DNA from: a virus
Strand: one strand, 5' to 3'
IMG/VR virus record: IMGVR_UViG_3300042907_001527
Coordinates: 40,000 to 103,999 of that record
DNA: 64,000 nt
Below the pieces are notes generated by a model. It did no database searches, was not told the origin of the DNA, and worked only from the letters and a program-made list of their open reading frames with translations. Position 1 is the stretch's first letter. The number at the start of each line of letters is the position of its first letter. The position numbers and the translations under genes were made by a program. Shown here one piece after another: positions 1 through 64,000 of the stretch.

Positions 1-3000
1 TCCATTACATTATTAGGTAAAATAACCGACCAAGTTTGGATAGACGATGTATTAGTTGTCCCACCAAGAAGATTTGAAACTGAGGAACTTGGATTAATAT
101 TTGATTCAGGAAAATTATAAACTTTCATACCACCATTAATACTTGTTTGTATTTCAGAATCGGTATATCCACTATATAAATCATAACTATTATAAAAAAC
201 ATTAAAGTCGTTAATTACCTTTGGGTAAAACCCAACTTGCATTTTTGATTCACTGTTTACTAATGATATGTTTTTTACTCCATCAAATTCAAATTTATAT
301 GTTTTAGTGTCTGAACTGGTTATTGGGTCAAAATTAATTTTAGGGTCAAAATTGTCCCAAGCGGTATCAATAAAATCAATTCCAGTTATTTTATATGTTT
401 TATAACGATACCATAAAGAACCCATTTTTAAAATCCAAGCATATGGCATTTTATGAATAGCGCCAAATTTTTTAAAACAAGACGCGATATAATCTAAGTC
501 ATTTGGTGAACCGTATGTTTTATATCGTTCTCTTAAAGACGCCAATGGCAATGAATTTATAAAAAGATATGCCGCTTGAATGTATGGGTATTTATCTTTT
601 TGTCTCCAACTATAAACACCATTTTGAATTGCGTTTATAAAGTACGGTGTGTTTAATATTGTGGTAGTCGTTTCGGTGGTTAAATTTGTTGCAGGTCTAA
701 AATGATTAACATAACCTTCTGTTGGTATAAAAATGTCAGGATTTTTTCTTGTGTCAAGAAATGTTTTTAAATTTGTTGCGTTAATCTCATTTATTGGATT
801 ACTAACATTTAAATATGAAAAATTTGTAACAGGTCTGTTAGTAGTATAATCATACACACTACTAAAATTTGAAATTACATTTCTGTCTTGGAAGACTTTT
901 AAACTTTCATTTGTTTTATAAACCTCAAAACCTTCTGATTTATCACTAAGACTCATATTATTTTTTACCCATGTTGAATTTGTAAACGGATAAGTGTCAA
1001 TAATCATTGGCGTGTTACTGGCATTTTTAACTAATTGTTCTAATAATTCTAATTTAATACTATTTTTTGGTGACTTACCTAATTCATTTATATTAATAAT
1101 ATTGAAAGAATTTTCGGTAATATTTTTAATATATGGGGTAACATATATATCCCTAATAAATTCTTGATATGACCTACCAGTTCCTTGATTTGATATGGTG
1201 TTCAAGAAACTTTCATATTTTTCTGCAGTTAAGTCATAATTTTTTAATTTTAAACTTAAAAATGGAGAACTAACACCTAAACTAGTTATAATATTATTTG
1301 TTTCAGAATTTGAAACTAAATCAATTAGTTGGTTTAGTTGATTTCCATTTGCCCTAATAAATCCAGAATAATTTGAGGTTAAGAACTGTCTTTCCCATAT
1401 TTCATAAAAAAATTTAATTTCTTCTTTATTAACATACGCGATACCATTTGATGGATATTCAATAGCATTAATATTGATAATATTTGTTGTTGACTGACTA
1501 TCAATATCGGATTGAGGACTTGGAGGATTAAATTTTTGAGTTAATCCTTTCATATATTCTTCAACAAATTGAACTTCGGGCCATTTTGAATAATTCCATC
1601 CTTGCGTTATATCAACAACAGAAGGGTCTGCAAGATATTTTAATTGGAATCTTCCTTTTTTATCTTCAGGAGTTTCAACAAAAAATTGCGGCCAAGGATA
1701 TACGGGTATTTGACTTGTTGATAATCCTTGATTTTCGTTTTTGGCTTCATTAGTCATTTTAAGATTATCTTGCGTATCACTACCTTGAACTGAAGAAGGG
1801 TTTTCTAAAATTGCAAGTTGTCTTACTGGGTCATATTTAACGTTCCACGCATTTGTATGTACTTCATCAAGTAATCTAATAAACGCCTCGGCGGACGCCA
1901 TAACAACCGCACAAATATTCCTAACGGTAGGACTGAACCCAATACCTAATTTTGTGTCCTCAATTTTTTTTGAAAAATCGGCAGTTAATTTTGTTTCATA
2001 TTCAGTAAGTTTTTGACTAACATCTACCTCAATCTGAGAAATTAAATTTTCAAATCTTGGTGGAGATGAAGTTGAAAGATTTTGTTCTTTAAAAATAAAT
2101 AATGGTCTTATTATAGTATTAATTGGTATGAGTTCGGGTGAATTTTTTGGTACTTCGTTTTCTTGTCCTAATATCTTTTCCAAATACTCTTTAATAGTTT
2201 TGGTATCAGCGGTTGTTGGTAATAACTTACCTGTTTGTTCTATCGTTGTTTTTTCTAAATTAATATCAACAAGGGTAAGATTAATTAACATTGAGTCATA
2301 ATTAATCGCGTTTTTAATCGGCGATTTACCTGTTTTACCTAATGTTTGATTAGATTCCAATAATTTATTATATTCAATTGTATAACCACTTAAAAGTATT
2401 TTGGCTTTTTGTTCTTTTACCGGGTCTTCTAATATTTCTTCCTTTAAAGCGTAAACCAAAGTTTTATTATTTAAAACTATTGGTTTTGGATTTATATAAG
2501 TATTATACCAAGAAGTGGTCGCCCCATAAATTTCATTATAATAATTTTTTAAAGTTTCTTTATATGCTCTAATATCGGTTAATGGTTGAACATCTACTTT
2601 ATTGTAAGTATTAATAATGTTTTTTTCAAAATTTGTTAAACTAGTCATCAATTCCGCAAATGTTAATTCCGGAAAATCAGGAGCAATTAATCCTTTTGCT
2701 TTATATTCACTATAAACTTCTCTAATTTTTTGATATCCTTTTTCACTAACAATTTGAGTCACGACATTATCTGTATTATTAGGAGATGAGTTGGAAATAT
2801 CAAATCTAGTACTGTACATGTGTGGGGTCGCCAATAAACTACCCATAGATATTTCGTTTAAAATATTAAACTTATATCCAACAAATTCTAAATTTATTTG
2901 ATAATTCCCGCTAAAAGAATTAAATCTGGCATTAAATGTTTTTAAATTTAATTGGTATCTAATTGCCTTACCATAAAACCCTTTAAGGGTTAAATAAAAA

Positions 3001-3581
3001 GGGCAATAAGGTAAATTAAAAAACGCGGCATAAGGTGAATTATCTCCTAACTGAAACAGAGCTCTTCCTTGTATATCTTCTAATTCAATTGATACTGTTG
3101 GAACAAAAGAAGTATTTGTTGTTACCCTAATACTTGTAATACCTAATAGTCCGTTATCTGTTGACGTATTACCAGGGTTATTGATAACAGCGGTTTGGTA
3201 TGGTTTAGTTCCGTCATTTGGGGTTATAGTTTTTTCTCTTATTTGATTTTCTCCTGACCCAGTACTTGAATTTTTACCAGTTAACTCATCATAATAACTA
3301 GAAGTAAGTGATGTTCCTTTTGTTGGTTTTAAAAAATTAATCTTTGCAACAGAAATAGTTCTAATCCTATCTTCGGGACTTCCCCCAATTGATAGTTTGG
3401 TTCTTGGCACAACTTCGGCTTCAAGGTTGGCAAACATAACCAATTTTTCATGGTCAACTAATCTTTCCTTAATATTACCAAACGCATCAATAGTTTTATT
3501 TGGGTCGACAACAATAATATTATTATATTCAAATTCTGTGTATATATTTCCGCTATTGTCCCCTGGTGTATTACCTGCCAT
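1..3581 (-). CDS. Giant virion (tail/baseplate region) protein, C-terminus beyond window
   Basis: The minus-strand frame opens with ATG at 3579-3581 (MAGNTPGDNSGNIYTEFEY) and stays open to base 1, so at least 1193 residues are visible and the end lies outside the window. I do not recognise a catalytic motif. The protein is rich in Asn, Thr, Ser and Tyr, has no signal peptide or membrane segment, and reads like a structural protein. The early part holds a stretch typical of beta-rich virion proteins (residues about 150-280, including TSIRVTTNTSFVPTVSIELE). Its start overlaps the end of the upstream gp53/LysM-like gene by 11 bases, so it is co-translated with the tail module. A baseplate or tail-tip component is inferred from position only. 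Confidence 0.75.
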   Translation of the reverse strand, partial: MAGNTPGDNSGNIYTEFEYNNIIVVDPNKTIDAFGNIKERLVDHEKLVMFANLEAEVVPRTKLSIGGSPEDRIRTISVAKINFLKPTKGTSLTSSYYDELTGKNSSTGSGENQIREKTITPNDGTKPYQTAVINNPGNTSTDNGLLGITSIRVTTNTSFVPTVSIELEDIQGRALFQLGDNSPYAAFFNLPYCPFYLTLKGFYGKAIRYQLNLKTFNARFNSFSGNYQINLEFVGYKFNILNEISMGSLLATPHMYSTRFDISNSSPNNTDNVVTQIVSEKGYQKIREVYSEYKAKGLIAPDFPELTFAELMTSLTNFEKNIINTYNKVDVQPLTDIRAYKETLKNYYNEIYGATTSWYNTYINPKPIVLNNKTLVYALKEEILEDPVKEQKAKILLSGYTIEYNKLLESNQTLGKTGKSPIKNAINYDSMLINLTLVDINLEKTTIEQTGKLLPTTADTKTIKEYLEKILGQENEVPKNSPELIPINTIIRPLFIFKEQNLSTSSPPRFENLISQIEVDVSQKLTEYETKLTADFSKKIEDTKLGIGFSPTVRNICAVVMASAEAFIRLLDEVHTNAWNVKYDPVRQLAILENPSSVQGSDTQDNLKMTNEAKNENQGLSTSQIPVYPWPQFFVETPEDKKGRFQLKYLADPSVVDITQGWNYSKWPEVQFVEEYMKGLTQKFNPPSPQSDIDSQSTTNIININAIEYPSNGIAYVNKEEIKFFYEIWERQFLTSNYSGFIRANGNQLNQLIDLVSNSETNNIITSLGVSSPFLSLKLKNYDLTAEKYESFLNTISNQGTGRSYQEFIRDIYVTPYIKNITENSFNIININELGKSPKNSIKLELLEQLVKNASNTPMIIDTYPFTNSTWVKNNMSLSDKSEGFEVYKTNESLKVFQDRNVISNFSSVYDYTTNRPVTNFSYLNVSNPINEINATNLKTFLDTRKNPDIFIPTEGYVNHFRPATNLTTETTTTILNTPYFINAIQNGVYSWRQKDKYPYIQAAYLFINSLPLASLRERYKTYGSPNDLDYIASCFKKFGAIHKMPYAWILKMGSLWYRYKTYKITGIDFIDTAWDNFDPKINFDPITSSDTKTYKFEFDGVKNISLVNSESKMQVGFYPKVINDFNVFYNSYDLYSGYTDSEIQTSINGGMKVYNFPESNINPSSSVSNLLGGTTNTSSIQTWSVILPNNVM

Positions 3582-3894
3582 AATAATAAAAATAATTGTC
3601 TAAAGCTGATTTATAATCTTGTAATGAAGGTAGTAGAGGATAAGGAATAATCAATACCGCACCATCATATATATTGTTTTCTAATCCACCAAATTGTGGA
3701 TTTGCTTGTAATATTAACCAACCAAAATATGGTGAGTTATAATATTCTTGAGAAATAACATCTAATCTACTTCTAGCCACCTTATATATGTAAGCGTTAT
3801 CCGTAGGTTTTTGTGGTATTTTTACAAAAGGCACAGTAGTTTGTTCTCCATTTATAAGAAAATCACTATATCTATTCCAATATTGATAAGCCAT
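3571..3894 (-). CDS. Small baseplate protein, gp53/LysM-like
   Basis: This 107-residue protein has the pattern RLDVISQEYYNSPYFGWLIL followed by ANPQ and, about 20 residues on, GAVLIIP. That is the layout of LysM-like tail proteins (tail protein X, T4 gp53), where a short fold binds peptidoglycan or locks the baseplate wedge: 'run at once, position, region of residence, index of entry point'. The start abuts the stop of the 1694-residue protein by one base and its end overlaps the next gene by 11 bases, so the three are translationally coupled. A baseplate wedge or hub role is inferred from this fold and the tail-module context. It could also be an unrelated short structural protein. Confidence 0.5.
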   Translation of the reverse strand: MAYQYWNRYSDFLINGEQTTVPFVKIPQKPTDNAYIYKVARSRLDVISQEYYNSPYFGWLILQANPQFGGLENNIYDGAVLIIPYPLLPSLQDYKSALDNYFYYYGR

Positions 3895-6800
3895 TAATTA
3901 AAGTTTACTTTTGATATGAATAACGACGCACCATCAACGTCGTTCCATGTTTTATTATTTGTATTTTGGTTTTGTGTTGCCCCTAATGATTTTATTAGTT
4001 TAACTTGCCCATCACTTCCGGCACCTTCCGTTGTATAAGTAAAAATTCTTTTTTTACTTGGGAACGGTGTATATTTTAAAAAGGGTTCTAATTTTTCTTT
4101 TTCCATGTATGAAATAAACGCTTCAGTTATTTTATTTTCTTCAATAAATAACGGTTTTGCTATTTTATCCCAATAAGCATCAAAAACTTCACTTAAATTA
4201 TCCGCACCGTTTCCAATAATTCCAGTGTTACCAAGTATATTACCAATCATTGCAGTTTTAAAAGTTTCATATTTTTTTGCGTCAACAACATCATCAGAAA
4301 TAATCATGTAAACCATTTTAAATGTTGTATTTTGAAATGTTGAAGTAGGACTTAAATTAATGTATGATTGATTTGTACTAAAAGGTACAAAAACTTTTTC
4401 GTTTCCAGGAAATTTATAAGGAGTATCTACCGGAAAAACTAAAGTACCTTTATAATTTATACCTGAAAATTGAAAATTAGTTTCATTGGAAACTATACCA
4501 TTAAATTCTTTAATATTGTCACTAATTTTTGTGACATCAATTAAAAACTCCGATAATGTATCAGTTGAACCTTGTGAACTTGAATTAACCTCAGTTGTTG
4601 GAAACAATATAAACGACCTAACATTACCATTTTTTTGTTGTGAGCCGTCAGTTCCTGAAGGGTCAGTAATAGTAGACTTATAAAGGACTGTATTTGCTCT
4701 GGCCAAATATCCAATATAATTTTGTTGAACTCCAACAGTAGTCTGAATAATAGTCGTTAACGCGTTTTGATATGACCCCTTTTTAGTATTAACAACATTA
4801 ACATAATTTTCTTTAACTTGTTTAACTAATCTTGATGAGAAATTTTTAGAAGGGTTGCTTATAAATTGGATGAATGGGTCGTTGTCTGATGTAATTTCCT
4901 TAATCAAATCTGAGAATATTTCATCAATTCTTTTACCAAAATTATATGGTTTACCAAATAAATCAACTTTTTTCTCCGTATATATGCCGTCCCCAACTCC
5001 AACAGTCATATCACCTTTAGTATAATTTCTTTCTAACATCCATTGTTGTCGTAGTGCATTATTATATTGAGTTGTCACTTCTTTATTTTTACTAACAACA
5101 GTATTAAAATAGTTTTGAGTTTCACCCACAAGCTTATCCATAAATGTTTCATAACTAATGCTACCCGTTTGTCCCGATTCACTAATATTATTTGTTATAA
5201 TAGTACCAATAGTTGATTCATTACTTAATGCGTCATTAGGTTTAGCGTCATTAATTGTTGGTGGTGGAACGTTACTTAAAGCTGACGATTGTATAAAGTC
5301 TTTGTCAATGACTTTATAACTTAAATCTGTTGAATCCGCTCTATCATCATAAATTTCAGTGTTCGCATAATAATTAAACGTTAAAGCATTTTGTAGTTTA
5401 TCTACGGATTCTTTTAATCCGCTACCACCAACAAAATTAAATGCCATTGTTACTTTTGCAATCATAGGCTGAATACCAATACCTTCAGGATTAATGTCTA
5501 AATTTTCATATGCAAGACTTAAACTTGTTGGTATAATCTTAGTATTATAAAAATCACCAACCCTTAATACTAGTACTGGTGGCGCCCCAAAAGCAGTATT
5601 GGTTGCATTATTATATTCTAAGATTGGTTTACCCCCTGAGTCATCACCTTTAACTACGGGTATTGTATCACCAGGTCTCATACATTGTTGTAAAAAAGTT
5701 AACCTTGTATTAAGACCTTCAGGTGTTGTTGAATGAAATGCCGGTTGAAAAAATTTTAATTTATCTTTAAGATTGTCATAAACCATAGGAGTTTCTTCTT
5801 TCATAACTTCAAAATAATCACATTCAGATAGTAATGCTCTTAACACTCTTTTACTAATATTATCTTTTTGAACTGGAACATTTTCCACACTATTAACCTT
5901 TTCTGTTGTTGTTACAACATTACCGGTAACAACTGTTTTTGTTTCTTTTGGATTCTCAACAATTATTGGAGGAGCAGGTGGTGGAGCGGTTAGAGTTGAA
6001 CTTATATCAGCAATAAATGCTCTCCTACAAGCCATGGCATTTGATGTATAAACCGCGGTTGATGACATTGTGTCTCCACCCGCCGCATTTAGATTTGTAT
6101 CGGTACAATTTACAGAATTTCCAGGTGAAAATGGTAAAGTGTATGGTGCAACGTTGGTACTTGAAACCATTGGGGTTGAGCTTGTCACTTCTCCACTTGC
6201 GGTTCCAGCGACCACCATTAATCTTTTTTGTGCAACATAATCTTTTGTTGCAGAATTTTGTTCAAAAAATTTAATAACCGAATTAATTCTTCTAACCGAT
6301 AACTCAGCATTATAACCAACAGTTGCAGGAGCGGAACAACTTGAATTAATTCTAATTGTTACTGTACCAGCCTCACTATTTTTAATTTGTTCTGCAACAT
6401 CAATTGCCATTTGTTTAGCAATTTCATAGTTTGGTGTTACCATTGTGTCATAGGTTTGAACCAATTGAGTTCCATTTGTTTTTCCAGCATATGTTGTTTT
6501 TTGCCCAATATATACATCATACATTTCTGGATAACTTGGACTAGTTGAAGGTTTTGGATAATCATTTGCAAAATAAAACCCGATTTGATTATATTTGCTC
6601 ATAAAATATTCGGTATTACCAATAATTGGAGTACTAGCACTAGCCCCACCACCATTACTACTAGCAATTGGACTATTAACAGTAATTGTACTAACAACAT
6701 ATTCCATCTGTTCTTTTGTGATTTCTTTAGATGTAATTGCTTGTTGCATTTGTTCTAAATCATTTGGATTTATTGTTGCATATTTTTTAGCCAATTCATA

Positions 6801-8978
6801 TAAATCGTATTTTCTACATCCAGCAAAGAATGAATCCAAAATACTATCAATTCTTGTTTTGTTGGTTTCGTTGGCCATAACTTTATTAACAATAATGTTT
6901 AACACAGATGGGTGGTCAACAACAATATCCCAAGTTAAACTACCGGTTCTACTTGTATTTTTGTAAGTATAAATTGGTTCAGGTCTTCCAATAAAATCAT
7001 TTGATTGCCAACTTGCTTGGACTGACTCACTAAATACTAAATTATACGGTGGAAACCACATAACTCTACCTCCATTAGGTCCTCGTTCACATACCGCTAA
7101 ATCAGAAACCGCAAGACCTGGACTGTTTGATGTTGCCCACGCCAAGTTCTCTAATGAAAACATATATTTTTTAGCATAAGCATTATTTAATGAACCAATA
7201 ATATTTGTTGAGTCTTTACCACCTTCTTGTTTGTTAGGTGCAATGTTAAGATTATATGTCTTATCTAACACAGAATAAGAAAATCGTCTTCCTTCAGTTG
7301 TAATACCGTCTGTTTTTTGAAGGTCATTATACTGAAGGTATGGAGTATCTTTTGTAAATACTCTACAATATTCAGTTCCAACTTCTTGTCCAATTGCTCC
7401 AACATATGATAAAACTCTTGAACCTTTAGTCATTTCTTTATATCCATCATTGAATACTTTACTAACTTGGTCAATCGCATTACCAGCATGTTGTAATCTT
7501 TTACCACCTTGTGGTTGGCTATCAATAATTCTTTGTGTCTTATCAAGTATAGAACCTTCTTTAAAAGTTCTTTCAGTTGATTCAGTTGAATTATAAGATG
7601 ATGGTTTAAAATCAGAATCTTGATTTGTTACTTTTCCACCAACACCAACATGTTTACCCGCATTACCTTTATATTTTGGTGACACCCAAGTAAATCCACC
7701 TTCAATACCTCCTCCATTACTATATGTTGGTCCGTTAGCCCCTAAACGAATTTCATTACTTGGACCTTCATACAATTGAGCCAACTCAGATGGGCCATAA
7801 ACAGGGTCTTGTTGTTCATTACCAAATGCGTCATTTGGTAATGACCCTGATGGTGAGAATACTCTTGATGGGTCTGAAGATGTACTTCCAACATAAAAAT
7901 TTGAAGTATTTGTACTAGTTCCAACGAGTGCACCAGCTAAAGTGTCTAATAAACTCTTATCATAATTTGGTTTAAACTTATTAAAATTAAGGTTTTTCCA
8001 TAAAATAGATTTTTGACCTGCACCTGTATTGTTATAAAATATTTGAGTTCCTGTTTTAGTTGGCCCCAATAAGTTACTAATAAAATTACCTACAGCCGCA
8101 ATTGGATTTGCTAATAAAGATTGTGCTATTGTTGTTGGTTGCGGTGGATTTATACTAGTGTCAAAATAAGAGCCCGGTATTATTGAAAATGGTGCGGTAA
8201 CTCCACCAAGACTAACGGCAAAATTTGCAGCAACGGCTAATGGATTTGACGATACTGTAATGGTATAGTTTGGTTCTATTAAGGGTATTTGACCACTTAA
8301 GATATTAACAAGGTTACTACCACTATTAATATTTAATATATTTGCACGTCCAAGAGTTTGTCTTAATAGTTCTCGACCAATACGGTCTTCAAATTCTTTT
8401 TTTAAAGTTTTTGCTCCTAATCTAGCAATAAATGAGTCATCACTCAATAAACCATTACTACCTATTGGGTCATTATCTAATAAAATTGAGAGTGGTCGAT
8501 AGGACGAAGGAACAAATTTAAAATAAGGTTGTCCATTTGATTGTTTTTGGTCAGGTAAAAAAGTGTTTAAAGTTGTTATTGCCTCTCCAGCGTCAAAATT
8601 ATTATTACTTGAGTACCCATTTAACGGTCTCCATATTTGAGTTGCCGCAAATCCAGAATCAACAATATGAGCATCTTGTTGTCCTGGCCCATATTCTCCT
8701 TGATTTGAAAGAGTATTTAAATTTCCACTAACATCGGGAGCTTGGTGATATCCTCCTTCAGCTCCCCACTTGTTAAGTGGGTAACTTGAATTAGCAAAGT
8801 ATGGGGTATCAATTAAATAATCAGGACTATCAACAACAGAATAATTTGATTGAATAACCTCAAAATTAATAGGTGGGGTGGCAGGACTAGGTGATTTAGC
8901 GTATGGAGCTAAATTTCTAGGAATTAATTTTTGTCTAAATCCTTCACTATTTACAAAATCTAACGGGCTACCCATCAA
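3894..8978 (-). CDS. Very large tail/baseplate protein with an OmpA-like domain
   Basis: At 1694 residues this is the longest complete gene in the window. Around residues 855-940 it holds an OmpA/MotB-type peptidoglycan-binding segment: VTIRINSSCSAP, then NAELSVRRINSVIKFFEQN, matching the strand plus NxxLSxxRAxxVxxFL helix of that family. Around residues 633-700 is an aromatic block (MWFPPYNLVFSES, FIGRPEPIYTYKNTSRTGSL, VDHPSVLNIIV) that reads like a beta-structured virion domain. The N-terminal 500 residues are Ser/Asn/Pro-rich and low in charge. It sits between the tape-measure candidate and the gp53-like gene, so a baseplate hub or tail-tip protein that touches the cell wall is a reasonable inference. 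No lytic catalytic motif was recognised. Confidence 0.7.
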   Translation of the reverse strand: MMGSPLDFVNSEGFRQKLIPRNLAPYAKSPSPATPPINFEVIQSNYSVVDSPDYLIDTPYFANSSYPLNKWGAEGGYHQAPDVSGNLNTLSNQGEYGPGQQDAHIVDSGFAATQIWRPLNGYSSNNNFDAGEAITTLNTFLPDQKQSNGQPYFKFVPSSYRPLSILLDNDPIGSNGLLSDDSFIARLGAKTLKKEFEDRIGRELLRQTLGRANILNINSGSNLVNILSGQIPLIEPNYTITVSSNPLAVAANFAVSLGGVTAPFSIIPGSYFDTSINPPQPTTIAQSLLANPIAAVGNFISNLLGPTKTGTQIFYNNTGAGQKSILWKNLNFNKFKPNYDKSLLDTLAGALVGTSTNTSNFYVGSTSSDPSRVFSPSGSLPNDAFGNEQQDPVYGPSELAQLYEGPSNEIRLGANGPTYSNGGGIEGGFTWVSPKYKGNAGKHVGVGGKVTNQDSDFKPSSYNSTESTERTFKEGSILDKTQRIIDSQPQGGKRLQHAGNAIDQVSKVFNDGYKEMTKGSRVLSYVGAIGQEVGTEYCRVFTKDTPYLQYNDLQKTDGITTEGRRFSYSVLDKTYNLNIAPNKQEGGKDSTNIIGSLNNAYAKKYMFSLENLAWATSNSPGLAVSDLAVCERGPNGGRVMWFPPYNLVFSESVQASWQSNDFIGRPEPIYTYKNTSRTGSLTWDIVVDHPSVLNIIVNKVMANETNKTRIDSILDSFFAGCRKYDLYELAKKYATINPNDLEQMQQAITSKEITKEQMEYVVSTITVNSPIASSNGGGASASTPIIGNTEYFMSKYNQIGFYFANDYPKPSTSPSYPEMYDVYIGQKTTYAGKTNGTQLVQTYDTMVTPNYEIAKQMAIDVAEQIKNSEAGTVTIRINSSCSAPATVGYNAELSVRRINSVIKFFEQNSATKDYVAQKRLMVVAGTASGEVTSSTPMVSSTNVAPYTLPFSPGNSVNCTDTNLNAAGGDTMSSTAVYTSNAMACRRAFIADISSTLTAPPPAPPIIVENPKETKTVVTGNVVTTTEKVNSVENVPVQKDNISKRVLRALLSECDYFEVMKEETPMVYDNLKDKLKFFQPAFHSTTPEGLNTRLTFLQQCMRPGDTIPVVKGDDSGGKPILEYNNATNTAFGAPPVLVLRVGDFYNTKIIPTSLSLAYENLDINPEGIGIQPMIAKVTMAFNFVGGSGLKESVDKLQNALTFNYYANTEIYDDRADSTDLSYKVIDKDFIQSSALSNVPPPTINDAKPNDALSNESTIGTIITNNISESGQTGSISYETFMDKLVGETQNYFNTVVSKNKEVTTQYNNALRQQWMLERNYTKGDMTVGVGDGIYTEKKVDLFGKPYNFGKRIDEIFSDLIKEITSDNDPFIQFISNPSKNFSSRLVKQVKENYVNVVNTKKGSYQNALTTIIQTTVGVQQNYIGYLARANTVLYKSTITDPSGTDGSQQKNGNVRSFILFPTTEVNSSSQGSTDTLSEFLIDVTKISDNIKEFNGIVSNETNFQFSGINYKGTLVFPVDTPYKFPGNEKVFVPFSTNQSYINLSPTSTFQNTTFKMVYMIISDDVVDAKKYETFKTAMIGNILGNTGIIGNGADNLSEVFDAYWDKIAKPLFIEENKITEAFISYMEKEKLEPFLKYTPFPSKKRIFTYTTEGAGSDGQVKLIKSLGATQNQNTNNKTWNDVDGASLFISKVNFN

Positions 8979-8989
8979 TATCTTTATTA

Positions 8990-8997
8990 TATAAATA
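8990..8997 (-). promoter_or_regulatory. TATTTATA element before the 1694-residue gene
   Basis: The coding strand reads CCTATTTATATAATAAAG twelve bases before the ATG at 8978. It is one of many TATTTAT elements placed close to virion-gene starts. It is a candidate late promoter or leader element; AT-rich background makes any single copy weak evidence. Confidence 0.35.
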
Positions 8998-9039
8998 GGT
9001 TAGTTTGTATTTTTTAATTGTTAATTAAATGTTTTCTCG

Positions 9040-10908
9040 TTAGTATGATAAAACTCCAGACCCTTTATTTTCCGAAGAATTTTGTTTTGTAAGGTTAACA
9101 ACATATTGTTTAAATTTATCGTTATTGAATATATCATTTAATTGTTGTTGAGTTAAAGTTGTTCCTGGTGGTGTTTGAATTGTGATTTTAAATTCTCCAA
9201 AATCAACTTTACTATTGGTATTTAAATTTTGACTACTTGAACCTTTATTATTTAAATTTTCTTGAATTTGTTTTGTTTTTGTTTTATTTCCGATTACAGA
9301 TGAAAGCCCTAATGTTTTATCTTCTTCTGTTGTTGTTGTAGGTTGTTTTGGTTTACTTAGTGGAGTCCCTGTCGCGGTTAAAATCTCAGAAGCAAACTTT
9401 TTAAATTCTTTTTCAATACCACTGCTACCTGTTACTTTTTTATTTGCGTCAGAAAGAATATTTTTAAATGCCTCTATTCCTTTTTCACCTAAACTATTTG
9501 CATCATTTACTATAGTACTTTGGAGGGTTTCTAATTGTTTTATAAATTGAGCATCAGTTAGTTTACCTGCGTCTTTTGCAACAAATAATCCACTCATTTT
9601 ATCTACCGCAACATTAATTTTTTCAGTTATTTCCGCACTTTCAGGAACATTTTTATCAACAGAATTTGTAAGGGCATTTGTTATTCTTTCCGCTCCAACA
9701 ATATTACCTCGTATAACGGAGGTACCGGCAACACCATAAGTGCCTTTGGCGACACTTCCTTCAATTGCTTTCTGAATATTTATTAATACATCCAACTGAC
9801 TTATTTGAATTTCTTCTAAGGTCTTAGGTTTTTCATCTTGTTGTTTTCTTAAAGCTTTAAGTTCTTCATTTGTAATTTCACTTAACTTAATTTTATCAAC
9901 TTCCCCCGTCTTATCATTTTTAAGTTGTACAATGTATTCTCCACCCTCTCCCATTGTTGCCATATTTGCCAACAATTCTTTATCTTCAGGTTTGTCAAAA
10001 TTTAAAGCTGGATTAATGAACGAAAGTCTTTTATCTAAATCTACCGCAGCTAAAGCACTTTTTGTTAAATTATCATAAGAAAGTCCAGTTTCTGCCGCCA
10101 TTTCCCTTAAAGTTAACATTCCTTGTGGGTTTATTTTAAATGATTTTGTTTTTTCATCAAATTGAACAAACTGTTTTGTTGCCTTAATTAAACTATCTTG
10201 TAATGCTCCTGGGTCATTGATTGCGTCATTCATTAATGCAAATGGGTCACCTAATTGGCCAACAGCAAGACCTAATCTTTGTAAAGCCGCGGCGGTCTTA
10301 ATTGCTCCTTCAGGGTTCATTACTGATTCCGCAAACTTAAAGGTATCTGACATATCAAACCGTAACATTGACGCTTGTGCCGCCATTTTAGCCAACCCAA
10401 CAACACCATCAGCAAAATTGTATTCATTCATTTTTTTCATGTTAGTATTAACATCGCCCATAACATCTTTCGCATTTAAACCAAGACTTTGAATATATTG
10501 AATAGAACCTTCTAAATTAACACCAATTTGAGAAGTTTCATACCCAACTTCCGCAAAATTATTAACTAAAGTTTCTGAACTAGTTCCTAATACACTAGAG
10601 GCCGCATATAATTTTTTAACTTGTTCTTCAGTCGCAATAACATTTCGTCTTGACCCTGCAGCAATATTTTGCATAGTTGTACCAACATCAGTTATTGAAC
10701 CACCTAAACGAATAACTCCTGCTGCCGATTTTGAAACGGCATCGGCCATTTCATCCATTCTGGTTCTACCTTCTAAAAATGCGTGATTAAGAATATCGGC
10801 CTCATCATACATGCTGCCTATAGCATCAATAATTTTGTCAATTGGAGAACCTAAACTTTCAATAGTGTCTTTAAGGTCTTTTAGATTACCTCTCTTATCT
10901 CCTGCCAT
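9040..10908 (-). CDS. Tape-measure-like tail protein
   Basis: This 622-residue protein is mostly helical, with long runs of Ala, Leu, Lys and Glu. Its N-terminal half has the small-residue helices usual in TP901-type tape measures (SAAGVIRLGGSITDVGTTMQ, LGTSSETLVNNFAEVGYE, NFADGVVGLAKMAAQASML). The C-terminal third is Gln/Asn/Thr-rich linker ending in a short domain (KFKQYVVNLTKQNSSENKG). It follows the gp26-like gene and its overlapping frame, exactly where a tape measure follows tail assembly chaperones. T4 gp29 is about 590 residues, so a tail of roughly T4 length would be expected if this is the ruler. No peptidase or lysozyme motif is visible. Confidence 0.65.
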   Translation of the reverse strand: MAGDKRGNLKDLKDTIESLGSPIDKIIDAIGSMYDEADILNHAFLEGRTRMDEMADAVSKSAAGVIRLGGSITDVGTTMQNIAAGSRRNVIATEEQVKKLYAASSVLGTSSETLVNNFAEVGYETSQIGVNLEGSIQYIQSLGLNAKDVMGDVNTNMKKMNEYNFADGVVGLAKMAAQASMLRFDMSDTFKFAESVMNPEGAIKTAAALQRLGLAVGQLGDPFALMNDAINDPGALQDSLIKATKQFVQFDEKTKSFKINPQGMLTLREMAAETGLSYDNLTKSALAAVDLDKRLSFINPALNFDKPEDKELLANMATMGEGGEYIVQLKNDKTGEVDKIKLSEITNEELKALRKQQDEKPKTLEEIQISQLDVLINIQKAIEGSVAKGTYGVAGTSVIRGNIVGAERITNALTNSVDKNVPESAEITEKINVAVDKMSGLFVAKDAGKLTDAQFIKQLETLQSTIVNDANSLGEKGIEAFKNILSDANKKVTGSSGIEKEFKKFASEILTATGTPLSKPKQPTTTTEEDKTLGLSSVIGNKTKTKQIQENLNNKGSSSQNLNTNSKVDFGEFKITIQTPPGTTLTQQQLNDIFNNDKFKQYVVNLTKQNSSENKGSGVLSY

Positions 10909-10953
10909 CTATTTTTGTTATTATATTTTTTTTTAGTTTACGTGTGAACTGAC

Positions 10954-10973
10954 AAACCAACAAAGATTGGTTT
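10954..10973. repeat. Inverted repeat in the leader of the tape-measure gene
   Basis: AAACCAA and TTGGTTT (7-bp arms) are separated by 6 bases in the 100-base gap between the tape-measure start and the small frame ending at 11009. There is no U-run directly after either arm, so it is not a clear terminator; it may be an RNA hairpin. A TATTTATA element on the minus strand lies just upstream at 10984-10991. Confidence 0.35.
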
Positions 10974-11008
10974 ACTTCTTAAATATAAATAGATTAAAGA
11001 ATTTTTTT

Positions 11009-11101
11009 TTAAGTTTTTTGGTTATCTTCTATCCACTTATCTAATAAGTATTTTCTTACAAACAAGGGCATTCTTTCAAAATCTTGATAAGAAATCTTCA
11101 T
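11009..11101 (-). CDS. Small frame overlapping-downstream of gp26-like gene; probable frameshift extension
   Basis: A minus-strand frame encodes ...YRKVQIDEFYYLTTLM, then KISYQDFERMPLFVRKYLL and a short charged end. From its own ATG (11101) it is 30 residues long. The frame is open further upstream, past the stop of the gp26-like gene (11148), up to a run of six T in GAC-TTT-TTT-CTC. A +1 or -2 shift there would join the two frames and add about 50 residues. In many phages the gene just before the tape measure is made in this way (gpG/gpGT). The protein text looks conserved and coding well upstream of the internal ATG, which favours the fused product over the isolated 30-residue peptide. Confidence 0.55.
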   Translation of the reverse strand: MKISYQDFERMPLFVRKYLLDKWIEDNQKT

Positions 11102-11147
11102 TAGTGTTGTTAAATAATAAAATTCGTCGATTTGAACTTTTCTATAA

Positions 11148-11891
11148 TCAGAAGAAAGGGAGAAAAAAGTCAACCCCAAAACCAACATTCACTGTTAGCT
11201 TTTCTCCTGACGGGGCTATAATTGTTTTAGTCATATCTAATCTTGGTTCATTTTCATTCATAAATTTTCTTATGAACTTTGAGTCTGAAATTGGCATCGA
11301 CTCAACAAACTTTGCAATTGATGCTTTATCGGTTGACCCGTCAACTTCAATAATTTCTTTTTGCATTCTCCAAGTTACCTTTGGAACAACCCTACCTTGA
11401 GGGTATGTTTCTGCTAATTTACCAATCTCAATAATTTCACCGTAACTTAATGGTTTAAGTTTAATTGTAGATTGTGATTTTGGTAAAAGAGTTGTAAATG
11501 AACCATCCTCATTTGGTTTTTGACCATTAATAATATTTAATTGGTCTAATAATACGTTTGATTTAAATGGTTTTTTAGTGACAGGGTCGGTAACATTTAA
11601 TGTTATTTCAGGCCCAAATCCTGTATTTCTTAAAAATATTAGGATTGCTTCAACATCACCTTCAAGTAATTCCTCAACTTTAATATCAGGTTCATAAATT
11701 TTTGCTCGTAATAAAGTCATCGTTAAATCATTTGCACCACCCATTAAAATATTTTCATCTGAGGCGGTAAGATAACCAACTTTAATTGATTTTTTTTTAT
11801 TTTTATAAAAAATTCCTTGTGAAGGTAATTGTACCACATCATGTGGTAATGTGAAGTTTTCTTGACCGTAGTCCATTGATTGAGTATCCAT
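11148..11891 (-). CDS. gp26-like baseplate / tail assembly chaperone protein
   Basis: This 247-residue protein has the layout of the T4 gp26-like family: LPSQGIFYKNKKKSIKVGYL, SDENIL, AILIFLRNTGFG, a TDP-x-TKKPF segment, then a Lys-rich helical domain (KFVESMPISDSKFIRKFMNE) and a final beta hairpin ending FGVDFF. In T4 the protein is linked to baseplate hub assembly, and by position it corresponds to tail assembly chaperones. It lies between the tail tube gene and the tape measure. Its last codons contain six T in a row, the likely site of a frameshift into the overlapping frame at 11009. A hairpin terminator lies 10 bases before its ATG. Confidence 0.65.
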   Translation of the reverse strand: MDTQSMDYGQENFTLPHDVVQLPSQGIFYKNKKKSIKVGYLTASDENILMGGANDLTMTLLRAKIYEPDIKVEELLEGDVEAILIFLRNTGFGPEITLNVTDPVTKKPFKSNVLLDQLNIINGQKPNEDGSFTTLLPKSQSTIKLKPLSYGEIIEIGKLAETYPQGRVVPKVTWRMQKEIIEVDGSTDKASIAKFVESMPISDSKFIRKFMNENEPRLDMTKTIIAPSGEKLTVNVGFGVDFFLPFF

Positions 11892-11901
11892 ATAAAAAAT
11901 T

Positions 11902-11929
11902 AACCGTAAAGTTTATTGTCTTTACGGTT
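11902..11929 (-). terminator. Rho-independent terminator after the tail tube gene
   Basis: Perfect 10-bp arms AACCGTAAAG / CTTTACGGTT enclose an 8-base loop. On the minus strand the hairpin is followed by TAATTTTTTA. It lies downstream of the tail tube gene and only 10 bases before the gp26-like start, so it may separate or attenuate the abundant tube transcript from the low-copy assembly genes. Confidence 0.75.
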
Positions 11930-12019
11930 AAATATAATTAGATTTTTTTAATTATAAACATAATTCTTATTTAATTATGATTTATAGTAAATGAATAGAA
12001 GTATTGTATTATTAAAAAA

Positions 12020-12508
12020 TTAATAAACCAACACACATCTATCCATTCTTAAAGAAGCGGTAATTTCGGCTAAAGCATCTTGACTATAAGATAAAGCCCC
12101 AAAATTTACATCAGTTAAGAATGTACCATAAAGAATCCATTTTTCAACAACAACTCCTGTTGGGTCTAACATTTCAAGGTCAATGTCTTTTTTGTATCCC
12201 GCAGCATAACCCATACGACCTGTCACAGATTCAGCGTGTAAACGAACCCACTCCATAAGTGCTTGAGCGGCTGATGGACCAATTGGGTCACGAAACTTAA
12301 CACTAATTGGGTCCCAATTAAATCTACCCGCAACAAATGTTGATGTGTTTAAGAATTGTATTTCAGTTGCTCCAATTTTAATTGATGGTCTTGAAGCACT
12401 TTCAACAAACCATTCGTTAATACCTAAACTTGATGGAAACCTTAAAATAAAACGATTTTGTCGTTTTGGTTCATAAGGTATCGGCATTTTCATTAATAAA
12501 TCAGCCAT
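12020..12508 (-). CDS. Tail tube protein (gp19-like)
   Basis: At 162 residues it has the size of T4 gp19 (163). The N-terminus MKMPIPYEPKRQNRFILRF, the FVESASRPSIKIG segment, the PISVKFRDPIGPSAAQALMEW segment (shortened here) and the C-terminal strand-rich ending are the recurrent pattern of gp19-type tube proteins. It forms the inner tube rings inside the contractile sheath. The gene lies downstream of sheath and the HAD-like gene and is followed by a strong terminator, as expected for a highly expressed structural gene. A TATTTATA element is at 12551-12558, 42 bases before its ATG. Confidence 0.85.
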   Translation of the reverse strand: MADLLMKMPIPYEPKRQNRFILRFPSSLGINEWFVESASRPSIKIGATEIQFLNTSTFVAGRFNWDPISVKFRDPIGPSAAQALMEWVRLHAESVTGRMGYAAGYKKDIDLEMLDPTGVVVEKWILYGTFLTDVNFGALSYSQDALAEITASLRMDRCVLVY

Positions 12509-12550
12509 GTTATTTTATTTTTTTTGTTTTAGTTGTTTATATTCTATATG

Positions 12551-12558
12551 TATAAATA
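12551..12558 (-). promoter_or_regulatory. TATTTATA element before the tail tube gene
   Basis: The coding strand carries GATATATTTATACATATAG in the 102-base gap before the tube gene. It is a candidate own promoter for this high-copy gene, matching elements seen before the other virion genes. Confidence 0.35.
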
Positions 12559-12610
12559 TATCCTTGTTAAAATTTTTTTCTATTTACTTTTATTTTATCA
12601 AAATTATAAT

Positions 12611-13441
12611 CTAGTTATATTTATTTTTAATGCCACTAGCAGTAGAATAAGTCTTAATTATGTTATTTGGTTTATTTATAAAATGTTTATTCATTACTTC
12701 TACATTTTTAATGTCGTCATCTGAAAATCCAATAGTTGGTTGCTCTGGTATAAAGTTATTTGATATATCGTTTTTAATAAACGCTCTTTTATTTAACTTA
12801 TTAGCCATTTTTCTAATGTAGGAAACAAATTTTTCCATATCACGAACTTTAGCCTCTTCAGGATTAACCGCACCTGACTCATCACCAAAAGACACTGGAT
12901 AGTACTTATTTAGGTTCAAATACGACTTAATTAATTCATCATCACTTATATCATTTTCACCGACAAACGTCCTATATTTTTTAAGGTTTTTAACTAGTTG
13001 ATTTTTATCAATCCCATTAAATCCGTTGATAATATAATTATAAACAGCTTGTTTTAAAATATTTGGGTTATGACCTCTTGCAGTAATTATTGAAAAAATT
13101 GAACCATTATTAATTGCCTCTTTAAAATCATCGAAAGCTGGTCCAACATTTGCCATCATAGCGTCAACTAAAAAATCTTTATCACCTTCGGTTCGAAAAT
13201 TTTTAAATGGATTTTTACCAAACCCAACAATAATTTCTCCATTATATTTAAAATTTTTTTTCCCAATTTTCTCCCTATGTTTTGCAAAATCATTAGTACT
13301 CATACCAATTTCGTCTCCGTCTTCAGTTTTTACTATTATTTTGGTTGGCATGTGGACAATATTGTCATCCCAATCAAACGCGTAATATTTCATGTCTGGA
13401 GTTCCTTCTTCTTTAAATCCTTCTCTAAGTTGTCCTTTCAT
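12611..13441 (-). CDS. HAD-like hydrolase encoded between tail sheath and tail tube
   Basis: The 276-residue protein has HAD-fold motifs in order: motif I AFDWDDNIVH (D23, D25), motif II SIITARGHN (about residue 117), and a late acidic motif with context GFSDDDIKNVEVM (about residue 240). These are the nucleophile and metal-binding elements of HAD phosphatases. The middle is helical and Lys/Asn-rich. The reaction and substrate cannot be told from sequence. It sits between sheath and tube in a block otherwise made only of virion genes, preceded by a small hairpin, so it may process a structural or nucleotide substrate late in infection, or be a virion-associated protein. Confidence 0.7.
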   Translation of the reverse strand: MKGQLREGFKEEGTPDMKYYAFDWDDNIVHMPTKIIVKTEDGDEIGMSTNDFAKHREKIGKKNFKYNGEIIVGFGKNPFKNFRTEGDKDFLVDAMMANVGPAFDDFKEAINNGSIFSIITARGHNPNILKQAVYNYIINGFNGIDKNQLVKNLKKYRTFVGENDISDDELIKSYLNLNKYYPVSFGDESGAVNPEEAKVRDMEKFVSYIRKMANKLNKRAFIKNDISNNFIPEQPTIGFSDDDIKNVEVMNKHFINKPNNIIKTYSTASGIKNKYN

Positions 13442-13452
13442 AATTAGATAAT

Positions 13453-13474
13453 ACGGGGCAGTTATATACCCCGT
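13453..13474 (-). terminator. Hairpin between sheath and HAD-like gene
   Basis: ACGGGG and CCCCGT arms (6 bp, 10-base loop) lie in the 41-base gap. It is unusually GC-rich for this genome, but there is no U-run after it, so it is more likely an attenuator or an RNA-stabilising hairpin at the end of the sheath message than a full terminator. Confidence 0.45.
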
Positions 13475-13482
13475 TAATTTTG

Positions 13483-16400
13483 TTAAATATTTTCAAATGA
13501 AGCCCCTGTTGGTGTAATTAAGAATTCAATATCTATAAATTCTAACGCCCTTGTAGGTTTTAAATAAATTTTACCTGTTAATGTGTTTCTGTCTAAATCT
13601 TCAGGTGAAGATGAAACTGTTACACGGAAATCATATAAACCTCTATCTCTTCTAATTGAATCCAAAATAGGATTAACACTATCCAAGAATTGTTGTCTAA
13701 CAACTTGGTCGTTTTGTTCAAATAATAATCTTACAGCTACTGCGGAAATTAACTTACGAGCTTGAAGTAACAATCTTCTTACATTCAATCTATTAAGTGC
13801 TGAGTCAGCAATTTGTAATGTTTTATTACCCCAAATTACAGTTCCAACATCAGAGAAAGTTGCTATAGGATTTATTCTACCTTGATATAGTACATCTCTG
13901 TCGGTTTGTGTAAGTTTTTGTCTCGCCTTAATAGAGTTTACAAGTCCTCTAGTGTAACCCGCAGATGCAAACCAAGGGAATGAAATGTTATCGGTCAAAG
14001 CTAAGTTTCTACAAACCTCACCAGTTGGAGGTAAATAAATTTGTGTGTTATTAACAGTATCTCTTGTTAAAATCCAAGGGTAATAAGTTGCTGTATAGTT
14101 AGAGTCAATTCCTGTATTATCTAAATTGTCAACTGATTCTTGAGGATAAATAATGTCCAAAGAATTTGTTCCGTCTGGAGTATACATTCTATAATCAGGT
14201 GTTGTACAAATATAAACCGAATCCGCTCTTGAAAATTGAATCATGTCTATCGCTTCCTCAACAAGGTTTGAGTTATTTACGTAGTCAATACTTGCACTTG
14301 CGAATATATTAATGTTAGTTGATTCTGGATTTGCAAATGATAAAATACCAAGTAGATATGCGTAGTAGTCTGTATTTGCAAAATCTTGAGTATTGTTCTG
14401 AACCACAATTCTTTTAAACAATCCATCACCTGTTGCGGTTGGATATCTTGATGAAGGTGCAGTACCCGCCAAATAACCCGAAGCTCCTAATTGAAATCTA
14501 TCTTCGTTAGTTCTCCACTCTCTATAAATGTCCCAACCATCAAACCCACCAGCAAAACATAGTGTATATTTTCTTGAATATATGAAATAATACGGATTTT
14601 CTTGTGTTTCTGGGTCACTTCTAAATTCAGCAGTACCACATTCAAAAGCTGTTTGACCACTTGTCATTGATGTGTTAGCAATTGATACAACAGTTGCTCC
14701 TGAGTCCATATGGAAACCTTTACTAGTGTAATTCCATTTAAATGAGTCAGTTGCTAAAGCCCAATTTGATTGAGGGTTTTGTTTTCCTTTATAAGTTAAA
14801 AATGATTCATCAATTCCATACTGTGTTGAGAATCCTAAATATGTTCTTCTTATAACATCTCCAGGAGATTCAACAGTATTTGAGCCACCAATAGGTGTTC
14901 CAAATGGTGGGTTAGCAATAACTTCTCCAGGGTAATCATATTTTATTTTATATTTTGGATATGGTGATGGGTAAACCGAAGCGTCTTCATATTCTCTTTG
15001 TGTGTAACCACGGAAACCACAAGGTAGTGAGTCAATTGGGTATTCATCTGCCATTTCAACCATAACATATCTTGAAATTAAGGCAAATTCACCATTAGAT
15101 GAACCTATTTTTTTTCCGACAAAGTTATTTGATGCTGGGTCCATATTACAATTTGTGAATTTTTCAATTACAACTGGATTTGAGTCAGAGTCATAAAAAT
15201 TTCTAATCTGAACATCAAACGACATATTATTGTACGATAAGTTAGCGATTGAAATTTTAACTTCAGTATTTGCATCATTTCCATCGGAAATTGATATGAA
15301 TTTAAATAAATTATAAACTTGGTTACCTCTTAATTCAGAAACCAAATAAGGTGTTTCAGGTGATTGGTATTTTTCTAAATTCCAAGCAATTGATTGACTT
15401 GATTGACTTCTTGCATCAGGTAGTGCAATTAAATCACAATTTAATCCACGGATATAATTTTGACTATAAGCATAATTCAAACTTCCCTGATAAAGTTCTT
15501 CAACATAAATAGGAACCTCGTATCTTGATTTACCAAAATTATCAACACCTAATACTTTTGTAATATATTTTGACGAAGATGCACTTAATGACGTTTCAAA
15601 TGAAAATGTTTTATTATCATTTGTTAAACCCGATAATAAAAAAGATGAATAAGGTGATTCTGTAATACCTGAATATTGTCCAGTACAAACTATTTGTAAA
15701 TTATTTGGAACCCATGTATTATTATTGTTGTAATCAATACCAACCTCATAAACTGGACCATGGTTATTACTTCCGGCACTATTAACATAATTACAAATAC
15801 CTCGTGAACGAATAGTACCAACAACCATATTATTGAAGTCGGTGTACGCCATACCTGTAAAATTAACGGAAGCTCCAGAAATAGTGACAGTAAAATTAGA
15901 GTCCACAGTATTAATAACATTATCAATAACATAATAAAAAGAATAACCCGAATAATTGTTTCCTGAAGAAATATTAAAATTAGCATAAAGCCAAGGGTCG
16001 TTTGACGACGCAGATAAATCATTTTCTTCTAAGATAGGTACACAATCATATGGTGTTATTAGGTTAGGGTGTCCATACGTAAGAGAATAATGGTCATCAT
16101 AAAGTATTGAACCATATATAACTGACGTTGTTGCAGAAAGTGATGTTGTATTTACAATCTCGCTTAAATAATTGTTAAAATCGGTTTGTATTGTAGATAC
16201 TGAACCGTCTTGTAATTTATATTGTTTATTTAATTGAACTTGATTTGGTAATGCCCCACTTATAAGGTTAAATGTACCTCCCAATGATGTACCAGTAAAC
16301 GTTGCGGTAAAAACCACGGGATTTGATGGTGCAGAAATAGTTGTTGGGTCAACATTAGCAACTAATGAAAGACTCCAAGATGGTCCTGCGTCATATCCAG

Positions 16401-16704
16401 ACAATCCTAAAATTCTTGTTACAAACAATTGATTTGATTGTTGTAAATATGATTTGGCAATATAAGCCGCCTCATATTTTGGTATCTGAGTACCATAAAA
16501 TTTAACGGGCTCTGAACCACCAAAATATGATTGGAATTCGTCAAAATTTGTTATGAATACTGGTTCAAATGCTGGACCTTTTAAAGTTTCTCCAACAAGG
16601 CCTAAAGTTGTTACCCCCACACTTTGGGCGATAAATGATAAGTCGGTTTCCGATGTGTACACTCCAGGTGATACAAATACTTTTTGATTTGCTTGTGCTG
16701 CCAT
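13483..16704 (-). CDS. Contractile tail sheath protein (gp18-like)
   Basis: The N-terminus FVSPGVYTSETDLSF and FGGSEP, and the C-terminal domain with RINPIATFSDVGTVIWGNKT, LNRLNVRRLLLQARKLI, RDRGLYDFRVTVSSSPED and GKIYLKPTRALEFIDIEF, are hallmark segments of phage tail sheath proteins. The C-terminal domain links subunits into the contractile lattice. At 1073 residues it is much longer than T4 gp18 (659). The additional sequence is in the middle (about residues 110-800), which is where sheath proteins carry outward-facing variable domains. The gene precedes the HAD-like, tube and gp26-like genes. A GATAAATAT (ATATTTATC on the coding strand) element lies 33 bases before the ATG. Confidence 0.92.
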   Translation of the reverse strand: MAAQANQKVFVSPGVYTSETDLSFIAQSVGVTTLGLVGETLKGPAFEPVFITNFDEFQSYFGGSEPVKFYGTQIPKYEAAYIAKSYLQQSNQLFVTRILGLSGYDAGPSWSLSLVANVDPTTISAPSNPVVFTATFTGTSLGGTFNLISGALPNQVQLNKQYKLQDGSVSTIQTDFNNYLSEIVNTTSLSATTSVIYGSILYDDHYSLTYGHPNLITPYDCVPILEENDLSASSNDPWLYANFNISSGNNYSGYSFYYVIDNVINTVDSNFTVTISGASVNFTGMAYTDFNNMVVGTIRSRGICNYVNSAGSNNHGPVYEVGIDYNNNNTWVPNNLQIVCTGQYSGITESPYSSFLLSGLTNDNKTFSFETSLSASSSKYITKVLGVDNFGKSRYEVPIYVEELYQGSLNYAYSQNYIRGLNCDLIALPDARSQSSQSIAWNLEKYQSPETPYLVSELRGNQVYNLFKFISISDGNDANTEVKISIANLSYNNMSFDVQIRNFYDSDSNPVVIEKFTNCNMDPASNNFVGKKIGSSNGEFALISRYVMVEMADEYPIDSLPCGFRGYTQREYEDASVYPSPYPKYKIKYDYPGEVIANPPFGTPIGGSNTVESPGDVIRRTYLGFSTQYGIDESFLTYKGKQNPQSNWALATDSFKWNYTSKGFHMDSGATVVSIANTSMTSGQTAFECGTAEFRSDPETQENPYYFIYSRKYTLCFAGGFDGWDIYREWRTNEDRFQLGASGYLAGTAPSSRYPTATGDGLFKRIVVQNNTQDFANTDYYAYLLGILSFANPESTNINIFASASIDYVNNSNLVEEAIDMIQFSRADSVYICTTPDYRMYTPDGTNSLDIIYPQESVDNLDNTGIDSNYTATYYPWILTRDTVNNTQIYLPPTGEVCRNLALTDNISFPWFASAGYTRGLVNSIKARQKLTQTDRDVLYQGRINPIATFSDVGTVIWGNKTLQIADSALNRLNVRRLLLQARKLISAVAVRLLFEQNDQVVRQQFLDSVNPILDSIRRDRGLYDFRVTVSSSPEDLDRNTLTGKIYLKPTRALEFIDIEFLITPTGASFENI

Positions 16705-16780
16705 TATTAAATTATTCTGTTACAGATTTATTTTATTGATAAATATTAGAGTTTTTATGAAAAAACTTTACTTTTAGATA

Positions 16781-16809
16781 AGTATTTATAAAGAGTATGA
16801 ATAAATACT
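16781..16809. promoter_or_regulatory. Inverted repeat between the sheath gene and a divergent small gene
   Basis: AGTATTTAT and ATAAATACT form perfect 9-bp arms separated by 11 bases. The site lies between the divergent sheath gene and the small RHH-like gene (ATG at 16825), so it could be an operator for that protein. Each arm also matches the TATTTAT element placed before other virion genes, so it could instead be two back-to-back late promoters. Confidence 0.45.
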
Positions 16810-16824
16810 GCTTTTTTTCTACCT

Positions 16825-16986
16825 ATGAATACTAAAAAAGAAATAAAAAACATCAAAATATCTCCTGAATCACACGATATTTTAAAAAAATATTGTGATA
16901 AACGGGGAATAAAAATTTACAAATTTTTAGAAAATTTAATTGTAGAAAAATGTAAAGAAAAGAAAGACATTTATGGGGAAAATTAA
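16825..16986 (+). CDS. Small ribbon-helix-helix-like DNA-binding protein
   Basis: A 53-residue frame begins MNTKKEIKNIKISPESHDIL and continues through KKYCDKRGIKIYKFLENLIV. A short strand (IKNIKI), then helix, turn (KRGIK) and second helix is the order of Arc/MetJ/CopG-type ribbon-helix-helix repressors, and the length is right. It is the only plus-strand gene inside the minus-strand tail module, and its last bases overlap the 3' end of the gp15-like gene by 4 bases. An inverted repeat lies 15 bases before its ATG, consistent with autoregulation. Function is inferred; the gene is too short for a firm assignment. Confidence 0.6.
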   Translation: MNTKKEIKNIKISPESHDILKKYCDKRGIKIYKFLENLIVEKCKEKKDIYGEN

Positions 16987-18026
16987 ATTAATTTATTTTC
17001 ATATAGTATGTTTGCTTCTACAGTATTGTCATTTTTTGTAACTTCTATAGTTAAAATATCGTTTGTTGTAATTTCAATTTTTTGAAGGTCGCTCCCATAA
17101 TAATCATTATTAATATATACATCAAAAGTATCAACATTACTTGTTGAAAGTAAATTCATATTTGAACTAAAGTCAATTACGTCAGTTAAACTTGTATTAC
17201 CTGAAACAAATAAAAACGGAGTTTCAAAATTATCAGGGTTTTTAGGATATTTGTTTGTTCTTTTTTTTCTTGGTGCTGTGTTCATTTCAATTAATTGAGT
17301 CACTCTTTGAATTGCTGGTTTTACTTCAAATTCTTCTTCATCTATTAAATAACCCAACATAGTAAACTCATAATTTTGGACGTAATATTTTCTAGATTCC
17401 ATACTTAATTGAGATTCGTCGGAAATGTTGGCTAATATAATTGGTATGTATTGACCTTTAATAAATGTATAAGCTTGTTTTGATGAAAATGTTTGCATCA
17501 CAATCTTATTAAGTTGATTTAACTCTCTCATTCTATTACAAATAATTTTTACATTATATGTGATATCTACAGGAACTGGTTGTGGAATTGTATAAATATC
17601 CATTCCTTGTTCGTTTCCATTCCAAGTTGGTACTGACGCGTAATAAAATTGTTTTCTGTTTGGTATTGTATATTGAAGTGATGGATTTGTGCCATACTTA
17701 ACTTCAGGAGTCCTAACAACAGTAATAAATGGGGGGGTTGGATTATAGTCAACATCCACAAATTTCCAAGTTTCTAAATATTGTGACCAATTTTGAGTTG
17801 TGATTATAATATCTAATAATGGAACTATTTTACCTGAGGTAACAACTTTAAGTTTATCTTTAACAAATTCAAGCATACCCTTATCCAAATCCGCATGTAA
17901 TACTGATTTGGGTAAATAAGTTCCATCATCTTTAATATATTCTAAAAGTTGTTCTCTCCTTTCAGATAAAATTTTTTTTGGTACTAAAGGTAATGTTGGT
18001 TTAACTATTGTTCTTGGTAGTGGCAT
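16983..18026 (-). CDS. Tail terminator / sheath stabiliser, gp15-like
   Basis: At 347 residues the protein carries the segment PQPVPVDITYNVKIICNRM followed by RELNQLNKIVMQTF, then a strand giving PIIL and later RKYYVQNYEFTMLGYLIDEE. This resembles the T4 gp15 arrangement (SPIKMIYELSIFTRYEDDM, VEQILPYFQP, RRIEWSLTFEVNGW), a ring that caps tube and sheath at the neck. The N-terminal 110 residues and a C-terminal 90-residue beta domain are extra. It lies 23 bases downstream of the gp14-like gene and upstream of the sheath gene, the T4 order 14-15-18. The resemblance is by pattern only. Confidence 0.55.
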   Translation of the reverse strand: MPLPRTIVKPTLPLVPKKILSERREQLLEYIKDDGTYLPKSVLHADLDKGMLEFVKDKLKVVTSGKIVPLLDIIITTQNWSQYLETWKFVDVDYNPTPPFITVVRTPEVKYGTNPSLQYTIPNRKQFYYASVPTWNGNEQGMDIYTIPQPVPVDITYNVKIICNRMRELNQLNKIVMQTFSSKQAYTFIKGQYIPIILANISDESQLSMESRKYYVQNYEFTMLGYLIDEEEFEVKPAIQRVTQLIEMNTAPRKKRTNKYPKNPDNFETPFLFVSGNTSLTDVIDFSSNMNLLSTSNVDTFDVYINNDYYGSDLQKIEITTNDILTIEVTKNDNTVEANILYENKLI

Positions 18027-18049
18027 GTTATTATTTAATAATAATTTTA

Positions 18050-18574
18050 TTATAATCCGTTAAATTCGTCAGGACTTACATATGTTGCAACAATCGTTCT
18101 ATAGAATGGTTTATATCCACCGTAAGTGTGTTTAGTGTCAGACACAACATATCCGTCATCACTAATGGAATAGTATCTGACTTGAGATTCAGTCTCATAA
18201 TATCCAAGGTAATCCCCCATAAAAATCTCAACACCTAAATCATCAAGTTGTTTTTGATAAATTGAGAACTTTAAATTTCCAGGTTCTTGTATTTCAACTT
18301 TAGAACTACCGTATAACTTATTAGTTGGTGCCATAACTTGAACTAAACCTTTTAATTCAATAGGAGCCATAAATTGTATCCCATCTTCTAAAACTTCACC
18401 GTAAACATCGTCTTTTTTTGTTTTATACCTATCAATACGATACAACACAACGGTAAAATTCATATCACCCTCAAGCCATTCTTGTCCCATATCAATATCA
18501 AGGTCAAAATCTTCATTACCAAAAAATTTGCCTAATCTTGTAACTGGAACTAACTTTTCTAATGTCCGTTTCAT
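18050..18574 (-). CDS. Neck protein candidate, gp14-like
   Basis: This 174-residue, mostly beta protein contains LYRIDRYKTKKDDVYGE, a hydrophobic strand block (PIELKGLVQVMAPTN) and DLGVEIFMGDYLGYYETE. Its size and position, just before the gp15-like and sheath genes, match a head-tail neck or connector protein of the gp14 or tail-completion type. Sequence similarity to T4 gp14 is not obvious. A GATAAATAC element (GTATTTATC on the coding strand) is only 5 bases before the ATG, and the divergent promoter for the helicase gene overlaps it. Confidence 0.45.
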   Translation of the reverse strand: MKRTLEKLVPVTRLGKFFGNEDFDLDIDMGQEWLEGDMNFTVVLYRIDRYKTKKDDVYGEVLEDGIQFMAPIELKGLVQVMAPTNKLYGSSKVEIQEPGNLKFSIYQKQLDDLGVEIFMGDYLGYYETESQVRYYSISDDGYVVSDTKHTYGGYKPFYRTIVATYVSPDEFNGL

Positions 18575-18577
18575 ATA

Positions 18578-18606
18578 TTGATAAATACTTAAAGTTTTAT
18601 TATATT
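18578..18606 (+). promoter_or_regulatory. Sigma70-like promoter for the SNF2 helicase gene
   Basis: TTGATA (18578-18583), a 17-base spacer and TATATT (18601-18606) lie 24 bases before the ATG at 18630. It is one mismatch from consensus in each hexamer and faces the early-type gene. Its -35 box overlaps the late-type element of the divergent neck gene, so early and late transcription may exclude each other here. Confidence 0.6.
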
Positions 18607-18629
18607 TTAAATAAGTTTATTAATATTAA

Positions 18630-20384
18630 ATGAGTAACGTTAGTTTAGAATCAAAGGCAATGTCCATTCTTGAGTCATATGAGGGTGGCAATAACTATAT
18701 CTTGGAATTAAAACGTAAATCACAGGTTAATAGAAAATTTTATCCAACAAGGAGTCAATCAGAATACATTATTAATTTTCACAATAAACAACCAAAAGTC
18801 GCAAAAAAATGGGTAATCCTTGACACATACTTTGCTCAGAAATTAGCCGACGACAAATTATATACCGAAATCCCCCAAAAAGTTTGGGTTGAAAAGTTAT
18901 TGGCGGATAAAGAAAAGGCTTACCACATTTGGGGTAAAGTTTTTGAAAATGAAGAACTACACGATTTTTGGTTACCAAAGGCCGCAATTATCAAAGACAA
19001 TTCAGTTAAAGATGTGGTAATTGATTACTCTAAGTATTCACATCGTCCACCACTTGAACACCAAAAAGAAGCAATACAAAAATTGGTTGAGAATAAAAAG
19101 TTTATCCTTGCCGACGATATGGGTCTTGGTAAAACAACATCAACAATTATTGCTGCGTTAGAATCAAACTCAAAAAAAGTATTAATCATTTGTCCTGCAA
19201 CATTAAAAATTAACTGGAAACGTGAGATTGAAAATTACTCAGACAAATCAATCTACATTGCAGAAAGTAAAAATTTCAGTACCGAAGCTGATTTTGTAAT
19301 CATAAACTACGACATAATTAAAAATTTCCATGACCCTAAAAAGAAAAACGAATCTCAAGTCCTTGCGTCCAACTTTGATTTAGTTATTATTGATGAAGCC
19401 CATTATATTAAGAATGGTACGGCGCAGAGGACGAAACTAATCAATGATATTGTTAAAAATACCGAAAGACTTTGGTTGTTGACAGGTACACCAATGACAT
19501 CACGACCAATCGATTATTTTAATTTATTAAGTATAATTGATTCTCCTGTTGCTAAGAATTGGATGGCATATGCTATCCGTTATTGTTCTGGATACCAATT
19601 TAATGTTGGGGGAAGAAAGATTTGGAATGTAACAGGGGCGTCAAACTTGGAAGAGTTAAGAGACCGAACCTTAGGTTTAACATTAAGAAGATTAAAAGAA
19701 AATGTTCTTGATTTACCCGATAAGATTATCACACCTGTTTACCTAAGATTGAAATCAAAATTATATGAAAATGTTATGGGAGAATACTATGATTGGTATG
19801 ACAAGAACCCTGACGAATCCAAATCATTAACCGTTCAATTTTCAAAGTTAACAAAAATTAGACAAATTATTGCCGATGAAAAAATTGAACAAACTATTGA
19901 ACTAGCGGAAAATATTCTTGAGCAAGATAAGAAAGTAATCATTTTCTGTAATTTCACCGATTCGTTAAATAAAATTACAGAACATTTTGGTAAAGCTGCA
20001 GTTAAACTTGATGGTTCTATGTCAAAACCCAACAGACAAAACTCCGTTGACCAATTCCAAGATAACCCCAAGATTAAAGTCTTTGTAGGTAATATTAAAG
20101 CGGCTGGTGTCGGTATAACATTAACTGCTGCTGAAGCTGTTATTATGAATGACTTATCATTCCTTCCATCAGACCACGCCCAAGCTGAAGACCGAGCTTA
20201 TCGTTACGGTCAAAAAAATAACGTTTTGGTTTATTATCCAATATTCGAAAATACAATCGAAGGTATCATCTACGATATCCTAAACAACAAAAAACAAGTC
20301 ATTGCAACTGTAATGGGAGACAACCAACATCCAGCAGATGCTGCAGAAGAAATCCTACAAAGAATTAATGAATTGAGATATTAA
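18630..20384 (+). CDS. SNF2-family DNA translocase/helicase
   Basis: The 584-residue protein has the two RecA-like lobes of the SNF2 superfamily. Motifs in order: Q-motif region PLEHQKEAIQ (141-150), Walker A DDMGLGKT (162-169), motif Ia ICPATL (187-192), DEAH (255-258), TGTP (285-288), and in lobe 2 VGNIKAAGVGITLTAA and HAQAEDRAYRYGQ (motif VI, arginine finger). The N-terminal 135 residues are a separate small domain. SNF2-type proteins move on double-stranded DNA using ATP. In a phage this could serve replication fork remodelling or recombination, the role UvsW (a different family) has in T4. It is the first gene of a plus-strand group behind a sigma70-like promoter. Confidence 0.92.
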   Translation: MSNVSLESKAMSILESYEGGNNYILELKRKSQVNRKFYPTRSQSEYIINFHNKQPKVAKKWVILDTYFAQKLADDKLYTEIPQKVWVEKLLADKEKAYHIWGKVFENEELHDFWLPKAAIIKDNSVKDVVIDYSKYSHRPPLEHQKEAIQKLVENKKFILADDMGLGKTTSTIIAALESNSKKVLIICPATLKINWKREIENYSDKSIYIAESKNFSTEADFVIINYDIIKNFHDPKKKNESQVLASNFDLVIIDEAHYIKNGTAQRTKLINDIVKNTERLWLLTGTPMTSRPIDYFNLLSIIDSPVAKNWMAYAIRYCSGYQFNVGGRKIWNVTGASNLEELRDRTLGLTLRRLKENVLDLPDKIITPVYLRLKSKLYENVMGEYYDWYDKNPDESKSLTVQFSKLTKIRQIIADEKIEQTIELAENILEQDKKVIIFCNFTDSLNKITEHFGKAAVKLDGSMSKPNRQNSVDQFQDNPKIKVFVGNIKAAGVGITLTAAEAVIMNDLSFLPSDHAQAEDRAYRYGQKNNVLVYYPIFENTIEGIIYDILNNKKQVIATVMGDNQHPADAAEEILQRINELRY

Positions 20385-20392
20385 CAAAGAAC

Positions 20393-20419
20393 GGATTATT
20401 TATATATAACGGATAATCC
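20393..20419 (+). repeat. Inverted repeat before the SOD-fusion gene
   Basis: GGATTAT and ATAATCC (7-bp arms) enclose 13 bases in the 41-base gap after the helicase gene. No U-run follows. A weak promoter match, TTAACA (20381) with 16 bases to TATATA (20403), overlaps it, so the hairpin could be an operator or an mRNA leader structure for the next gene. Confidence 0.4.
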
Positions 20420-20425
20420 AATACT

Positions 20426-21955
20426 ATGAAAAAAACAGAAGAGAAAATCCAACAATTAGAGTTACAGATACTTGAAAATCACGTAACCAAAGAAAAAGAG
20501 TTGTTGATTACAGAAATGAAAAAAATCGGAATAGAGAAACTACCTTATTCCTACTCAGCCCTCAAACAGTTTATTGACCCCGAAACCATGAGTTTCCACT
20601 ACAATAAACATTACAAAGGGTATGTTGATAAACTAAACGACGCATTATCAAAGAAAAAATACGGAGATTTAGATTTAGAAAAAATAATTAAAACAATCAG
20701 TCGTTTTGATAAAACAATTCGAAACAACGCAGGTGGAGCATTTAACCACGCATTGTTTTGGAATATGTTAACTCCCGAACCAAAGAAATTAACAGGTGAA
20801 CTTTATAAAAAGATTACCAAACAGTGGGGAACATTCACAAACTTTAAAAAAGAATTTGAAAAACAAGCCAAAGACCGTTTTGGTTCAGGTTGGGTATGGT
20901 TAATTCTAACCTCTAATAATACTTTAAAGATTATGTCAACTCCAAACCAAGATAATCCATTAATGAATGTGATTGAAGGTGGTGGGTTTCCATTGTTGGG
21001 GTTAGATTTATGGGAACACGCTTATTATTTGAAGTACCGAAATAAAAGAGACGAATACATAACAAACTTTTGGAAAGTTGTTAATTGGGAATTTGTAACT
21101 AAAATGTACGAAATGAGAGTTGAAACCAAATTAACAGAATCTACCAAAATGAAACAAATATTAAGTGAGGGTAAATCTGAAATGTGTTCAAAATCTGATA
21201 ACGAATTTTACAGAATGTTATTTAACGTAAATCAAGATATTAAATGGACTTACATGAATGGTATCAATAGAATCCTTAAAGAAGTTTTTAATGAAAATTA
21301 TATTGAAGTTCCTCCCACTAATCAATTACCGGGTATTTATGATATTGAGGGACCTGGTAGGTCAGTAATTAATAAACTCAACACAAATTACACGGCGTTT
21401 TGTATTTTATTAAAAGATTTAAATCAAGTTATTACAACTATACCAAATAAAAAACCAATCACTTTTACCGATAAAACTCCCGCAGAACAGAAAAAAGAAG
21501 TTGAGAGATTTGTAAATGCGTTAGGACATTTTAAATATAGAATATTTGATAAACAAAGTTCAACATTTATTAATTTATTAAGAACCTTAACAGAAAAAAA
21601 TAATGCAGGTGATAAAAGAGAACAAATTACGTTATCAATCCTTAGAAGATTTTTTGGTCAAAATGCAAAAGTTGAGTTGGTTGGTGGGTTAGGAAATAAA
21701 AAAGATGCAATTCAAGGTGTTGATTTAGAAATATTTAAAGATGGTAAGTTACACACCGCACAAGTTAAACCATTTAGAGAAATGAAAAAAACTGAAAGTG
21801 GAATTGAATTGGAGGGTACCGCAAGTGTTAAATTATATAAAACGGATTGGATGGTTTTTCAACGAGGAAAGAATGTTTTAGTGTTTGATAAAAAACCAAA
21901 AATTGTTGGTGGTAATTTTGTTTTTCCACTTGATTCACTTTTATATAGTATATAA
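20426..21955 (+). CDS. Manganese-type superoxide dismutase fused to a PD-(D/E)XK-like nuclease domain
   Basis: Residues about 37-228 are a complete Fe/Mn superoxide dismutase. Ligands align with E. coli SodA: H58 (H26), H108 (H81, in RNNAGGAFNHALFW), D194 (D167) and H198 (H171, in LDLWEHAYYLKYRNKRDEYI, 20 residues). Y66 matches the gateway tyrosine (Y34). Q175 in STPNQDNPLM is the manganese-type position of the buried glutamine. The N-terminal 36 residues are a charged helix. The C-terminal 280 residues are unrelated to SOD; near the end they show E399, D433 (QGVDLEIF) and Q446-x-K448 (HTAQVKPF), the spacing of PD-(D/E)XK nucleases. It lies between the SNF2 helicase and a connector candidate. 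SOD converts superoxide to peroxide and oxygen; why it is tied to a DNA-cutting fold is unknown. Confidence 0.88.
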   Translation: MKKTEEKIQQLELQILENHVTKEKELLITEMKKIGIEKLPYSYSALKQFIDPETMSFHYNKHYKGYVDKLNDALSKKKYGDLDLEKIIKTISRFDKTIRNNAGGAFNHALFWNMLTPEPKKLTGELYKKITKQWGTFTNFKKEFEKQAKDRFGSGWVWLILTSNNTLKIMSTPNQDNPLMNVIEGGGFPLLGLDLWEHAYYLKYRNKRDEYITNFWKVVNWEFVTKMYEMRVETKLTESTKMKQILSEGKSEMCSKSDNEFYRMLFNVNQDIKWTYMNGINRILKEVFNENYIEVPPTNQLPGIYDIEGPGRSVINKLNTNYTAFCILLKDLNQVITTIPNKKPITFTDKTPAEQKKEVERFVNALGHFKYRIFDKQSSTFINLLRTLTEKNNAGDKREQITLSILRRFFGQNAKVELVGGLGNKKDAIQGVDLEIFKDGKLHTAQVKPFREMKKTESGIELEGTASVKLYKTDWMVFQRGKNVLVFDKKPKIVGGNFVFPLDSLLYSI

Positions 21956-21979
21956 TAAACTAAACGATATTTATTAGAT

Positions 21980-23095
21980 ATGTCAGTTATACCAGAACCA
22001 GAAAGGTCAAAAATTTATACGAGAATAAAACATCTATTGGGTGCACCATTAAGAAGTGTTGAAGTCACTGATGAAATGATGGATTCGTTAATGGAATTAT
22101 CCATTCAAGATTACGAACAGTATATCTTGAATTGGTTAATTGATAGTCAATGGGTTAACTTGGTTAATCTTAATATGAGTGAAAAATCTGTTGCTCAAGC
22201 GTTAATCACAAGAACAATGGATTTTGAAAAACAATTCTCATATTCATACTCAAAAATTGTGGGACTTCAAGCTGAAGGTCCTTGGGTATTAAAAAAAGAT
22301 TATATTGTTCTTGAAAAAAACAAACAAAACTACGAAATCCCTGCAGGTCGTGAAATAAATGAAGTATTATGGTTTAGTAATCGACCTATTACCGCATTTG
22401 GTATGGGAGGTATTGGTGCTGGAGCAGGTCTTGGTGCAAATGAATCTGGTTTTGCCCAAGTGGGTAATCAGGGTTCTTATTATATGATGTCAGGGTTTGA
22501 TTACTTGATAAGAATGCAAGAAGCGAACATTATAAAAAGAATCCTTGGTGGTTCTTTAACTTATAGAATTACTGCGTTACCTGATGGTAAAAAAGATTTA
22601 CAATTATACAATGCACCTGGTAGTCGATTTAATTGGAGTAATTATAGTCAATACGTTGGTAATGCTGTTTGGTATTGGTACTACGATGTAACACCTGATA
22701 GTAGAGCAGATTGTTTAAAAAATAATCCTGACGTAATTAAAATGCCAAACGAAGTTCCTTTAGAAGAAATGAATTGGGTTGACTTAAATGTTCCCGCACA
22801 ACAATGGGTAAGAAGATGGTTCACCGCATATGTTAAAGAAACGTTAGGTCGAGTTAGAGGAAAATACAGTGGAAATTTAAAGGCTCCTGATTCAGAATTA
22901 ACAATGGACTACACAAGTTTATTAACTGAAGGTAAAGACGAAAAGACAAAGTTGATTGAAGAATTGACAGGGGCTGAAGGTTGGTTAACAAGATTACGTC
23001 CTGAAAAAGTAATGGAAAAAGAAGCGTTACTCGCTGAAAATCTAAATAAACAAATGAAATTCAGAGCAATGCCTCGTCAAATATATGTAATTTAA
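21980..23095 (+). CDS. Head-tail connector/neck candidate (gp13-like)
   Basis: At 371 residues the protein begins with a helical part (RSKIYTRIKHLLGAPLRSVE, TDEMMDSLMELSIQDYEQYI) like those of phage neck and head-completion proteins, then has a Gly-rich loop (MGGIGAGAGLGANESG), and a Trp/Tyr-rich block (NAVWYWYYDVTPDSR). The C-terminal helices include QQWVRRWFTAYVKETLGRVR. T4 gp13 is 309 residues, and the helical start and following beta domain suit that role. It is not with the gp14/gp15-like genes but 3.4 kb away on the other strand. A GATATTTATTA element immediately precedes the ATG, as in other late genes. Assignment is tentative. Confidence 0.5.
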   Translation: MSVIPEPERSKIYTRIKHLLGAPLRSVEVTDEMMDSLMELSIQDYEQYILNWLIDSQWVNLVNLNMSEKSVAQALITRTMDFEKQFSYSYSKIVGLQAEGPWVLKKDYIVLEKNKQNYEIPAGREINEVLWFSNRPITAFGMGGIGAGAGLGANESGFAQVGNQGSYYMMSGFDYLIRMQEANIIKRILGGSLTYRITALPDGKKDLQLYNAPGSRFNWSNYSQYVGNAVWYWYYDVTPDSRADCLKNNPDVIKMPNEVPLEEMNWVDLNVPAQQWVRRWFTAYVKETLGRVRGKYSGNLKAPDSELTMDYTSLLTEGKDEKTKLIEELTGAEGWLTRLRPEKVMEKEALLAENLNKQMKFRAMPRQIYVI

Positions 23096-23098
23096 ATT

Positions 23099-23434
23099 AT
23101 GGCAATTATTAAAACAATACCATCAACAAGATTGATTAATGGTGAAGTTATTGAAACTTCTGAAATTTCAATAGTATCTGAAAAAGAATATAGAACAAAT
23201 GGTGAAGAGTGTGTTATCGTTAGAAATGTACAAGAGTCAACAATCATATTAGATTCAAAAACAACAGACCATGTAGTTATAAAATCTATGACTTATTTAA
23301 AAATTAAACCAGATATTGGTAAAATTGATGAAGAGTATGATGAAGTAATTGCTGATAGATACTCATGTATTGAATTTAGATTTTGTGTTGGTAACTGGTA
23401 TATCTTGTCGTCAGACGGTCTCAAGAATTCCTAA
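23099..23434 (+). CDS. Unknown 111-residue protein
   Basis: I do not recognise it. The sequence is predicted to be mostly beta (ISIVSEKEYR, ECVIVRNVQESTIILDS, DHVVIKSMTYLKIKP), with an acidic middle and a final RFCVGNWYILSSDG. It starts 3 bases after the connector candidate and its last 24 bases overlap, on the opposite strand, the end of the DNA polymerase gene. It may be a small virion decoration or head protein; that is inference from the neighbour only. Confidence 0.65.
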   Translation: MAIIKTIPSTRLINGEVIETSEISIVSEKEYRTNGEECVIVRNVQESTIILDSKTTDHVVIKSMTYLKIKPDIGKIDEEYDEVIADRYSCIEFRFCVGNWYILSSDGLKNS

Positions 23435-26140
23435 TTTTTCTTTCCAATCCTCTTCAGCAAAATCATACATATAATCAGAACTTAAACCTCTTCTTTCCCA
23501 ATAATTTAATTCTTGTTCTGTTATATCAAGTACGTCTTCTTGTAATCTATCTTGGTCACCATTACCTAATGGATGTCCATTGATAAGTTCACATTGTGAC
23601 TTTGTAAAAATACCCCTATTTTCAGGGTCATTAACAATTAAGTTATTTCTAACCTCGTCTTGAAATACAACCATCAATGGTTCCATTCTTTTGTTAAATG
23701 TAGTAATTGCTCTTGGTATATTATAATCACCTGTTAAATTAGGGTCATTTTCCAAAATGTCTTTGTGTAACATATAACAATTGATTTGAACTCCGTCTCC
23801 TTTTTTCTGAACATCACCATGTGAAGCTCTTAATCCATTATTCACATACATAATAACATCACCAAGATTTACCGCAAGATTTTCTTGTATTGCAAGTTCC
23901 ATGTGAGCCATTCGACTCATACTATTACCCGATTTAGTTTTAGTTGTTAATCTTTTCTTATAGTCATCTACAGATAGTTTAACTTTTGCTCGTTGAGCAA
24001 TCTTACTTAACGGTATTTGTTTGTCAAAAATCTTTTGTAGGTATTCATAATAATATTCGACAAATGCTTGACCATTACCTTCCAATAACATCTTTATCCC
24101 TTTATCTAAAAACTCCTCAATATATAATGGAAGTTTCTTTGACTTGATACTATTACCTGTCAATTTAATTTTACCTTTGGCATCCATAACTGCATAGTTC
24201 TTACGAGCCAAGTTAATACACGAAGGCCAAACACCATCCGTATCAAGTGCCATTTCACCTCTCATGAAGATATCATTATACTCTGCAACATCAGCTTCAG
24301 GTCCATAATATTCTTTACCCAATACAACTTTCCAATTTAATCCACGACCAACATAAACTCTGTCTTTTGCGTCATCAGGAGTTGAAAAGTTAACACCGTC
24401 AGTATCCATTACCAAAGGAACATAACCTTTAGTCATAAAGAACTTAATCATCTGACGAAGGTATTGTCTACCTGTACAAGTAATCTGTTCTCCCATGTAC
24501 ATATCTCCCCAAGCAAACACTTGTGGTGCTGACAACGCCCCAAACATCGAGTTAATGAAAATCTTAATTGGTAATTGTTTATTACCATATGATTCTGACT
24601 TATTACGGTCGGTTTCGTAGTATTCTTCAGCAAGTTGTTTGTATTTGATACGAGTGTCACGAAAGTATTTTAACATTCCTTTCATTGCCCCCGTTACATC
24701 ACACTTAGGGAATACATCGTGTACTAACTGAATAGATGGATATAACGAAGAAAAATCTAGTTTAAGTACATTCTTACTATAACCAACCTTAAGTAGTCGT
24801 GAGAGACCTCCTACGAAGTCTGTCTTACCTTGTTTAGCGGGGATTGCAAGTCCATGTTTATAAGACCAAGCTAACATTAACATTTTCCATAGAGTCGCAG
24901 TACCCATTGTAGATACTCTCTCGTATGTTGTTGGAATCATTGCAGCAAGTAGGAACGACCCCTGATTAAACTCTTGGTCAACCTTTAAGGTTTCATCTAA
25001 GTCATCATCAAGATACATCTCTACAATCTTATCACCTGTAATCTTTTTGTATACGTTAGGAAATTTTGTATCTAAATCATTATATGCAGGATTATTGGCC
25101 TTTTTGTAATTACCATTCTGTGTGTTTAACCAATATTCCTCTTTGTTAAGGAACATCTTACCGATATTATCGTGGTCAATATACACACGACTTGGTGATT
25201 CAGCATTGATATATTTGGTAATGTATTTTAATCCGGCTGCTTTAATACTAGAATTGATTGCCTGAGCTCTACGAACTGCGTGGATAATATCAATGACATT
25301 ATAACCCCAAATTGAAGTTTGAGTAAATATTTCCACGTCATTTGCAAGTTTTAACATTCCGTCTTTTCTTGTGAATGAATGTTTGGGGTGCAATGATTTA
25401 CAAATCTTTTTTGGGTCAAGACCCAAGATTTTACAACGTTCAAAAATCCAATGCCAGTCAAAGTTTGCAGAATTATATCCACCAATAATACTTGGTTTTA
25501 ACTCGTCGATAATATTAAAGAATTCGATGATTGCTCCTCGCTCTTCAGATTCATCAATACATTCAATAACTTTGTGGTATCCTTTATTTGTTTTAATTCC
25601 AATCATAAAAATACGACCGTGTTGTGGTTCAAGAGAGGTTGTCTCTAAGTCATATACAAGTCGGGTGACTTCATTATAATTTTCAAAACCTTTAAATAAT
25701 CGTTTTTCTTTTGAAATAAGATATTGTTCTACAGGTGGTAAAACAATGATTTTATCTTTTGTCTTTTCTCCCCACGGGTCACATCCACCTTCTCTAAAGA
25801 ATTGGATTAGTTCACGATAACCTTTAAGAGATTTAACCATAAAAGTCATACCCTTTTCTAATCGTTCATCACCATGAGTTTCTAATTTATCAATCATAAT
25901 CCCATGTTTGGTCATGGCAACTTTTTGGGCGGATTTAGAACCACCGTAAAAGTTAATATTTCGTAAATCACCAACCCAAGCAAATGGGGTAAATGTGTCT
26001 TTACGTATTTCTTTTCCTTTGCCAGGAATTTCTTTTATTTTGTAAATGGAGTTGGATGCGTAGTCAAATTCAATTGCCACAATAAATTCTTCAGGGTCGT
26101 TGCCGTGCAAGAAAGATTCAATTTCTTCGTTAGATATCAT
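23411..26140 (-). CDS. Family B DNA polymerase (gp43-like)
   Basis: A complete 909-residue replicative polymerase. The 3'-5' exonuclease motifs are VYDLETTSLE (D164, E166) and NSANFDWHW (D228). Polymerase motif A is LDFSSLYPS (about 458-466), motif B the FINSMFGALSA stretch (about 524-535) and motif C VMDTDGVNFS (about 575-584), so catalytic aspartates are intact. Length is close to T4 gp43 (898). It faces away from the tail genes and converges with the small gene at 23099, overlapping 24 bases. A promoter match and an RNA hairpin lie in its 60-base leader. It is directly downstream of a small virion-type gene rather than in a cluster with other replication genes. Confidence 0.96.
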   Translation of the reverse strand: MISNEEIESFLHGNDPEEFIVAIEFDYASNSIYKIKEIPGKGKEIRKDTFTPFAWVGDLRNINFYGGSKSAQKVAMTKHGIMIDKLETHGDERLEKGMTFMVKSLKGYRELIQFFREGGCDPWGEKTKDKIIVLPPVEQYLISKEKRLFKGFENYNEVTRLVYDLETTSLEPQHGRIFMIGIKTNKGYHKVIECIDESEERGAIIEFFNIIDELKPSIIGGYNSANFDWHWIFERCKILGLDPKKICKSLHPKHSFTRKDGMLKLANDVEIFTQTSIWGYNVIDIIHAVRRAQAINSSIKAAGLKYITKYINAESPSRVYIDHDNIGKMFLNKEEYWLNTQNGNYKKANNPAYNDLDTKFPNVYKKITGDKIVEMYLDDDLDETLKVDQEFNQGSFLLAAMIPTTYERVSTMGTATLWKMLMLAWSYKHGLAIPAKQGKTDFVGGLSRLLKVGYSKNVLKLDFSSLYPSIQLVHDVFPKCDVTGAMKGMLKYFRDTRIKYKQLAEEYYETDRNKSESYGNKQLPIKIFINSMFGALSAPQVFAWGDMYMGEQITCTGRQYLRQMIKFFMTKGYVPLVMDTDGVNFSTPDDAKDRVYVGRGLNWKVVLGKEYYGPEADVAEYNDIFMRGEMALDTDGVWPSCINLARKNYAVMDAKGKIKLTGNSIKSKKLPLYIEEFLDKGIKMLLEGNGQAFVEYYYEYLQKIFDKQIPLSKIAQRAKVKLSVDDYKKRLTTKTKSGNSMSRMAHMELAIQENLAVNLGDVIMYVNNGLRASHGDVQKKGDGVQINCYMLHKDILENDPNLTGDYNIPRAITTFNKRMEPLMVVFQDEVRNNLIVNDPENRGIFTKSQCELINGHPLGNGDQDRLQEDVLDITEQELNYWERRGLSSDYMYDFAEEDWKEKLGILETV

Positions 26141-26166
26141 AATACTTATTTCTTTGGTTCATTAGC

Positions 26167-26184
26167 TTTCACACCGTCGTGAAA
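26167..26184 (-). promoter_or_regulatory. Hairpin in the leader of the DNA polymerase message
   Basis: TTTCAC and GTGAAA arms with a 6-base loop lie 27-44 bases before the polymerase ATG. T4 gp43 represses its own translation by binding a leader hairpin, so this is a candidate for similar control; loop and stem here do not match the T4 operator. Confidence 0.35.
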
Positions 26185-26200
26185 TTTACCTTCGTAAATA

Positions 26201-26228
26201 AATATAAATAAAAAATTGGATTAATCAA
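26201..26228 (-). promoter_or_regulatory. Sigma70-like promoter for DNA polymerase
   Basis: On the minus strand TTGATT, a 16-base spacer and TATATT are found, ending about 60 bases before the polymerase ATG. It lies between the polymerase gene and the stop of the 125-residue gene upstream. Confidence 0.5.
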
Positions 26229-26229
26229 A

Positions 26230-26607
26230 TTAACAACAAGCAGTTTCCGAAATAAAACTTGGTTGAATATTAATATATAATTCCTCTCTGATTGGAAGAA
26301 TTAAATTTCCCTCGTCATTCTTAATTAAGAACTGACCAACATACCTACCTGGTGTGTTTGTGTCTCTTGAAGTGAATTTGTAATAGATATAATATTCAGG
26401 TGTCGCACCTAAAGGTAAGATAAGTGAAACAATTTCACAAGGGGCAGACACAATTTTAGGGATTTCGGTCTCAACATCAATCATTGTAAAAAAAATAGTA
26501 GAAACTTCCAAGTCCTGCATCAGTTCCAAGTAACCCGCTCTACCATCTTTTACTACTTGCATTTTTAATACAGGTAACGTCGAGTTTTGTTTAATAAAGA
26601 ATTCCAT
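26230..26607 (-). CDS. Unknown small beta-rich protein, possible fibre or adaptor
   Basis: The 125-residue protein has no recognised domain. It has regular strands (LPVLKMQVVKDG, TIFFTMIDVET, EYYIYYKFTSRDTN) and ends NIQPSFISETACC with a double cysteine. The shape suggests an immunoglobulin-like or fibre-adaptor domain of a virion protein. An AATAAATAT element (ATATTTATT on the coding strand) is 4 bases before the ATG, as with virion genes. It stands between the polymerase gene and the glycosyltransferase block, only 16 bases from the latter. Confidence 0.6.
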   Translation of the reverse strand: MEFFIKQNSTLPVLKMQVVKDGRAGYLELMQDLEVSTIFFTMIDVETEIPKIVSAPCEIVSLILPLGATPEYYIYYKFTSRDTNTPGRYVGQFLIKNDEGNLILPIREELYINIQPSFISETACC

Positions 26608-26623
26608 AACAATAAATATATTG

Positions 26624-28300
26624 TTATGACTCTTTTCTTAAACTTCTTTCATAATGTTCAAATCTATCATGTTCTGTTGGTGTCATAAGTAATAATCCAG
26701 GATACAACTCACCTTTCTTAACCAACTGATACATATGGCTCATCCAAGTTTGTTCAAATGGATGTCCCCATGTTACATCTAAGAACATTTTTTGATTTCC
26801 TGTTCTTGTAACAATTTGAGGCCAATTACAATAATAAACATCACCTGTTACATAAGGAACTCCTTGAAATGAATTAATTGAATCATATACCGTTCTTGGA
26901 GCATTTGGGTCTAATCCTTGAACCGGTAATCTGTCTTTACCTGGCCAATACTTTTGTCTAACATCTTGAGGTACGTTATACCATGACCATTGAGTGCCAT
27001 TGTCTCCAAAGAATTCACTATAATTGAGTTTTAAAAAGTCAAAGTTTTCTTTTTTAACAATTTGTAATGTTTTTGAATATAAATTTGGAACATATCGGTT
27101 AAATCCATTTCTACATACATCTCCCTCTTTTGGATAAAAGAACATGTCATCTTCAAAAAACAAATAAAAATCTAAATCTGTTTCATTTTGGAAATGTTCG
27201 GCAATCCATTGACGGCCACCACAAATACCTAAATTATCTTTCTTAATGTGTTCAAACCCATTTTCTTCACACAATTTAGCATAGTCATCAAATGTTGATT
27301 CATCACTTGAGTTATCTAACAAAAACTTTTTAGTTTTTAATAAATAATCTTTATCGTAAGCATTCATGGATTCAATTAAAGTTGAAAATTGTTTTGGGCT
27401 ATTAAATGTAATCACATATAAACCAACTTTATTAACATCTAATGTGTTTGTTTCTTTATGAATATTTTCAGATTTAGGTTTCAATTCATTATTTTTTAAA
27501 TCTTCAAAAAACTTACCAACCAAACCATTAGATTCAATTTCAAAATAATTAACCATATCAGAGTGTTTATAACACATAATACTGAAGATTGATTCTTCGG
27601 TACCCATATAACCTTCATCTAAAGTTGTTTGTAACAAATTATAATATATTCCATTAATATCGCTAATGGTATGCTTTGGGCCACCAAAAAATCCACCTCT
27701 TGCGACTTTATTAACTTTTGAACCCGCAATAGAATTTAACTTATTATATTCAAAACCATGAATTTCAGTTTCAGCATCATATTGAAAACAAATAAATGAA
27801 AATTTTGAAATGTATTTTGACAAGTTATTTAAAACTTTATCATGAGTAAAATAACCTTGGTGAACGGTATTTGTTAAACCACCATCAATCCAAAACATAT
27901 ATTCAGAGTCAAATCTGTCCATAATCTTAGCATCGTGTAATAAGAATACCTTGGACATAACTAATGGATTATAATTTTCTAATCTACATTGTGTTGATTC
28001 TTTTAACCAACCAGATAAATTTTGCCAATTTTCATCAGTTCTAATTTTTTGAACTTTGTTAAAAAATTCAGATTCTCTAAACCAAGACATTGGTCTAAGA
28101 ATAAATTGTGTATTGTCATGACTTCTTCTTTCAAAAACAAATTTTTGAAGTTCTTCGTCTCCAAAAATAATCATATTCTCATCACACTTTAAAAGTTGTT
28201 CAAACTTATCTAAATAATGTTGGTAGGGTCTTGACCAACCTTCGGTTAATTCTTCTCGACCGATATCCCATATTCCTGTAACTAATGTTATATTACTCAT
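26624..28300 (-). CDS. Two-domain glycosyltransferase, YibB/HtrL-like plus GT-A
   Basis: The N-terminal half (to about residue 260) resembles the HtrL/YibB family: LVTGIWDIGREELTEGWSRP, MIIFGDEEL, VFLLHDAKIMDRFDSEYMFW with IDGG, and GGFFGGPKHT. From about residue 290 a second GT-A-like domain begins VGLYVITFNSPKQFSTLIES, and has LDNSSDESTFDDY, GICGGRQWIAEHF and the acidic LFFEDDMFF that would bind the sugar-nucleotide metal. It lies immediately downstream of the 291-residue YibB-like gene, 5 bases apart. Both domains probably transfer sugars; donors and acceptor are unknown. The C-terminal domain has an odd DVTWGHPFEQTW stretch. Confidence 0.75.
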   Translation of the reverse strand: MSNITLVTGIWDIGREELTEGWSRPYQHYLDKFEQLLKCDENMIIFGDEELQKFVFERRSHDNTQFILRPMSWFRESEFFNKVQKIRTDENWQNLSGWLKESTQCRLENYNPLVMSKVFLLHDAKIMDRFDSEYMFWIDGGLTNTVHQGYFTHDKVLNNLSKYISKFSFICFQYDAETEIHGFEYNKLNSIAGSKVNKVARGGFFGGPKHTISDINGIYYNLLQTTLDEGYMGTEESIFSIMCYKHSDMVNYFEIESNGLVGKFFEDLKNNELKPKSENIHKETNTLDVNKVGLYVITFNSPKQFSTLIESMNAYDKDYLLKTKKFLLDNSSDESTFDDYAKLCEENGFEHIKKDNLGICGGRQWIAEHFQNETDLDFYLFFEDDMFFYPKEGDVCRNGFNRYVPNLYSKTLQIVKKENFDFLKLNYSEFFGDNGTQWSWYNVPQDVRQKYWPGKDRLPVQGLDPNAPRTVYDSINSFQGVPYVTGDVYYCNWPQIVTRTGNQKMFLDVTWGHPFEQTWMSHMYQLVKKGELYPGLLLMTPTEHDRFEHYERSLRKES

Positions 28301-28304
28301 ATAT

Positions 28305-29180
28305 TTAATTTAACTCTTCTAATATTTTATAAAAACTTTTATTTACTCTTGTATGTTCTACCATATCTGTACCAGCAACTCTTTCGTCTTCATGCCACCA
28401 AATATCAAATTCTAATGTAACAAATAAATCGGGATGGTTTCTATACATTAATGTCATTATGTCTTCTTCGTGATATAGTCTTTTATCGTGTTCAGTAACT
28501 TGATAAACATATTTTTTAAAAAGTGTGATTATCTCGTTTAATAATTCTTTTTTTCCGCCAAAAAAACCACCAATAATGTGTCTAGAAATATCATGTTCAT
28601 TAAAATGTGATGGATTGACAGTACCTGACCAAAAATTTCTTGAGTTTTCTTTTGAAACAATAATTATTTTATCCCCACTTTTAGAAATTAAATTTTTTAA
28701 AAATGTGTTATTAAACAAAGAACTTTCATAATACTGACTATTATGAATACCTGTTTTTGCCAAATACTTATTTGGTATTAAACCACAATGGGACAAACCA
28801 GCATCAACCCAATAATAATTGTCGTAAGACATATCTTCCATTGATAACCATATAAACTTCATGTATTGTATTTCAATACATCTATCACCTTTTTTAATTC
28901 CTTCATAGTCTTTGTATTGACCAATCAACTCAGAAAATTCGTTTTGTTTTAAATCAAATTTGACAAATTTGATTTTTTCTGGATTTATATTATGTTCATT
29001 ATAGAAAAAATTAACCAATCCATTGTACTCACTATCAGATGTATAACATAAAAAATCGGCATCAGTCATTTTTAATAATGATAATAAACTCCAACAATAA
29101 TGGCCATGTCTATTAGGTCTTCCTCCTAAATCAGTTCCATGTAAATTAGAATAAATTGCCGTAATAATTTTAACTGACAT
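28305..29180 (-). CDS. YibB/HtrL-like glycosyltransferase
   Basis: The 291-residue protein shares the pattern of the first half of its downstream neighbour: VKIITAIYSNLHGTDLGGRP, DADFLCYTSDSEY, a YMKFIWLSMEDMSYDNYYWV stretch with DAG (the probable acid pair), RHIIGGFFGGKKEL, and an HEEDIMTLMYRNHPDLF end. The two are paralogues fused or unfused to a GT-A domain. It overlaps the GT25-type gene by 11 bases. A sugar-transfer role is likely; substrate is unknown. Confidence 0.7.
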   Translation of the reverse strand: MSVKIITAIYSNLHGTDLGGRPNRHGHYCWSLLSLLKMTDADFLCYTSDSEYNGLVNFFYNEHNINPEKIKFVKFDLKQNEFSELIGQYKDYEGIKKGDRCIEIQYMKFIWLSMEDMSYDNYYWVDAGLSHCGLIPNKYLAKTGIHNSQYYESSLFNNTFLKNLISKSGDKIIIVSKENSRNFWSGTVNPSHFNEHDISRHIIGGFFGGKKELLNEIITLFKKYVYQVTEHDKRLYHEEDIMTLMYRNHPDLFVTLEFDIWWHEDERVAGTDMVEHTRVNKSFYKILEELN

Positions 29181-29904
29181 ACGTAAATTGTTTGTGTTCT
29201 TTATTGTCTTTTAAATCTTGGGTTAATGTTCCGTTTAAATATTCCGAAGGTATTTTACAAGGACTATATAAATTCCAATTATATGTTTGTGTATAAAAAT
29301 TATTATACTGTCCTTGAGACACATCGGACCAACTACTCATTTGAGGGGCAATTGTTAATATTGGAGAATAACTTTGTTTAATTGGTAAAATAAATTGATA
29401 AATATAATCATCAATTGAATAATACCCTAAAATTTCAGGTTTCTCCATTTCAATAACATTATCATAAATTGAGTTATGATATAATATCATATTAGTTGCA
29501 AATATCCCTCGTTCGTATTCTTTTTTTGGAGGTAGATTTGTAATGTCTAAAAATAACGGTAATTTCTCACTACGATTAACAGGTCTATTTAATGTTGGAG
29601 AAAGATTAATAATCCCAAATTCAAATTCATCTGTTTCAGTTTCAATTTTAGTAATTAAATCTTTTGAATATGGTAAGAATGTACAGTCATCCTCAATAAC
29701 CATCACCGATTCATAACCTCTTTCTTTCGCAATTTTTAGTATTTCTACATGGGATAATGTACACCCTCCATGATTATTTAAATCAACCGCTTTAAATATT
29801 TCATAATCCCAACCAATATATTCCATCTCTTTTTTGATGTGCTCCAATCGGTCGGGTCTTCTTTCTAAATTAACAACAAATTTAGGTATATTAGTAATAT
29901 TCAT
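29170..29904 (-). CDS. GT25-family glycosyltransferase
   Basis: At 244 residues it shows the GT25 (LPS glycosyltransferase, LgtB-like) motifs: FVVNLERRPDRLEHI (9-23), GGCTLSHVEILKIA (46-59) and SVMVIEDDCTF with E71-D72-D73, then a GIFATNMILYHNSIY segment and YSIDDYIYQ. Bacterial relatives add galactose or glucosamine to surface glycans; related eukaryotic enzymes glycosylate collagen hydroxylysine. It is cotranslated with its neighbours: its ATG overlaps the stop of the GT60-type gene by one base. Confidence 0.82.
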   Translation of the reverse strand: MNITNIPKFVVNLERRPDRLEHIKKEMEYIGWDYEIFKAVDLNNHGGCTLSHVEILKIAKERGYESVMVIEDDCTFLPYSKDLITKIETETDEFEFGIINLSPTLNRPVNRSEKLPLFLDITNLPPKKEYERGIFATNMILYHNSIYDNVIEMEKPEILGYYSIDDYIYQFILPIKQSYSPILTIAPQMSSWSDVSQGQYNNFYTQTYNWNLYSPCKIPSEYLNGTLTQDLKDNKEHKQFTYVS

Positions 29905-31169
29905 TAACTAACTTGGTTATTGGTTAATCTACCTGTGATTCTATCACACCATCCTTTTGATTCTGAGTGAGGCCAAACAACCCAATGAGAAGGCATTTCA
30001 TCAGTTTGGAACTCTCTCCATACTTTACAGTATTTGTCAGGGTCTATCATAAAACCCGCAATTTCGTTTTTGTCGGCATCTTTTCTAAATAAAGTTTCAT
30101 CTTTATCATTATGGAATGCAACAACCCAAAAATCATAATCAGTTTCAGTAACTTGTGAATATCCGATATCAATACAATGTTTGAACATCATACAGAAACT
30201 ATCTTTCCATTCTTGTTCTGTTTCAAAATTATATGGATTTGGTGGATAATTTTTATCTAAGGTATGTTTGTCAATCGCTCTCTTTGAAAACAAAATACCA
30301 GCATATTTTTCATATTCCGTTAAAGTCCTAACAGGACCAAAACCATAAGGACCATCATGACCTTCTTGTTTTTCACCGTCCATACCAAATAACTTTCTAT
30401 TTGTTAAGTGAGAGTGACTATTCTTTTGTCCCCAAGTTTTGTCATCATCCCATTGTTTTGTTCTACCCTTACGAGTGTATTCGTGGTAAACAACAGGAAT
30501 ATGAGTGTGAAATAAATCATAACCCCAAGTGTAAGCTCTTGCGGCAATTGAAATTTCTTCACCGTGAAAATAATATTCAGGATTATGTTGAACTTCCGTT
30601 GAGAATTGTCCTAATGTAAAACAAAAGTGAGCCGAATAGAATCTTGCGGTCACAGGTTTCTTCATTTCTTTCCATCCTGGAATTGTTTCAGGTAAGAAAA
30701 ATACTGCTCCTTCAGGAATAAAACGGTCAAATACCATTCTCCAAGCTTCTTGAGCTCTTCCTGCGGGTTCATTTTCGGGGTCAAAAGAAGGAACATAACC
30801 CGTAAGTAGAGGTTTTTTGTATCCGTCCTTCTGTAACCCCTTTATCATTTTGATAAGGATATCATCCCAATCCTTCACAAATCTCATGTGAGAGTCAATT
30901 TGTAGGGTATAAGTTTCACCTTTATAAAGTTGTTGAACTTGGTGTCGCGCCCAACATACACCTTTGGCGTCTTGATAAGGAATATCTAAGATTCTAAATC
31001 TTTTGTCGTCTTTGTATTCATCTAAATTATCAAAACCATCCTCATCACTATATTGTCTTGCAATACCTATGACAAGGTTATTTGGTTTTTTGGCGTTTGC
31101 CAACATGTCTTTAATTGTTGGAATTAACTGAGGGTCTCTATAAGAGGCGATTTGAACAAAAATTTTCAT
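29904..31169 (-). CDS. GT60-family (PF11397-type) polypeptide GlcNAc-transferase-like enzyme
   Basis: The 421-residue protein opens with KIFVQIASYRDPQLIPTIKD, then GVCWARHQVQQLY (70-82) and a DSH triad at 92-94 in TLQIDSHMRFV, the metal-binding DxD counterpart of this family. Further segments are RAQEAWRMVFDRFIPEGAVF, a FSTEVQHNPEYYFHGEEISI box (20 residues) and HTHIPVVYHEYTRKG. The family includes Dictyostelium Skp1-hydroxyproline GlcNAc-transferase and polypeptide alpha-GlcNAc-transferases that modify Thr in Thr/Pro-rich mucin-type proteins. Next gene upstream, 92 bases away, encodes a fibre with TPTNTPT stalks, so its natural acceptor may be that stalk; this is inference. A terminator and an overlapping sigma70-like promoter lie just before the gene. 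Confidence 0.88.
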   Translation of the reverse strand: MKIFVQIASYRDPQLIPTIKDMLANAKKPNNLVIGIARQYSDEDGFDNLDEYKDDKRFRILDIPYQDAKGVCWARHQVQQLYKGETYTLQIDSHMRFVKDWDDILIKMIKGLQKDGYKKPLLTGYVPSFDPENEPAGRAQEAWRMVFDRFIPEGAVFFLPETIPGWKEMKKPVTARFYSAHFCFTLGQFSTEVQHNPEYYFHGEEISIAARAYTWGYDLFHTHIPVVYHEYTRKGRTKQWDDDKTWGQKNSHSHLTNRKLFGMDGEKQEGHDGPYGFGPVRTLTEYEKYAGILFSKRAIDKHTLDKNYPPNPYNFETEQEWKDSFCMMFKHCIDIGYSQVTETDYDFWVVAFHNDKDETLFRKDADKNEIAGFMIDPDKYCKVWREFQTDEMPSHWVVWPHSESKGWCDRITGRLTNNQVS

Positions 31170-31179
31170 ATAATATTAT

Positions 31180-31208
31180 TTTATACCTAAAAATAAAAAA
31201 CCCTTCAA
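31180..31208 (-). promoter_or_regulatory. Sigma70-like promoter for the GT60 gene block
   Basis: Minus strand: TTGAAG, 17-base spacer, TATAAA, ending 11 bases before the ATG at 31169. The -35 box lies inside the hairpin of the terminator for the fibre gene upstream, so one short element both ends a late message and starts an earlier one. Confidence 0.5.
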
Positions 31209-31224
31209 AAAACTGAAGGGTTTT
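31197..31224 (-). terminator. Bidirectional rho-independent terminator
   Basis: AAAACCCTTCA and TGAAGGGTTTT form an 11-bp stem with a 6-base loop. On the minus strand the stem is followed by TTTTTTATTTTT, ending the DUF1566 fibre gene transcript. The plus-strand side also has a short U-run. Confidence 0.85.
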
Positions 31225-31260
31225 ATCTATAATAATTTATATTATATTTTAAATAAATTG

Positions 31261-33663
31261 TTAATAAGACCTAATCGCTCTAATGTTCATAAGTTGACCC
31301 TTTCCAATAGTCTCTATTAATGGAATATGTTCTGGAGTAACACCCATATTAAAGAAGATATAATTTATTTCGTCAGCTCCAATTTGAGTAGAACTTAAAT
31401 AGTCTCCTTCAACAAATCCACCAATACCATTTCTGTTATCCCACACTTTATTTAACTCATCTATACTTGGTAGATACCAATCATTATATCCATTTTGTGA
31501 TAAATCTGAACACAATCTAGCCGCAATTCCCGCATTAGCACATCCATTTACTATATCTATGGTGTTTTGATTACCTGTCCCAATTGTAGTTCCACTAGCT
31601 CCTGTTAATAGAGTACCCGGACAACCCCATAATGCAGAACTTGAAACATTTGTTGTAGTAACAACTAAACCATGTTGAACATTTGCGTCATATCCTGAAT
31701 CACCAGGTTGTAATATGTAAGCGATATAACCACCTAAAGCAGAGTCACCTATGGTATAATTACATCCATTAGGGTCTGATGCGGTAATTTCTCCAAGACC
31801 GCCAGTAATGTTATACGAAGCAATTCCGTTAGAATAATAACCATTTGATGCTGGTATTGTTAATGCGGTATCAGAATATAAAATTTCTCCTAAGTTTGGA
31901 CCAGGTCCTCCCGCAACAGTACCATAAACATAAACTGGTGTTCCTGGGTCATATGCTGTACATGCGTCGATTGCTGTTGTTGCATCATATCCTAAATTAT
32001 ATGTATAATATGCAAATGTTGCAGTTGGTGTTGTAGTTACGGTTGGTGTATTTGTTGGTGTTGTAGTTACGGTAGGAGTATTTGTTGGTGTTTGAGTTAC
32101 GGTTGGTGTTGGTGTGTTAGTTGGGATTAATGAACAAAGGAAGAATTCTCCAGTTTCATATCCTGTTGAAAGTAATTGAACTACTTGTCCTGAATTTGTG
32201 TAGTATCCTGACATGTCAGTTGTAACTGGTCCTAATAACGAATCGTAAAATAATACATTTAGGTCAAAAGTCGAATTATCTCCATATATTGTTATTGTGT
32301 TAATACCATTACATGAATTATAAGCTGTTGTACCTGTTGTCACAACAAAACTAAATCTAGTTTGTGTTGGAGAAACAGTTGGTGTTACAGTATTGGTTGG
32401 TGTTGAAGTTCTAGTAGGTGTATTGGTTGGTGTTGTAGTATTAGTTGGTGTATTGGTTGGTGTTGTAGTATTAGTTGGTGTATTCGTATTTGTTGGTGTT
32501 ACACTTGGTGTTACACTTGGTGTTACAGTATTAGTTGGTGTTTGAGTATTTGTTGCTGTCGGTGTTGATGTTGGAATTGATAAACATCCGTTAGGGTCTG
32601 ATGTTGTAACTTGTCCAAGACCACCAGTAACGTTATACCAAGCAAGTCCATTTTTAGAATAAAAACCATCTAAAACTGGTGTTGTTAATGATGTATTAGA
32701 ATATAAAAATTCTCCTACGTTTGGACCAGGTCCTGCATCAACACTACCATAAACTAAAGATGGAACTGCGAAACATGCATCATATATTGATGTACCACTT
32801 CCTAAATTATATGTATAATATGCAAATGTTGCCGTTGGTGTTGTAGTTACGGTTGGTGTGTTAGTTGGTGTTACAGTATTTGTTGGTGTAGGAGTATTTG
32901 TAATTATCTCCGAACAAAGTGAGAATCCTCCATCTTCATATCCTGTTGAAAGTAATTGAACAACTTGACCTGAATTTGTATAGTATCCTGACATGTTAGT
33001 TGTGATTGGACCAAATAACGAATCATAAAATAATACATTTTGGTCAAAAATTACCTCATCACCATATATTGTTATTGTTGGTGTGTTAATACCATTACAT
33101 GAATCATAAGCTGTTGTACCTGTTGAAACTACAAAACTAAATCTAGTTTGTGTTGGAGAAACAGTTGGTGTTACAGTATTAGTTGGTGTATTAGTTGGTG
33201 TATTAGTTGGTGTTTCAGTATTTGTCGGTGTTACAGTTGGTGTTGGTGTTAAGGTGTTAGTCGGCGTTTGAGTTATGGTGTTAGTCGGCGTTTGAGTTGA
33301 GGTGTTAGTCGGCGTTTGAGTAGAAGTATTTGTTGGTGTTGGAGTTTGAGTGGAAGTATTTGTTGGAGTTGGAGTTTGAGTAGAAGTATTTGTTGGTGTT
33401 GGAGTATTTGTAGGCGTTTGTGTTGGTGTTGAAGTTGGTGTATGAGTTGGGAAAAGAGGTGGAAAAACACCATTATTAATTAAAACAATACTAGAATAAA
33501 ATAAAGGTGCGGTTGAGTAAGTATTATCAATTAACCAAATTGTTTTAGTTTCATTTTGTGTCAATTCTGTTTGGTACTCCCACATAGAATCGTCGCATCG
33601 TCTATAGTTAAAATTTACTATAGTTGAGCCAGTATTTGTTAAGGTATATTTGCTACAAGCCAT
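31261..33663 (-). CDS. Fibre/adhesin with Thr-Pro stalks and a DUF1566 (Lcl-type) C-terminal domain
   Basis: The 800-residue protein has an N-terminal attachment part (1-70), then TPTNTPT-type stalk, then two pairs of repeated modules: type A begins [20 protein letters not shown] (about 174-257) and again at 436-513; type B begins [13 protein letters not shown] (277-361) and again at 549-636. Stalk repeats separate all modules. The final 155 residues are a DUF1566/Lcl domain: [56 protein letters not shown]. This domain is common on bacterial surface and adhesive proteins. The fibre likely presents it at the tip for host binding. A TATTTATAC element is 16 bases before the ATG. It sits beside the GT60 gene. 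Confidence 0.85.
32030..33450. repeat. GT-rich minisatellite blocks encoding the fibre stalks
   Basis: Blocks at about 32030-32120, 32370-32560, 32840-32905 and 33160-33450 are built of degenerate GTTGGTGT-like units on the plus strand, encoding T-x-T-P repeats on the minus strand. They share near-identical 18-30 base units within and between genes, so slippage and recombination could change stalk length or swap tips. Confidence 0.9.
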
Positions 33664-33678
33664 TTTTAGATATTTTAT

Positions 33679-33713
33679 TATAAATACTACGTTATTTTAT
33701 ATTATTATAAATA
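33679..33713 (-). promoter_or_regulatory. Two TATTTATA elements before the DUF1566 fibre gene
   Basis: Minus-strand TATTTATA occurs at 33706-33713 and 33679-33686 in the 133-base AT-rich gap; the nearer one is 16 bases before the ATG. No other gene, hairpin or tRNA is seen in this gap. Confidence 0.35.
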
Positions 33714-33796
33714 TTTTTTTATTCTTTAATAATTTTTAATACTTAATAAAATTTTTATAGTACAATTTATTTATTTGTCAAAGTAACTGTTGACGT

Positions 33797-34507
33797 TTAA
33801 GTCCCTGTCGGTGTAACAGTATTTGTTGGTGTTTCAGTATTAGTTGGTGTTACAGTTGGCGTTTCAGTATTTGTCGGTGTAACAGTATTTGTCGGCGTTT
33901 CAGTATTTGTCGGTGTAACAGTATTTGTTGGTGTTTCAGTATTTGTTGGTGTTACAGTTGGTGTTTCAGTGTTAGTTGGTGTTTGAGTAGGAGTTAACAC
34001 TTGTGTTTCAGTTGGGGTAGAAGTTACTGTTTCAGTATTAGTTGGTGTAACAGTATTTGTCGGTGTTACAGTATTTGTCGGTGTTTCAGTATTAGTCGGT
34101 GTAACAGTATTAGTAGGAGTTGTTGTCGGCGTTTCAGTATTTGTTGGTGTTACTGTAGGAGTTGTTGTCGTTGTTTCAGTATTTGTCGGTGTATTTGTTG
34201 GAGTTGTCGTTTCAGTGTTGGTAGGTGTTACAGTATTTGCAGGTGTTCCAGTATTTGTTGGTGTTACAGTTGGTGTTTGAGTGTTTGTAATTGTAGGTGT
34301 TGGTGTTGGGCCAGGAACATTTAAAGAATATGTATAACCATATGTTGGAACATAACAATCGTATATACCATAATAATAACTTGAAATATAATTAAATGGA
34401 AAAACTTTAGAACCTAAATCAATAGTTCCACCTGTATCTGGTAAATACGTAACATTTGTGGTTTGACCACTCAAATTATCACTTAAAATTCTTACTCCTA
34501 TTGCCAT
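33797..34507 (-). CDS. Short fibre with a Thr-Pro stalk and no tip domain
   Basis: The 236-residue protein has a 68-residue N-terminal domain ([34 protein letters not shown]) followed by about 165 residues of TPTNTETPT-type repeat and ends abruptly in TPTGT. No receptor-binding domain follows; reading past the stop adds only nine residues. It may be a decoy, spacer or glycan-bearing brush, or the truncated remains of a longer fibre whose tip was lost by recombination in the repeats. A GTATTTATT element is 4 bases before the ATG. Confidence 0.75.
33800..34300. repeat. Minisatellite of the short fibre stalk
   Basis: Continuous degenerate repeat of 15-18 base units (GTATTTGTTGGTGTTTCA and variants on the plus strand), the longest uninterrupted repeat here. 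The plus strand is almost free of A-rich codon complement, giving a strong T+G versus A+C skew. Confidence 0.9.
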
Positions 34508-34556
34508 GTTAATAAATACTTATTCTTTTTGTTTTAGACATATTAATTAGTTTTTA

Positions 34557-35114
34557 TCAACACAATCCAGCATTAAGAATTAATGTTCCGCTCATTTGTA
34601 TAAATCTATTACCATTTGAAATTGTGAAATTTGCGTTTACAGGTGGAATGGTTAATAATGAATTACCGAAGGCATTATCTCCTGGCACCAAAAGTTCAAA
34701 CGGTTTTGTTGTATAAATTGTTACATTTGATGGTGTACCGAAATGAGTTGATTCACAAACATTTTGATAATAACCTCCCGTCCATAAATTATATTGGTAA
34801 ATAACTAATGGGGTTTGAGTTGGTGTTGGAGTTTGAGTTGGAGTGACGGATGTTTGGGTTGGTGTTGGAGTGACGGATGTTTGGGTTGGTGTTGGTGTTA
34901 CAGTTGGAGTAGGGGTTGTGGAAGGACATAATCCCATATTAACAACATCTAAAGGTGCCGCATAATTCTCAACATATAAATCTTTTGCACAGACATAACT
35001 TGTTTGTAATGGTTCTACAGGATTAACACTAATAATGTCAGTACACCCTGTCCATCGGTAAAATCCAGTTTCAACATTATTATAATTTGTTATTCTGTAG
35101 TAAAAACAATCCAT
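34557..35114 (-). CDS. Small fibre protein with a short Thr-Pro linker
   Basis: The 185-residue protein has an N-terminal Cys/Tyr-rich domain (MDCFYYRITNYNNVETGFYR, YVCAKDLYVENYAAP), a TPTPTQTSVTPT linker (about 67-102) and a C-terminal beta domain (VIYQYNLWTGGYYQNVCEST, ISNGNRFIQMSG, ending LNAGLC). The C-terminal part is similar in layout to module B of the DUF1566 fibre (TYNLG...C). It ends 49 bases before the next fibre and starts one base after the 164-residue gene. It is likely a tail fibre or adhesin. Confidence 0.75.
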   Translation of the reverse strand: MDCFYYRITNYNNVETGFYRWTGCTDIISVNPVEPLQTSYVCAKDLYVENYAAPLDVVNMGLCPSTTPTPTVTPTPTQTSVTPTPTQTSVTPTQTPTPTQTPLVIYQYNLWTGGYYQNVCESTHFGTPSNVTIYTTKPFELLVPGDNAFGNSLLTIPPVNANFTISNGNRFIQMSGTLILNAGLC

Positions 35115-35115
35115 T

Positions 35116-35610
35116 TTAACTTATTTTAAGATATCCGTAATTTACAGTGATATTTGAACCTGTGTTATTTTGTATTCCAAACACAAATGTATTTGTTGGG
35201 GTACTCACACTAGGACTTGAGGTTGATATTGCACCTGCGGTACCTATAATTTGGTCAGGAATTGATGTAAACAATATTGGACTACCACCTCCAGTATAAT
35301 TCCACGCATATTGATAACCAATTACAGGTACATTACTATTACTTATTGATACAGTTGCGTTGTAAACTATTATACCATTCGGTATATTAGCTAAAACCCA
35401 CAAATTATAGGTACTACTACTCTCAAGAGTAAAACTATAATTACTGGTTCCTGATGTTACCGTCCAAGAACCTGTATTACTAAGATTATTTGTAATGCCT
35501 GAGTAGGCAATATGATAGGTTACACCACTTAGTTCTACAGGAATAAGAGTGTTATTGGTAGGTTCCGCTAAAAAAGTTAATTCTCCGATTGTTTTACCTG
35601 TTAGTGACAT
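35116..35610 (-). CDS. Small virion protein of the fibre cluster
   Basis: The 164-residue protein starts MSLTGKTIGELTFLAEPTNN and continues with a run that links a receptor-like strand (LIPVELSGVTYHIAYS). The GKTIGEL...LIPVE start recurs in small phage structural proteins preceding or following large fibres. The remainder is Ser/Thr/Asn-rich beta (TGSWTVTSGTSNYSFTLESS), with no stalk. An ATATTTATAA element is 11 bases before the ATG. Exact role is not known. Confidence 0.7.
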   Translation of the reverse strand: MSLTGKTIGELTFLAEPTNNTLIPVELSGVTYHIAYSGITNNLSNTGSWTVTSGTSNYSFTLESSSTYNLWVLANIPNGIIVYNATVSISNSNVPVIGYQYAWNYTGGGSPILFTSIPDQIIGTAGAISTSSPSVSTPTNTFVFGIQNNTGSNITVNYGYLKIS

Positions 35611-35634
35611 ATTTTTTATTTTATAAATATTTGT

Positions 35635-38600
35635 TTATAATCCATATTTTGATTTATCTGCATTGAAGTTTTGTAGGACTTGAGATGCTGTTAATGATGT
35701 GTTGTATAAACGAGTTATACCAATTTTTCCATCAAACCATTGAGAAAACTCTCCACCATTATAACTACCAATGTAAAGTGGGTTAGTTACATTTAATATA
35801 CTTGCCAAACTATGACCCACACTTCCTATACTTACACCATTTACAAATGTTTCAAGTGTATTAGATGCGACATTTGTAAACACATAAACTATCTGATACC
35901 AAGTACCAATCGTCCCAACGTAGTTTGTACTATTAACAAACAATGATGAACCACTACCACTACCTGAACCCAATTGAGCGTAGTATGTAGTATTGGTTGT
36001 TCTGATACTATAACTTACATCTATAGTTAACCCTCCATTATCAAACTTTCCAAGTACAACATCATTACCTAAAACCGATTGATTAACCCACACTTCCATA
36101 GTCCAATCTCCACTTCCTGGTTCTAATAATGGATTATCGGCAACTTGAACTTGTGATGAAGTTCCATTATATGAAAAATATGGTGATGTGTATGTAATAC
36201 CCGACATTGAACCATTTAATCCATTTCCTGATAAATCATTTATTGTTGTACCAGTACCAGGGTAACTTGATGAATTACTTGGGTCGTAATATAAAACAAG
36301 ATTAGTGGTTACGGGAACTGCTGGCGTTGAGGTTGGAGTTGGTGTATTAGTTGGTGTTGTGGTTGTTGTTGGATTTGGTGTTGTCTCAAAAAATTCCAAA
36401 TACTCACCATTACCAACTGAAATATATTCATCAATATTACTTACTAAAACGGGATTAATTAGTACTGTTATTGGTGTTTCAGTAGGTGTTGGAGTGATAG
36501 TTGGAGTTATTGTAGGCGTAGGTGTTGCGGTTGGTTCTATAAATCTTGGGGCTAAATAATCGTATTGTTGTGTTATTTCAGTAAGATTTAATTGTCTGTT
36601 ATAGAAATACATGTTGGCGACATGACCCCAAGGTTGAGCAACAATATCATTATTACCCCATCCCCAATGTGTAGTTCCACCAGCACCCTCATTGATTGTA
36701 CTTCCCACCTGTGAACCATTTATGTAGAATCTTTGAGATGTATTTGTTCCGACTACTGCAAATTGAACCCAAACACCTGCCGAGGATGAAACATCATATC
36801 CTGAACTTACAAATCCTGTCGCCCAATATCCTAATGTGTTTGTTCCATTAGGTATAGTAATTGGTGTGATTTTAGGAGGTCCCTTTGTATAAAGTACTGT
36901 TCTAAACCCAGCATTACTAGGTATTAATCTTGCCCAAGTGATATATGTGTATCCTGAATTTGGTAATAAAGGTCCTGTTAAGTTGTAATCAACTCTATTA
37001 GTTCCTGTTGTACAATCAAAACATTTTATACCATTAAGAACTGTGTAAGTTGCACCAATTAATGTATGGTCATATCCACCTGTAATATCAAAAACAGTTG
37101 TTCCTGTTCCAGGATAACTTGAACTTTCATATGCATCAAGTTGAATAACCAATCCTGAAGTTACAAGATTAGGTGTTACAGATGGTGTTGGTGTGTTAGT
37201 ATTTGTTGGGGTTGATGTAATGGTTGTGGTATTAGTGTTTGTTGGTGTTGGAGTAATAATTTGGGTTTCGGTTGGAGTATTTGTAGGAGTTTCTGTATTT
37301 GTGGGGGTTGGTGTATTTGTTGGGGTTTCTGTATTAGTTGGAGTATTTGTAGGAGTTTCTGTATTAGTTGGTGTTGGTGTTGGTGTTTGTGTTGGAGTTT
37401 CGGTATTAGTTGGTGTTGGAGTTTGTGTGTTAGTTGGTGTATTGGTTGGAGTTTCTGTGTTTGTTGGGGTTTGAGTTACCGTTGGTGTGTTTGTTGGGGT
37501 TTGAGTTACCGTTGGTGTGTTTGTTGGGGTTTCTGTGTTTGTCGGAGTTTGAGTTACCGTTGGAGTTTGAGTTACCGTTGGTGTATTAGTTGGTGTTGCC
37601 GTATTAGTTGGAGTATTTGTCGGTGTAGGTGTCGGTTCAATTATTTCATAATACAAATCATTTGCAGGGATACTCAAATAATATAAATCATTATCAGGAA
37701 TTAAAATATAAGTTAAATCATTTCCTGGTATTGTTATTCTACAATTTAAACAATCAGGGTCTAATAAATTATATTTAAATTTTAATATTCTAAAGTTGTG
37801 TTTAATTTGTGAAGCATTTAATGGTTCAGTATACATTCTAAATGCACTAATTTCTCCAATCATACTACCACCAAAATATTCTTCCAATTTAATATGAGTT
37901 GTTAAACCCGAATAAATTGTATTGTCCAAATCATAAGTGGTTAAACTTTCAGGGTCTTGTTGATAAACAATTTCTTCTATTGTTGCAGGACACCCACCTG
38001 AGAATGTTAAGTTATCGTGAAGTCCTTGAGTTCCCCCACCAATTGAAATGTTATATCCAACACCAATTTGTTTTTCTTTTGGAGTGTTTAATAATCTTGG
38101 AATAATTTCTTCAAAGTTTTCAGTGACCATGAATAATTTTCCATTTACATAAAACTTAAGTGTCCCCAATCTAAACTTTTGTTCTTCGGTCCACATGTCT
38201 GTGAATGTTACAACTTCAGTTGAAGCTGGGTCATACTTCGCTTCATGGGTTATTGGAGGCTCAATTAAAGTAACACTTCTACCTTCGATTGTTGCATAAT
38301 ATACATCTTTAACAAGTAGACCAAGTCCACCTTTATCGTAGAGGTCACAGATATCCAACCATTCATATCTTTGGAATACGGCATCAATCTGAACCCAATG
38401 TTCGACATTTTGATATGTTGTCCCTGAGCAATCGTCAAATATACCTCTTGTTGAACACCATTCAGTTAATGAAGTTCCCGTTACATAAGTAATCCCTGTT
38501 AAACAAGTTCCCGTGCTTTCACACCCACCTGTTATTCTATATGTCTTAACACATAATCTTGGACTACCAGTATCACCACTTAATCTTAAAGACAACGCAT

Positions 38601-39591
38601 TTGAAACCTCATCATATAATGGGTCTTTTTCCGGATATTCTGCCGTTGTTGTACAATCACACTCACATCCACAAGTACAATTTGTAATCGTACCACCTGA
38701 TGGTTGATATACTTGAAGACATTGTGATGATGTATTGGCACTACTTGCACAACCACAAGTGTGCATACAAGTTAAACCTGATGTAACTCTTGTATATCCT
38801 GAATCTTGTTTTGGACTACCATCAGCATAATGATAAAATTTATTCTCGGCTCTTGCCCCCATGTAAAAGAACGTACCCTTATTGTCGGGATATCTATTGT
38901 TAAGTCCTCCTGATGTATCACCAGTCCATCTATATTTTAACATAAATTCAGCAGTCCAACCTAATGGAACTCTTTGAGGAAAAACTTGGTAATCATACCC
39001 CGATATTTTGTAAAACCCTTGGAAGAATCCACCTTGTAAGTTTGCAACATACCCAATATCTCCACCAACATTTTGATAATTTAAATCATAAGTATATGAG
39101 TTATCATTCCATAATCTGTTTTGAGTTGTAGTAAAACCTGTGATAGGATGAAGTTTCATTCTCCTGTCATATTTGTATCGACTAAACTTATCCGTTGTAC
39201 CTGAATATAATCCTGTTGTAATTTCTATTGTTTCTCCCGACATGTTTTGAACCAGTCCGTTGTCAATTCCTGTTAAACCAATATCACATAATTGTGTGAC
39301 GATTGGACAAAAGTTGTGGTCAATGTCATCAGGGTTCCAATAATTCTCTGAAACAATTGTTTGGTAATCAAAAGAACATGCTGATGTTTGACATAATGTT
39401 GTCCCTGAACTATTGAAGTCAAACTTAAATGGCATTCTGTTTCCATCTAATTCACCAATTAATAAAGGTGAAAAAACTACTTCTTGGTCATAATCTCTCT
39501 CGTCCGATGCTAAGCAAATGTCGGTGATTTCGTTAACAGGTTTTATTCCCCATTTACGAAAATTATACTGATTAATGTTTTGATATGCCAT
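35635..39591 (-). CDS. Large fibre with Thr-Pro stalks and two LamG/concanavalin-like lectin domains
   Basis: The 1318-residue protein has a long N-terminal part (1-640) with a Cys-rich section near 274-317 ([23 protein letters not shown]) and a lectin-like beta segment ([34 protein letters not shown]). Three repeated strands ([19 protein letters not shown]) lead into the TPTNTPT stalk (about 650-807). Lectin domain 1 (about 810-1012) has [31 protein letters not shown] and [13 protein letters not shown]; domain 2 (about 1097-1317) repeats it as [30 protein letters not shown] and [13 protein letters not shown]. LamG-type domains bind carbohydrates, so these tips probably bind host glycans. It is first in the fibre cluster. 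Confidence 0.88.
37180..37640. repeat. Minisatellite of the large fibre stalk
   Basis: Degenerate GTTGGTGT/GTATTTGT units, 12-24 bases, encode about 155 residues of TPTNTPT stalk. A 33-base unit (GTGTTTGTTGGGGTTTGAG plus 14 more) is repeated nearly exactly at about 37455-37510, showing recent unit duplication. A shorter block is at 36470-36540. Confidence 0.9.
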
Positions 39592-39599
39592 ATACTAAT

Positions 39600-39628
39600 G
39601 ATAAATACCTTATGAGGTAATATTTATA
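39600..39628. promoter_or_regulatory. Divergent TATTTAT elements between fibre and plus-strand virion genes
   Basis: GTATTTATC on the minus strand (39600-39608, 8 bases before the fibre ATG) and TATTTATA on the plus strand (39621-39628, 14 bases before the ATG at 39643) lie back to back in a 51-base gap. Both genes have one element pointing their way, the best local support that the element is functional and oriented. Confidence 0.45.
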
Positions 39629-39642
39629 GATAAAAAAGAAAG

Positions 39643-40455
39643 ATGATTACTATAAACAAAGAATTTTATTCTTCTCCATATTATTTTTTATTAAGAGATA
39701 AGGGGGATAAATACTCCTTATACTTTTCTGTGGAAGAAAATTTAAACGAAGCTCGTAAAAAAGATGAGGTAATTCACTTTAAAAAAAGTAAAGGTGAAAT
39801 GGTTAAAAACCATCTTAAAAAAGTTGCCAAAGATAAAAAAGTTAAAACAACTAAAAGTCTTAAAAAAGATTTAGAAGAATTGGTAAATTTAGATGGGACA
39901 TTATCTAACTCAAAAATCCCAATTGTTGACCCAAAACTTCACCCAAAAAAAACTATGGACCAAACGGTTTCTGCCGCTAGTATTACAAATGACCCAATTT
40001 CAAGAGGATATAGAACATATTTTAGAGAATCCGTTAAAGAGATTGATGAAGTTGATATGTCAGGAGCTTTTGGTTATGAAGAAACTAAAGATATGGACGG
40101 AAAAGAAACTTTTAAATATTTAGTTAAAAAAATGGGTATGACTCCTGATGAGGCAAAAAAAAGAACAAAACAAAAAGGACAAGACCCAACAGGTAAAAAA
40201 GATGAAAATTCGCCTTACTATGATGATAAAAATTTTATAACAAAAGCAACTATATCTGAAATCCAAAAACAAAAAATGATTAAAGTTGTTGAAGATATTT
40301 TAATGGGTAAAAAAAAATATGATAATCTTGAAATAGGTAAAAAAGAATTAGACATACCAAATATTTTAAAGAAAAATATTTTATCGTTAAAAAAACAAGC
40401 GGAAAAGCAAGGAGTTTCTCTTTCTGAATTATTAAAGATGTTTAAAAATGAATAA
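39643..40455 (+). CDS. Unknown Lys-rich 270-residue protein
   Basis: I do not recognise a domain. The protein is very rich in Lys and Asp, mostly helical and soluble. It starts with a strand pair (FYSSPYYFLLRDKGDKYSLY) and later has MDQTVSAASITNDPISRGYR and a helical end that resembles scaffolding or packaging-associated proteins (KKNILSLKKQAEKQGVSLSE). It leads a group of five plus-strand genes that overlap or nearly touch, ended by a terminator at 42279. A role in head assembly is a guess from context and a TATTTATA element before it. Confidence 0.7.
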   Translation: MITINKEFYSSPYYFLLRDKGDKYSLYFSVEENLNEARKKDEVIHFKKSKGEMVKNHLKKVAKDKKVKTTKSLKKDLEELVNLDGTLSNSKIPIVDPKLHPKKTMDQTVSAASITNDPISRGYRTYFRESVKEIDEVDMSGAFGYEETKDMDGKETFKYLVKKMGMTPDEAKKRTKQKGQDPTGKKDENSPYYDDKNFITKATISEIQKQKMIKVVEDILMGKKKYDNLEIGKKELDIPNILKKNILSLKKQAEKQGVSLSELLKMFKNE

Positions 40456-40915
40456 AAGTTTATACGATAACGAAATTGAATTCCCATCTGACAAACGGGA
40501 ACATATGAAAAAATTTTTTCATATGGTTAAAAATGCGGATGAGAATACTGAAGGATTTAAAAGAAATAAAGAACTTCAAAATCAAAAATTTATTACATAT
40601 AAACAACTTAAAAGAATTAAAAATTTTTTTGATAATTTTAAAGGTAGTCACAAAGAACCGTCATTTATTTTAAATGGTGGTGTTGAAATTAAAAATTGGG
40701 TTAACAATGAATTAAGAAAAATGAGGGATTACATCGCCAATACAAAAACTAATAAGATGAATGCCGGCATGATGAATCAATTTATTGCCCCGCATGAAAA
40801 AAAAAATTTTACAAATGTAAGAACATCTCAAGAACACTTAAAGACTGTAGACAAATATACGCCATCAGTTAATGAAAATGTTATGAGAATAAACGAAATA
40901 ATATCAAAAATATAA
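40448..40915 (+). CDS. Unknown helical 155-residue protein
   Basis: The protein overlaps the preceding stop by 8 bases. It is basic and helical, with a KREHMKKFFHMVKNADENTE helix, GGVEIKNWVNNELRKMRDYI and ENVMRINEIISKI at the end. No known family is recognised. It probably works with its neighbours, being translationally coupled to them. Confidence 0.7.
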   Translation: MNKSLYDNEIEFPSDKREHMKKFFHMVKNADENTEGFKRNKELQNQKFITYKQLKRIKNFFDNFKGSHKEPSFILNGGVEIKNWVNNELRKMRDYIANTKTNKMNAGMMNQFIAPHEKKNFTNVRTSQEHLKTVDKYTPSVNENVMRINEIISKI

Positions 40916-40919
40916 AATT

Positions 40920-41213
40920 ATGGCAACTCAAATTACGGTAGATTTAAATCAAACAGAACCAAACACTCTTTCATCTATTGCTGAACTAGAGAGAGGAAAA
41001 TTAATTCCTAAAAATAATTATAATAAATCGGGAAATGAATATTCATCAGTTAATAAAGATGCAATGGCTGACGGAGATTCTAAAGGTAGAGGTACGGGAA
41101 TTTTCTTAGATGTATATAATTCAACTGCAGGAACAATAGAAGACGTGTCCGAAAGAAAAAGCGAAGTAAAAATTAATCAATATAGTGCAGTAAAAACATA
41201 CCCAAATTTCTAA
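40920..41213 (+). CDS. Unknown 97-residue protein
   Basis: This small, polar protein is rich in Asn, Ser, Lys and Glu and predicted to be poorly ordered until a C-terminal segment (GTGIFLDVYNSTAGTIEDVS, then VKINQYSAVKTYPNF). It may be a small capsid or scaffold-related protein. Its stop overlaps the next ATG (TAATG). Confidence 0.65.
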   Translation: MATQITVDLNQTEPNTLSSIAELERGKLIPKNNYNKSGNEYSSVNKDAMADGDSKGRGTGIFLDVYNSTAGTIEDVSERKSEVKINQYSAVKTYPNF

Positions 41214-41614
41214 TGAAACTTCATGGAACTTTAAAAGGTTTAATTTGTGAAATCGCTTCTTTAGATAGTATAGTTGATGCGATTAAAAAACGAAAAATTA
41301 TTATTATTAATTATAATGGTGATGAGCCAGGTGGTACAGGTATACGACAAATTGAACCTGTCTGTTTAGGTGTTAGTAAATCGGGAAATAAAGTTTTAAG
41401 AGCTTGGGATAGTGAGGGAGCGTCACATACAAGTTATAATGGTGAACAACCATTACCAGGCTGGAGATTATTTAGATTAGACAAAATATTATCAAACAAA
41501 CCAACTGGTGAGGTTTACAATGAACCTAAGCCTGGTTATAATTTTAATGGTGACAAAAGTATGGTCAGTGTGATTATAAACGCAACATTTAATGATAACC
41601 CATTAATACAATAA
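41213..41614 (+). CDS. WYL-domain-like small protein
   Basis: At 133 residues it is little more than a single WYL-like SH3 barrel: KKRKIIIINYNGDEPGGTGI, RQIEPVCLGVSKSGNKVLRAW, then a loop (QPLPGWRLFRLDKILSNKPT). WYL domains bind ligands or nucleic acid and regulate transcription or defence systems, usually fused to a DNA-binding domain that is absent here. The last 25 residues (KSMVSVIINATFNDNPLIQ) are extra. In a virion-type gene group it may instead be a structural SH3-like fold, so the name is cautious. Confidence 0.6.
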   Translation: MKLHGTLKGLICEIASLDSIVDAIKKRKIIIINYNGDEPGGTGIRQIEPVCLGVSKSGNKVLRAWDSEGASHTSYNGEQPLPGWRLFRLDKILSNKPTGEVYNEPKPGYNFNGDKSMVSVIINATFNDNPLIQ

Positions 41615-41621
41615 ATATAAT

Positions 41622-42266
41622 ATGGACAGATTAACAGAGAAATTAGCATTATCAAAGGCAATTATGGATAAAGCAGATAGAATTAAAAATACAAATTCTA
41701 TGAATGGTGGGCTGCCACTAACATCATTACAGCAAATGAATTTACCTGAATCATTTAATGTTCCGACCGCAAAGTATAATATACCTGAAGAATTTTTACA
41801 GGAATCTAACACATCACAACAACCTTACCTATCTCACATACCAAGAGAAAATACTACTCCAGTCGGAATTCCAACTGTAGACGCAATTAAAAATTCTAAA
41901 TTACCTGACGAAATTAAAAGATTAATGATGGAGCATCCAATTTCTCAACCTCAACAACAATCGACTACAATGTCTAACGAAGTTATTGAAAGAGCGACAA
42001 GATTAATGAAACAAAATAACAGCGGATATATTCCTGAATCTGCAAAACAAACACAACAAATACCACAAACAGAACAATCGACATCAACAAATGGAACCGT
42101 TAATTATAAATTAATACAAAAAATGATTAATGAAGCAATTAAAAACGCATTTGCTGAAAATGGGTTAATAACTGAAAGTTCTGAAAAATCTAATGAAAAT
42201 TTTAATTTTAAAGTTGGGAAACATATTTTTGAAGGTAAAATTACAAAAATTAAAAAAGTATCTTAA
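41622..42266 (+). CDS. Unknown 214-residue protein with a disordered middle
   Basis: A helical start (DRLTEKLALSKAIMDKADRI) is followed by a Gln/Pro/Ser/Thr-rich, probably unfolded middle (residues about 100-150, with QPQQQSTTMSNEV) and a helical end with a final strand pair (NFKVGKHIFEGKITKIKKVS). No family is recognised. Layout resembles phage scaffolding or head proteins. It is the last gene before the terminator at 42279. Confidence 0.65.
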   Translation: MDRLTEKLALSKAIMDKADRIKNTNSMNGGLPLTSLQQMNLPESFNVPTAKYNIPEEFLQESNTSQQPYLSHIPRENTTPVGIPTVDAIKNSKLPDEIKRLMMEHPISQPQQQSTTMSNEVIERATRLMKQNNSGYIPESAKQTQQIPQTEQSTSTNGTVNYKLIQKMINEAIKNAFAENGLITESSEKSNENFNFKVGKHIFEGKITKIKKVS

Positions 42267-42278
42267 CCAAGATATGTT

Positions 42279-42309
42279 AACCCTAAATTAAAAAGTTTAG
42301 GGTTTTTTT
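42279..42309 (+). terminator. Strong rho-independent terminator
   Basis: AACCCTAAA and TTTAGGGTT arms (9 bp, 8-base loop) are followed by a T-run (TTTTTTT to 42309). It ends the 39643-42266 gene group and insulates it from the promoter at 42360. Confidence 0.9.
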
Positions 42310-42359
42310 GTGCTCTAATATATACCACCCACACAACACTAATTTATATTTTTTAATAG

Positions 42360-42388
42360 TTGATAATATAAAAGAATATTGTTATAAT
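42360..42388 (+). promoter_or_regulatory. Near-consensus sigma70 promoter of the glycan operon
   Basis: TTGATA (42360-42365), exactly 17 bases, then TATAAT (42383-42388), 40 bases before the ATG at 42429. Only one base of the -35 box departs from consensus. The remaining part of the 162-base gap (42267-42428) holds the terminator and no other gene. It drives a block of about 18.8 kb with no other clear promoter. Confidence 0.8.
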
Positions 42389-42428
42389 TTATAACAAACT
42401 AAATAGTCTTAAAAAGTTATTAAAAAAT

Positions 42429-43646
42429 ATGGAAAAAAAAATTAATGTTTTAGTTATCCCTAGCGATAAAACTGGTGTTGGAAAATTTCGTTCAATAGAC
42501 CCTCATATTTTTTTACAAAATTTATATTCAGATGAATTTCATGTTGATATTATATTTGACCCACAGTATGATGATATGGTCTTTTGGTCTAAATATCAAA
42601 TAGTAGTATTCCATAGAAGTATTGGTTCTGATTTTGAAAAAGCCCATGAATTAATTCAAAAATTAAATTTATTAGGGATAATCACTGTTGCTGATATTGA
42701 TGATTATTGGATGCCAGGTAAAGAACACCCAATTCATGATATTATTAAATTTAATAAGATTAATGAAAAAATTGTTGCAAATCTTAAAGTAGCTTCATAT
42801 ATTACAACAACAACTGAAATATTTGCAACTGAAATTAGAAAATTTAATAAAAACGTTTTTGTTTTTCCAAATGCAATTAATCCAAATGAAACACAATTTA
42901 AAGAACCAACATTAGAATCAGACCGATTAAGAATTGGTTGGTTAGGAGGTTCTTCTCATTTACATGACATTCAATTATTAGACCAATCTTTTAATAAGAT
43001 TATTAATCTTAAAGATAAATTACAATTTGTTTTATGTGGTTTTGATACAAGAGGAACCGTAACGGAAATTAATAACCAAACAGGAGAACATAATAAAAGA
43101 GATATTTTACCACATGAGACTGTTTGGGCACAGTACGAAAAAATATTTACCCAAAACCATGTATTGGTGTCGGAAGACTACAAAAAGTATTTATTAAACT
43201 ATACTCAAGAGGTTTACCCAAATCAATATGACGAATCATATGTAAGAGTTTGGACTCAACCTGTAACATCTTACGCTAAAAATTATTCAAAATTTGATGT
43301 ATCTTTATCACCTATTAAAAATACAATGTTTAATAGAATGAAATCACAATTAAAAGTAATTGAAGCAGGATTTTATAAAAAAGCTCTTATTGCGTCTGAT
43401 TTAGGTCCATATACAATAGATTTAAAACATTGTTTAAATCACGGTAACTTTGTTGATGGAAACGCAATGTTAGTTGATGAAAATAGAAATCACTCTGATT
43501 GGGCGAAACATATTAAAAAATTAGTTGAAAACCCTAACATGGTAAAAGATATGGGGGAAAGATTATATGAAACTGTTAAAGACAAGTATGATTTAAATAA
43601 CGTAACAAAAGATAGAAGAGCTTTTTATTTATCAATAATTAAATAA
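42429..43646 (+). CDS. GT4-like (GT-B) glycosyltransferase
   Basis: The 405-residue protein has a Rossmann-like start (INVLVIPSDKTGVGKFRSID), VVFHRSIGSDFEKAHELIQK and TVADIDDYWMPG, then the hinge LRIGWLGGSSHLHDIQLL and the donor-binding C-terminal half (FDVSLSPIKNTMFNRMKSQL, KVIEAGFYKKALIASDLGPY) typical of GT4 retaining enzymes. It opens the long plus-strand operon, 7 bases before the exonuclease gene. Donor and acceptor cannot be told. Confidence 0.82.
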   Translation: MEKKINVLVIPSDKTGVGKFRSIDPHIFLQNLYSDEFHVDIIFDPQYDDMVFWSKYQIVVFHRSIGSDFEKAHELIQKLNLLGIITVADIDDYWMPGKEHPIHDIIKFNKINEKIVANLKVASYITTTTEIFATEIRKFNKNVFVFPNAINPNETQFKEPTLESDRLRIGWLGGSSHLHDIQLLDQSFNKIINLKDKLQFVLCGFDTRGTVTEINNQTGEHNKRDILPHETVWAQYEKIFTQNHVLVSEDYKKYLLNYTQEVYPNQYDESYVRVWTQPVTSYAKNYSKFDVSLSPIKNTMFNRMKSQLKVIEAGFYKKALIASDLGPYTIDLKHCLNHGNFVDGNAMLVDENRNHSDWAKHIKKLVENPNMVKDMGERLYETVKDKYDLNNVTKDRRAFYLSIIK

Positions 43647-43652
43647 TATAAT

Positions 43653-44354
43653 ATGATTAACATACCATTAACCAAAATTTTATTTTTAGACATTGAAACT
43701 GTCGGAATACAACCTGATTGGGATTCATTAGTTAAAAACAACGAATCCCTTTCATTTCAATTTGAACACTATTTTGATTGGTTTCAAAAAAGATTTCCTG
43801 AAGATGGGGCTAATGGAGTCTCTCAAATGTTTGTCAATCGTTCTGCCTTAGTTCCCGAATTTGCAAGAATTGCTTGTATTAGTGTTGCATTTGTAACTGA
43901 AAGTGGTGAAATTAAAATGCAATCATTTAGTGATGCTGATGAGAAAAAAATGTTATTAGATGTTCAAAAACTTTTACATAGAGTTGGAGAACTAGGATTT
44001 TTTTTATGTGGACATAATGTAAAGGGATTTGACATCCCTATGTTAGCAAAACGAATGATTATGAATGGAATTATGCCGCCAAAAATTTTACCTGGTCACG
44101 ACACTAAACCGTGGGAAATTAAAGCTCTAGACACAAAAGAAGTTTGGCAATACGGTGGATATGGTTCTATTGCGTCTCTTGAACTTATGTGTGTTTGTTT
44201 GGGTGTTGAGTCATCAAAAACAATGGAGATAACAGGGAATAAAGTACATGAAGCTTTTTGGATTAAAAAGGATATTGAGGGAATTGTAAAGTATTGTGAA
44301 AAGGATGTGTCCGTATTAATTGAAGTAATAAAAAAATTAATAGATTTAAAATAA
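43653..44354 (+). CDS. DEDDy 3'-5' exonuclease (DnaQ-like)
   Basis: The 233-residue protein has Exo I LFLDIETVG (D13, E15), Exo II GHNVKGFDIPML (about 123-136) and Exo III KYCEKDV with Y214 and D218, the YxxxD spacing of DEDDy nucleases. It is close to the PolB-associated exonuclease group (PF10108-type), which also has the inserted loop after Exo I (FEHYFDWFQKRFPEDG). It removes nucleotides from 3' ends for repair or proofreading, in addition to the exonuclease domain within the polymerase. It overlaps the dUTPase start by one base (TAATG). Confidence 0.9.
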   Translation: MINIPLTKILFLDIETVGIQPDWDSLVKNNESLSFQFEHYFDWFQKRFPEDGANGVSQMFVNRSALVPEFARIACISVAFVTESGEIKMQSFSDADEKKMLLDVQKLLHRVGELGFFLCGHNVKGFDIPMLAKRMIMNGIMPPKILPGHDTKPWEIKALDTKEVWQYGGYGSIASLELMCVCLGVESSKTMEITGNKVHEAFWIKKDIEGIVKYCEKDVSVLIEVIKKLIDLK

Positions 44355-44983
44355 TGAAAAATTTAAATAATATGGGATTTGACCCAAAAATTTATAATGA
44401 CATTCTTGAAAAATTTGAAAAAATTAAATTTGACGCTGGAATAGAACCAGATGAAGAATCTCAAAAAGAACTTGAAGAATTTTTTGGAGTTGATTTAGAG
44501 GGTTTTGAAGATTTAGATGAAGAGTTTTTTAAAAATTCTCAGACACGAACTATTGAAGTTGAATTAATTCACAAAGATGCTGTTTTCCCAAAATATGCAT
44601 ACCTATCCGATTCAGGATTTGATTTACACTCAACACAAGATTTAGAAATTAAACCATTTGGCAGAATTTTAGTCCCAACAGGGATTAAAGTTTCTTTTGA
44701 GAAAGGTTATGAACTTCAAATTAGACCTAAAAGCGGTTTAGCAATTAAACAAGGATTAACCGTTCTTAATACACCAGGAACTGTAGACCAAGGATATACA
44801 GGTGAAATACAAGTAATTGTGTTTAATACAAATAACCATTCCGTAATGATTTCAAAAGGAATGAAAGTTGGACAAGCAGTTCTATGTCCTGTCATAAATG
44901 GGGAATATGTTAGATTTGAAAAAGTTGACCAACTTGATGAAAAAGATAGAGGTGATAATGGATTTGGAAGTACGGGAATTTAA
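44354..44983 (+). CDS. dut: dUTPase with an acidic N-terminal extension
   Basis: Residues about 64-209 are a complete trimeric dUTPase with its five motifs: SDSGFDLHS, RPKSGLA, GTVDQGYTGEI, KVGQAV, and DRGDNGFGSTG at the C-terminus. It hydrolyses dUTP to dUMP, keeping uracil out of DNA and feeding dTMP synthesis. The first 63 residues are a Glu/Asp/Phe-rich helical extension (EPDEESQKELEEFFGVDLEG) not present in the usual 150-residue enzyme; it may bind a partner. It is in the middle of glycan genes, next to the exonuclease. Confidence 0.95.
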   Translation: MKNLNNMGFDPKIYNDILEKFEKIKFDAGIEPDEESQKELEEFFGVDLEGFEDLDEEFFKNSQTRTIEVELIHKDAVFPKYAYLSDSGFDLHSTQDLEIKPFGRILVPTGIKVSFEKGYELQIRPKSGLAIKQGLTVLNTPGTVDQGYTGEIQVIVFNTNNHSVMISKGMKVGQAVLCPVINGEYVRFEKVDQLDEKDRGDNGFGSTGI

Positions 44984-44993
44984 ATATTAAATA

Positions 44994-46622
44994 ATGATTA
45001 CAGTAGGATATTCAACAAGAGAACATAACCCCCAATTTATCGAGTACTTAAAAAAAAGTTCGGGGTTTAAAAAAATAGAAGTTATTGAAAAGATTAATAA
45101 CGGAGAGAAATCATTATCTCAAGTTTATAATGAAATTCTTGAGGAATCAAAAACTGACATAGTAGTTCTTTGTCATGATGACATTTACTTTGATACATCA
45201 AGTTGGTTCCACAAAATTAAAACTCATTTTGAAAAAACTGATTACGGTATCTTAGGTGTTGCGGGTACTACCAACATGCCAGAAACAGGTAGATGGTGGG
45301 ATTCAAGAAACACCATGATTGGTATTGTTAACCATGAGAGTGAAGGAAAAAAATGGACATCAAAATACTCTGATGATTTAGGTAAATCAATTAAACCGAC
45401 TGTTATTGTTGATGGTGTGTTTATTGCGTTAAGTAAATCAAAAATTAAACATACTTTTGACGAGGAGTTTGAAGGGTTCCATTTTTATGACATTGCATTT
45501 TGTTATAGGAATTATATAGAAGATGTTAAGGTTGGTGTTATCACAAACGTTAGAATCACTCACAAGTCAATTGGTCAGACCAATCAACAATGGGAAGATA
45601 ATAGAGAATTTTTTGTTAAAAAATATGGGGAAAGCTTACCATCAAAAATTCCGTTTGATGTTAATAAACGATTAAAGGTTTTATTGTCTTGTATTTCTTT
45701 TAGAAACTTTACAGGTTCTGAGTTATATGTTTTTGAGTTAGCTAAAAGTTTAATTAAATTAAACTGTAGTGTTACGGTTCTTTCACAAATTGGTGGACCT
45801 GTGACTGACATGGCAAAAAAACTTGGAATTAAATGTGTGTCATTTGAAAACGCACCAGGATTTAAACTTGGTGATGGACAATGGGGTACGAATACACCTG
45901 AAGGGTTCAAACCATCAACACCAAACGCGTTATATAGAGTTTCTGAAGTTGATTATGATATTGTTCATTTCCAACACAAGCCTGTTGCGGAAAGAATTTT
46001 AAATATGTATCCTGAATTACCTAAGATTTGTGCGATTCACTCTGAAGTTATTTCATTAGAAGACCCTGTTGTTGACCCAACAATTAAAAAATATGTTGCA
46101 ATTCGTCCTGAAATTAAGGAACACATGATGAACAATTTTGAAATACCTGAAGAAATGATTGAAGTCATTTATAATCCTGTTGATAATGAAAAATTTAAAT
46201 CTTTGAATACAACTGAAAAAGATTATGTTTTATTTGTTGGTACTATAGATTATTTGAGAAAAGAAACCATTTTAGATTTAATCGAACACACAAGAGAGCT
46301 TGGAAAAGAACTTTGGTTGGTTGGTGATAATAATGGAAATTATTTAGAAAATGTATTACTTGAACAACATGTTAAGTATTTTCCGGCAACATGGAACATA
46401 GAAAAATTTATTTTAGATGCGTATGAAACCGCAGGAATTCAATTAGGCAGAACAACCATCGAAAGTTGGATGTGTGGTAAATCAAGTTGGATTTATAAAG
46501 TAGACTCTGGAGGATTTATTTTATCTAAAGAAAAACATGAACCACCAACAGATATTAAAAAGTATTATTCGATGAATGTTGCACAACAAATAAAAGAACA
46601 ATACCTCAAAATTTTATCATAA
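44994..46622 (+). CDS. Fused GT2-like and GT4-like glycosyltransferase
   Basis: Residues 1-215 form a GT-A-like domain: MITVGYSTREHNPQFIEYLK, DIVVLCHDDIYFDTSSWF (acidic CHDD metal site), GTTNMPETGRWWDSRN and HFYDIAFCYRNY. From about 222 a GT-B (GT4-like) domain starts KVLLSCISFRNFTGSELYVF, with ICAIHSEVI, IEVIYNPVDNEKF, YVLFVGTIDYLRKETILDLI and TTIESWMCGKSSW. One chain could transfer two sugars in succession. The second domain's usual E-x7-E motif is only partly seen (AGIQLGRTTIESWMCG). Confidence 0.8.
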   Translation: MITVGYSTREHNPQFIEYLKKSSGFKKIEVIEKINNGEKSLSQVYNEILEESKTDIVVLCHDDIYFDTSSWFHKIKTHFEKTDYGILGVAGTTNMPETGRWWDSRNTMIGIVNHESEGKKWTSKYSDDLGKSIKPTVIVDGVFIALSKSKIKHTFDEEFEGFHFYDIAFCYRNYIEDVKVGVITNVRITHKSIGQTNQQWEDNREFFVKKYGESLPSKIPFDVNKRLKVLLSCISFRNFTGSELYVFELAKSLIKLNCSVTVLSQIGGPVTDMAKKLGIKCVSFENAPGFKLGDGQWGTNTPEGFKPSTPNALYRVSEVDYDIVHFQHKPVAERILNMYPELPKICAIHSEVISLEDPVVDPTIKKYVAIRPEIKEHMMNNFEIPEEMIEVIYNPVDNEKFKSLNTTEKDYVLFVGTIDYLRKETILDLIEHTRELGKELWLVGDNNGNYLENVLLEQHVKYFPATWNIEKFILDAYETAGIQLGRTTIESWMCGKSSWIYKVDSGGFILSKEKHEPPTDIKKYYSMNVAQQIKEQYLKILS

Positions 46623-47780
46623 ATGAAATTAGGTTTAATTGGTGTTAATGAAATTGGTTTGTCTTTTGGATTGTTATGCGAAAAAAAAGGTCATGAAGTT
46701 TTAGTTTCAAATAGTAATGATGATTATGTTTTTAATCTTAATCAAAATATATGTATCACAAATGAACCACTAATCCAATCTATGTTATTTGATGCCACTA
46801 AATTTAGTGCAACAACAAGTAATACAGAGGTAATTAAAAATTCCGACATTATTTTTATTTTTTCGCCAACACCATCTAATATTGATGGTAATTATGACAC
46901 AACAAAAGTTTTTGATGTTGTTTCAGAATTTTATAGTTTATCTTCTCAGAACTTTTCTCTTTATAATAAAAAAGTTGTAATATGTTCCACAACAAATCCT
47001 GGTGAAGTGTCACAAATACAAGAAAGATTAAACATGTTTAATATCCAAGTCGCATATAATCCATTTTTTACAAATGATGGTGAGATTGTAAAAGATATTG
47101 AAAATCATGAAATGGTCTTAATTGGTGGAGAATATCAAGAACTAATAAATGATTTAATTAGTTTGCACACCGAACTTAAAAAAGTTCTTGTTAATGTTTA
47201 TACAATGTCATCAAAGGCCGCCGAATTAACAAAAATTAGTATTAATTCATTTTTATCTGTAAAAATTACTTATGCCAACATGTTAGGTGAAATTATAACT
47301 AAATCAGGAGTTGAAGATGAGGTTAATATGGTATTAACCGCAATTGGTGGTGATTCAGGAATTGGACAAAAACATATGAAATATGGTTTTGGGTATGGGG
47401 GTCCAACAATTAATGGAGATAATAAAGCGTTAAAACATTTTGCCAATAGTATTGACGCAAATACCGAATTAATTACAAGTGTTGATACATTCAACAAATC
47501 ACACATTTCTTTTTTAAAAGAATATTATATTCAAAAAAATCCAAATAAAGAAGTACCATTTGTTATGAACCACATAACATATAAGAAAGGTGCTAATGTA
47601 ATTGAGGAGTCACAACAATTTCAATTATGCGTTGATTTATTAAATGAGGGATATACATTAAACGTTATTGAAATACCTGAAGTTGCAGAAAAATTAACAT
47701 CATTAAGTGAGTCGTATGATGGTCGGTTAAAGTTTTTTCCAATAGGGACAAATCCTGAAGGAATATTAATTAATTTATAA
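46623..47780 (+). CDS. UDP-glucose/GDP-mannose dehydrogenase-like protein lacking the catalytic cysteine
   Basis: The 385-residue protein has the NAD-binding start MKLGLIGVNEIGLSFGLLCE, DIIFIFSPTPSNIDGNYDTT, CSTTNPGEV, and the central domain AAELTKISINSFLSVKITYA (20 residues) of the family that oxidises NDP-sugars twice to uronic acids. In active enzymes the box is FGGxCFPKD with an essential Cys near residue 260; here it is YGFGYGGPTINGDNK, with T262 at that place and Lys missing. It may be inactive, do a single oxidation or act as a reductase. The middle is otherwise intact. It lies between two glycosyltransferase genes. Confidence 0.8.
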   Translation: MKLGLIGVNEIGLSFGLLCEKKGHEVLVSNSNDDYVFNLNQNICITNEPLIQSMLFDATKFSATTSNTEVIKNSDIIFIFSPTPSNIDGNYDTTKVFDVVSEFYSLSSQNFSLYNKKVVICSTTNPGEVSQIQERLNMFNIQVAYNPFFTNDGEIVKDIENHEMVLIGGEYQELINDLISLHTELKKVLVNVYTMSSKAAELTKISINSFLSVKITYANMLGEIITKSGVEDEVNMVLTAIGGDSGIGQKHMKYGFGYGGPTINGDNKALKHFANSIDANTELITSVDTFNKSHISFLKEYYIQKNPNKEVPFVMNHITYKKGANVIEESQQFQLCVDLLNEGYTLNVIEIPEVAEKLTSLSESYDGRLKFFPIGTNPEGILINL

Positions 47781-48499
47781 TGATAATCTTAACTACAACA
47801 TATAACTGTGAGAATTTTGTTGAGCGTTCTTTAATGACAATTATGACTCAAAGATTTAAGGACTTTAAATGTTATATAACTGATGACATGTCAACTGATA
47901 AAACTGTTGATATCATTAAAAAAACCATATCGGGCGATAATAGGTTTATTCTTATTGAGAATAAACAAAAAATGTATCAACCAGGAAATTACGACCAAGT
48001 AATTCGTGGATTAGATATTCCTGATTATGAAATATGTGTTGAAGTTGATGGTGACGATTGGTTACCAAATTCAAATGTGTTATCCTTCATAGATGATGTT
48101 TATAAAGACAAAAATGTTTGGATGACAAGTGGTTCGTTTAAATATCATGATGGTAGGCCAGGGTTTGCAAATCCCCCTAAAAATTTTACAAACATTAGAA
48201 AACAAGCTTTCACACTATCACACATTAGAACATGGAAGTCTTGGTTATGGAAAAAAATTAAAGAAGAAGATTTAAAAGATGTTTCTGGAAATTATTGGAG
48301 TGTTGCGGGCGATTTATCATTTATGTTTCCAATGTTAGAGATGTCAGGAGAAAAACATTTTAAATATATTTCAGAGACCTTATATATATATAATGAGTCA
48401 AATCCATTAAATGACCACAAAGTTAATATGACCAAAGTAAGTTCAACCGTAAACATAATTAGAAATAAACTACAATATAATTTATTACAAAATGTCTGA
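47780..48499 (+). CDS. GT2-family glycosyltransferase
   Basis: The 239-residue GT-A enzyme has TTTYNCENFVERSLMTIMTQ, CYITDDMSTDKTVDII and the DxD site ICVEVDGDDWLP (D90, D92, D93). Other segments are IRTWKSWLWKKI and a late ISETLYIYNESNPLNDH. It is an inverting transferase using a nucleotide sugar; acceptor unknown. Its start overlaps the previous stop (TAATG) and its end overlaps the next gene by 8 bases. Confidence 0.88.
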   Translation: MIILTTTYNCENFVERSLMTIMTQRFKDFKCYITDDMSTDKTVDIIKKTISGDNRFILIENKQKMYQPGNYDQVIRGLDIPDYEICVEVDGDDWLPNSNVLSFIDDVYKDKNVWMTSGSFKYHDGRPGFANPPKNFTNIRKQAFTLSHIRTWKSWLWKKIKEEDLKDVSGNYWSVAGDLSFMFPMLEMSGEKHFKYISETLYIYNESNPLNDHKVNMTKVSSTVNIIRNKLQYNLLQNV

Positions 48500-49208
48500 A
48501 AACTTTAATCCAAAAATTTCAATATGTATTCCATCATATGAAGCAAATGGTAGAGGCGTTGAATTTATCGATAAAAATATCCAATCAATTCTTTCTCAAA
48601 CATATAAAAATATGGAAATTGTAATTTCCGACCATTCAAAAAATGATGACATTGAGAACTACATTAAAGGGTTAGGGTTAGATAATATTGTGTATTTAAG
48701 AAACACCGAGAATATTGGGTTTCCTGCTCACAATACTAATAACGCCATTAAAAATTCTAGTGGGGATTACATCAAATTGATGAATTTAGATGATTTTATT
48801 GTTGGTGAAGATACATTACAACTAATGGTTGATTTATTGTTAAATGAAGGTAAATGGGTTATCAGTGGATGTATTCATTACGATTATGGAAATGGAAGTT
48901 GGACAAATCCAATCATTCCTAGAATTGAAGGTGATGGTAGACATTTAATAAGGGGTATTAACTTTGTTGGTTGTCCAAGTGTTGGATTAATACCTCGTGA
49001 TGAATATTTTGACACTGAAGTTTTATATATGATTGATTGTGAACTTTGGTATCGTATGTTTATAAAATATGGTTATCCGGGCGTTTTAAAAGATTACAGA
49101 ATATCCGTTGGAATTGGAGACCATACATTAACCAGCCAATGGGCGTTAAAACAAAGTGATTTACTTTATAAAGATATTGAGTATTGCAATAAAAAATTTT
49201 TAATATGA
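48492..49208 (+). CDS. GT2-family glycosyltransferase
   Basis: The 238-residue GT-A protein shows SICIPSYEANGRGVEFIDKN, IVISDHSKNDD and a KLMNLDDFIVGED metal site (D100-D101), with GFPAHNTNNAIKNSSGDYIK before it. C-terminal to this is a CPSVGLIPRDEYFDTEV stretch. It is probably a glycan-building enzyme acting with its neighbours. It overlaps the aminotransferase start by 4 bases. Confidence 0.85.
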   Translation: MSENFNPKISICIPSYEANGRGVEFIDKNIQSILSQTYKNMEIVISDHSKNDDIENYIKGLGLDNIVYLRNTENIGFPAHNTNNAIKNSSGDYIKLMNLDDFIVGEDTLQLMVDLLLNEGKWVISGCIHYDYGNGSWTNPIIPRIEGDGRHLIRGINFVGCPSVGLIPRDEYFDTEVLYMIDCELWYRMFIKYGYPGVLKDYRISVGIGDHTLTSQWALKQSDLLYKDIEYCNKKFLI

Positions 49209-50362
49209 AAAACATACAATTATTTATCCCAAAATTTAGAAACGAAGAAATTTTTGAACACATGTCAACTTGTTTAGACAAGGGTTGGACAGGATTAGGA
49301 TTTAAAACCATTGAAATCGAAAATGAATGGAAATCTTACACAGGATTACCTCATGCTCATTTTATAAACTCAAATACCTCAGGTCTTCATTTAGCGGTGA
49401 AAATATTGAAGGACACAAATAAATGGTCTAATGACGATGAAATCATTACAAGTCCATTAACATTTGTATCTTCAAATCACGCAATTATGTATGAAAACTT
49501 AAAACCTATTTTTGCGGATGTAGACGAATATTTGTGTTTAGACCCCGTTTCTGTCGAATCAAAAATAACTAAAAAAACAAAGGCTATTTTGTTTATTGGT
49601 ATCGGAGGTAATACAGGTGAACTTTATAAAATTATTAATTTATGTAAAAAACATAAATTAAAGTTAATTTTGGACGCCGCTCACATGTCAGGTACATTTG
49701 CAAAAAATCCATCAACAGGTGAAGTTGAACATATTGGTCATGGTGCCGATGTAACCGTATTTAGCTTTCAGGCGGTTAAAAACTTACCAACGGCAGATTC
49801 GGGTATGGTTTGTTTTGCAAACGAGGACTATGATTCTTTAGCTAGAAAATTATCTTGGTTAGGGATTGATAAAGATACATACCAAAGAACCAACGATAAA
49901 GGAAATTATAAATGGGAATATGATTTAGTTGATGTTGGTTACAAATACCACGGAAACTCAATGATGGCTTCAATGGCGTTAGTTGGTTTAAAATATCTTG
50001 ATAAAGACAATAACAGAAGAAGAGAAATTTGTGAAAAATATGAAGAAGAATTAACCAAACATGGAATTCAAACAGTAAACAGTCACAAAGATTGTTTCTT
50101 ATCTTCAAGACACTTATTTCAAATTGTTGTTAACCAAAGAAATAAATTTATGGAGTTATTGAACTCAAGTGGAATTTATCCAGGAGTTCATTATAGGGAC
50201 AATACACACTATAAGATGTATAAATATGGATTTGGTACTTGTCCAAATTCTTTAACTATCTCCGAAAAATTAATAACATTACCATTACATATGAATTTAA
50301 CTGATGAGGATGTGAAATATGTTATAGAAAAAGTTATTGAAATAAATAAAAATTTAAATTGA
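49205..50362 (+). CDS. DegT/DnrJ/EryC1-type sugar aminotransferase
   Basis: At 385 residues this PLP enzyme has NSNTSGLHLAV, the D157 in LILDAAHMSGT that binds the pyridine ring, and FSFQAVKNLPTADSGMVCF with K192, the Schiff-base lysine. It would transfer an amino group to a 4-keto (or 3-keto) nucleotide sugar. Candidates are perosamine-type (GDP-4-keto-6-deoxymannose) or related products, given the gmd and fcl genes downstream. The acetyltransferase gene follows immediately, as expected if the amino sugar is then N-acetylated. Confidence 0.88.
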   Translation: MKNIQLFIPKFRNEEIFEHMSTCLDKGWTGLGFKTIEIENEWKSYTGLPHAHFINSNTSGLHLAVKILKDTNKWSNDDEIITSPLTFVSSNHAIMYENLKPIFADVDEYLCLDPVSVESKITKKTKAILFIGIGGNTGELYKIINLCKKHKLKLILDAAHMSGTFAKNPSTGEVEHIGHGADVTVFSFQAVKNLPTADSGMVCFANEDYDSLARKLSWLGIDKDTYQRTNDKGNYKWEYDLVDVGYKYHGNSMMASMALVGLKYLDKDNNRRREICEKYEEELTKHGIQTVNSHKDCFLSSRHLFQIVVNQRNKFMELLNSSGIYPGVHYRDNTHYKMYKYGFGTCPNSLTISEKLITLPLHMNLTDEDVKYVIEKVIEINKNLN

Positions 50363-50363
50363 T

Positions 50364-50795
50364 ATGTTAGTTATTCGTGATTTTGAAAAAAAAGACTCAA
50401 CAGAGGAGTTATTAGAAACACTTAAAGAAGTTTGGTCAGTTGATGAAATAAATGAATCAACATTAGATAAGTGGTTTAAAAACGATAATCATATGGTAAT
50501 CGCTGAGTTTGATGGTAAAATTGTTGGTTCAGCAACTTTACATTTACAACAAAAAATTATTCGTAATGGTGGTATTGCTGGATGTATTGAAGATGTTGTA
50601 GTTAGAGAGGATTACAGAGGAAATAACATTGGCGCCCAATTAATACAAGAATTAATTAAAAAGGCCGAAAATTTTGGATGTTATAAAGTAATTTTATCTT
50701 GTTTTCCCGAAAGGATTAATTTTTATAAAAAAAATGGATTTAACCAAGAATCAATAACCATGAGATTTGATTTAAAAAAAAATATAATTAAATGA
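50364..50795 (+). CDS. GNAT N-acetyltransferase, GNA1-like
   Basis: The 143-residue protein has the GNAT fold: MVIAEFDGKIVGSATLHLQQ, GIAGCIEDVVVREDYRGNNI with GAQLI (acetyl-CoA loop) and AENFGCYKVILSCFPERINF with YKKNGF. The IEDVVV-x-x-x-YRG and GCYK-x-x-L pattern is close to glucosamine-6-phosphate N-acetyltransferase (GNA1). It may acetylate a sugar amine, either glucosamine-6-phosphate or the product of the upstream aminotransferase. It begins one base after that gene and overlaps the next by 4. Confidence 0.85.
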   Translation: MLVIRDFEKKDSTEELLETLKEVWSVDEINESTLDKWFKNDNHMVIAEFDGKIVGSATLHLQQKIIRNGGIAGCIEDVVVREDYRGNNIGAQLIQELIKKAENFGCYKVILSCFPERINFYKKNGFNQESITMRFDLKKNIIK

Positions 50796-51496
50796 AATTA
50801 GCAATAATTATGTCAACATACTACCGTAAAGACGGTAGGTCTAATAGTCTCTTAAAAAGAGCATTAGATAGTATTTCAAATCAAACTTATCAAGATTATA
50901 AAATTTTTTTAATTGGTGATAAATACGAAAACAATGAAGAGTTTGAAAATATATGTAAATCATTCCCTTACCCTGAAAAATTATTTTATCAAAATTTAGA
51001 GGTGGCAAAAGAAAGAGATAGTTTTAACAATAAAGTAGATATTTGGAAATTTGGTGGGGTTAATGCAATAAACCACGCAATAAATATTTTAACTAATGAA
51101 GGGTTTAATTATATTGTTAAACTTGACCATGACGATTTTTGGGAAAACAATCATTTAGATTTAATAAATGAATGTATTGAATTAAACAATCCAGCATTTA
51201 TTTGTACAAAAAGTAAATATGGTGATAAAATATTACCTAATATTTCAAACCATGAAAAATACATTAATTTTAAACCATATCCAGAAACTTTAGTTCATTC
51301 CTCAATATGTTTTGATTTAAATCAACTACCCTTAAGATACAGAACTTTGGGGGATAAAAAATGTGGAGATAATTCATCGGACGGATGTTTATATTTTGAA
51401 ATTAGAGAATTGATTGAAGAAAATAATTTAAAATCTATATTAATAAACGAACTTACCTGCACCGTAGAAGGTGATGGTTTTTTTAAAAACAACTAA
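50792..51496 (+). CDS. GT2-family glycosyltransferase
   Basis: The 234-residue GT-A protein has AIIMSTYYRKDGRSNSLLKR, SISNQTYQDYKIFLIGD and the metal site YIVKLDHDDFWENNH (D112, D114, D115). The end has NELTCTVEGDGFF. It is an inverting sugar transferase of unknown specificity, in the same operon as the sugar-modifying genes. Confidence 0.85.
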   Translation: MKLAIIMSTYYRKDGRSNSLLKRALDSISNQTYQDYKIFLIGDKYENNEEFENICKSFPYPEKLFYQNLEVAKERDSFNNKVDIWKFGGVNAINHAINILTNEGFNYIVKLDHDDFWENNHLDLINECIELNNPAFICTKSKYGDKILPNISNHEKYINFKPYPETLVHSSICFDLNQLPLRYRTLGDKKCGDNSSDGCLYFEIRELIEENNLKSILINELTCTVEGDGFFKNN

Positions 51497-51519
51497 ACAT
51501 AAATATAAAAACTCTTAAA

Positions 51520-52137
51520 ATGGACAATGAAATTTCTTTTTCAATTGAATCTATAGTTGAAGGTCATCATAAAGTATCTTATCGAGGTATTAAATTAATT
51601 AAAGACCCTTTTGATTATTTACTATATCAGATGATAATAAATGACGTTAAACCTGATTTAATTATTGAAATTGGGACTAATCATGGTGCTTCTGCACTAT
51701 ACATGGCAGATATGTTAGATTTATTAGGTAATGGTACAATCCATACTATAGATGTAATGGGATATCCAATTGACCCATTAATTGTTAATCACTCAAGAAT
51801 TAAAAGATTTTTAGGTGGTTTTGAAAATTACGACTTAAAAAATACTGAGGGATTTAATAATATATTAGTAATTGATGATGGGTCTCACATATATACTCAT
51901 GTTAAAATGACTATGGATAAATTTAAAGATTTAGTTTCAGTTAACTCTTATTTTATTATTGAAGATGGGATATTAAATAATATTGGTCTTGAAAAAGATT
52001 ATGATGGAGGACCACTAAGGGCAATTAGTGAATTTTTACCAAATAACCCTAATTTTCAAATTGATAGAAAGTGGTGTGATTTTTTTGGTAAAAACGCAAC
52101 TTTTAATCCAAATGGATATATTAAAAGAATATATTAA
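51520..52137 (+). CDS. CmcI-like SAM-dependent methyltransferase
   Basis: The 205-residue protein has the Rossmann methyltransferase motif DLIIEIGTNHGASALYMADM, then GTIHTIDVMG, NNILVIDDGSHIYTHV and YFIIEDGILNNIG, and ends with DRKWCDFFGKNATFNPNGYI. This is the layout of the cephalosporin hydroxylase (CmcI, PF04989) group, members of which methylate sugars or small molecules and are often found in glycan loci. Target hydroxyl not known. It begins 23 bases after the GT2 gene. Confidence 0.82.
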   Translation: MDNEISFSIESIVEGHHKVSYRGIKLIKDPFDYLLYQMIINDVKPDLIIEIGTNHGASALYMADMLDLLGNGTIHTIDVMGYPIDPLIVNHSRIKRFLGGFENYDLKNTEGFNNILVIDDGSHIYTHVKMTMDKFKDLVSVNSYFIIEDGILNNIGLEKDYDGGPLRAISEFLPNNPNFQIDRKWCDFFGKNATFNPNGYIKRIY

Positions 52138-52173
52138 CAGGTAAGTTAAATAACATATCTATAACTATAAAAT

Positions 52174-52344
52174 ATGTATTCAGTAAAACAAAATTCAAAA
52201 TGGGACATTCGAATAGATATTCAAACAGATAAACCGTGTGAGTTGTATGTTGACACATTTCCATCAGAACCTAAAAAATGTTACCTTACGTTCAAGAAAA
52301 TTACGAAAGAAGTGTTAAGTACGCTAAGTTCAGAGAAACATTAA
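52174..52344 (+). CDS. Small or decayed frame before the fucosyltransferase
   Basis: A 56-residue frame (MYSVKQNSKWDIRIDIQTDK ...) ends at 52344. A second frame, shifted at a run of six A (52274-52280), starts at 52279 (MLPYVQENYERSVKYAKFRE) and reads on into the fucosyltransferase start to about 52446. Together they look like one gene broken by a one-base change in the A-run, or remains of a gene cut when the fucosyltransferase block joined. Base composition is slightly less AT-rich than around. Either may be expressed; I cannot tell. Confidence 0.35.
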   Translation: MYSVKQNSKWDIRIDIQTDKPCELYVDTFPSEPKKCYLTFKKITKEVLSTLSSEKH

Positions 52345-52374
52345 GAGACGAAGTAATCGAATTTGTTAAAAATT

Positions 52375-53157
52375 ATGGAAATTGTATCAACAAGATTGAT
52401 AGGTGGATTAGGGAACATGATGTTTCAAATCGCAACCTCCTATAGCGTTTCACTTAGAGATAATAAAGAAATGATTTGTGACACCAGGGACATGCAAATC
52501 CCTCACAAGACATATACATTTTATACCGATAATATTTTTAGAAATATTAAATTTTCGGATAGTGTAATCGATTTAAAAAATATGGGTGAAGGTGGGTTTC
52601 ACTACACACCAATACCAAAGATTGAGGGTAACATTAAATTAATTGGTCACTTCCAAAGTGAAAAATATTTTATAAACCACAAAAATGAAATACTAAAACT
52701 TTTTGAAATTGACGATATTACAAAAAATTATTTGTTAGAAAAGTACGGTGAGATTTTAAATCAAGATACTTGTTCGATTCACGTTAGACGTGGGGATTAT
52801 TTAGGTTTACAAAATCACCACCCAATCCAACCAATTGAATATTACCAAAAAGCAATTAATATTATTGGTGAAGAAAACCATTTCTTAATATTCTCTGACG
52901 ACATTAAATGGTGTGAAGAAAATTTTAGTTTCTTAAAAAATAAAACATTTGTGTCCGACAATTTAGATTACGAAGATTTGTATTTGATGTCGATGTGTAA
53001 TAATAATATATTGGCAAATTCAACATTCAGTTGGTGGGGAGCTTGGTTAAATAATAATGAAAATAAACAAGTAATAATTCCATCCAAATGGTTTGGAGTT
53101 TCCAATTCACATTTAAATACTAATGACTTATATTGTAATAAATGGATTAAATTATGA
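52375..53157 (+). CDS. GT11-family alpha-1,2-fucosyltransferase-like
   Basis: The start at 52375 (MEIVSTRLIGGLGNMMFQIA) is preferred to a TTG 12 bases earlier. The 260-residue protein carries RLIGGLGNMMFQ, CSIHVRRGDYLG, FLIFSDDIKWCEENF and the box ILANSTFSWWGAWLN, all typical of GT11. It transfers fucose or a relative from GDP-fucose to a hydroxyl group. GDP-fucose synthase and gmd genes nearby could supply the donor. It overlaps the next gene by 4 bases. Confidence 0.92.
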   Translation: MEIVSTRLIGGLGNMMFQIATSYSVSLRDNKEMICDTRDMQIPHKTYTFYTDNIFRNIKFSDSVIDLKNMGEGGFHYTPIPKIEGNIKLIGHFQSEKYFINHKNEILKLFEIDDITKNYLLEKYGEILNQDTCSIHVRRGDYLGLQNHHPIQPIEYYQKAINIIGEENHFLIFSDDIKWCEENFSFLKNKTFVSDNLDYEDLYLMSMCNNNILANSTFSWWGAWLNNNENKQVIIPSKWFGVSNSHLNTNDLYCNKWIKL

Positions 53158-54077
53158 CAGTATTAATTACAGGTTCAAACGGATTACTTGGTACCGCGTT
53201 AAAAGAATTATTAGGTGAAGGTCACATATACCACACAAGAAAAGACGCGGATTTAACCGATGAAAAATCAACTAACGATTATATAACACATCATGTTAAA
53301 AACTCAGGTGTTGATACAATAATACATTGTGCCGCAATGGTTGGTGGAGTTCAAGCAAACTCAAACAATAATGAAATTTTTTTTATTGAAAATTATAAAA
53401 TAAATAATAATGTGATTAACTCCTCATTTGAAAATAGGATTAAAAACTTTGTTAATTTATCATCCACTTGCATTTTTCCCGACACTAATATCACATACCC
53501 ATTAACCGCAGACCAAATTGATGTTGCGCCACCACATCCATCTAATCATGGATATTCTTATGCAAAAAGATTATCGGGATATCAAACAAAAATCATCAAA
53601 CAATTAACTGGTAATAATTGGATTACAATTGTACCCACAAACATATACGGACCTAACGATAACTTTCATCCAGACCATAGTCATATAATACCAGGTATTA
53701 TACACAGAGCCAATAATTACAAACAAAACAACGAAGACTTTGTGATATGGGGTGACGGAAGTCCATTAAGACAATTTATACATTCAAAAGATTTGGCAAA
53801 AGTTATTCTATGGGCAATTGATAATTGGAACAGTGAGGTTCCATTTATGGCGGTAAATGATAAAGAACATTCTGTTATGGATATTGTTAAAATTGTTGCT
53901 AAAAAATTTGGTATTCCAAATGACAAATTAATTTTTGATGAGACAAAACCAAGAGGTCAATTTAGAAAACCCGCAAAATCAGACATTCCTAAAAATTACC
54001 AATATATTAACTTAGAACAAGGAATTACCGAAACCATTGAATGGTTTATTAACAATTATAAAACACTTAGAAAATGA
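53154..54077 (+). CDS. fcl: GDP-L-fucose synthase-like epimerase/reductase
   Basis: The 307-residue short-chain dehydrogenase/epimerase has the NADP site ITGSNGLLGTAL (5-16), HCAAMVGGVQAN, the catalytic S103/S104-T-C106 (LSSTCIFPD), Y134-x3-K138 (GYSYAKRL) and an active-site His in DHSHIIPGIIHR. These are the residues of GDP-4-keto-6-deoxymannose 3,5-epimerase-4-reductase (Fcl/WcaG). It converts the gmd product to GDP-L-fucose, or a related enzyme (ColC) makes GDP-colitose from the dideoxy product. The neighbour at 54074 makes the second choice possible. Confidence 0.9.
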   Translation: MTVLITGSNGLLGTALKELLGEGHIYHTRKDADLTDEKSTNDYITHHVKNSGVDTIIHCAAMVGGVQANSNNNEIFFIENYKINNNVINSSFENRIKNFVNLSSTCIFPDTNITYPLTADQIDVAPPHPSNHGYSYAKRLSGYQTKIIKQLTGNNWITIVPTNIYGPNDNFHPDHSHIIPGIIHRANNYKQNNEDFVIWGDGSPLRQFIHSKDLAKVILWAIDNWNSEVPFMAVNDKEHSVMDIVKIVAKKFGIPNDKLIFDETKPRGQFRKPAKSDIPKNYQYINLEQGITETIEWFINNYKTLRK

Positions 54078-55234
54078 AAAGAATTGATTTAATTCAAGAC
54101 ACGATTGATAATCAAGACATTGATAATTTAATTGAATGGTTAAAATCTTACCCTCGACTAACTAAAGGGTCTAAAACAATTGAGTTTGAAAATAAATGGT
54201 CTCAATGGTTGGGGTCAAAATATTCGATATTTGTTAATTCAGGGTCATCCGCAAATTTACTTATGTTATATACCTTAAGAGTTCTTAAAAGAATGAAAAA
54301 TAATAAAGTTTGTGTTCCAACATTGTGTTGGGCGACAGACTTGGCACCGGTACTTCAATTTGATATGGAACCATTATTAATTGATTGTAATTTGGATAAT
54401 TTATCTGTCGATTTAACTCATCTTGAAGAAGTGTTTAAAACAGAACAACCGTCAGTATTACTTTTAGTTTCAGTGTTAGGTTTATCTCCTGATATGGATT
54501 CTATTATTGAGTTATGTAAAAAGTATGATGTTATCTTACTTGAGGATAATTGTGAATCACAAGGAACTAAATTTAAAGGGACCAAACTTGGTAACTTTGG
54601 ATTAATGTCATCCTTCTCCACTTATTTTGGACACACAATGTCCACAATTGAGGGCGGAGTCATTTCAACAAACAATGAAGAGATTTATAACACTTTGTTG
54701 CAACTTAGAAGTCATGGTTGGGATAGAGATTTATCTTCAGAAAAACAACAAGAATTAAGAGAGGAATGGGGAGTAAGTAATTTTTCAGCATTATATACTT
54801 TTTACGTACCAGGGTTTAACGTAAGAAGTACTGATTTACAAGCACAAATTGGTATCAAACAATTGGATAAGGTTGATGGGATGATTAATAATCGATATGA
54901 AAACTTTTTGTATTACAAATCTAAGTTAGAAGGTAAAACATGGTTCCCAAAAACTTTTGATGATAGTTATACTTCAAATTTTGCGATTCCATTTATCACC
55001 AAAACTATTGAAGATAAAGAAACTTTAATTAAAGAATTAAGCGAAAATAACATCGCATGTCGGCCATTAATTTCAGGTTCTATGGGAACTCAACCATTCT
55101 ACAAAAAATTATACGGAGAGAACAAATTACCTAAATGTTCAATTATAGACGAGAGAGGGGTATATGTCCCAAATCATGATAAAATGACTAAAGAGGATAT
55201 TGACAGAGTTTGTGATATCTTATTAAAATATTAA
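54074..55234 (+). CDS. DegT-family 3-dehydratase-like protein (His in place of PLP lysine, ColD-like)
   Basis: The 386-residue PLP protein keeps D158 (VILLEDNCESQG), NSGSSANLLMLY and GWDRDLSSEK, but the Schiff-base lysine position is histidine: FSTYFGHTMSTIEGGVIST has H187 seven residues before EGG. Such a Lys-to-His change marks the ColD/RfbH-type dehydratases, which remove the 3-hydroxyl of a 4-keto-6-deoxysugar (E. coli ColD His188) instead of moving an amino group. With gmd and the fcl-like gene it suggests GDP-colitose or another GDP-dideoxysugar. The 3-D site cannot be checked here. Confidence 0.85.
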   Translation: MKRIDLIQDTIDNQDIDNLIEWLKSYPRLTKGSKTIEFENKWSQWLGSKYSIFVNSGSSANLLMLYTLRVLKRMKNNKVCVPTLCWATDLAPVLQFDMEPLLIDCNLDNLSVDLTHLEEVFKTEQPSVLLLVSVLGLSPDMDSIIELCKKYDVILLEDNCESQGTKFKGTKLGNFGLMSSFSTYFGHTMSTIEGGVISTNNEEIYNTLLQLRSHGWDRDLSSEKQQELREEWGVSNFSALYTFYVPGFNVRSTDLQAQIGIKQLDKVDGMINNRYENFLYYKSKLEGKTWFPKTFDDSYTSNFAIPFITKTIEDKETLIKELSENNIACRPLISGSMGTQPFYKKLYGENKLPKCSIIDERGVYVPNHDKMTKEDIDRVCDILLKY

Positions 55235-55237
55235 TAT

Positions 55238-56026
55238 ATGTTAAAATTCTTTAAACCTCCAAGAGATAGTGGAACTCATCAACGGGGATATTTTTCATAT
55301 ATTACCGAAGCGGTTGTCCATATACATAATGTATTATTAAATCACCCAAATGAAAAATTAAAAATTTATTATGACCTGTCTAATATTCAGGGATATGGTA
55401 ATCAAAACATTTACGAGGCGTGTTTCATTCAAGATGAAAATGATTACTTAACCAATATTAATGAATATTCTAATATTGAATTGGTTAATTATATATCAAA
55501 ATTAAATGCTTATGAAAGTGAGACACTTACTGAAGAAAATTTAAAAATGTGTGAATCAATAATTAAAGACAATTTTATTTTAAACGATGAAATGAAACAA
55601 TTATTATCATCAAGACATTCTCAAATTGATTTTACAAAAACAATAGGGTTCCATAGAAGAGCTACTGATATGGCAACAGTACATAACCTATCAACTATAG
55701 ATTTATCAGATATCTTTAATATATTAGAACAAGAAGAATTTGAAAACGTGTTTTTAATGTCAGACAATTTAAAAGATTTAAATGAATTCAAAAAAAGATA
55801 CGGAAACAAATTAATCACTTTTGATGAATTTACATCATCAAAATTTGATGATAACCCATTTTTTAAAGTCGAGAATGATGAGGAGTCAATTAAACAACAT
55901 ATACGAGAGATTGTTTTTGGGGCCTATACATTAGGGATGACAAAAAAGTTGATTTGTACTAAATCAAATTTATCTACCTTCTCAATATTTTCAAACTCAA
56001 AATTAAATTACAAAAGATTAAATTAA
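55238..56026 (+). CDS. Fucosyltransferase-like protein of the O-FucT/alpha-1,6 superfamily
   Basis: The 262-residue protein has TIGFHRRATDMAT (the GDP-sugar binding H-x-R-R-x-T-D box, about 136-148), FENVFLMSDNLKDLNEFKKR and a late LICTKSNLSTFSIFSNS segment, the three motifs shared by alpha-1,6- and protein O-fucosyltransferases. The N-terminal part (FKPPRDSGTHQRGYFSYITE) is unlike the known enzymes. It probably uses GDP-fucose or the dideoxysugar made by its neighbours. It abuts both flanking genes. Confidence 0.6.
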   Translation: MLKFFKPPRDSGTHQRGYFSYITEAVVHIHNVLLNHPNEKLKIYYDLSNIQGYGNQNIYEACFIQDENDYLTNINEYSNIELVNYISKLNAYESETLTEENLKMCESIIKDNFILNDEMKQLLSSRHSQIDFTKTIGFHRRATDMATVHNLSTIDLSDIFNILEQEEFENVFLMSDNLKDLNEFKKRYGNKLITFDEFTSSKFDDNPFFKVENDEESIKQHIREIVFGAYTLGMTKKLICTKSNLSTFSIFSNSKLNYKRLN

Positions 56027-56027
56027 C

Positions 56028-57008
56028 ATGGTAACAAAAATTGCATTAATTACAGGAATAAACGGTCAAGATGGTTCTTATTTGGCGGAATTTTTACTTG
56101 AAAAAGGATATGAAGTTCATGGTACATTAAAACGAAATTCTGTCGCAGAAAATCAAACGGCAAGATTGGACAATATCTTTGAAAAAATTAATTTACACTA
56201 CGCAGATTTAACAGATTTGTCTTCATTAATATCTGTAATACAAAAAACACAACCAGATGAAATTTATAATTTGGCTGCCCAATCACATGTAAGAATTTCA
56301 TTTGACCAACCAATTTACACCGCACAAGTTACTGGTGTTGGCACATTAAATATGTTAGAAGCGGTTAGGTTAATTAAACCCGATGCAAAAATTTACCAAG
56401 CGTCGTCATCCGAAATGTTTGGTAATTCGATTGATTCTGATGGATTTCAAAGAGAAACAACACCAATGAATCCTGTTTCACCTTACGGATGTGCTAAAGT
56501 GTATTCGTATAATATTTGTAAAAACTATAGAAACTCATATGACATGTTTATTTCTAATGGTATTTTATTTAACCACGAATCACCAAGACGAGGTACAAAT
56601 TTTGTAACTAATAAAGTGGTTAAAGAAGCGGTTAAAATTAAATTAGGATTATCTAACAAATTGGCATTAGGTAATTTAGACGCCACAAGAGATTGGGGAC
56701 ATGCTAAAGATTATGTTGAGGCGATGTGGATGATATTACAACTTGAAACTCCAAATGATTATGTATGTTCTACAGGAGTATCTCACACAGTTAAAGAATT
56801 GTGTGAATATGTTTTTAGAAAATTAGATTTGTCATACCAAGACTATATTGTTTTGGATGAAAAATTTTTAAGGCCTGAAGAATTAAACGATTTAAAAGGA
56901 GACAACTCAAAACTTAAAAAACATACTGGTTGGGAACCAACATATACTTTTGAATCAATGCTTGATGAAATGATTGAGTATTGGTTAAAGTACTACAGTA
57001 AAAAATAA
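56028..57008 (+). CDS. gmd: GDP-mannose 4,6-dehydratase
   Basis: The 326-residue protein starts ALITGINGQDGSYLAEFLLE and has YNLAAQSHVRISFD, the catalytic S127/S128-E129 (ASSSEMFG), Y153-x3-K157 (SPYGCAKVYSYN), FNHESPRRGTNFVT, and LGNLDATRDWGHAKDYVEAM. This is the hallmark set of GMD. It makes GDP-4-keto-6-deoxymannose from GDP-mannose, the branch point to fucose, colitose and perosamine. Its gene is near the end of the sugar block and shares no overlap. Confidence 0.97.
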   Translation: MVTKIALITGINGQDGSYLAEFLLEKGYEVHGTLKRNSVAENQTARLDNIFEKINLHYADLTDLSSLISVIQKTQPDEIYNLAAQSHVRISFDQPIYTAQVTGVGTLNMLEAVRLIKPDAKIYQASSSEMFGNSIDSDGFQRETTPMNPVSPYGCAKVYSYNICKNYRNSYDMFISNGILFNHESPRRGTNFVTNKVVKEAVKIKLGLSNKLALGNLDATRDWGHAKDYVEAMWMILQLETPNDYVCSTGVSHTVKELCEYVFRKLDLSYQDYIVLDEKFLRPEELNDLKGDNSKLKKHTGWEPTYTFESMLDEMIEYWLKYYSKK

Positions 57009-57025
57009 AATTTTAAATTAAAATA

Positions 57026-57775
57026 ATGGCAACAAAACCAACTAGAAAATCACCGACACCAACACCACTATCAGAAGAAAGAAGTTCAAGAACAAAAAAA
57101 GAAATTATTTGTTCAATCATAAAAAGAAAAACTAAAGAAAAGTTTTTAACCCAAACTCAAAAAAGTTATTACGATGTTTTGACATCAAGTGAGGTAACTA
57201 TTTGTTCAGGGCCAGCAGGTGTAGGTAAAAGTTATATTACAATGAAAGCGGCAATTGATTTATTGTCAGACCCAAATACACCTTATGAAAAAATTATTAT
57301 TGTGAGACCCGCAGTTGAAGCTGAAGAAAAATTGGGTAGTTTACCTGGAAATGTAGAAGAAAAATTAGACCCTTATATATTTCCATCTTATTATTTGTTA
57401 AATAAAATTATTGGAAAAGAAACCAGAGAAAAATTAAAAGAACTTGAAGTTATTGAAGTTTTTGCTTTGGCATTTATGAGGGGTATGAATATTGACAATT
57501 CAATATTAATATTTGAAGAAGGTCAAAATGCAACACCAAGTCAAATGAAACTTCTATTAACAAGGATTGGATTTAATAGTAAGTTCTTTATTTCTGGAGA
57601 TGTTGAACAATCTGATAGATATAAAAACAAAACACACAGTGGTTTATGGGACGCTATTGAAAAATTTAGAGATTCTAATCACATTTCCACTTTTGAATTT
57701 AAAGATAAAAAAGACATAGTTAGAAATCCTTTGATTAGTAAGATTTTAGACAAATACGATAACGAAACAGAATGA
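57026..57775 (+). CDS. PhoH-like ATPase
   Basis: The 249-residue protein has Walker A SGPAGVGKSYIT (G62-S69), IIIVRPAVEAEEKLGSLPGN, then DNSILIFEEGQNATPSQMKL (Walker B, EEGQNA) and KFFISGDVEQSDR. That is the PhoH core; the N-terminal 40 residues are basic and flexible. PhoH proteins are frequent in marine phages; nucleic acid-linked ATPase activity is thought likely but their role is unclear. It overlaps the next gene by 4 bases. Confidence 0.93.
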   Translation: MATKPTRKSPTPTPLSEERSSRTKKEIICSIIKRKTKEKFLTQTQKSYYDVLTSSEVTICSGPAGVGKSYITMKAAIDLLSDPNTPYEKIIIVRPAVEAEEKLGSLPGNVEEKLDPYIFPSYYLLNKIIGKETREKLKELEVIEVFALAFMRGMNIDNSILIFEEGQNATPSQMKLLLTRIGFNSKFFISGDVEQSDRYKNKTHSGLWDAIEKFRDSNHISTFEFKDKKDIVRNPLISKILDKYDNETE

Positions 57776-58368
57776 AAATTGCGATAGAATTAAACGGAGT
57801 ATTAAGAGATACTTTAAAAAAAATACAACAAGAGTATGAAAAATGGTACCTTGAGAATCCTTTTAAAGAAGATGAGGAAAAATCTGAATATGAAGTAATT
57901 TCAGATTTAACAACTTTAGATATATCAAAACATCTTAAATTTAAAGATGAAGATGAATTATATAATTTTTTATATAAAGAACATACTATGGAAATTTTTG
58001 GTCATGCAGGTTCAGTTGAACATTCTAGTATGATGGATTTTAATGATTTTTATTTAGATTTGAGAGATTCTCACGATATTTTAATCGTTTCGGATGAAAT
58101 GGGTAAATCAAAACCAGCGTCTTTATTTTTCATTTCAAAATTTGGTTGTTTAGTTGAATCTGTTAAATTTTATAGTGAATCAACAATTAATTCGCTTTGG
58201 GATTCAATAGATGTTTTACTTACTGCAAATCCTAGTCTATTATTAAATCATCCGAAAGATAAAACAGTTATTAAATATGAAACATTATATAATAAAGACA
58301 TTAATGTTAAACATTATATAACAAATTTTAAAGAATTAAAAACAAAAATAAAAGAGATATATGATTAA
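57772..58368 (+). CDS. Degenerate HAD-like protein, unknown
   Basis: The 198-residue protein looks like a HAD-fold nucleotidase by order of segments: MKIAIELNGVLRDTL (the DxDGxxxD place, with Asp replaced by Glu5? and Asn), ILIVSDEMGKSKPASLFFIS (motif II/III, with the Lys) and SIDVLLTANPSLLLN (last motif). The nucleophile aspartate is missing, so catalysis is doubtful. It overlaps PhoH by 4 bases and the next gene by 8. It may be a regulatory relic of a phosphatase. Confidence 0.65.
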   Translation: MKIAIELNGVLRDTLKKIQQEYEKWYLENPFKEDEEKSEYEVISDLTTLDISKHLKFKDEDELYNFLYKEHTMEIFGHAGSVEHSSMMDFNDFYLDLRDSHDILIVSDEMGKSKPASLFFISKFGCLVESVKFYSESTINSLWDSIDVLLTANPSLLLNHPKDKTVIKYETLYNKDINVKHYITNFKELKTKIKEIYD

Positions 58369-58642
58369 AGTATTAGGAGAAAATTATTATTTTGATTTAG
58401 ACAGAGTTGAGGAATACTTAGATATGTCAAATGACATCTTTGATGAGGAATATACCGGCTCAACAGAAATAAAAATTAATATAGTAAAATTTGAAATAGT
58501 TAAAATGTTAATGGATACTATTTTAACAGAACATGAAGAAATTGACGAAAAATTAGGAATAAAATCAAGTACAAACACTAGTATACCATTTAGGTTAGCT
58601 TTTAATAGCCTATTAAATAAAAAACTTATAAATCACTATTAA
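58361..58642 (+). CDS. Unknown 93-residue acidic protein
   Basis: No domain is recognised. It has a helical middle (KINIVKFEIVKMLMDTILTE) and many Asp/Glu. It overlaps the degenerate HAD gene by 8 bases and the next glycosyltransferase starts one base after it; co-translation suggests it works with one of these. Confidence 0.7.
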   Translation: MIKVLGENYYFDLDRVEEYLDMSNDIFDEEYTGSTEIKINIVKFEIVKMLMDTILTEHEEIDEKLGIKSSTNTSIPFRLAFNSLLNKKLINHY

Positions 58643-58643
58643 T

Positions 58644-59696
58644 ATGGAATTATCTTTAAACGAAAAAGTAAAACAATCAATTCAAAATTTAAAAAATAAA
58701 AAATCGAGAATATATTTCTTAGTACAAGATACTAAAGGAAACGCGAAAGCATCGGTTAGATTAATTTATCAGACAGCAAAAGTTCTTTTAGATTCCGGAT
58801 TTAACCCTATCATTCTTCATGAAAAAAATGACTACTCAGGCGTAGTTGCTTGGATGGATGAAGAATATATGTTAATCCCGCATAAATCAATTGAGGGTCA
58901 AAATTTAGAAATTTCTCCTGAAGATTTTATTGTTGTACCTGAAATTTTTGGTTTTATTATGGAACAAATTAAAAATTTACCTTGTGGTAAAATTGTGTTA
59001 ACTCAAAATTATTCTAATATTGTTGAAACATTACAACCAGGACAAAGCTGGTCCCAATACGGATTTTTTAAGTGTATTACAACTAGTAAACAACAACAAG
59101 AATATATTGAAAACGTAATGAGACAAACTAGTTTTGATATAATTAAACCTTTAATTACGGATAGTTTTTATCCAAAACTTTTACCACCGATGCCAATTAT
59201 TGGTGTTCACACTAAAGAACAAGAAGATACTATTAATATAATTAAAACTTTTTATTTAAAATTCCCACAATACAGATGGTTCACATTTAGGGATTTAAGA
59301 GGTCTTTCTGAAAAAGAATTTTCAAATTCGTTACGTGATTGTTTTGTTAGTGTATGGATAGACGAAAAAAGTGGATTTGGTACATTTCCATTAGAATCTA
59401 TGTCATCAGGAGTACCAGTAATTGGTAAAATACCTAATATGAGACCTGAATGGATGACTGAAGATAACGGTGTTTGGATTACAGACCCAACAATGATTTG
59501 TGATTTTATCGCAGACTTTATTCAAAATTGGTTGGAGGATAACATTAAACCTGAACTTTACGAAAATATGAAAAAAACAACCGAAAATTACACAAATAAA
59601 CAAGAATTTGATTCTACAGTTACCTCACTATTTCAAGAGTATTTAAACATAAGAGCAAATTCATTTGAAGAACAAATATCTAAAACCGAAGAATAA
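58644..59696 (+). CDS. GT4-like glycosyltransferase
   Basis: The 350-residue GT-B protein has a KASVRLIYQTAKVLLDSGFN start and a C-terminal donor-binding box EKSGFGTFPLESMSSGVPVI with following GKIPNMRPEWMTE. The spacing of E and G is the E-x-F-G-x-x-x-x-E pattern of GT4. Donor unknown. It ends with a Lys/Glu-rich tail; its stop lies one base before the next ATG. Confidence 0.82.
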   Translation: MELSLNEKVKQSIQNLKNKKSRIYFLVQDTKGNAKASVRLIYQTAKVLLDSGFNPIILHEKNDYSGVVAWMDEEYMLIPHKSIEGQNLEISPEDFIVVPEIFGFIMEQIKNLPCGKIVLTQNYSNIVETLQPGQSWSQYGFFKCITTSKQQQEYIENVMRQTSFDIIKPLITDSFYPKLLPPMPIIGVHTKEQEDTINIIKTFYLKFPQYRWFTFRDLRGLSEKEFSNSLRDCFVSVWIDEKSGFGTFPLESMSSGVPVIGKIPNMRPEWMTEDNGVWITDPTMICDFIADFIQNWLEDNIKPELYENMKKTTENYTNKQEFDSTVTSLFQEYLNIRANSFEEQISKTEE

Positions 59697-59697
59697 T

Positions 59698-60504
59698 ATG
59701 AGCAATAAATTATCACTATCCGTTATATTACCAATTAAATCATCAAAAGTTAAAGATTTTGAAGAGTATTTTGAGAAAGCTATCACATCAATCAACGCAC
59801 AAACTGTTGAGATTGAAGAATTAATTATTGTTCATTCATCTGAAGAATCATTAGTTAATTTTTTAAATGATTATGATTTTGGAACATTAAATGTTGTAAA
59901 ATTATTATGGGACAAAAAATTAAATTATTGTGACCAAGTAAATTATGGTATTAGTAATTCAAAAGGAGTTTGGGTTTCATTATTTGAATTTGATGATGAG
60001 TATTCGTCAATATGGTTTAAAAATGTTAAAAAGTACGCTGAGTCATTCCCTCAAGTCCAAGCGTTTTTACCTGTAGTTGTTGAAACAAATGAACAAGGGG
60101 TGTTTGCCGGATTTACAAATGAGGCCACATTTGCAGCCAATTTTAGTCAAGAAATAGGATTTCTAACAAATGACACATTACAAAATTATCAAAATTTTCA
60201 AACAGCAGGATGTGTAATTAAAAAATCGGTTATTGAAGATTTTGGAGGATTTAAATCATCAATTAAATTAACTTTTGTTTATGAATTTTTATTAAGACTA
60301 ACATATAACTCTGTTTCAATTATGACAATTCCAAAACTTGGTTATAAACACACCAACATGAGAGAAGGTTCTATTTTTTGGAATTACAAATTTGGTGAGG
60401 AAAAAATGATTGAGGATGAAGTTTCATTTTGGATTCAAACAGCAAAAAAAGAATATTTCTTTGTTGAGGATAGAAACATAAAATACCAATTAGACAATGA
60501 TTAA
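59698..60504 (+). CDS. GT2-like glycosyltransferase
   Basis: The start at 59698 (MSNKLSLSVILPIKSS) is preferred over a TTG at 59665 inside the previous gene. The 268-residue protein has a GT-A start, AITSINAQTVEIEELIIVHS and LFEFDDEYSSIWF (acidic metal site), TAGCVIKKSVIEDFGGFKSS. It likely uses a nucleotide sugar. The last gene of the sugar series; its stop overlaps the sigma factor start by one base (TAATGA). Confidence 0.82.
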   Translation: MSNKLSLSVILPIKSSKVKDFEEYFEKAITSINAQTVEIEELIIVHSSEESLVNFLNDYDFGTLNVVKLLWDKKLNYCDQVNYGISNSKGVWVSLFEFDDEYSSIWFKNVKKYAESFPQVQAFLPVVVETNEQGVFAGFTNEATFAANFSQEIGFLTNDTLQNYQNFQTAGCVIKKSVIEDFGGFKSSIKLTFVYEFLLRLTYNSVSIMTIPKLGYKHTNMREGSIFWNYKFGEEKMIEDEVSFWIQTAKKEYFFVEDRNIKYQLDND

Positions 60505-61253
60505 TGATAGAATCTTTGTCAGCATCAACCGAAGAAGTTTTATCTAAAAAAAGAGGTAGAAAAGCTGTAAATTTAAATTATTTTGATGTTGCAGAAGAAA
60601 CTGCGGTTAGAAGTTTTTTATTAGCAAAAACCTCAGAAGAAAAAAATAAAATATATAACGAATGTTTGAAAGAACCTCTCGATAAAATGATTTCATCAAT
60701 CATACGAAGATATAAGTTATATCGAAAAGATATGGATTTTAATGAAATTCATTGTGATACTCACTCATTTTTAATGACAAAAGTTGACAAATTTAAACCG
60801 TCAAAAGAAAAAAAGGCATATTCTTATTTTGGAACAATTTGTAAAAATTACTTAATGGGTCAAATAATTAAAGACCAAAAAGAAACAAATAGAAAAGTGT
60901 CATATGAAGATATGTCACAAAGTATTGAGGAAAGACCTGATATGATGTATCGAATTGACGATGAAGAAATGGATACTAACGCAATTATTATAAAATATTT
61001 AAACGAATTACGGTATTTCATTGAAAATGAAAATTTAAGTGATAATGAAGTAAAGTTAGGATACGCCTTAATTGATTTATTTGATAATTATGAATCTATT
61101 TTTTCAAGTGCGGACAATAATAAATTTAATAAAAATGTCATCTTACTATCGTTAAGAGAAATGACCAATCTTAGTACAAAAGAAATTCGTGGCTCAATTA
61201 AAAAATTTAAAAAATTATATATTTTAATTCAATCAAAGATGAAAATAAATTAA
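60504..61253 (+). CDS. gp55-like late sigma factor
   Basis: The 249-residue protein has a region-2-like core: DTHSFLMTKVDKFKPSKEKK followed by AYSYFGTICKNYLMGQIIKD, the K-F-x-x-S-K-x-x-K-A-x-S-Y-F pattern of sigma70 region 2 and of T4 gp55. Only a small C-terminal helical part follows (FNKNVILLSLREMTNLSTKE), as in gp55 (185 residues), with no region 4 promoter -35 domain of a normal sigma. It would redirect host RNA polymerase to late genes. It is the last gene of the long early-type operon and immediately precedes a virion operon with a TATTTATA element. Confidence 0.82.
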   Translation: MIESLSASTEEVLSKKRGRKAVNLNYFDVAEETAVRSFLLAKTSEEKNKIYNECLKEPLDKMISSIIRRYKLYRKDMDFNEIHCDTHSFLMTKVDKFKPSKEKKAYSYFGTICKNYLMGQIIKDQKETNRKVSYEDMSQSIEERPDMMYRIDDEEMDTNAIIIKYLNELRYFIENENLSDNEVKLGYALIDLFDNYESIFSSADNNKFNKNVILLSLREMTNLSTKEIRGSIKKFKKLYILIQSKMKIN

Positions 61254-61257
61254 AAAG

Positions 61258-61265
61258 TATTTATA
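61258..61265 (+). promoter_or_regulatory. TATTTATA element before the last virion group
   Basis: AAGTATTTATAATATG: the element ends 2 bases before the ATG at 61268, so a start of transcription a few bases downstream would give a nearly leaderless message. It lies directly after the late sigma gene. Confidence 0.4.
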
Positions 61266-61267
61266 AT

Positions 61268-61633
61268 ATGCCAAGACCACAACGTAAAGAAATTAATTTT
61301 ACTAAAGATTCAATATTATCTTTAATGCAAGAAATTTATAATGAACTTGTAGAACAAAGGCAAACAGCAATCAGAATTCAAAATAAAATGTTGACAATGT
61401 TGAAAGACCCTGAAGACATGACAACCATTGGTCCTGTTATTGAAAAACAACAAAAAATTGTTAATGATTGTGTTGAAAAAAAAATTAGTTTATCAAAATT
61501 ACAATCCGGTATTTGGGAAAAATCAAACAACAATACAGAATCACTTTCACTTGCTGATTTAGATGATGATTTAATTCAAAATCTGATTGATAAAGATGTG
61601 TCCAGTAATGAAGAATCTTATAAAATAAAGTGA
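61268..61633 (+). CDS. Unknown helical 121-residue protein
   Basis: A helix-rich protein with a long amphipathic helix (IYNELVEQRQTAIRIQNKML) and a polar acidic tail (SLADLDDDLIQNLIDKDVSS). No family is recognised. Its size and place at the head of a virion-type group suggest a head or tail accessory protein. Confidence 0.65.
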   Translation: MPRPQRKEINFTKDSILSLMQEIYNELVEQRQTAIRIQNKMLTMLKDPEDMTTIGPVIEKQQKIVNDCVEKKISLSKLQSGIWEKSNNNTESLSLADLDDDLIQNLIDKDVSSNEESYKIK

Positions 61634-61634
61634 T

Positions 61635-63734
61635 ATGGCGGCTACTGACTTAAACCAAGGACAAATTGAAGCTAAAAGTAAAATTTCGGCAATTAAAAAC
61701 TTTTCGGAAGTTTCTAGTTCTGAAAAAAAATTAAAAAAGAGCGCGGGTAATTCAGAATCAAAAGGAATCCCTGATATTGCTTCTAGTCTTGATAACGCAT
61801 CAAAAGACCAAAAAAGATATTTAAAACCTCCACCAAATTCTTTTGAACAAGTATTGGAGATGATAGGTTTAACTAGTGGTAATGGTTCTGAAACTTTAAA
61901 ATATTTAAAAAAAAAATTATTGTTAACGGCCATTAAAATAGAGCCTGAAATTAAAAAAATCATAACTAAAAACGCTATAAAGGCTTTAGGTTGTTCTCAA
62001 GAACAAACATTCCAAGGATTTACTTCCGATTTTTTAGAGCTTAATCCTTTGAACACTCTTCCAGTAGGTCAAGGAATATATGTTCCAATTGAATCTATGG
62101 ATATTTCAGGAATGTTAAAAACTACAACAGATTCAAAAATAGGTAAAGTAGTTTATGAAAAACCTAACCCAAATGTGATTGAGAACGTATATAAACCTTA
62201 TAAAGGAAAAAAGCCGTTCCCAATGAATAAAGAATTTAATAACAGATTACAGGGAACATTTGTAACAAATTCATTTAATGGTGAATATGGTAAATATTAT
62301 CAAGGGGTATCAAACCAAAACTTATTTGATTTTCAATATAGCCCAACAAACCAATTTGGTGTTGACCAAGCATGTTTTAAAGTCGCTTTAATATCCAAAG
62401 TTAACGAATCATTAACTATAACCGGTGGCTCAGCAAATAAAGTTATTGATTTTTTAGAAGATTATTACGGAACAATTAAACTTTTTGATACTACTGACTT
62501 TACCGCAGTTATGATGAATGCTGTGTCAGGTGCAATAAATATTAAAGCAAATCTTACTTCAGATGAGATTAGCAAACAATCACAATTTATGTTAATTCTT
62601 CAGAGAATATTAGGTCTTTGTTTTGACTCAAGAAGAGAAATTGACGTTAGTGGAGTTTCAAAAATTGCCGAGTTAGATGGTGTTGACGAATCATTTTTTG
62701 AACTTACTGAAATTGATTTAAGAAATATTGATGTACAAATTAGTAATATACAAAATGGTGTTATGGAACTTGTTGATTGTGATAACGTAAAAGTTCCTGT
62801 TGATTATGAAACAATAATTGATGGATTAATTGACCTTAGAGAAACCGAAAATTTATCTTCAGCATTAGAAGTTAATAAAATTATTGCGATTAGTGATTCT
62901 TTAGTTCAAAATCCTGATTGGAAAGTCCTTTTACCAACAAATTTAAATTTGCAAGTTTTTGATGAAGATTTTATAAAAAAAATCCCGTTATCCGTTGCGG
63001 GAGCAATTTTAAGCCCAAAAGTTTTATTTCCAATTTTTGTTTTAATGCAGTCACTTGAATCCAATGCAACAAATTCTTTTAACTCTGCGGTAACATCAGC
63101 AAACACTTTTATTCAAAGCGCTAATACTATTGGTAATTCGGTTAATAATCTTATTAATAGTAACGTTGATTTTTTAAAAACTTTTAAAAAGTTTAATATA
63201 GAAATTGTTGCAGAAATTGGGGCTATTTTTGTAACCGAACTTTTTAATATATTAAAAAAAGATTTAATTAATCTTATGAGACCAATTATCACAGATATTG
63301 CATATGACGTTTTTAAAGCCAAAATGCAAACGATAGAAAGATTAATTACTATTGCCTTAATTATTAATCAAATTGTAATAGGGGTTAAAGATTACAAAAA
63401 ATGTAAATCTTTAATTGACGATATTTTAATAATACTAAATTTAATAAGTTCTTTAGCCCCTCCAGGAAGTAAAATACCTAAAATATTATTATTATTAACA
63501 AATTTTTTACCTGGAACTTCAGCTTCAAGGGCAAGTATTAATACAATAGAAGAACTACAAAAACTTGGAATACCTACAGGTACTTTACCTGATGGTTCAC
63601 CAAATTTAATGTTATTGGCGGACTTAGCATCTAAAAGAGCAACAAAAAAAGAATCTGCTCAAAATGGAAAACTTGACGCTATTGGAATTAGTGCTGATGG
63701 CAAACCGGTTCGGATTAGTGGAAAATCTATATAA
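61635..63734 (+). CDS. Unknown 699-residue virion-type protein with hydrophobic segments
   Basis: No catalytic motif is recognised. The N-terminal 90 residues are polar; the middle is mixed (NEFNNRLQGTFVTNSFNGEYGK is abbreviated here to LQGTFVTNSFNGEYGK), and residues about 470-640 hold several hydrophobic stretches (VLFPIFVLMQSLES, TIERLITIALIINQIVIGV, LIDDILIILNLISSLAPPGS) that may be membrane-active or buried helices. The end has PTGTLPDGSPNLMLLADLAS. Such hydrophobic helices are seen in ejection or tail-tip proteins. It starts one base after the helical gene's stop. Confidence 0.65.
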   Translation: MAATDLNQGQIEAKSKISAIKNFSEVSSSEKKLKKSAGNSESKGIPDIASSLDNASKDQKRYLKPPPNSFEQVLEMIGLTSGNGSETLKYLKKKLLLTAIKIEPEIKKIITKNAIKALGCSQEQTFQGFTSDFLELNPLNTLPVGQGIYVPIESMDISGMLKTTTDSKIGKVVYEKPNPNVIENVYKPYKGKKPFPMNKEFNNRLQGTFVTNSFNGEYGKYYQGVSNQNLFDFQYSPTNQFGVDQACFKVALISKVNESLTITGGSANKVIDFLEDYYGTIKLFDTTDFTAVMMNAVSGAINIKANLTSDEISKQSQFMLILQRILGLCFDSRREIDVSGVSKIAELDGVDESFFELTEIDLRNIDVQISNIQNGVMELVDCDNVKVPVDYETIIDGLIDLRETENLSSALEVNKIIAISDSLVQNPDWKVLLPTNLNLQVFDEDFIKKIPLSVAGAILSPKVLFPIFVLMQSLESNATNSFNSAVTSANTFIQSANTIGNSVNNLINSNVDFLKTFKKFNIEIVAEIGAIFVTELFNILKKDLINLMRPIITDIAYDVFKAKMQTIERLITIALIINQIVIGVKDYKKCKSLIDDILIILNLISSLAPPGSKIPKILLLLTNFLPGTSASRASINTIEELQKLGIPTGTLPDGSPNLMLLADLASKRATKKESAQNGKLDAIGISADGKPVRISGKSI

Positions 63735-63735
63735 T

Positions 63736-63942
63736 ATGACAAAAGAAGAATTTGAAAACATTTTAAATTTACAAAACAATTTAAAAGAATTACCTAATAC
63801 AAAGTTAGTTGAAGTTATGGATAAACTAACTGTCACATTTGATTTAACTAAAGAAAATGTAATTAGTTTAACAATATATTTAGATAAACTTGAAGAATTA
63901 TATAATAATACCCTTAAAGAATATCAATCTAGAAAGTTATAA
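63736..63942 (+). CDS. Unknown 68-residue helical protein
   Basis: The ATG at 63736 (MTKEEFENILNLQNNLKELP) is used rather than an upstream non-ATG start lying inside the previous gene. It is a Leu/Glu/Lys-rich helical protein, likely coiled coil (LVEVMDKLTVTFDL, YLDKLEELYNNTLKEYQSRK). No family recognised; it starts one base after the 699-residue gene. Confidence 0.65.
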   Translation: MTKEEFENILNLQNNLKELPNTKLVEVMDKLTVTFDLTKENVISLTIYLDKLEELYNNTLKEYQSRKL

Positions 63943-63944
63943 AC

Positions 63945-64000
63945 ATGGACGATAATACAATTTTTTTTCAAATAACTGTCCTTGACAATCAAGACCCAAT
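63945..64000 (+). CDS. Start of a gene cut by the right edge
   Basis: ATG at 63945 opens MDDNTIFFQITVLDNQDP and the frame is open to the end of the window. Only 18 residues are seen, so no assignment is made. It starts 2 bases after the previous stop, as with other genes here. Confidence 0.55.
   Translation, partial: MDDNTIFFQITVLDNQDP

What the first reader, a model, noticed from the sequence alone, without database searches (positions are those of the whole stretch)
54074..55234. ColD-type histidine in a phage DegT-family enzyme
H187 replaces the PLP lysine at the position used by 3-dehydratases, while the paralogue at 49205 keeps K192. The pair would catalyse different reactions on the same 4-keto sugar: loss of the 3-hydroxyl and amination.
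Basis: partly seen in the sequence, partly recalled or inferred. Interest (0 to 1): 0.6.

Follow-up and report, generated by a model that had tools for sequence, protein, structure and literature searches.

The report
Phage ColD-type sugar 3-dehydratase cassette
This phage gene very probably encodes an enzyme that strips one oxygen from an activated sugar, as part of a gene set matching the one bacteria use to make and attach the rare sugar colitose; the enzyme type is known, but phage genes of this type are labelled simply "aminotransferase" in current records.

Summary
ORF 54074-55234 is a DegT-family protein whose H187 lies in the column of the PLP lysine. It aligns with His188 of E. coli ColD; the PDB mutants H188N and H188K fall in the same column. 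H187 is invariant in 88 of 88 viral sequences compared. The protein groups with ColD and RfbH, apart from all lysine-type relatives. It lacks the RfbH iron-sulphur cysteines, and the best 12 structural matches are all ColD. The context fits: Fcl/ColC-like and ColD genes overlap by 4 nt and lie with GT11 and Gmd genes, the same set, with the same overlap, as in the colitose cluster of E. coli O55. Gmd lies within 6 kb of 70 of 80 viral relatives; CDP-glucose dehydratase near none. Most likely product: GDP-L-colitose. Verdict: a real, intact new member of the ColD kind in a likely phage colitose cassette; cyanophages S-CAM7 and ACG-2014f carry it under generic labels.

The parts
54074..55234 (+). 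ColD-like GDP-4-keto-6-deoxymannose 3-dehydratase (386 aa); catalytic His187 codon at 54632-54634
   Evidence: PDB best ColD 209 bits, H187 in the H188 column; tree; no FeS cysteines; AF2 pLDDT 96.4, Foldseek ranks 1-12 all ColD
53154..54077 (+). GDP-L-fucose synthase / ColC-like epimerase-reductase (307 aa); overlaps the ColD gene by 4 nt (ATGA, 54074-54077)
   Evidence: NF047922 181 bits; 34% to E. coli O55 ColC, 29% to E. coli Fcl; STC, YSYAK and SH motifs read from the sequence; same overlap in E. coli O55
52375..53157 (+). GT11 glycosyltransferase, candidate colitosyl/fucosyltransferase; overlaps the Fcl/ColC gene by 4 nt
   Evidence: PF01531 93 bits; 30% to the GT11 of the E. coli O55 cluster, which is also PF01531
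56028..57008 (+). GDP-mannose 4,6-dehydratase (Gmd), source of GDP-4-keto-6-deoxymannose
   Evidence: TIGR01472 405 bits, just under the 415 cut-off; 47% to E. coli O55 Gmd; PDB best GDP-mannose 4,6-dehydratases
55238..56026 (+). 262 aa protein of unknown family between ColD and Gmd; IGFHRRATD recalls the HxRRxD motif of GDP-fucose transferases (lead only)
   Evidence: conserved in place in several relatives; no Pfam, PHROG or PDB match
49205..50362 (+). K192 DegT-family sugar aminotransferase paralogue; substrate undetermined
   Evidence: ArnB 245 bits against PerA 177 bits with profile A3; present in a minority of relatives
50364..50795 (+). GNAT acetyltransferase next to the K-type transaminase (possible N-acylation of its amino sugar)
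   Evidence: PF00583 72 bits; follows the K-type gene in L003/L004

Best explanation
54074-55234 encodes a ColD-type, PMP-dependent GDP-4-keto-6-deoxy-D-mannose 3-dehydratase. Gmd (56028) turns host GDP-mannose into GDP-4-keto-6-deoxymannose. The sugar forms a Schiff base with PMP. His187, replacing the lysine, takes a proton from the cofactor and the 3-hydroxyl is expelled. Hydrolysis and loss of ammonia give GDP-4-keto-3,6-dideoxymannose, and glutamate restores PMP. The overlapping Fcl/ColC-like enzyme (53154) then epimerises C5 and reduces C4 to GDP-L-colitose, which the GT11 enzyme (52375) attaches to a glycan during infection. Shown here: residue position, family, fold, absent iron-sulphur cysteines, operon, conservation, purifying selection. 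Inferred: catalysis, substrate, colitose as end product, and the glycan target (host surface or virion).
For: ColD is the best solved relative by sequence (7.6e-61) and fold (ranks 1-12). H-type rows are one side of a fully supported branch (SH-aLRT 100; 101 rows) against the K-type, with ColD and RfbH among them. H187 in 88/88. RfbH Cys251, 253 and 261 have no Cys counterpart; only Cys193 is shared, and ColD has that too. The residue before the His is G186 (Ser in ColD, Asn in PerA); ColD S187N/H188K is in the PDB (3gr9). Near 80 viral relatives: Gmd 70, Fcl 56, GT11 47, CDP-glucose dehydratase 0. E. coli O55 has gmd, manC, manB, GT11 and colC-colD with the same 4-nt overlap. dN/dS 0.035-0.084. 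ColD chemistry: review PMC8987622.
Against: Only 33% identical to E. coli ColD; it lies in a sister clade, not inside the clade of E. coli ColD. The Fcl/ColC-like protein groups with eukaryote-type GDP-fucose synthase, not with E. coli ColC, so its colitose role rests on operon position. T188 replaces the second His of the HH pair (T 41, H 44, I 3 of 88), effect unknown. Part of the wider H-type sister clade is not near Gmd, so substrate can differ. No assay.
Confidence: 0.72

Rival explanations
1. A true GDP-sugar 3-dehydratase, but the product is not colitose: Fcl and GT11 make and attach L-fucose in parallel, and the 3,6-dideoxy sugar goes elsewhere (for example reduction without C5 epimerisation).
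For: Fcl groups with GDP-fucose synthases rather than ColC. Some relatives have ColD and Gmd without Fcl, several with an RmlC-like gene instead. WbgN accepts both GDP-colitose and GDP-fucose (PMC12723683).
Against: GT11-Fcl-ColD is a conserved unit with 4-nt overlaps in the near relatives, and the same ColC-ColD overlap is found in E. coli O55. No other SDR reductase related to Gmd was seen in the record.
Confidence: 0.2
2. An aminotransferase despite the His, as database labels say.
For: Pfam PF01041 and PHROG 3139 call it aminotransferase. SpnQ transaminates when no reductase is present (PMC8987622).
Against: No lysine for transaldimination at that column; ColD and E1 showed no transaminase activity under similar conditions (PMC8987622). 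Gly186 instead of the Asn of PerA, and all other ColD-type residues kept.
Confidence: 0.03
3. An E1/SpnQ-type iron-sulphur 3-dehydratase acting on a CDP- or dTDP-sugar.
For: The catalytic His is shared with RfbH; the family sits beside RfbH in the tree.
Against: Three of four cluster cysteines missing; no CDP-glucose dehydratase within 6 kb of any of 80 viral relatives; ColD preferred over E1 by 95 bits.
Confidence: 0.02
4. A decayed or moonlighting homologue without enzyme activity.
For: No activity data; T188 departs from the ColD HH motif.
Against: dN/dS 0.035-0.084 with the catalytic residues invariant.
Confidence: 0.03

Closest known systems
E. coli O55 ColD (WbdK), GDP-4-keto-6-deoxymannose 3-dehydratase
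   Same: Catalytic His in the lysine column, no iron-sulphur cysteine set, same fold, gene overlapping a Fcl/ColC gene by 4 nt, Gmd and GT11 in the same cluster
   Different: 33% identity; sister clade; T188 instead of the second His; no manB/manC beside it; phage-borne
Cyanophages S-CAM7 and ACG-2014f: gmd, Fcl-like, DegT, glycosyltransferase run
   Same: Same gene set with the H-type DegT, annotated as epimerases and aminotransferase
   Different: 32-34% identical DegT in another subclade; different Fcl lineage
RfbH / E1 CDP-4-keto-6-deoxyglucose 3-dehydratase
   Same: Catalytic His, same superfamily side of the tree
   Different: Carries iron-sulphur cysteines and has CDP-glucose genes beside it
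PerA GDP-perosamine synthase
   Same: Same fold and presumed nucleotide sugar
   Different: Lysine instead of His; the window's K paralogue is nearer ArnB than PerA

Membership tests
ColD-type 3-dehydratase | Histidine in place of the PLP lysine | tested here: met
   H187 in the H188 column, invariant in 88/88 of the viral set
ColD-type 3-dehydratase | No [2Fe-2S] cysteine set | tested here: met
   RfbH C251, C253, C261 lack Cys counterparts; C193 shared with ColD
ColD-type 3-dehydratase | ColD fold and best match among solved structures | tested here: met
   pLDDT 96.4; ranks 1-12 all ColD, TM 0.88-0.91
ColD-type 3-dehydratase | Falls inside the clade of characterised E. coli ColD (not a functional requirement) | tested here: not met
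   Sister clade to the ColD clade, within the ColD-like group that excludes RfbH
ColD-type 3-dehydratase | Removes the 3-OH of GDP-4-keto-6-deoxymannose with glutamate regenerating PMP | not testable with these tools
   Needs an assay
GDP-L-colitose pathway | Gmd, ColD and ColC-type genes together | tested here: inconclusive
   Gmd and ColD-like present; the ColC role filled by a Fcl-like protein of another lineage
RfbH/E1 3-dehydratase | Four iron-sulphur cysteines | tested here: not met
PerA-type aminotransferase (this ORF) | PLP lysine | tested here: not met
   H187
PerA (paralogue at 49205) | PerA as nearest characterised relative | tested here: not met
   ArnB 245 bits, PerA 177 bits; tree groups it with ArnB

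The most novel reading that the evidence does not exclude
The two DegT enzymes act in series: H187 makes GDP-4-keto-3,6-dideoxymannose and the K192 enzyme aminates that, giving GDP-3-deoxyperosamine, N-acylated by the adjacent GNAT: a 4-amino-3,4,6-trideoxy sugar made by a phage.
Probability: 0.07. Interest if true: 0.5.

Novelty: new member of a known kind. Interest (0 to 1): 0.34.

Why it matters
Phage H-type enzymes are common (339 relatives in one IMG/VR scan) but are lumped with true aminotransferases in PHROG 3139 and in deposited genomes, so their likely product, a 3,6-dideoxy surface sugar, goes unseen. If right, phages carry the synthesis of a rare O-antigen-type sugar, which could change the host surface or the virion. 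Two named cyanophages carry the cassette and make it testable.

Tried and rejected
AF2 of the K paralogue: mean pLDDT 61.5 with 8 sequences, not used. Fcl phylogeny as proof of ColC function: failed, several Fcl lineages sit next to ColD-like genes. Family of the 262 aa protein at 55238: no match in Pfam, PHROG or PDB. Megablast of the window's 24 kb right part against phage records: only one 88-base match, in a gmd. Literature: 13 held papers contain both 'colitose' and 'phage'; by title and abstract none is about a phage colitose pathway, but only those were read and most subscription papers are not held. A nucleotidyltransferase (PF00483) in the record: none, so GDP-mannose must come from the host or from genes missing in this incomplete record.

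Full report
OBSERVATION. The ORF at 54074-55234 encodes a complete 386-residue PF01041 protein. Its residue 187 is histidine. In the alignment to the solved structures H187 falls in the column of ColD His188, where the mutant chains carry Asn (3b8x, H188N) and Lys (2r0t). PerA Lys, ArnB Lys and RfbH His220 share the column in an independent alignment, and the paralogue at 49205-50362 has K192 there.

NOT CHANCE. All 95 ColD-like and 6 RfbH-like sequences compared have His, as do 88 of 88 sequences in the viral set. Selection is purifying (dN/dS 0.035-0.084 against phage relatives). The tree puts 101 His-type rows on one side of a branch with SH-aLRT 100, apart from PerA, ArnB and the window's K paralogue. 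Many viral loci are near-duplicates from different assemblies, so counts are of loci, not of independent events.

WHICH 3-DEHYDRATASE. E1/RfbH and SpnQ use a [2Fe-2S] cluster; ColD does not and regenerates PMP with glutamate (PMC8987622). Three of the four RfbH cysteines have no Cys counterpart here. The predicted structure (pLDDT 96.4) matches ColD in ranks 1-12, ahead of PseC and PerA, with E1 at rank 23. The protein is 33% identical to E. coli ColD and lies in a sister clade to the characterised ColD clade. One departure: ColD has His-His, the window enzyme His-Thr; in the viral set the second position is T in 41, H in 44 and I in 3. Its meaning is unknown.

CONTEXT. Upstream genes are a GT11 transferase and a GDP-fucose-synthase/ColC-like enzyme, each overlapping the next by 4 nt; downstream are an unknown protein and Gmd. 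GT11-Fcl-ColD stays together in the near relatives. Among the 80 best viral relatives Gmd is within 6 kb in 70, Fcl-like in 56, GT11 in 47, CDP-glucose dehydratase in none. The E. coli O55 cluster shows gmd, manC, manB, a GT11 (PF01531) and a Fcl-family gene overlapping ColD by 4 nt. The E. coli O55 enzyme WbgN is an alpha-1,2-colitosyltransferase that also accepts GDP-fucose (PMC12723683); equating it with this GT11 gene is my reading of the cluster. Gmd is the only 4,6-dehydratase found in the 104 kb record and no NTP transferase was found.

LIMITS. The window's Fcl/ColC-like protein is 34% identical to E. coli ColC and 29% to E. coli Fcl, but in the tree it joins a eukaryote-type GDP-fucose synthase. 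Its colitose role is inferred from position. Some relatives replace it with an RmlC-like gene. Parts of the His-type sister clade are not near Gmd at all, for example in Opitutae, so substrate cannot be read from the family alone.

THE PAIR. The K192 paralogue is closer to ArnB than PerA. A K-type DegT is within 6 kb of only 14 of 80 His-type loci, close orthologues in 7 (two more, L003/L004, have it slightly further away). Conversely 10 of 11 close K orthologues lie by the cassette. So the K enzyme seems an optional addition to the cassette; its substrate is open. PerA has been solved with GDP-3-deoxyperosamine bound (3dr7), so serial action is chemically plausible, and is given as the novel case.

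HOST AND VIRUS. G000 is an incomplete IMG/VR virus record. Baseplate wedge, UvsX-like, DnaB-like, weak late-sigma and ribonucleotide reductase matches suggest a large T4-like myovirus; no named close relative or host was found.

KNOWN. AMG surveys already list gmd, fcl, ddhC/rfbH and per/rfbE in viral metagenomes (PMC10653327), and cyanophage S-SCSM1 has gmd, fucose synthase and alpha-1,2-fucosyltransferase (PMC9602691). S-CAM7 and ACG-2014f carry the same cassette with generic labels. The novelty is thus a likely complete phage colitose route and a mislabelled family, not a new enzyme kind.

Noticed in passing
20426-21955: 509 aa phage protein whose residues about 36-229 match superoxide dismutase (roughly 37-48% identity); the rest is unmatched.
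   Followed up: no
L027 7978-11891; L028 4013-7867: Cyanophages ACG-2014f and S-CAM7 carry gmd, Fcl-like, His-type DegT and GT11-like genes in a row, labelled nucleotide-sugar epimerase, aminotransferase and glycosyltransferase.
   Followed up: partly
54074-55234 and 49205-50362: PHROG 3139 'aminotransferase' takes in both the His-type dehydratase and the Lys-type transaminase.
   Followed up: yes
55238-56026: Unknown 262 aa protein between ColD and Gmd with IGFHRRATD, reminiscent of the HxRRxD motif of GDP-fucose transferases; no profile match.
   Followed up: partly
L149, L152, L153, L158, L159, L166, L167, L169, L170, L178: Viral loci with ColD-like and Gmd genes but an RmlC-like 3,5-epimerase in place of Fcl: possibly a different 3,6-dideoxy product.
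   Followed up: no
L090 2260-7849: Pelagibacteraceae contig with CDP-glucose dehydratase-like, K-type DegT and His-type DegT genes adjacent: a His/Lys pair in a CDP-sugar context.
   Followed up: no
L026 7941-9110 and 15478-16800: A huge uncultured phage record (642 kb) carries both a ColD-like and an RfbH-like gene.
   Followed up: no
L037, L039, L041-L050, L065: Mostly Opitutae/Verrucomicrobia subclade of His-type enzymes mostly without Gmd or Fcl beside it; substrate unknown.
   Followed up: no
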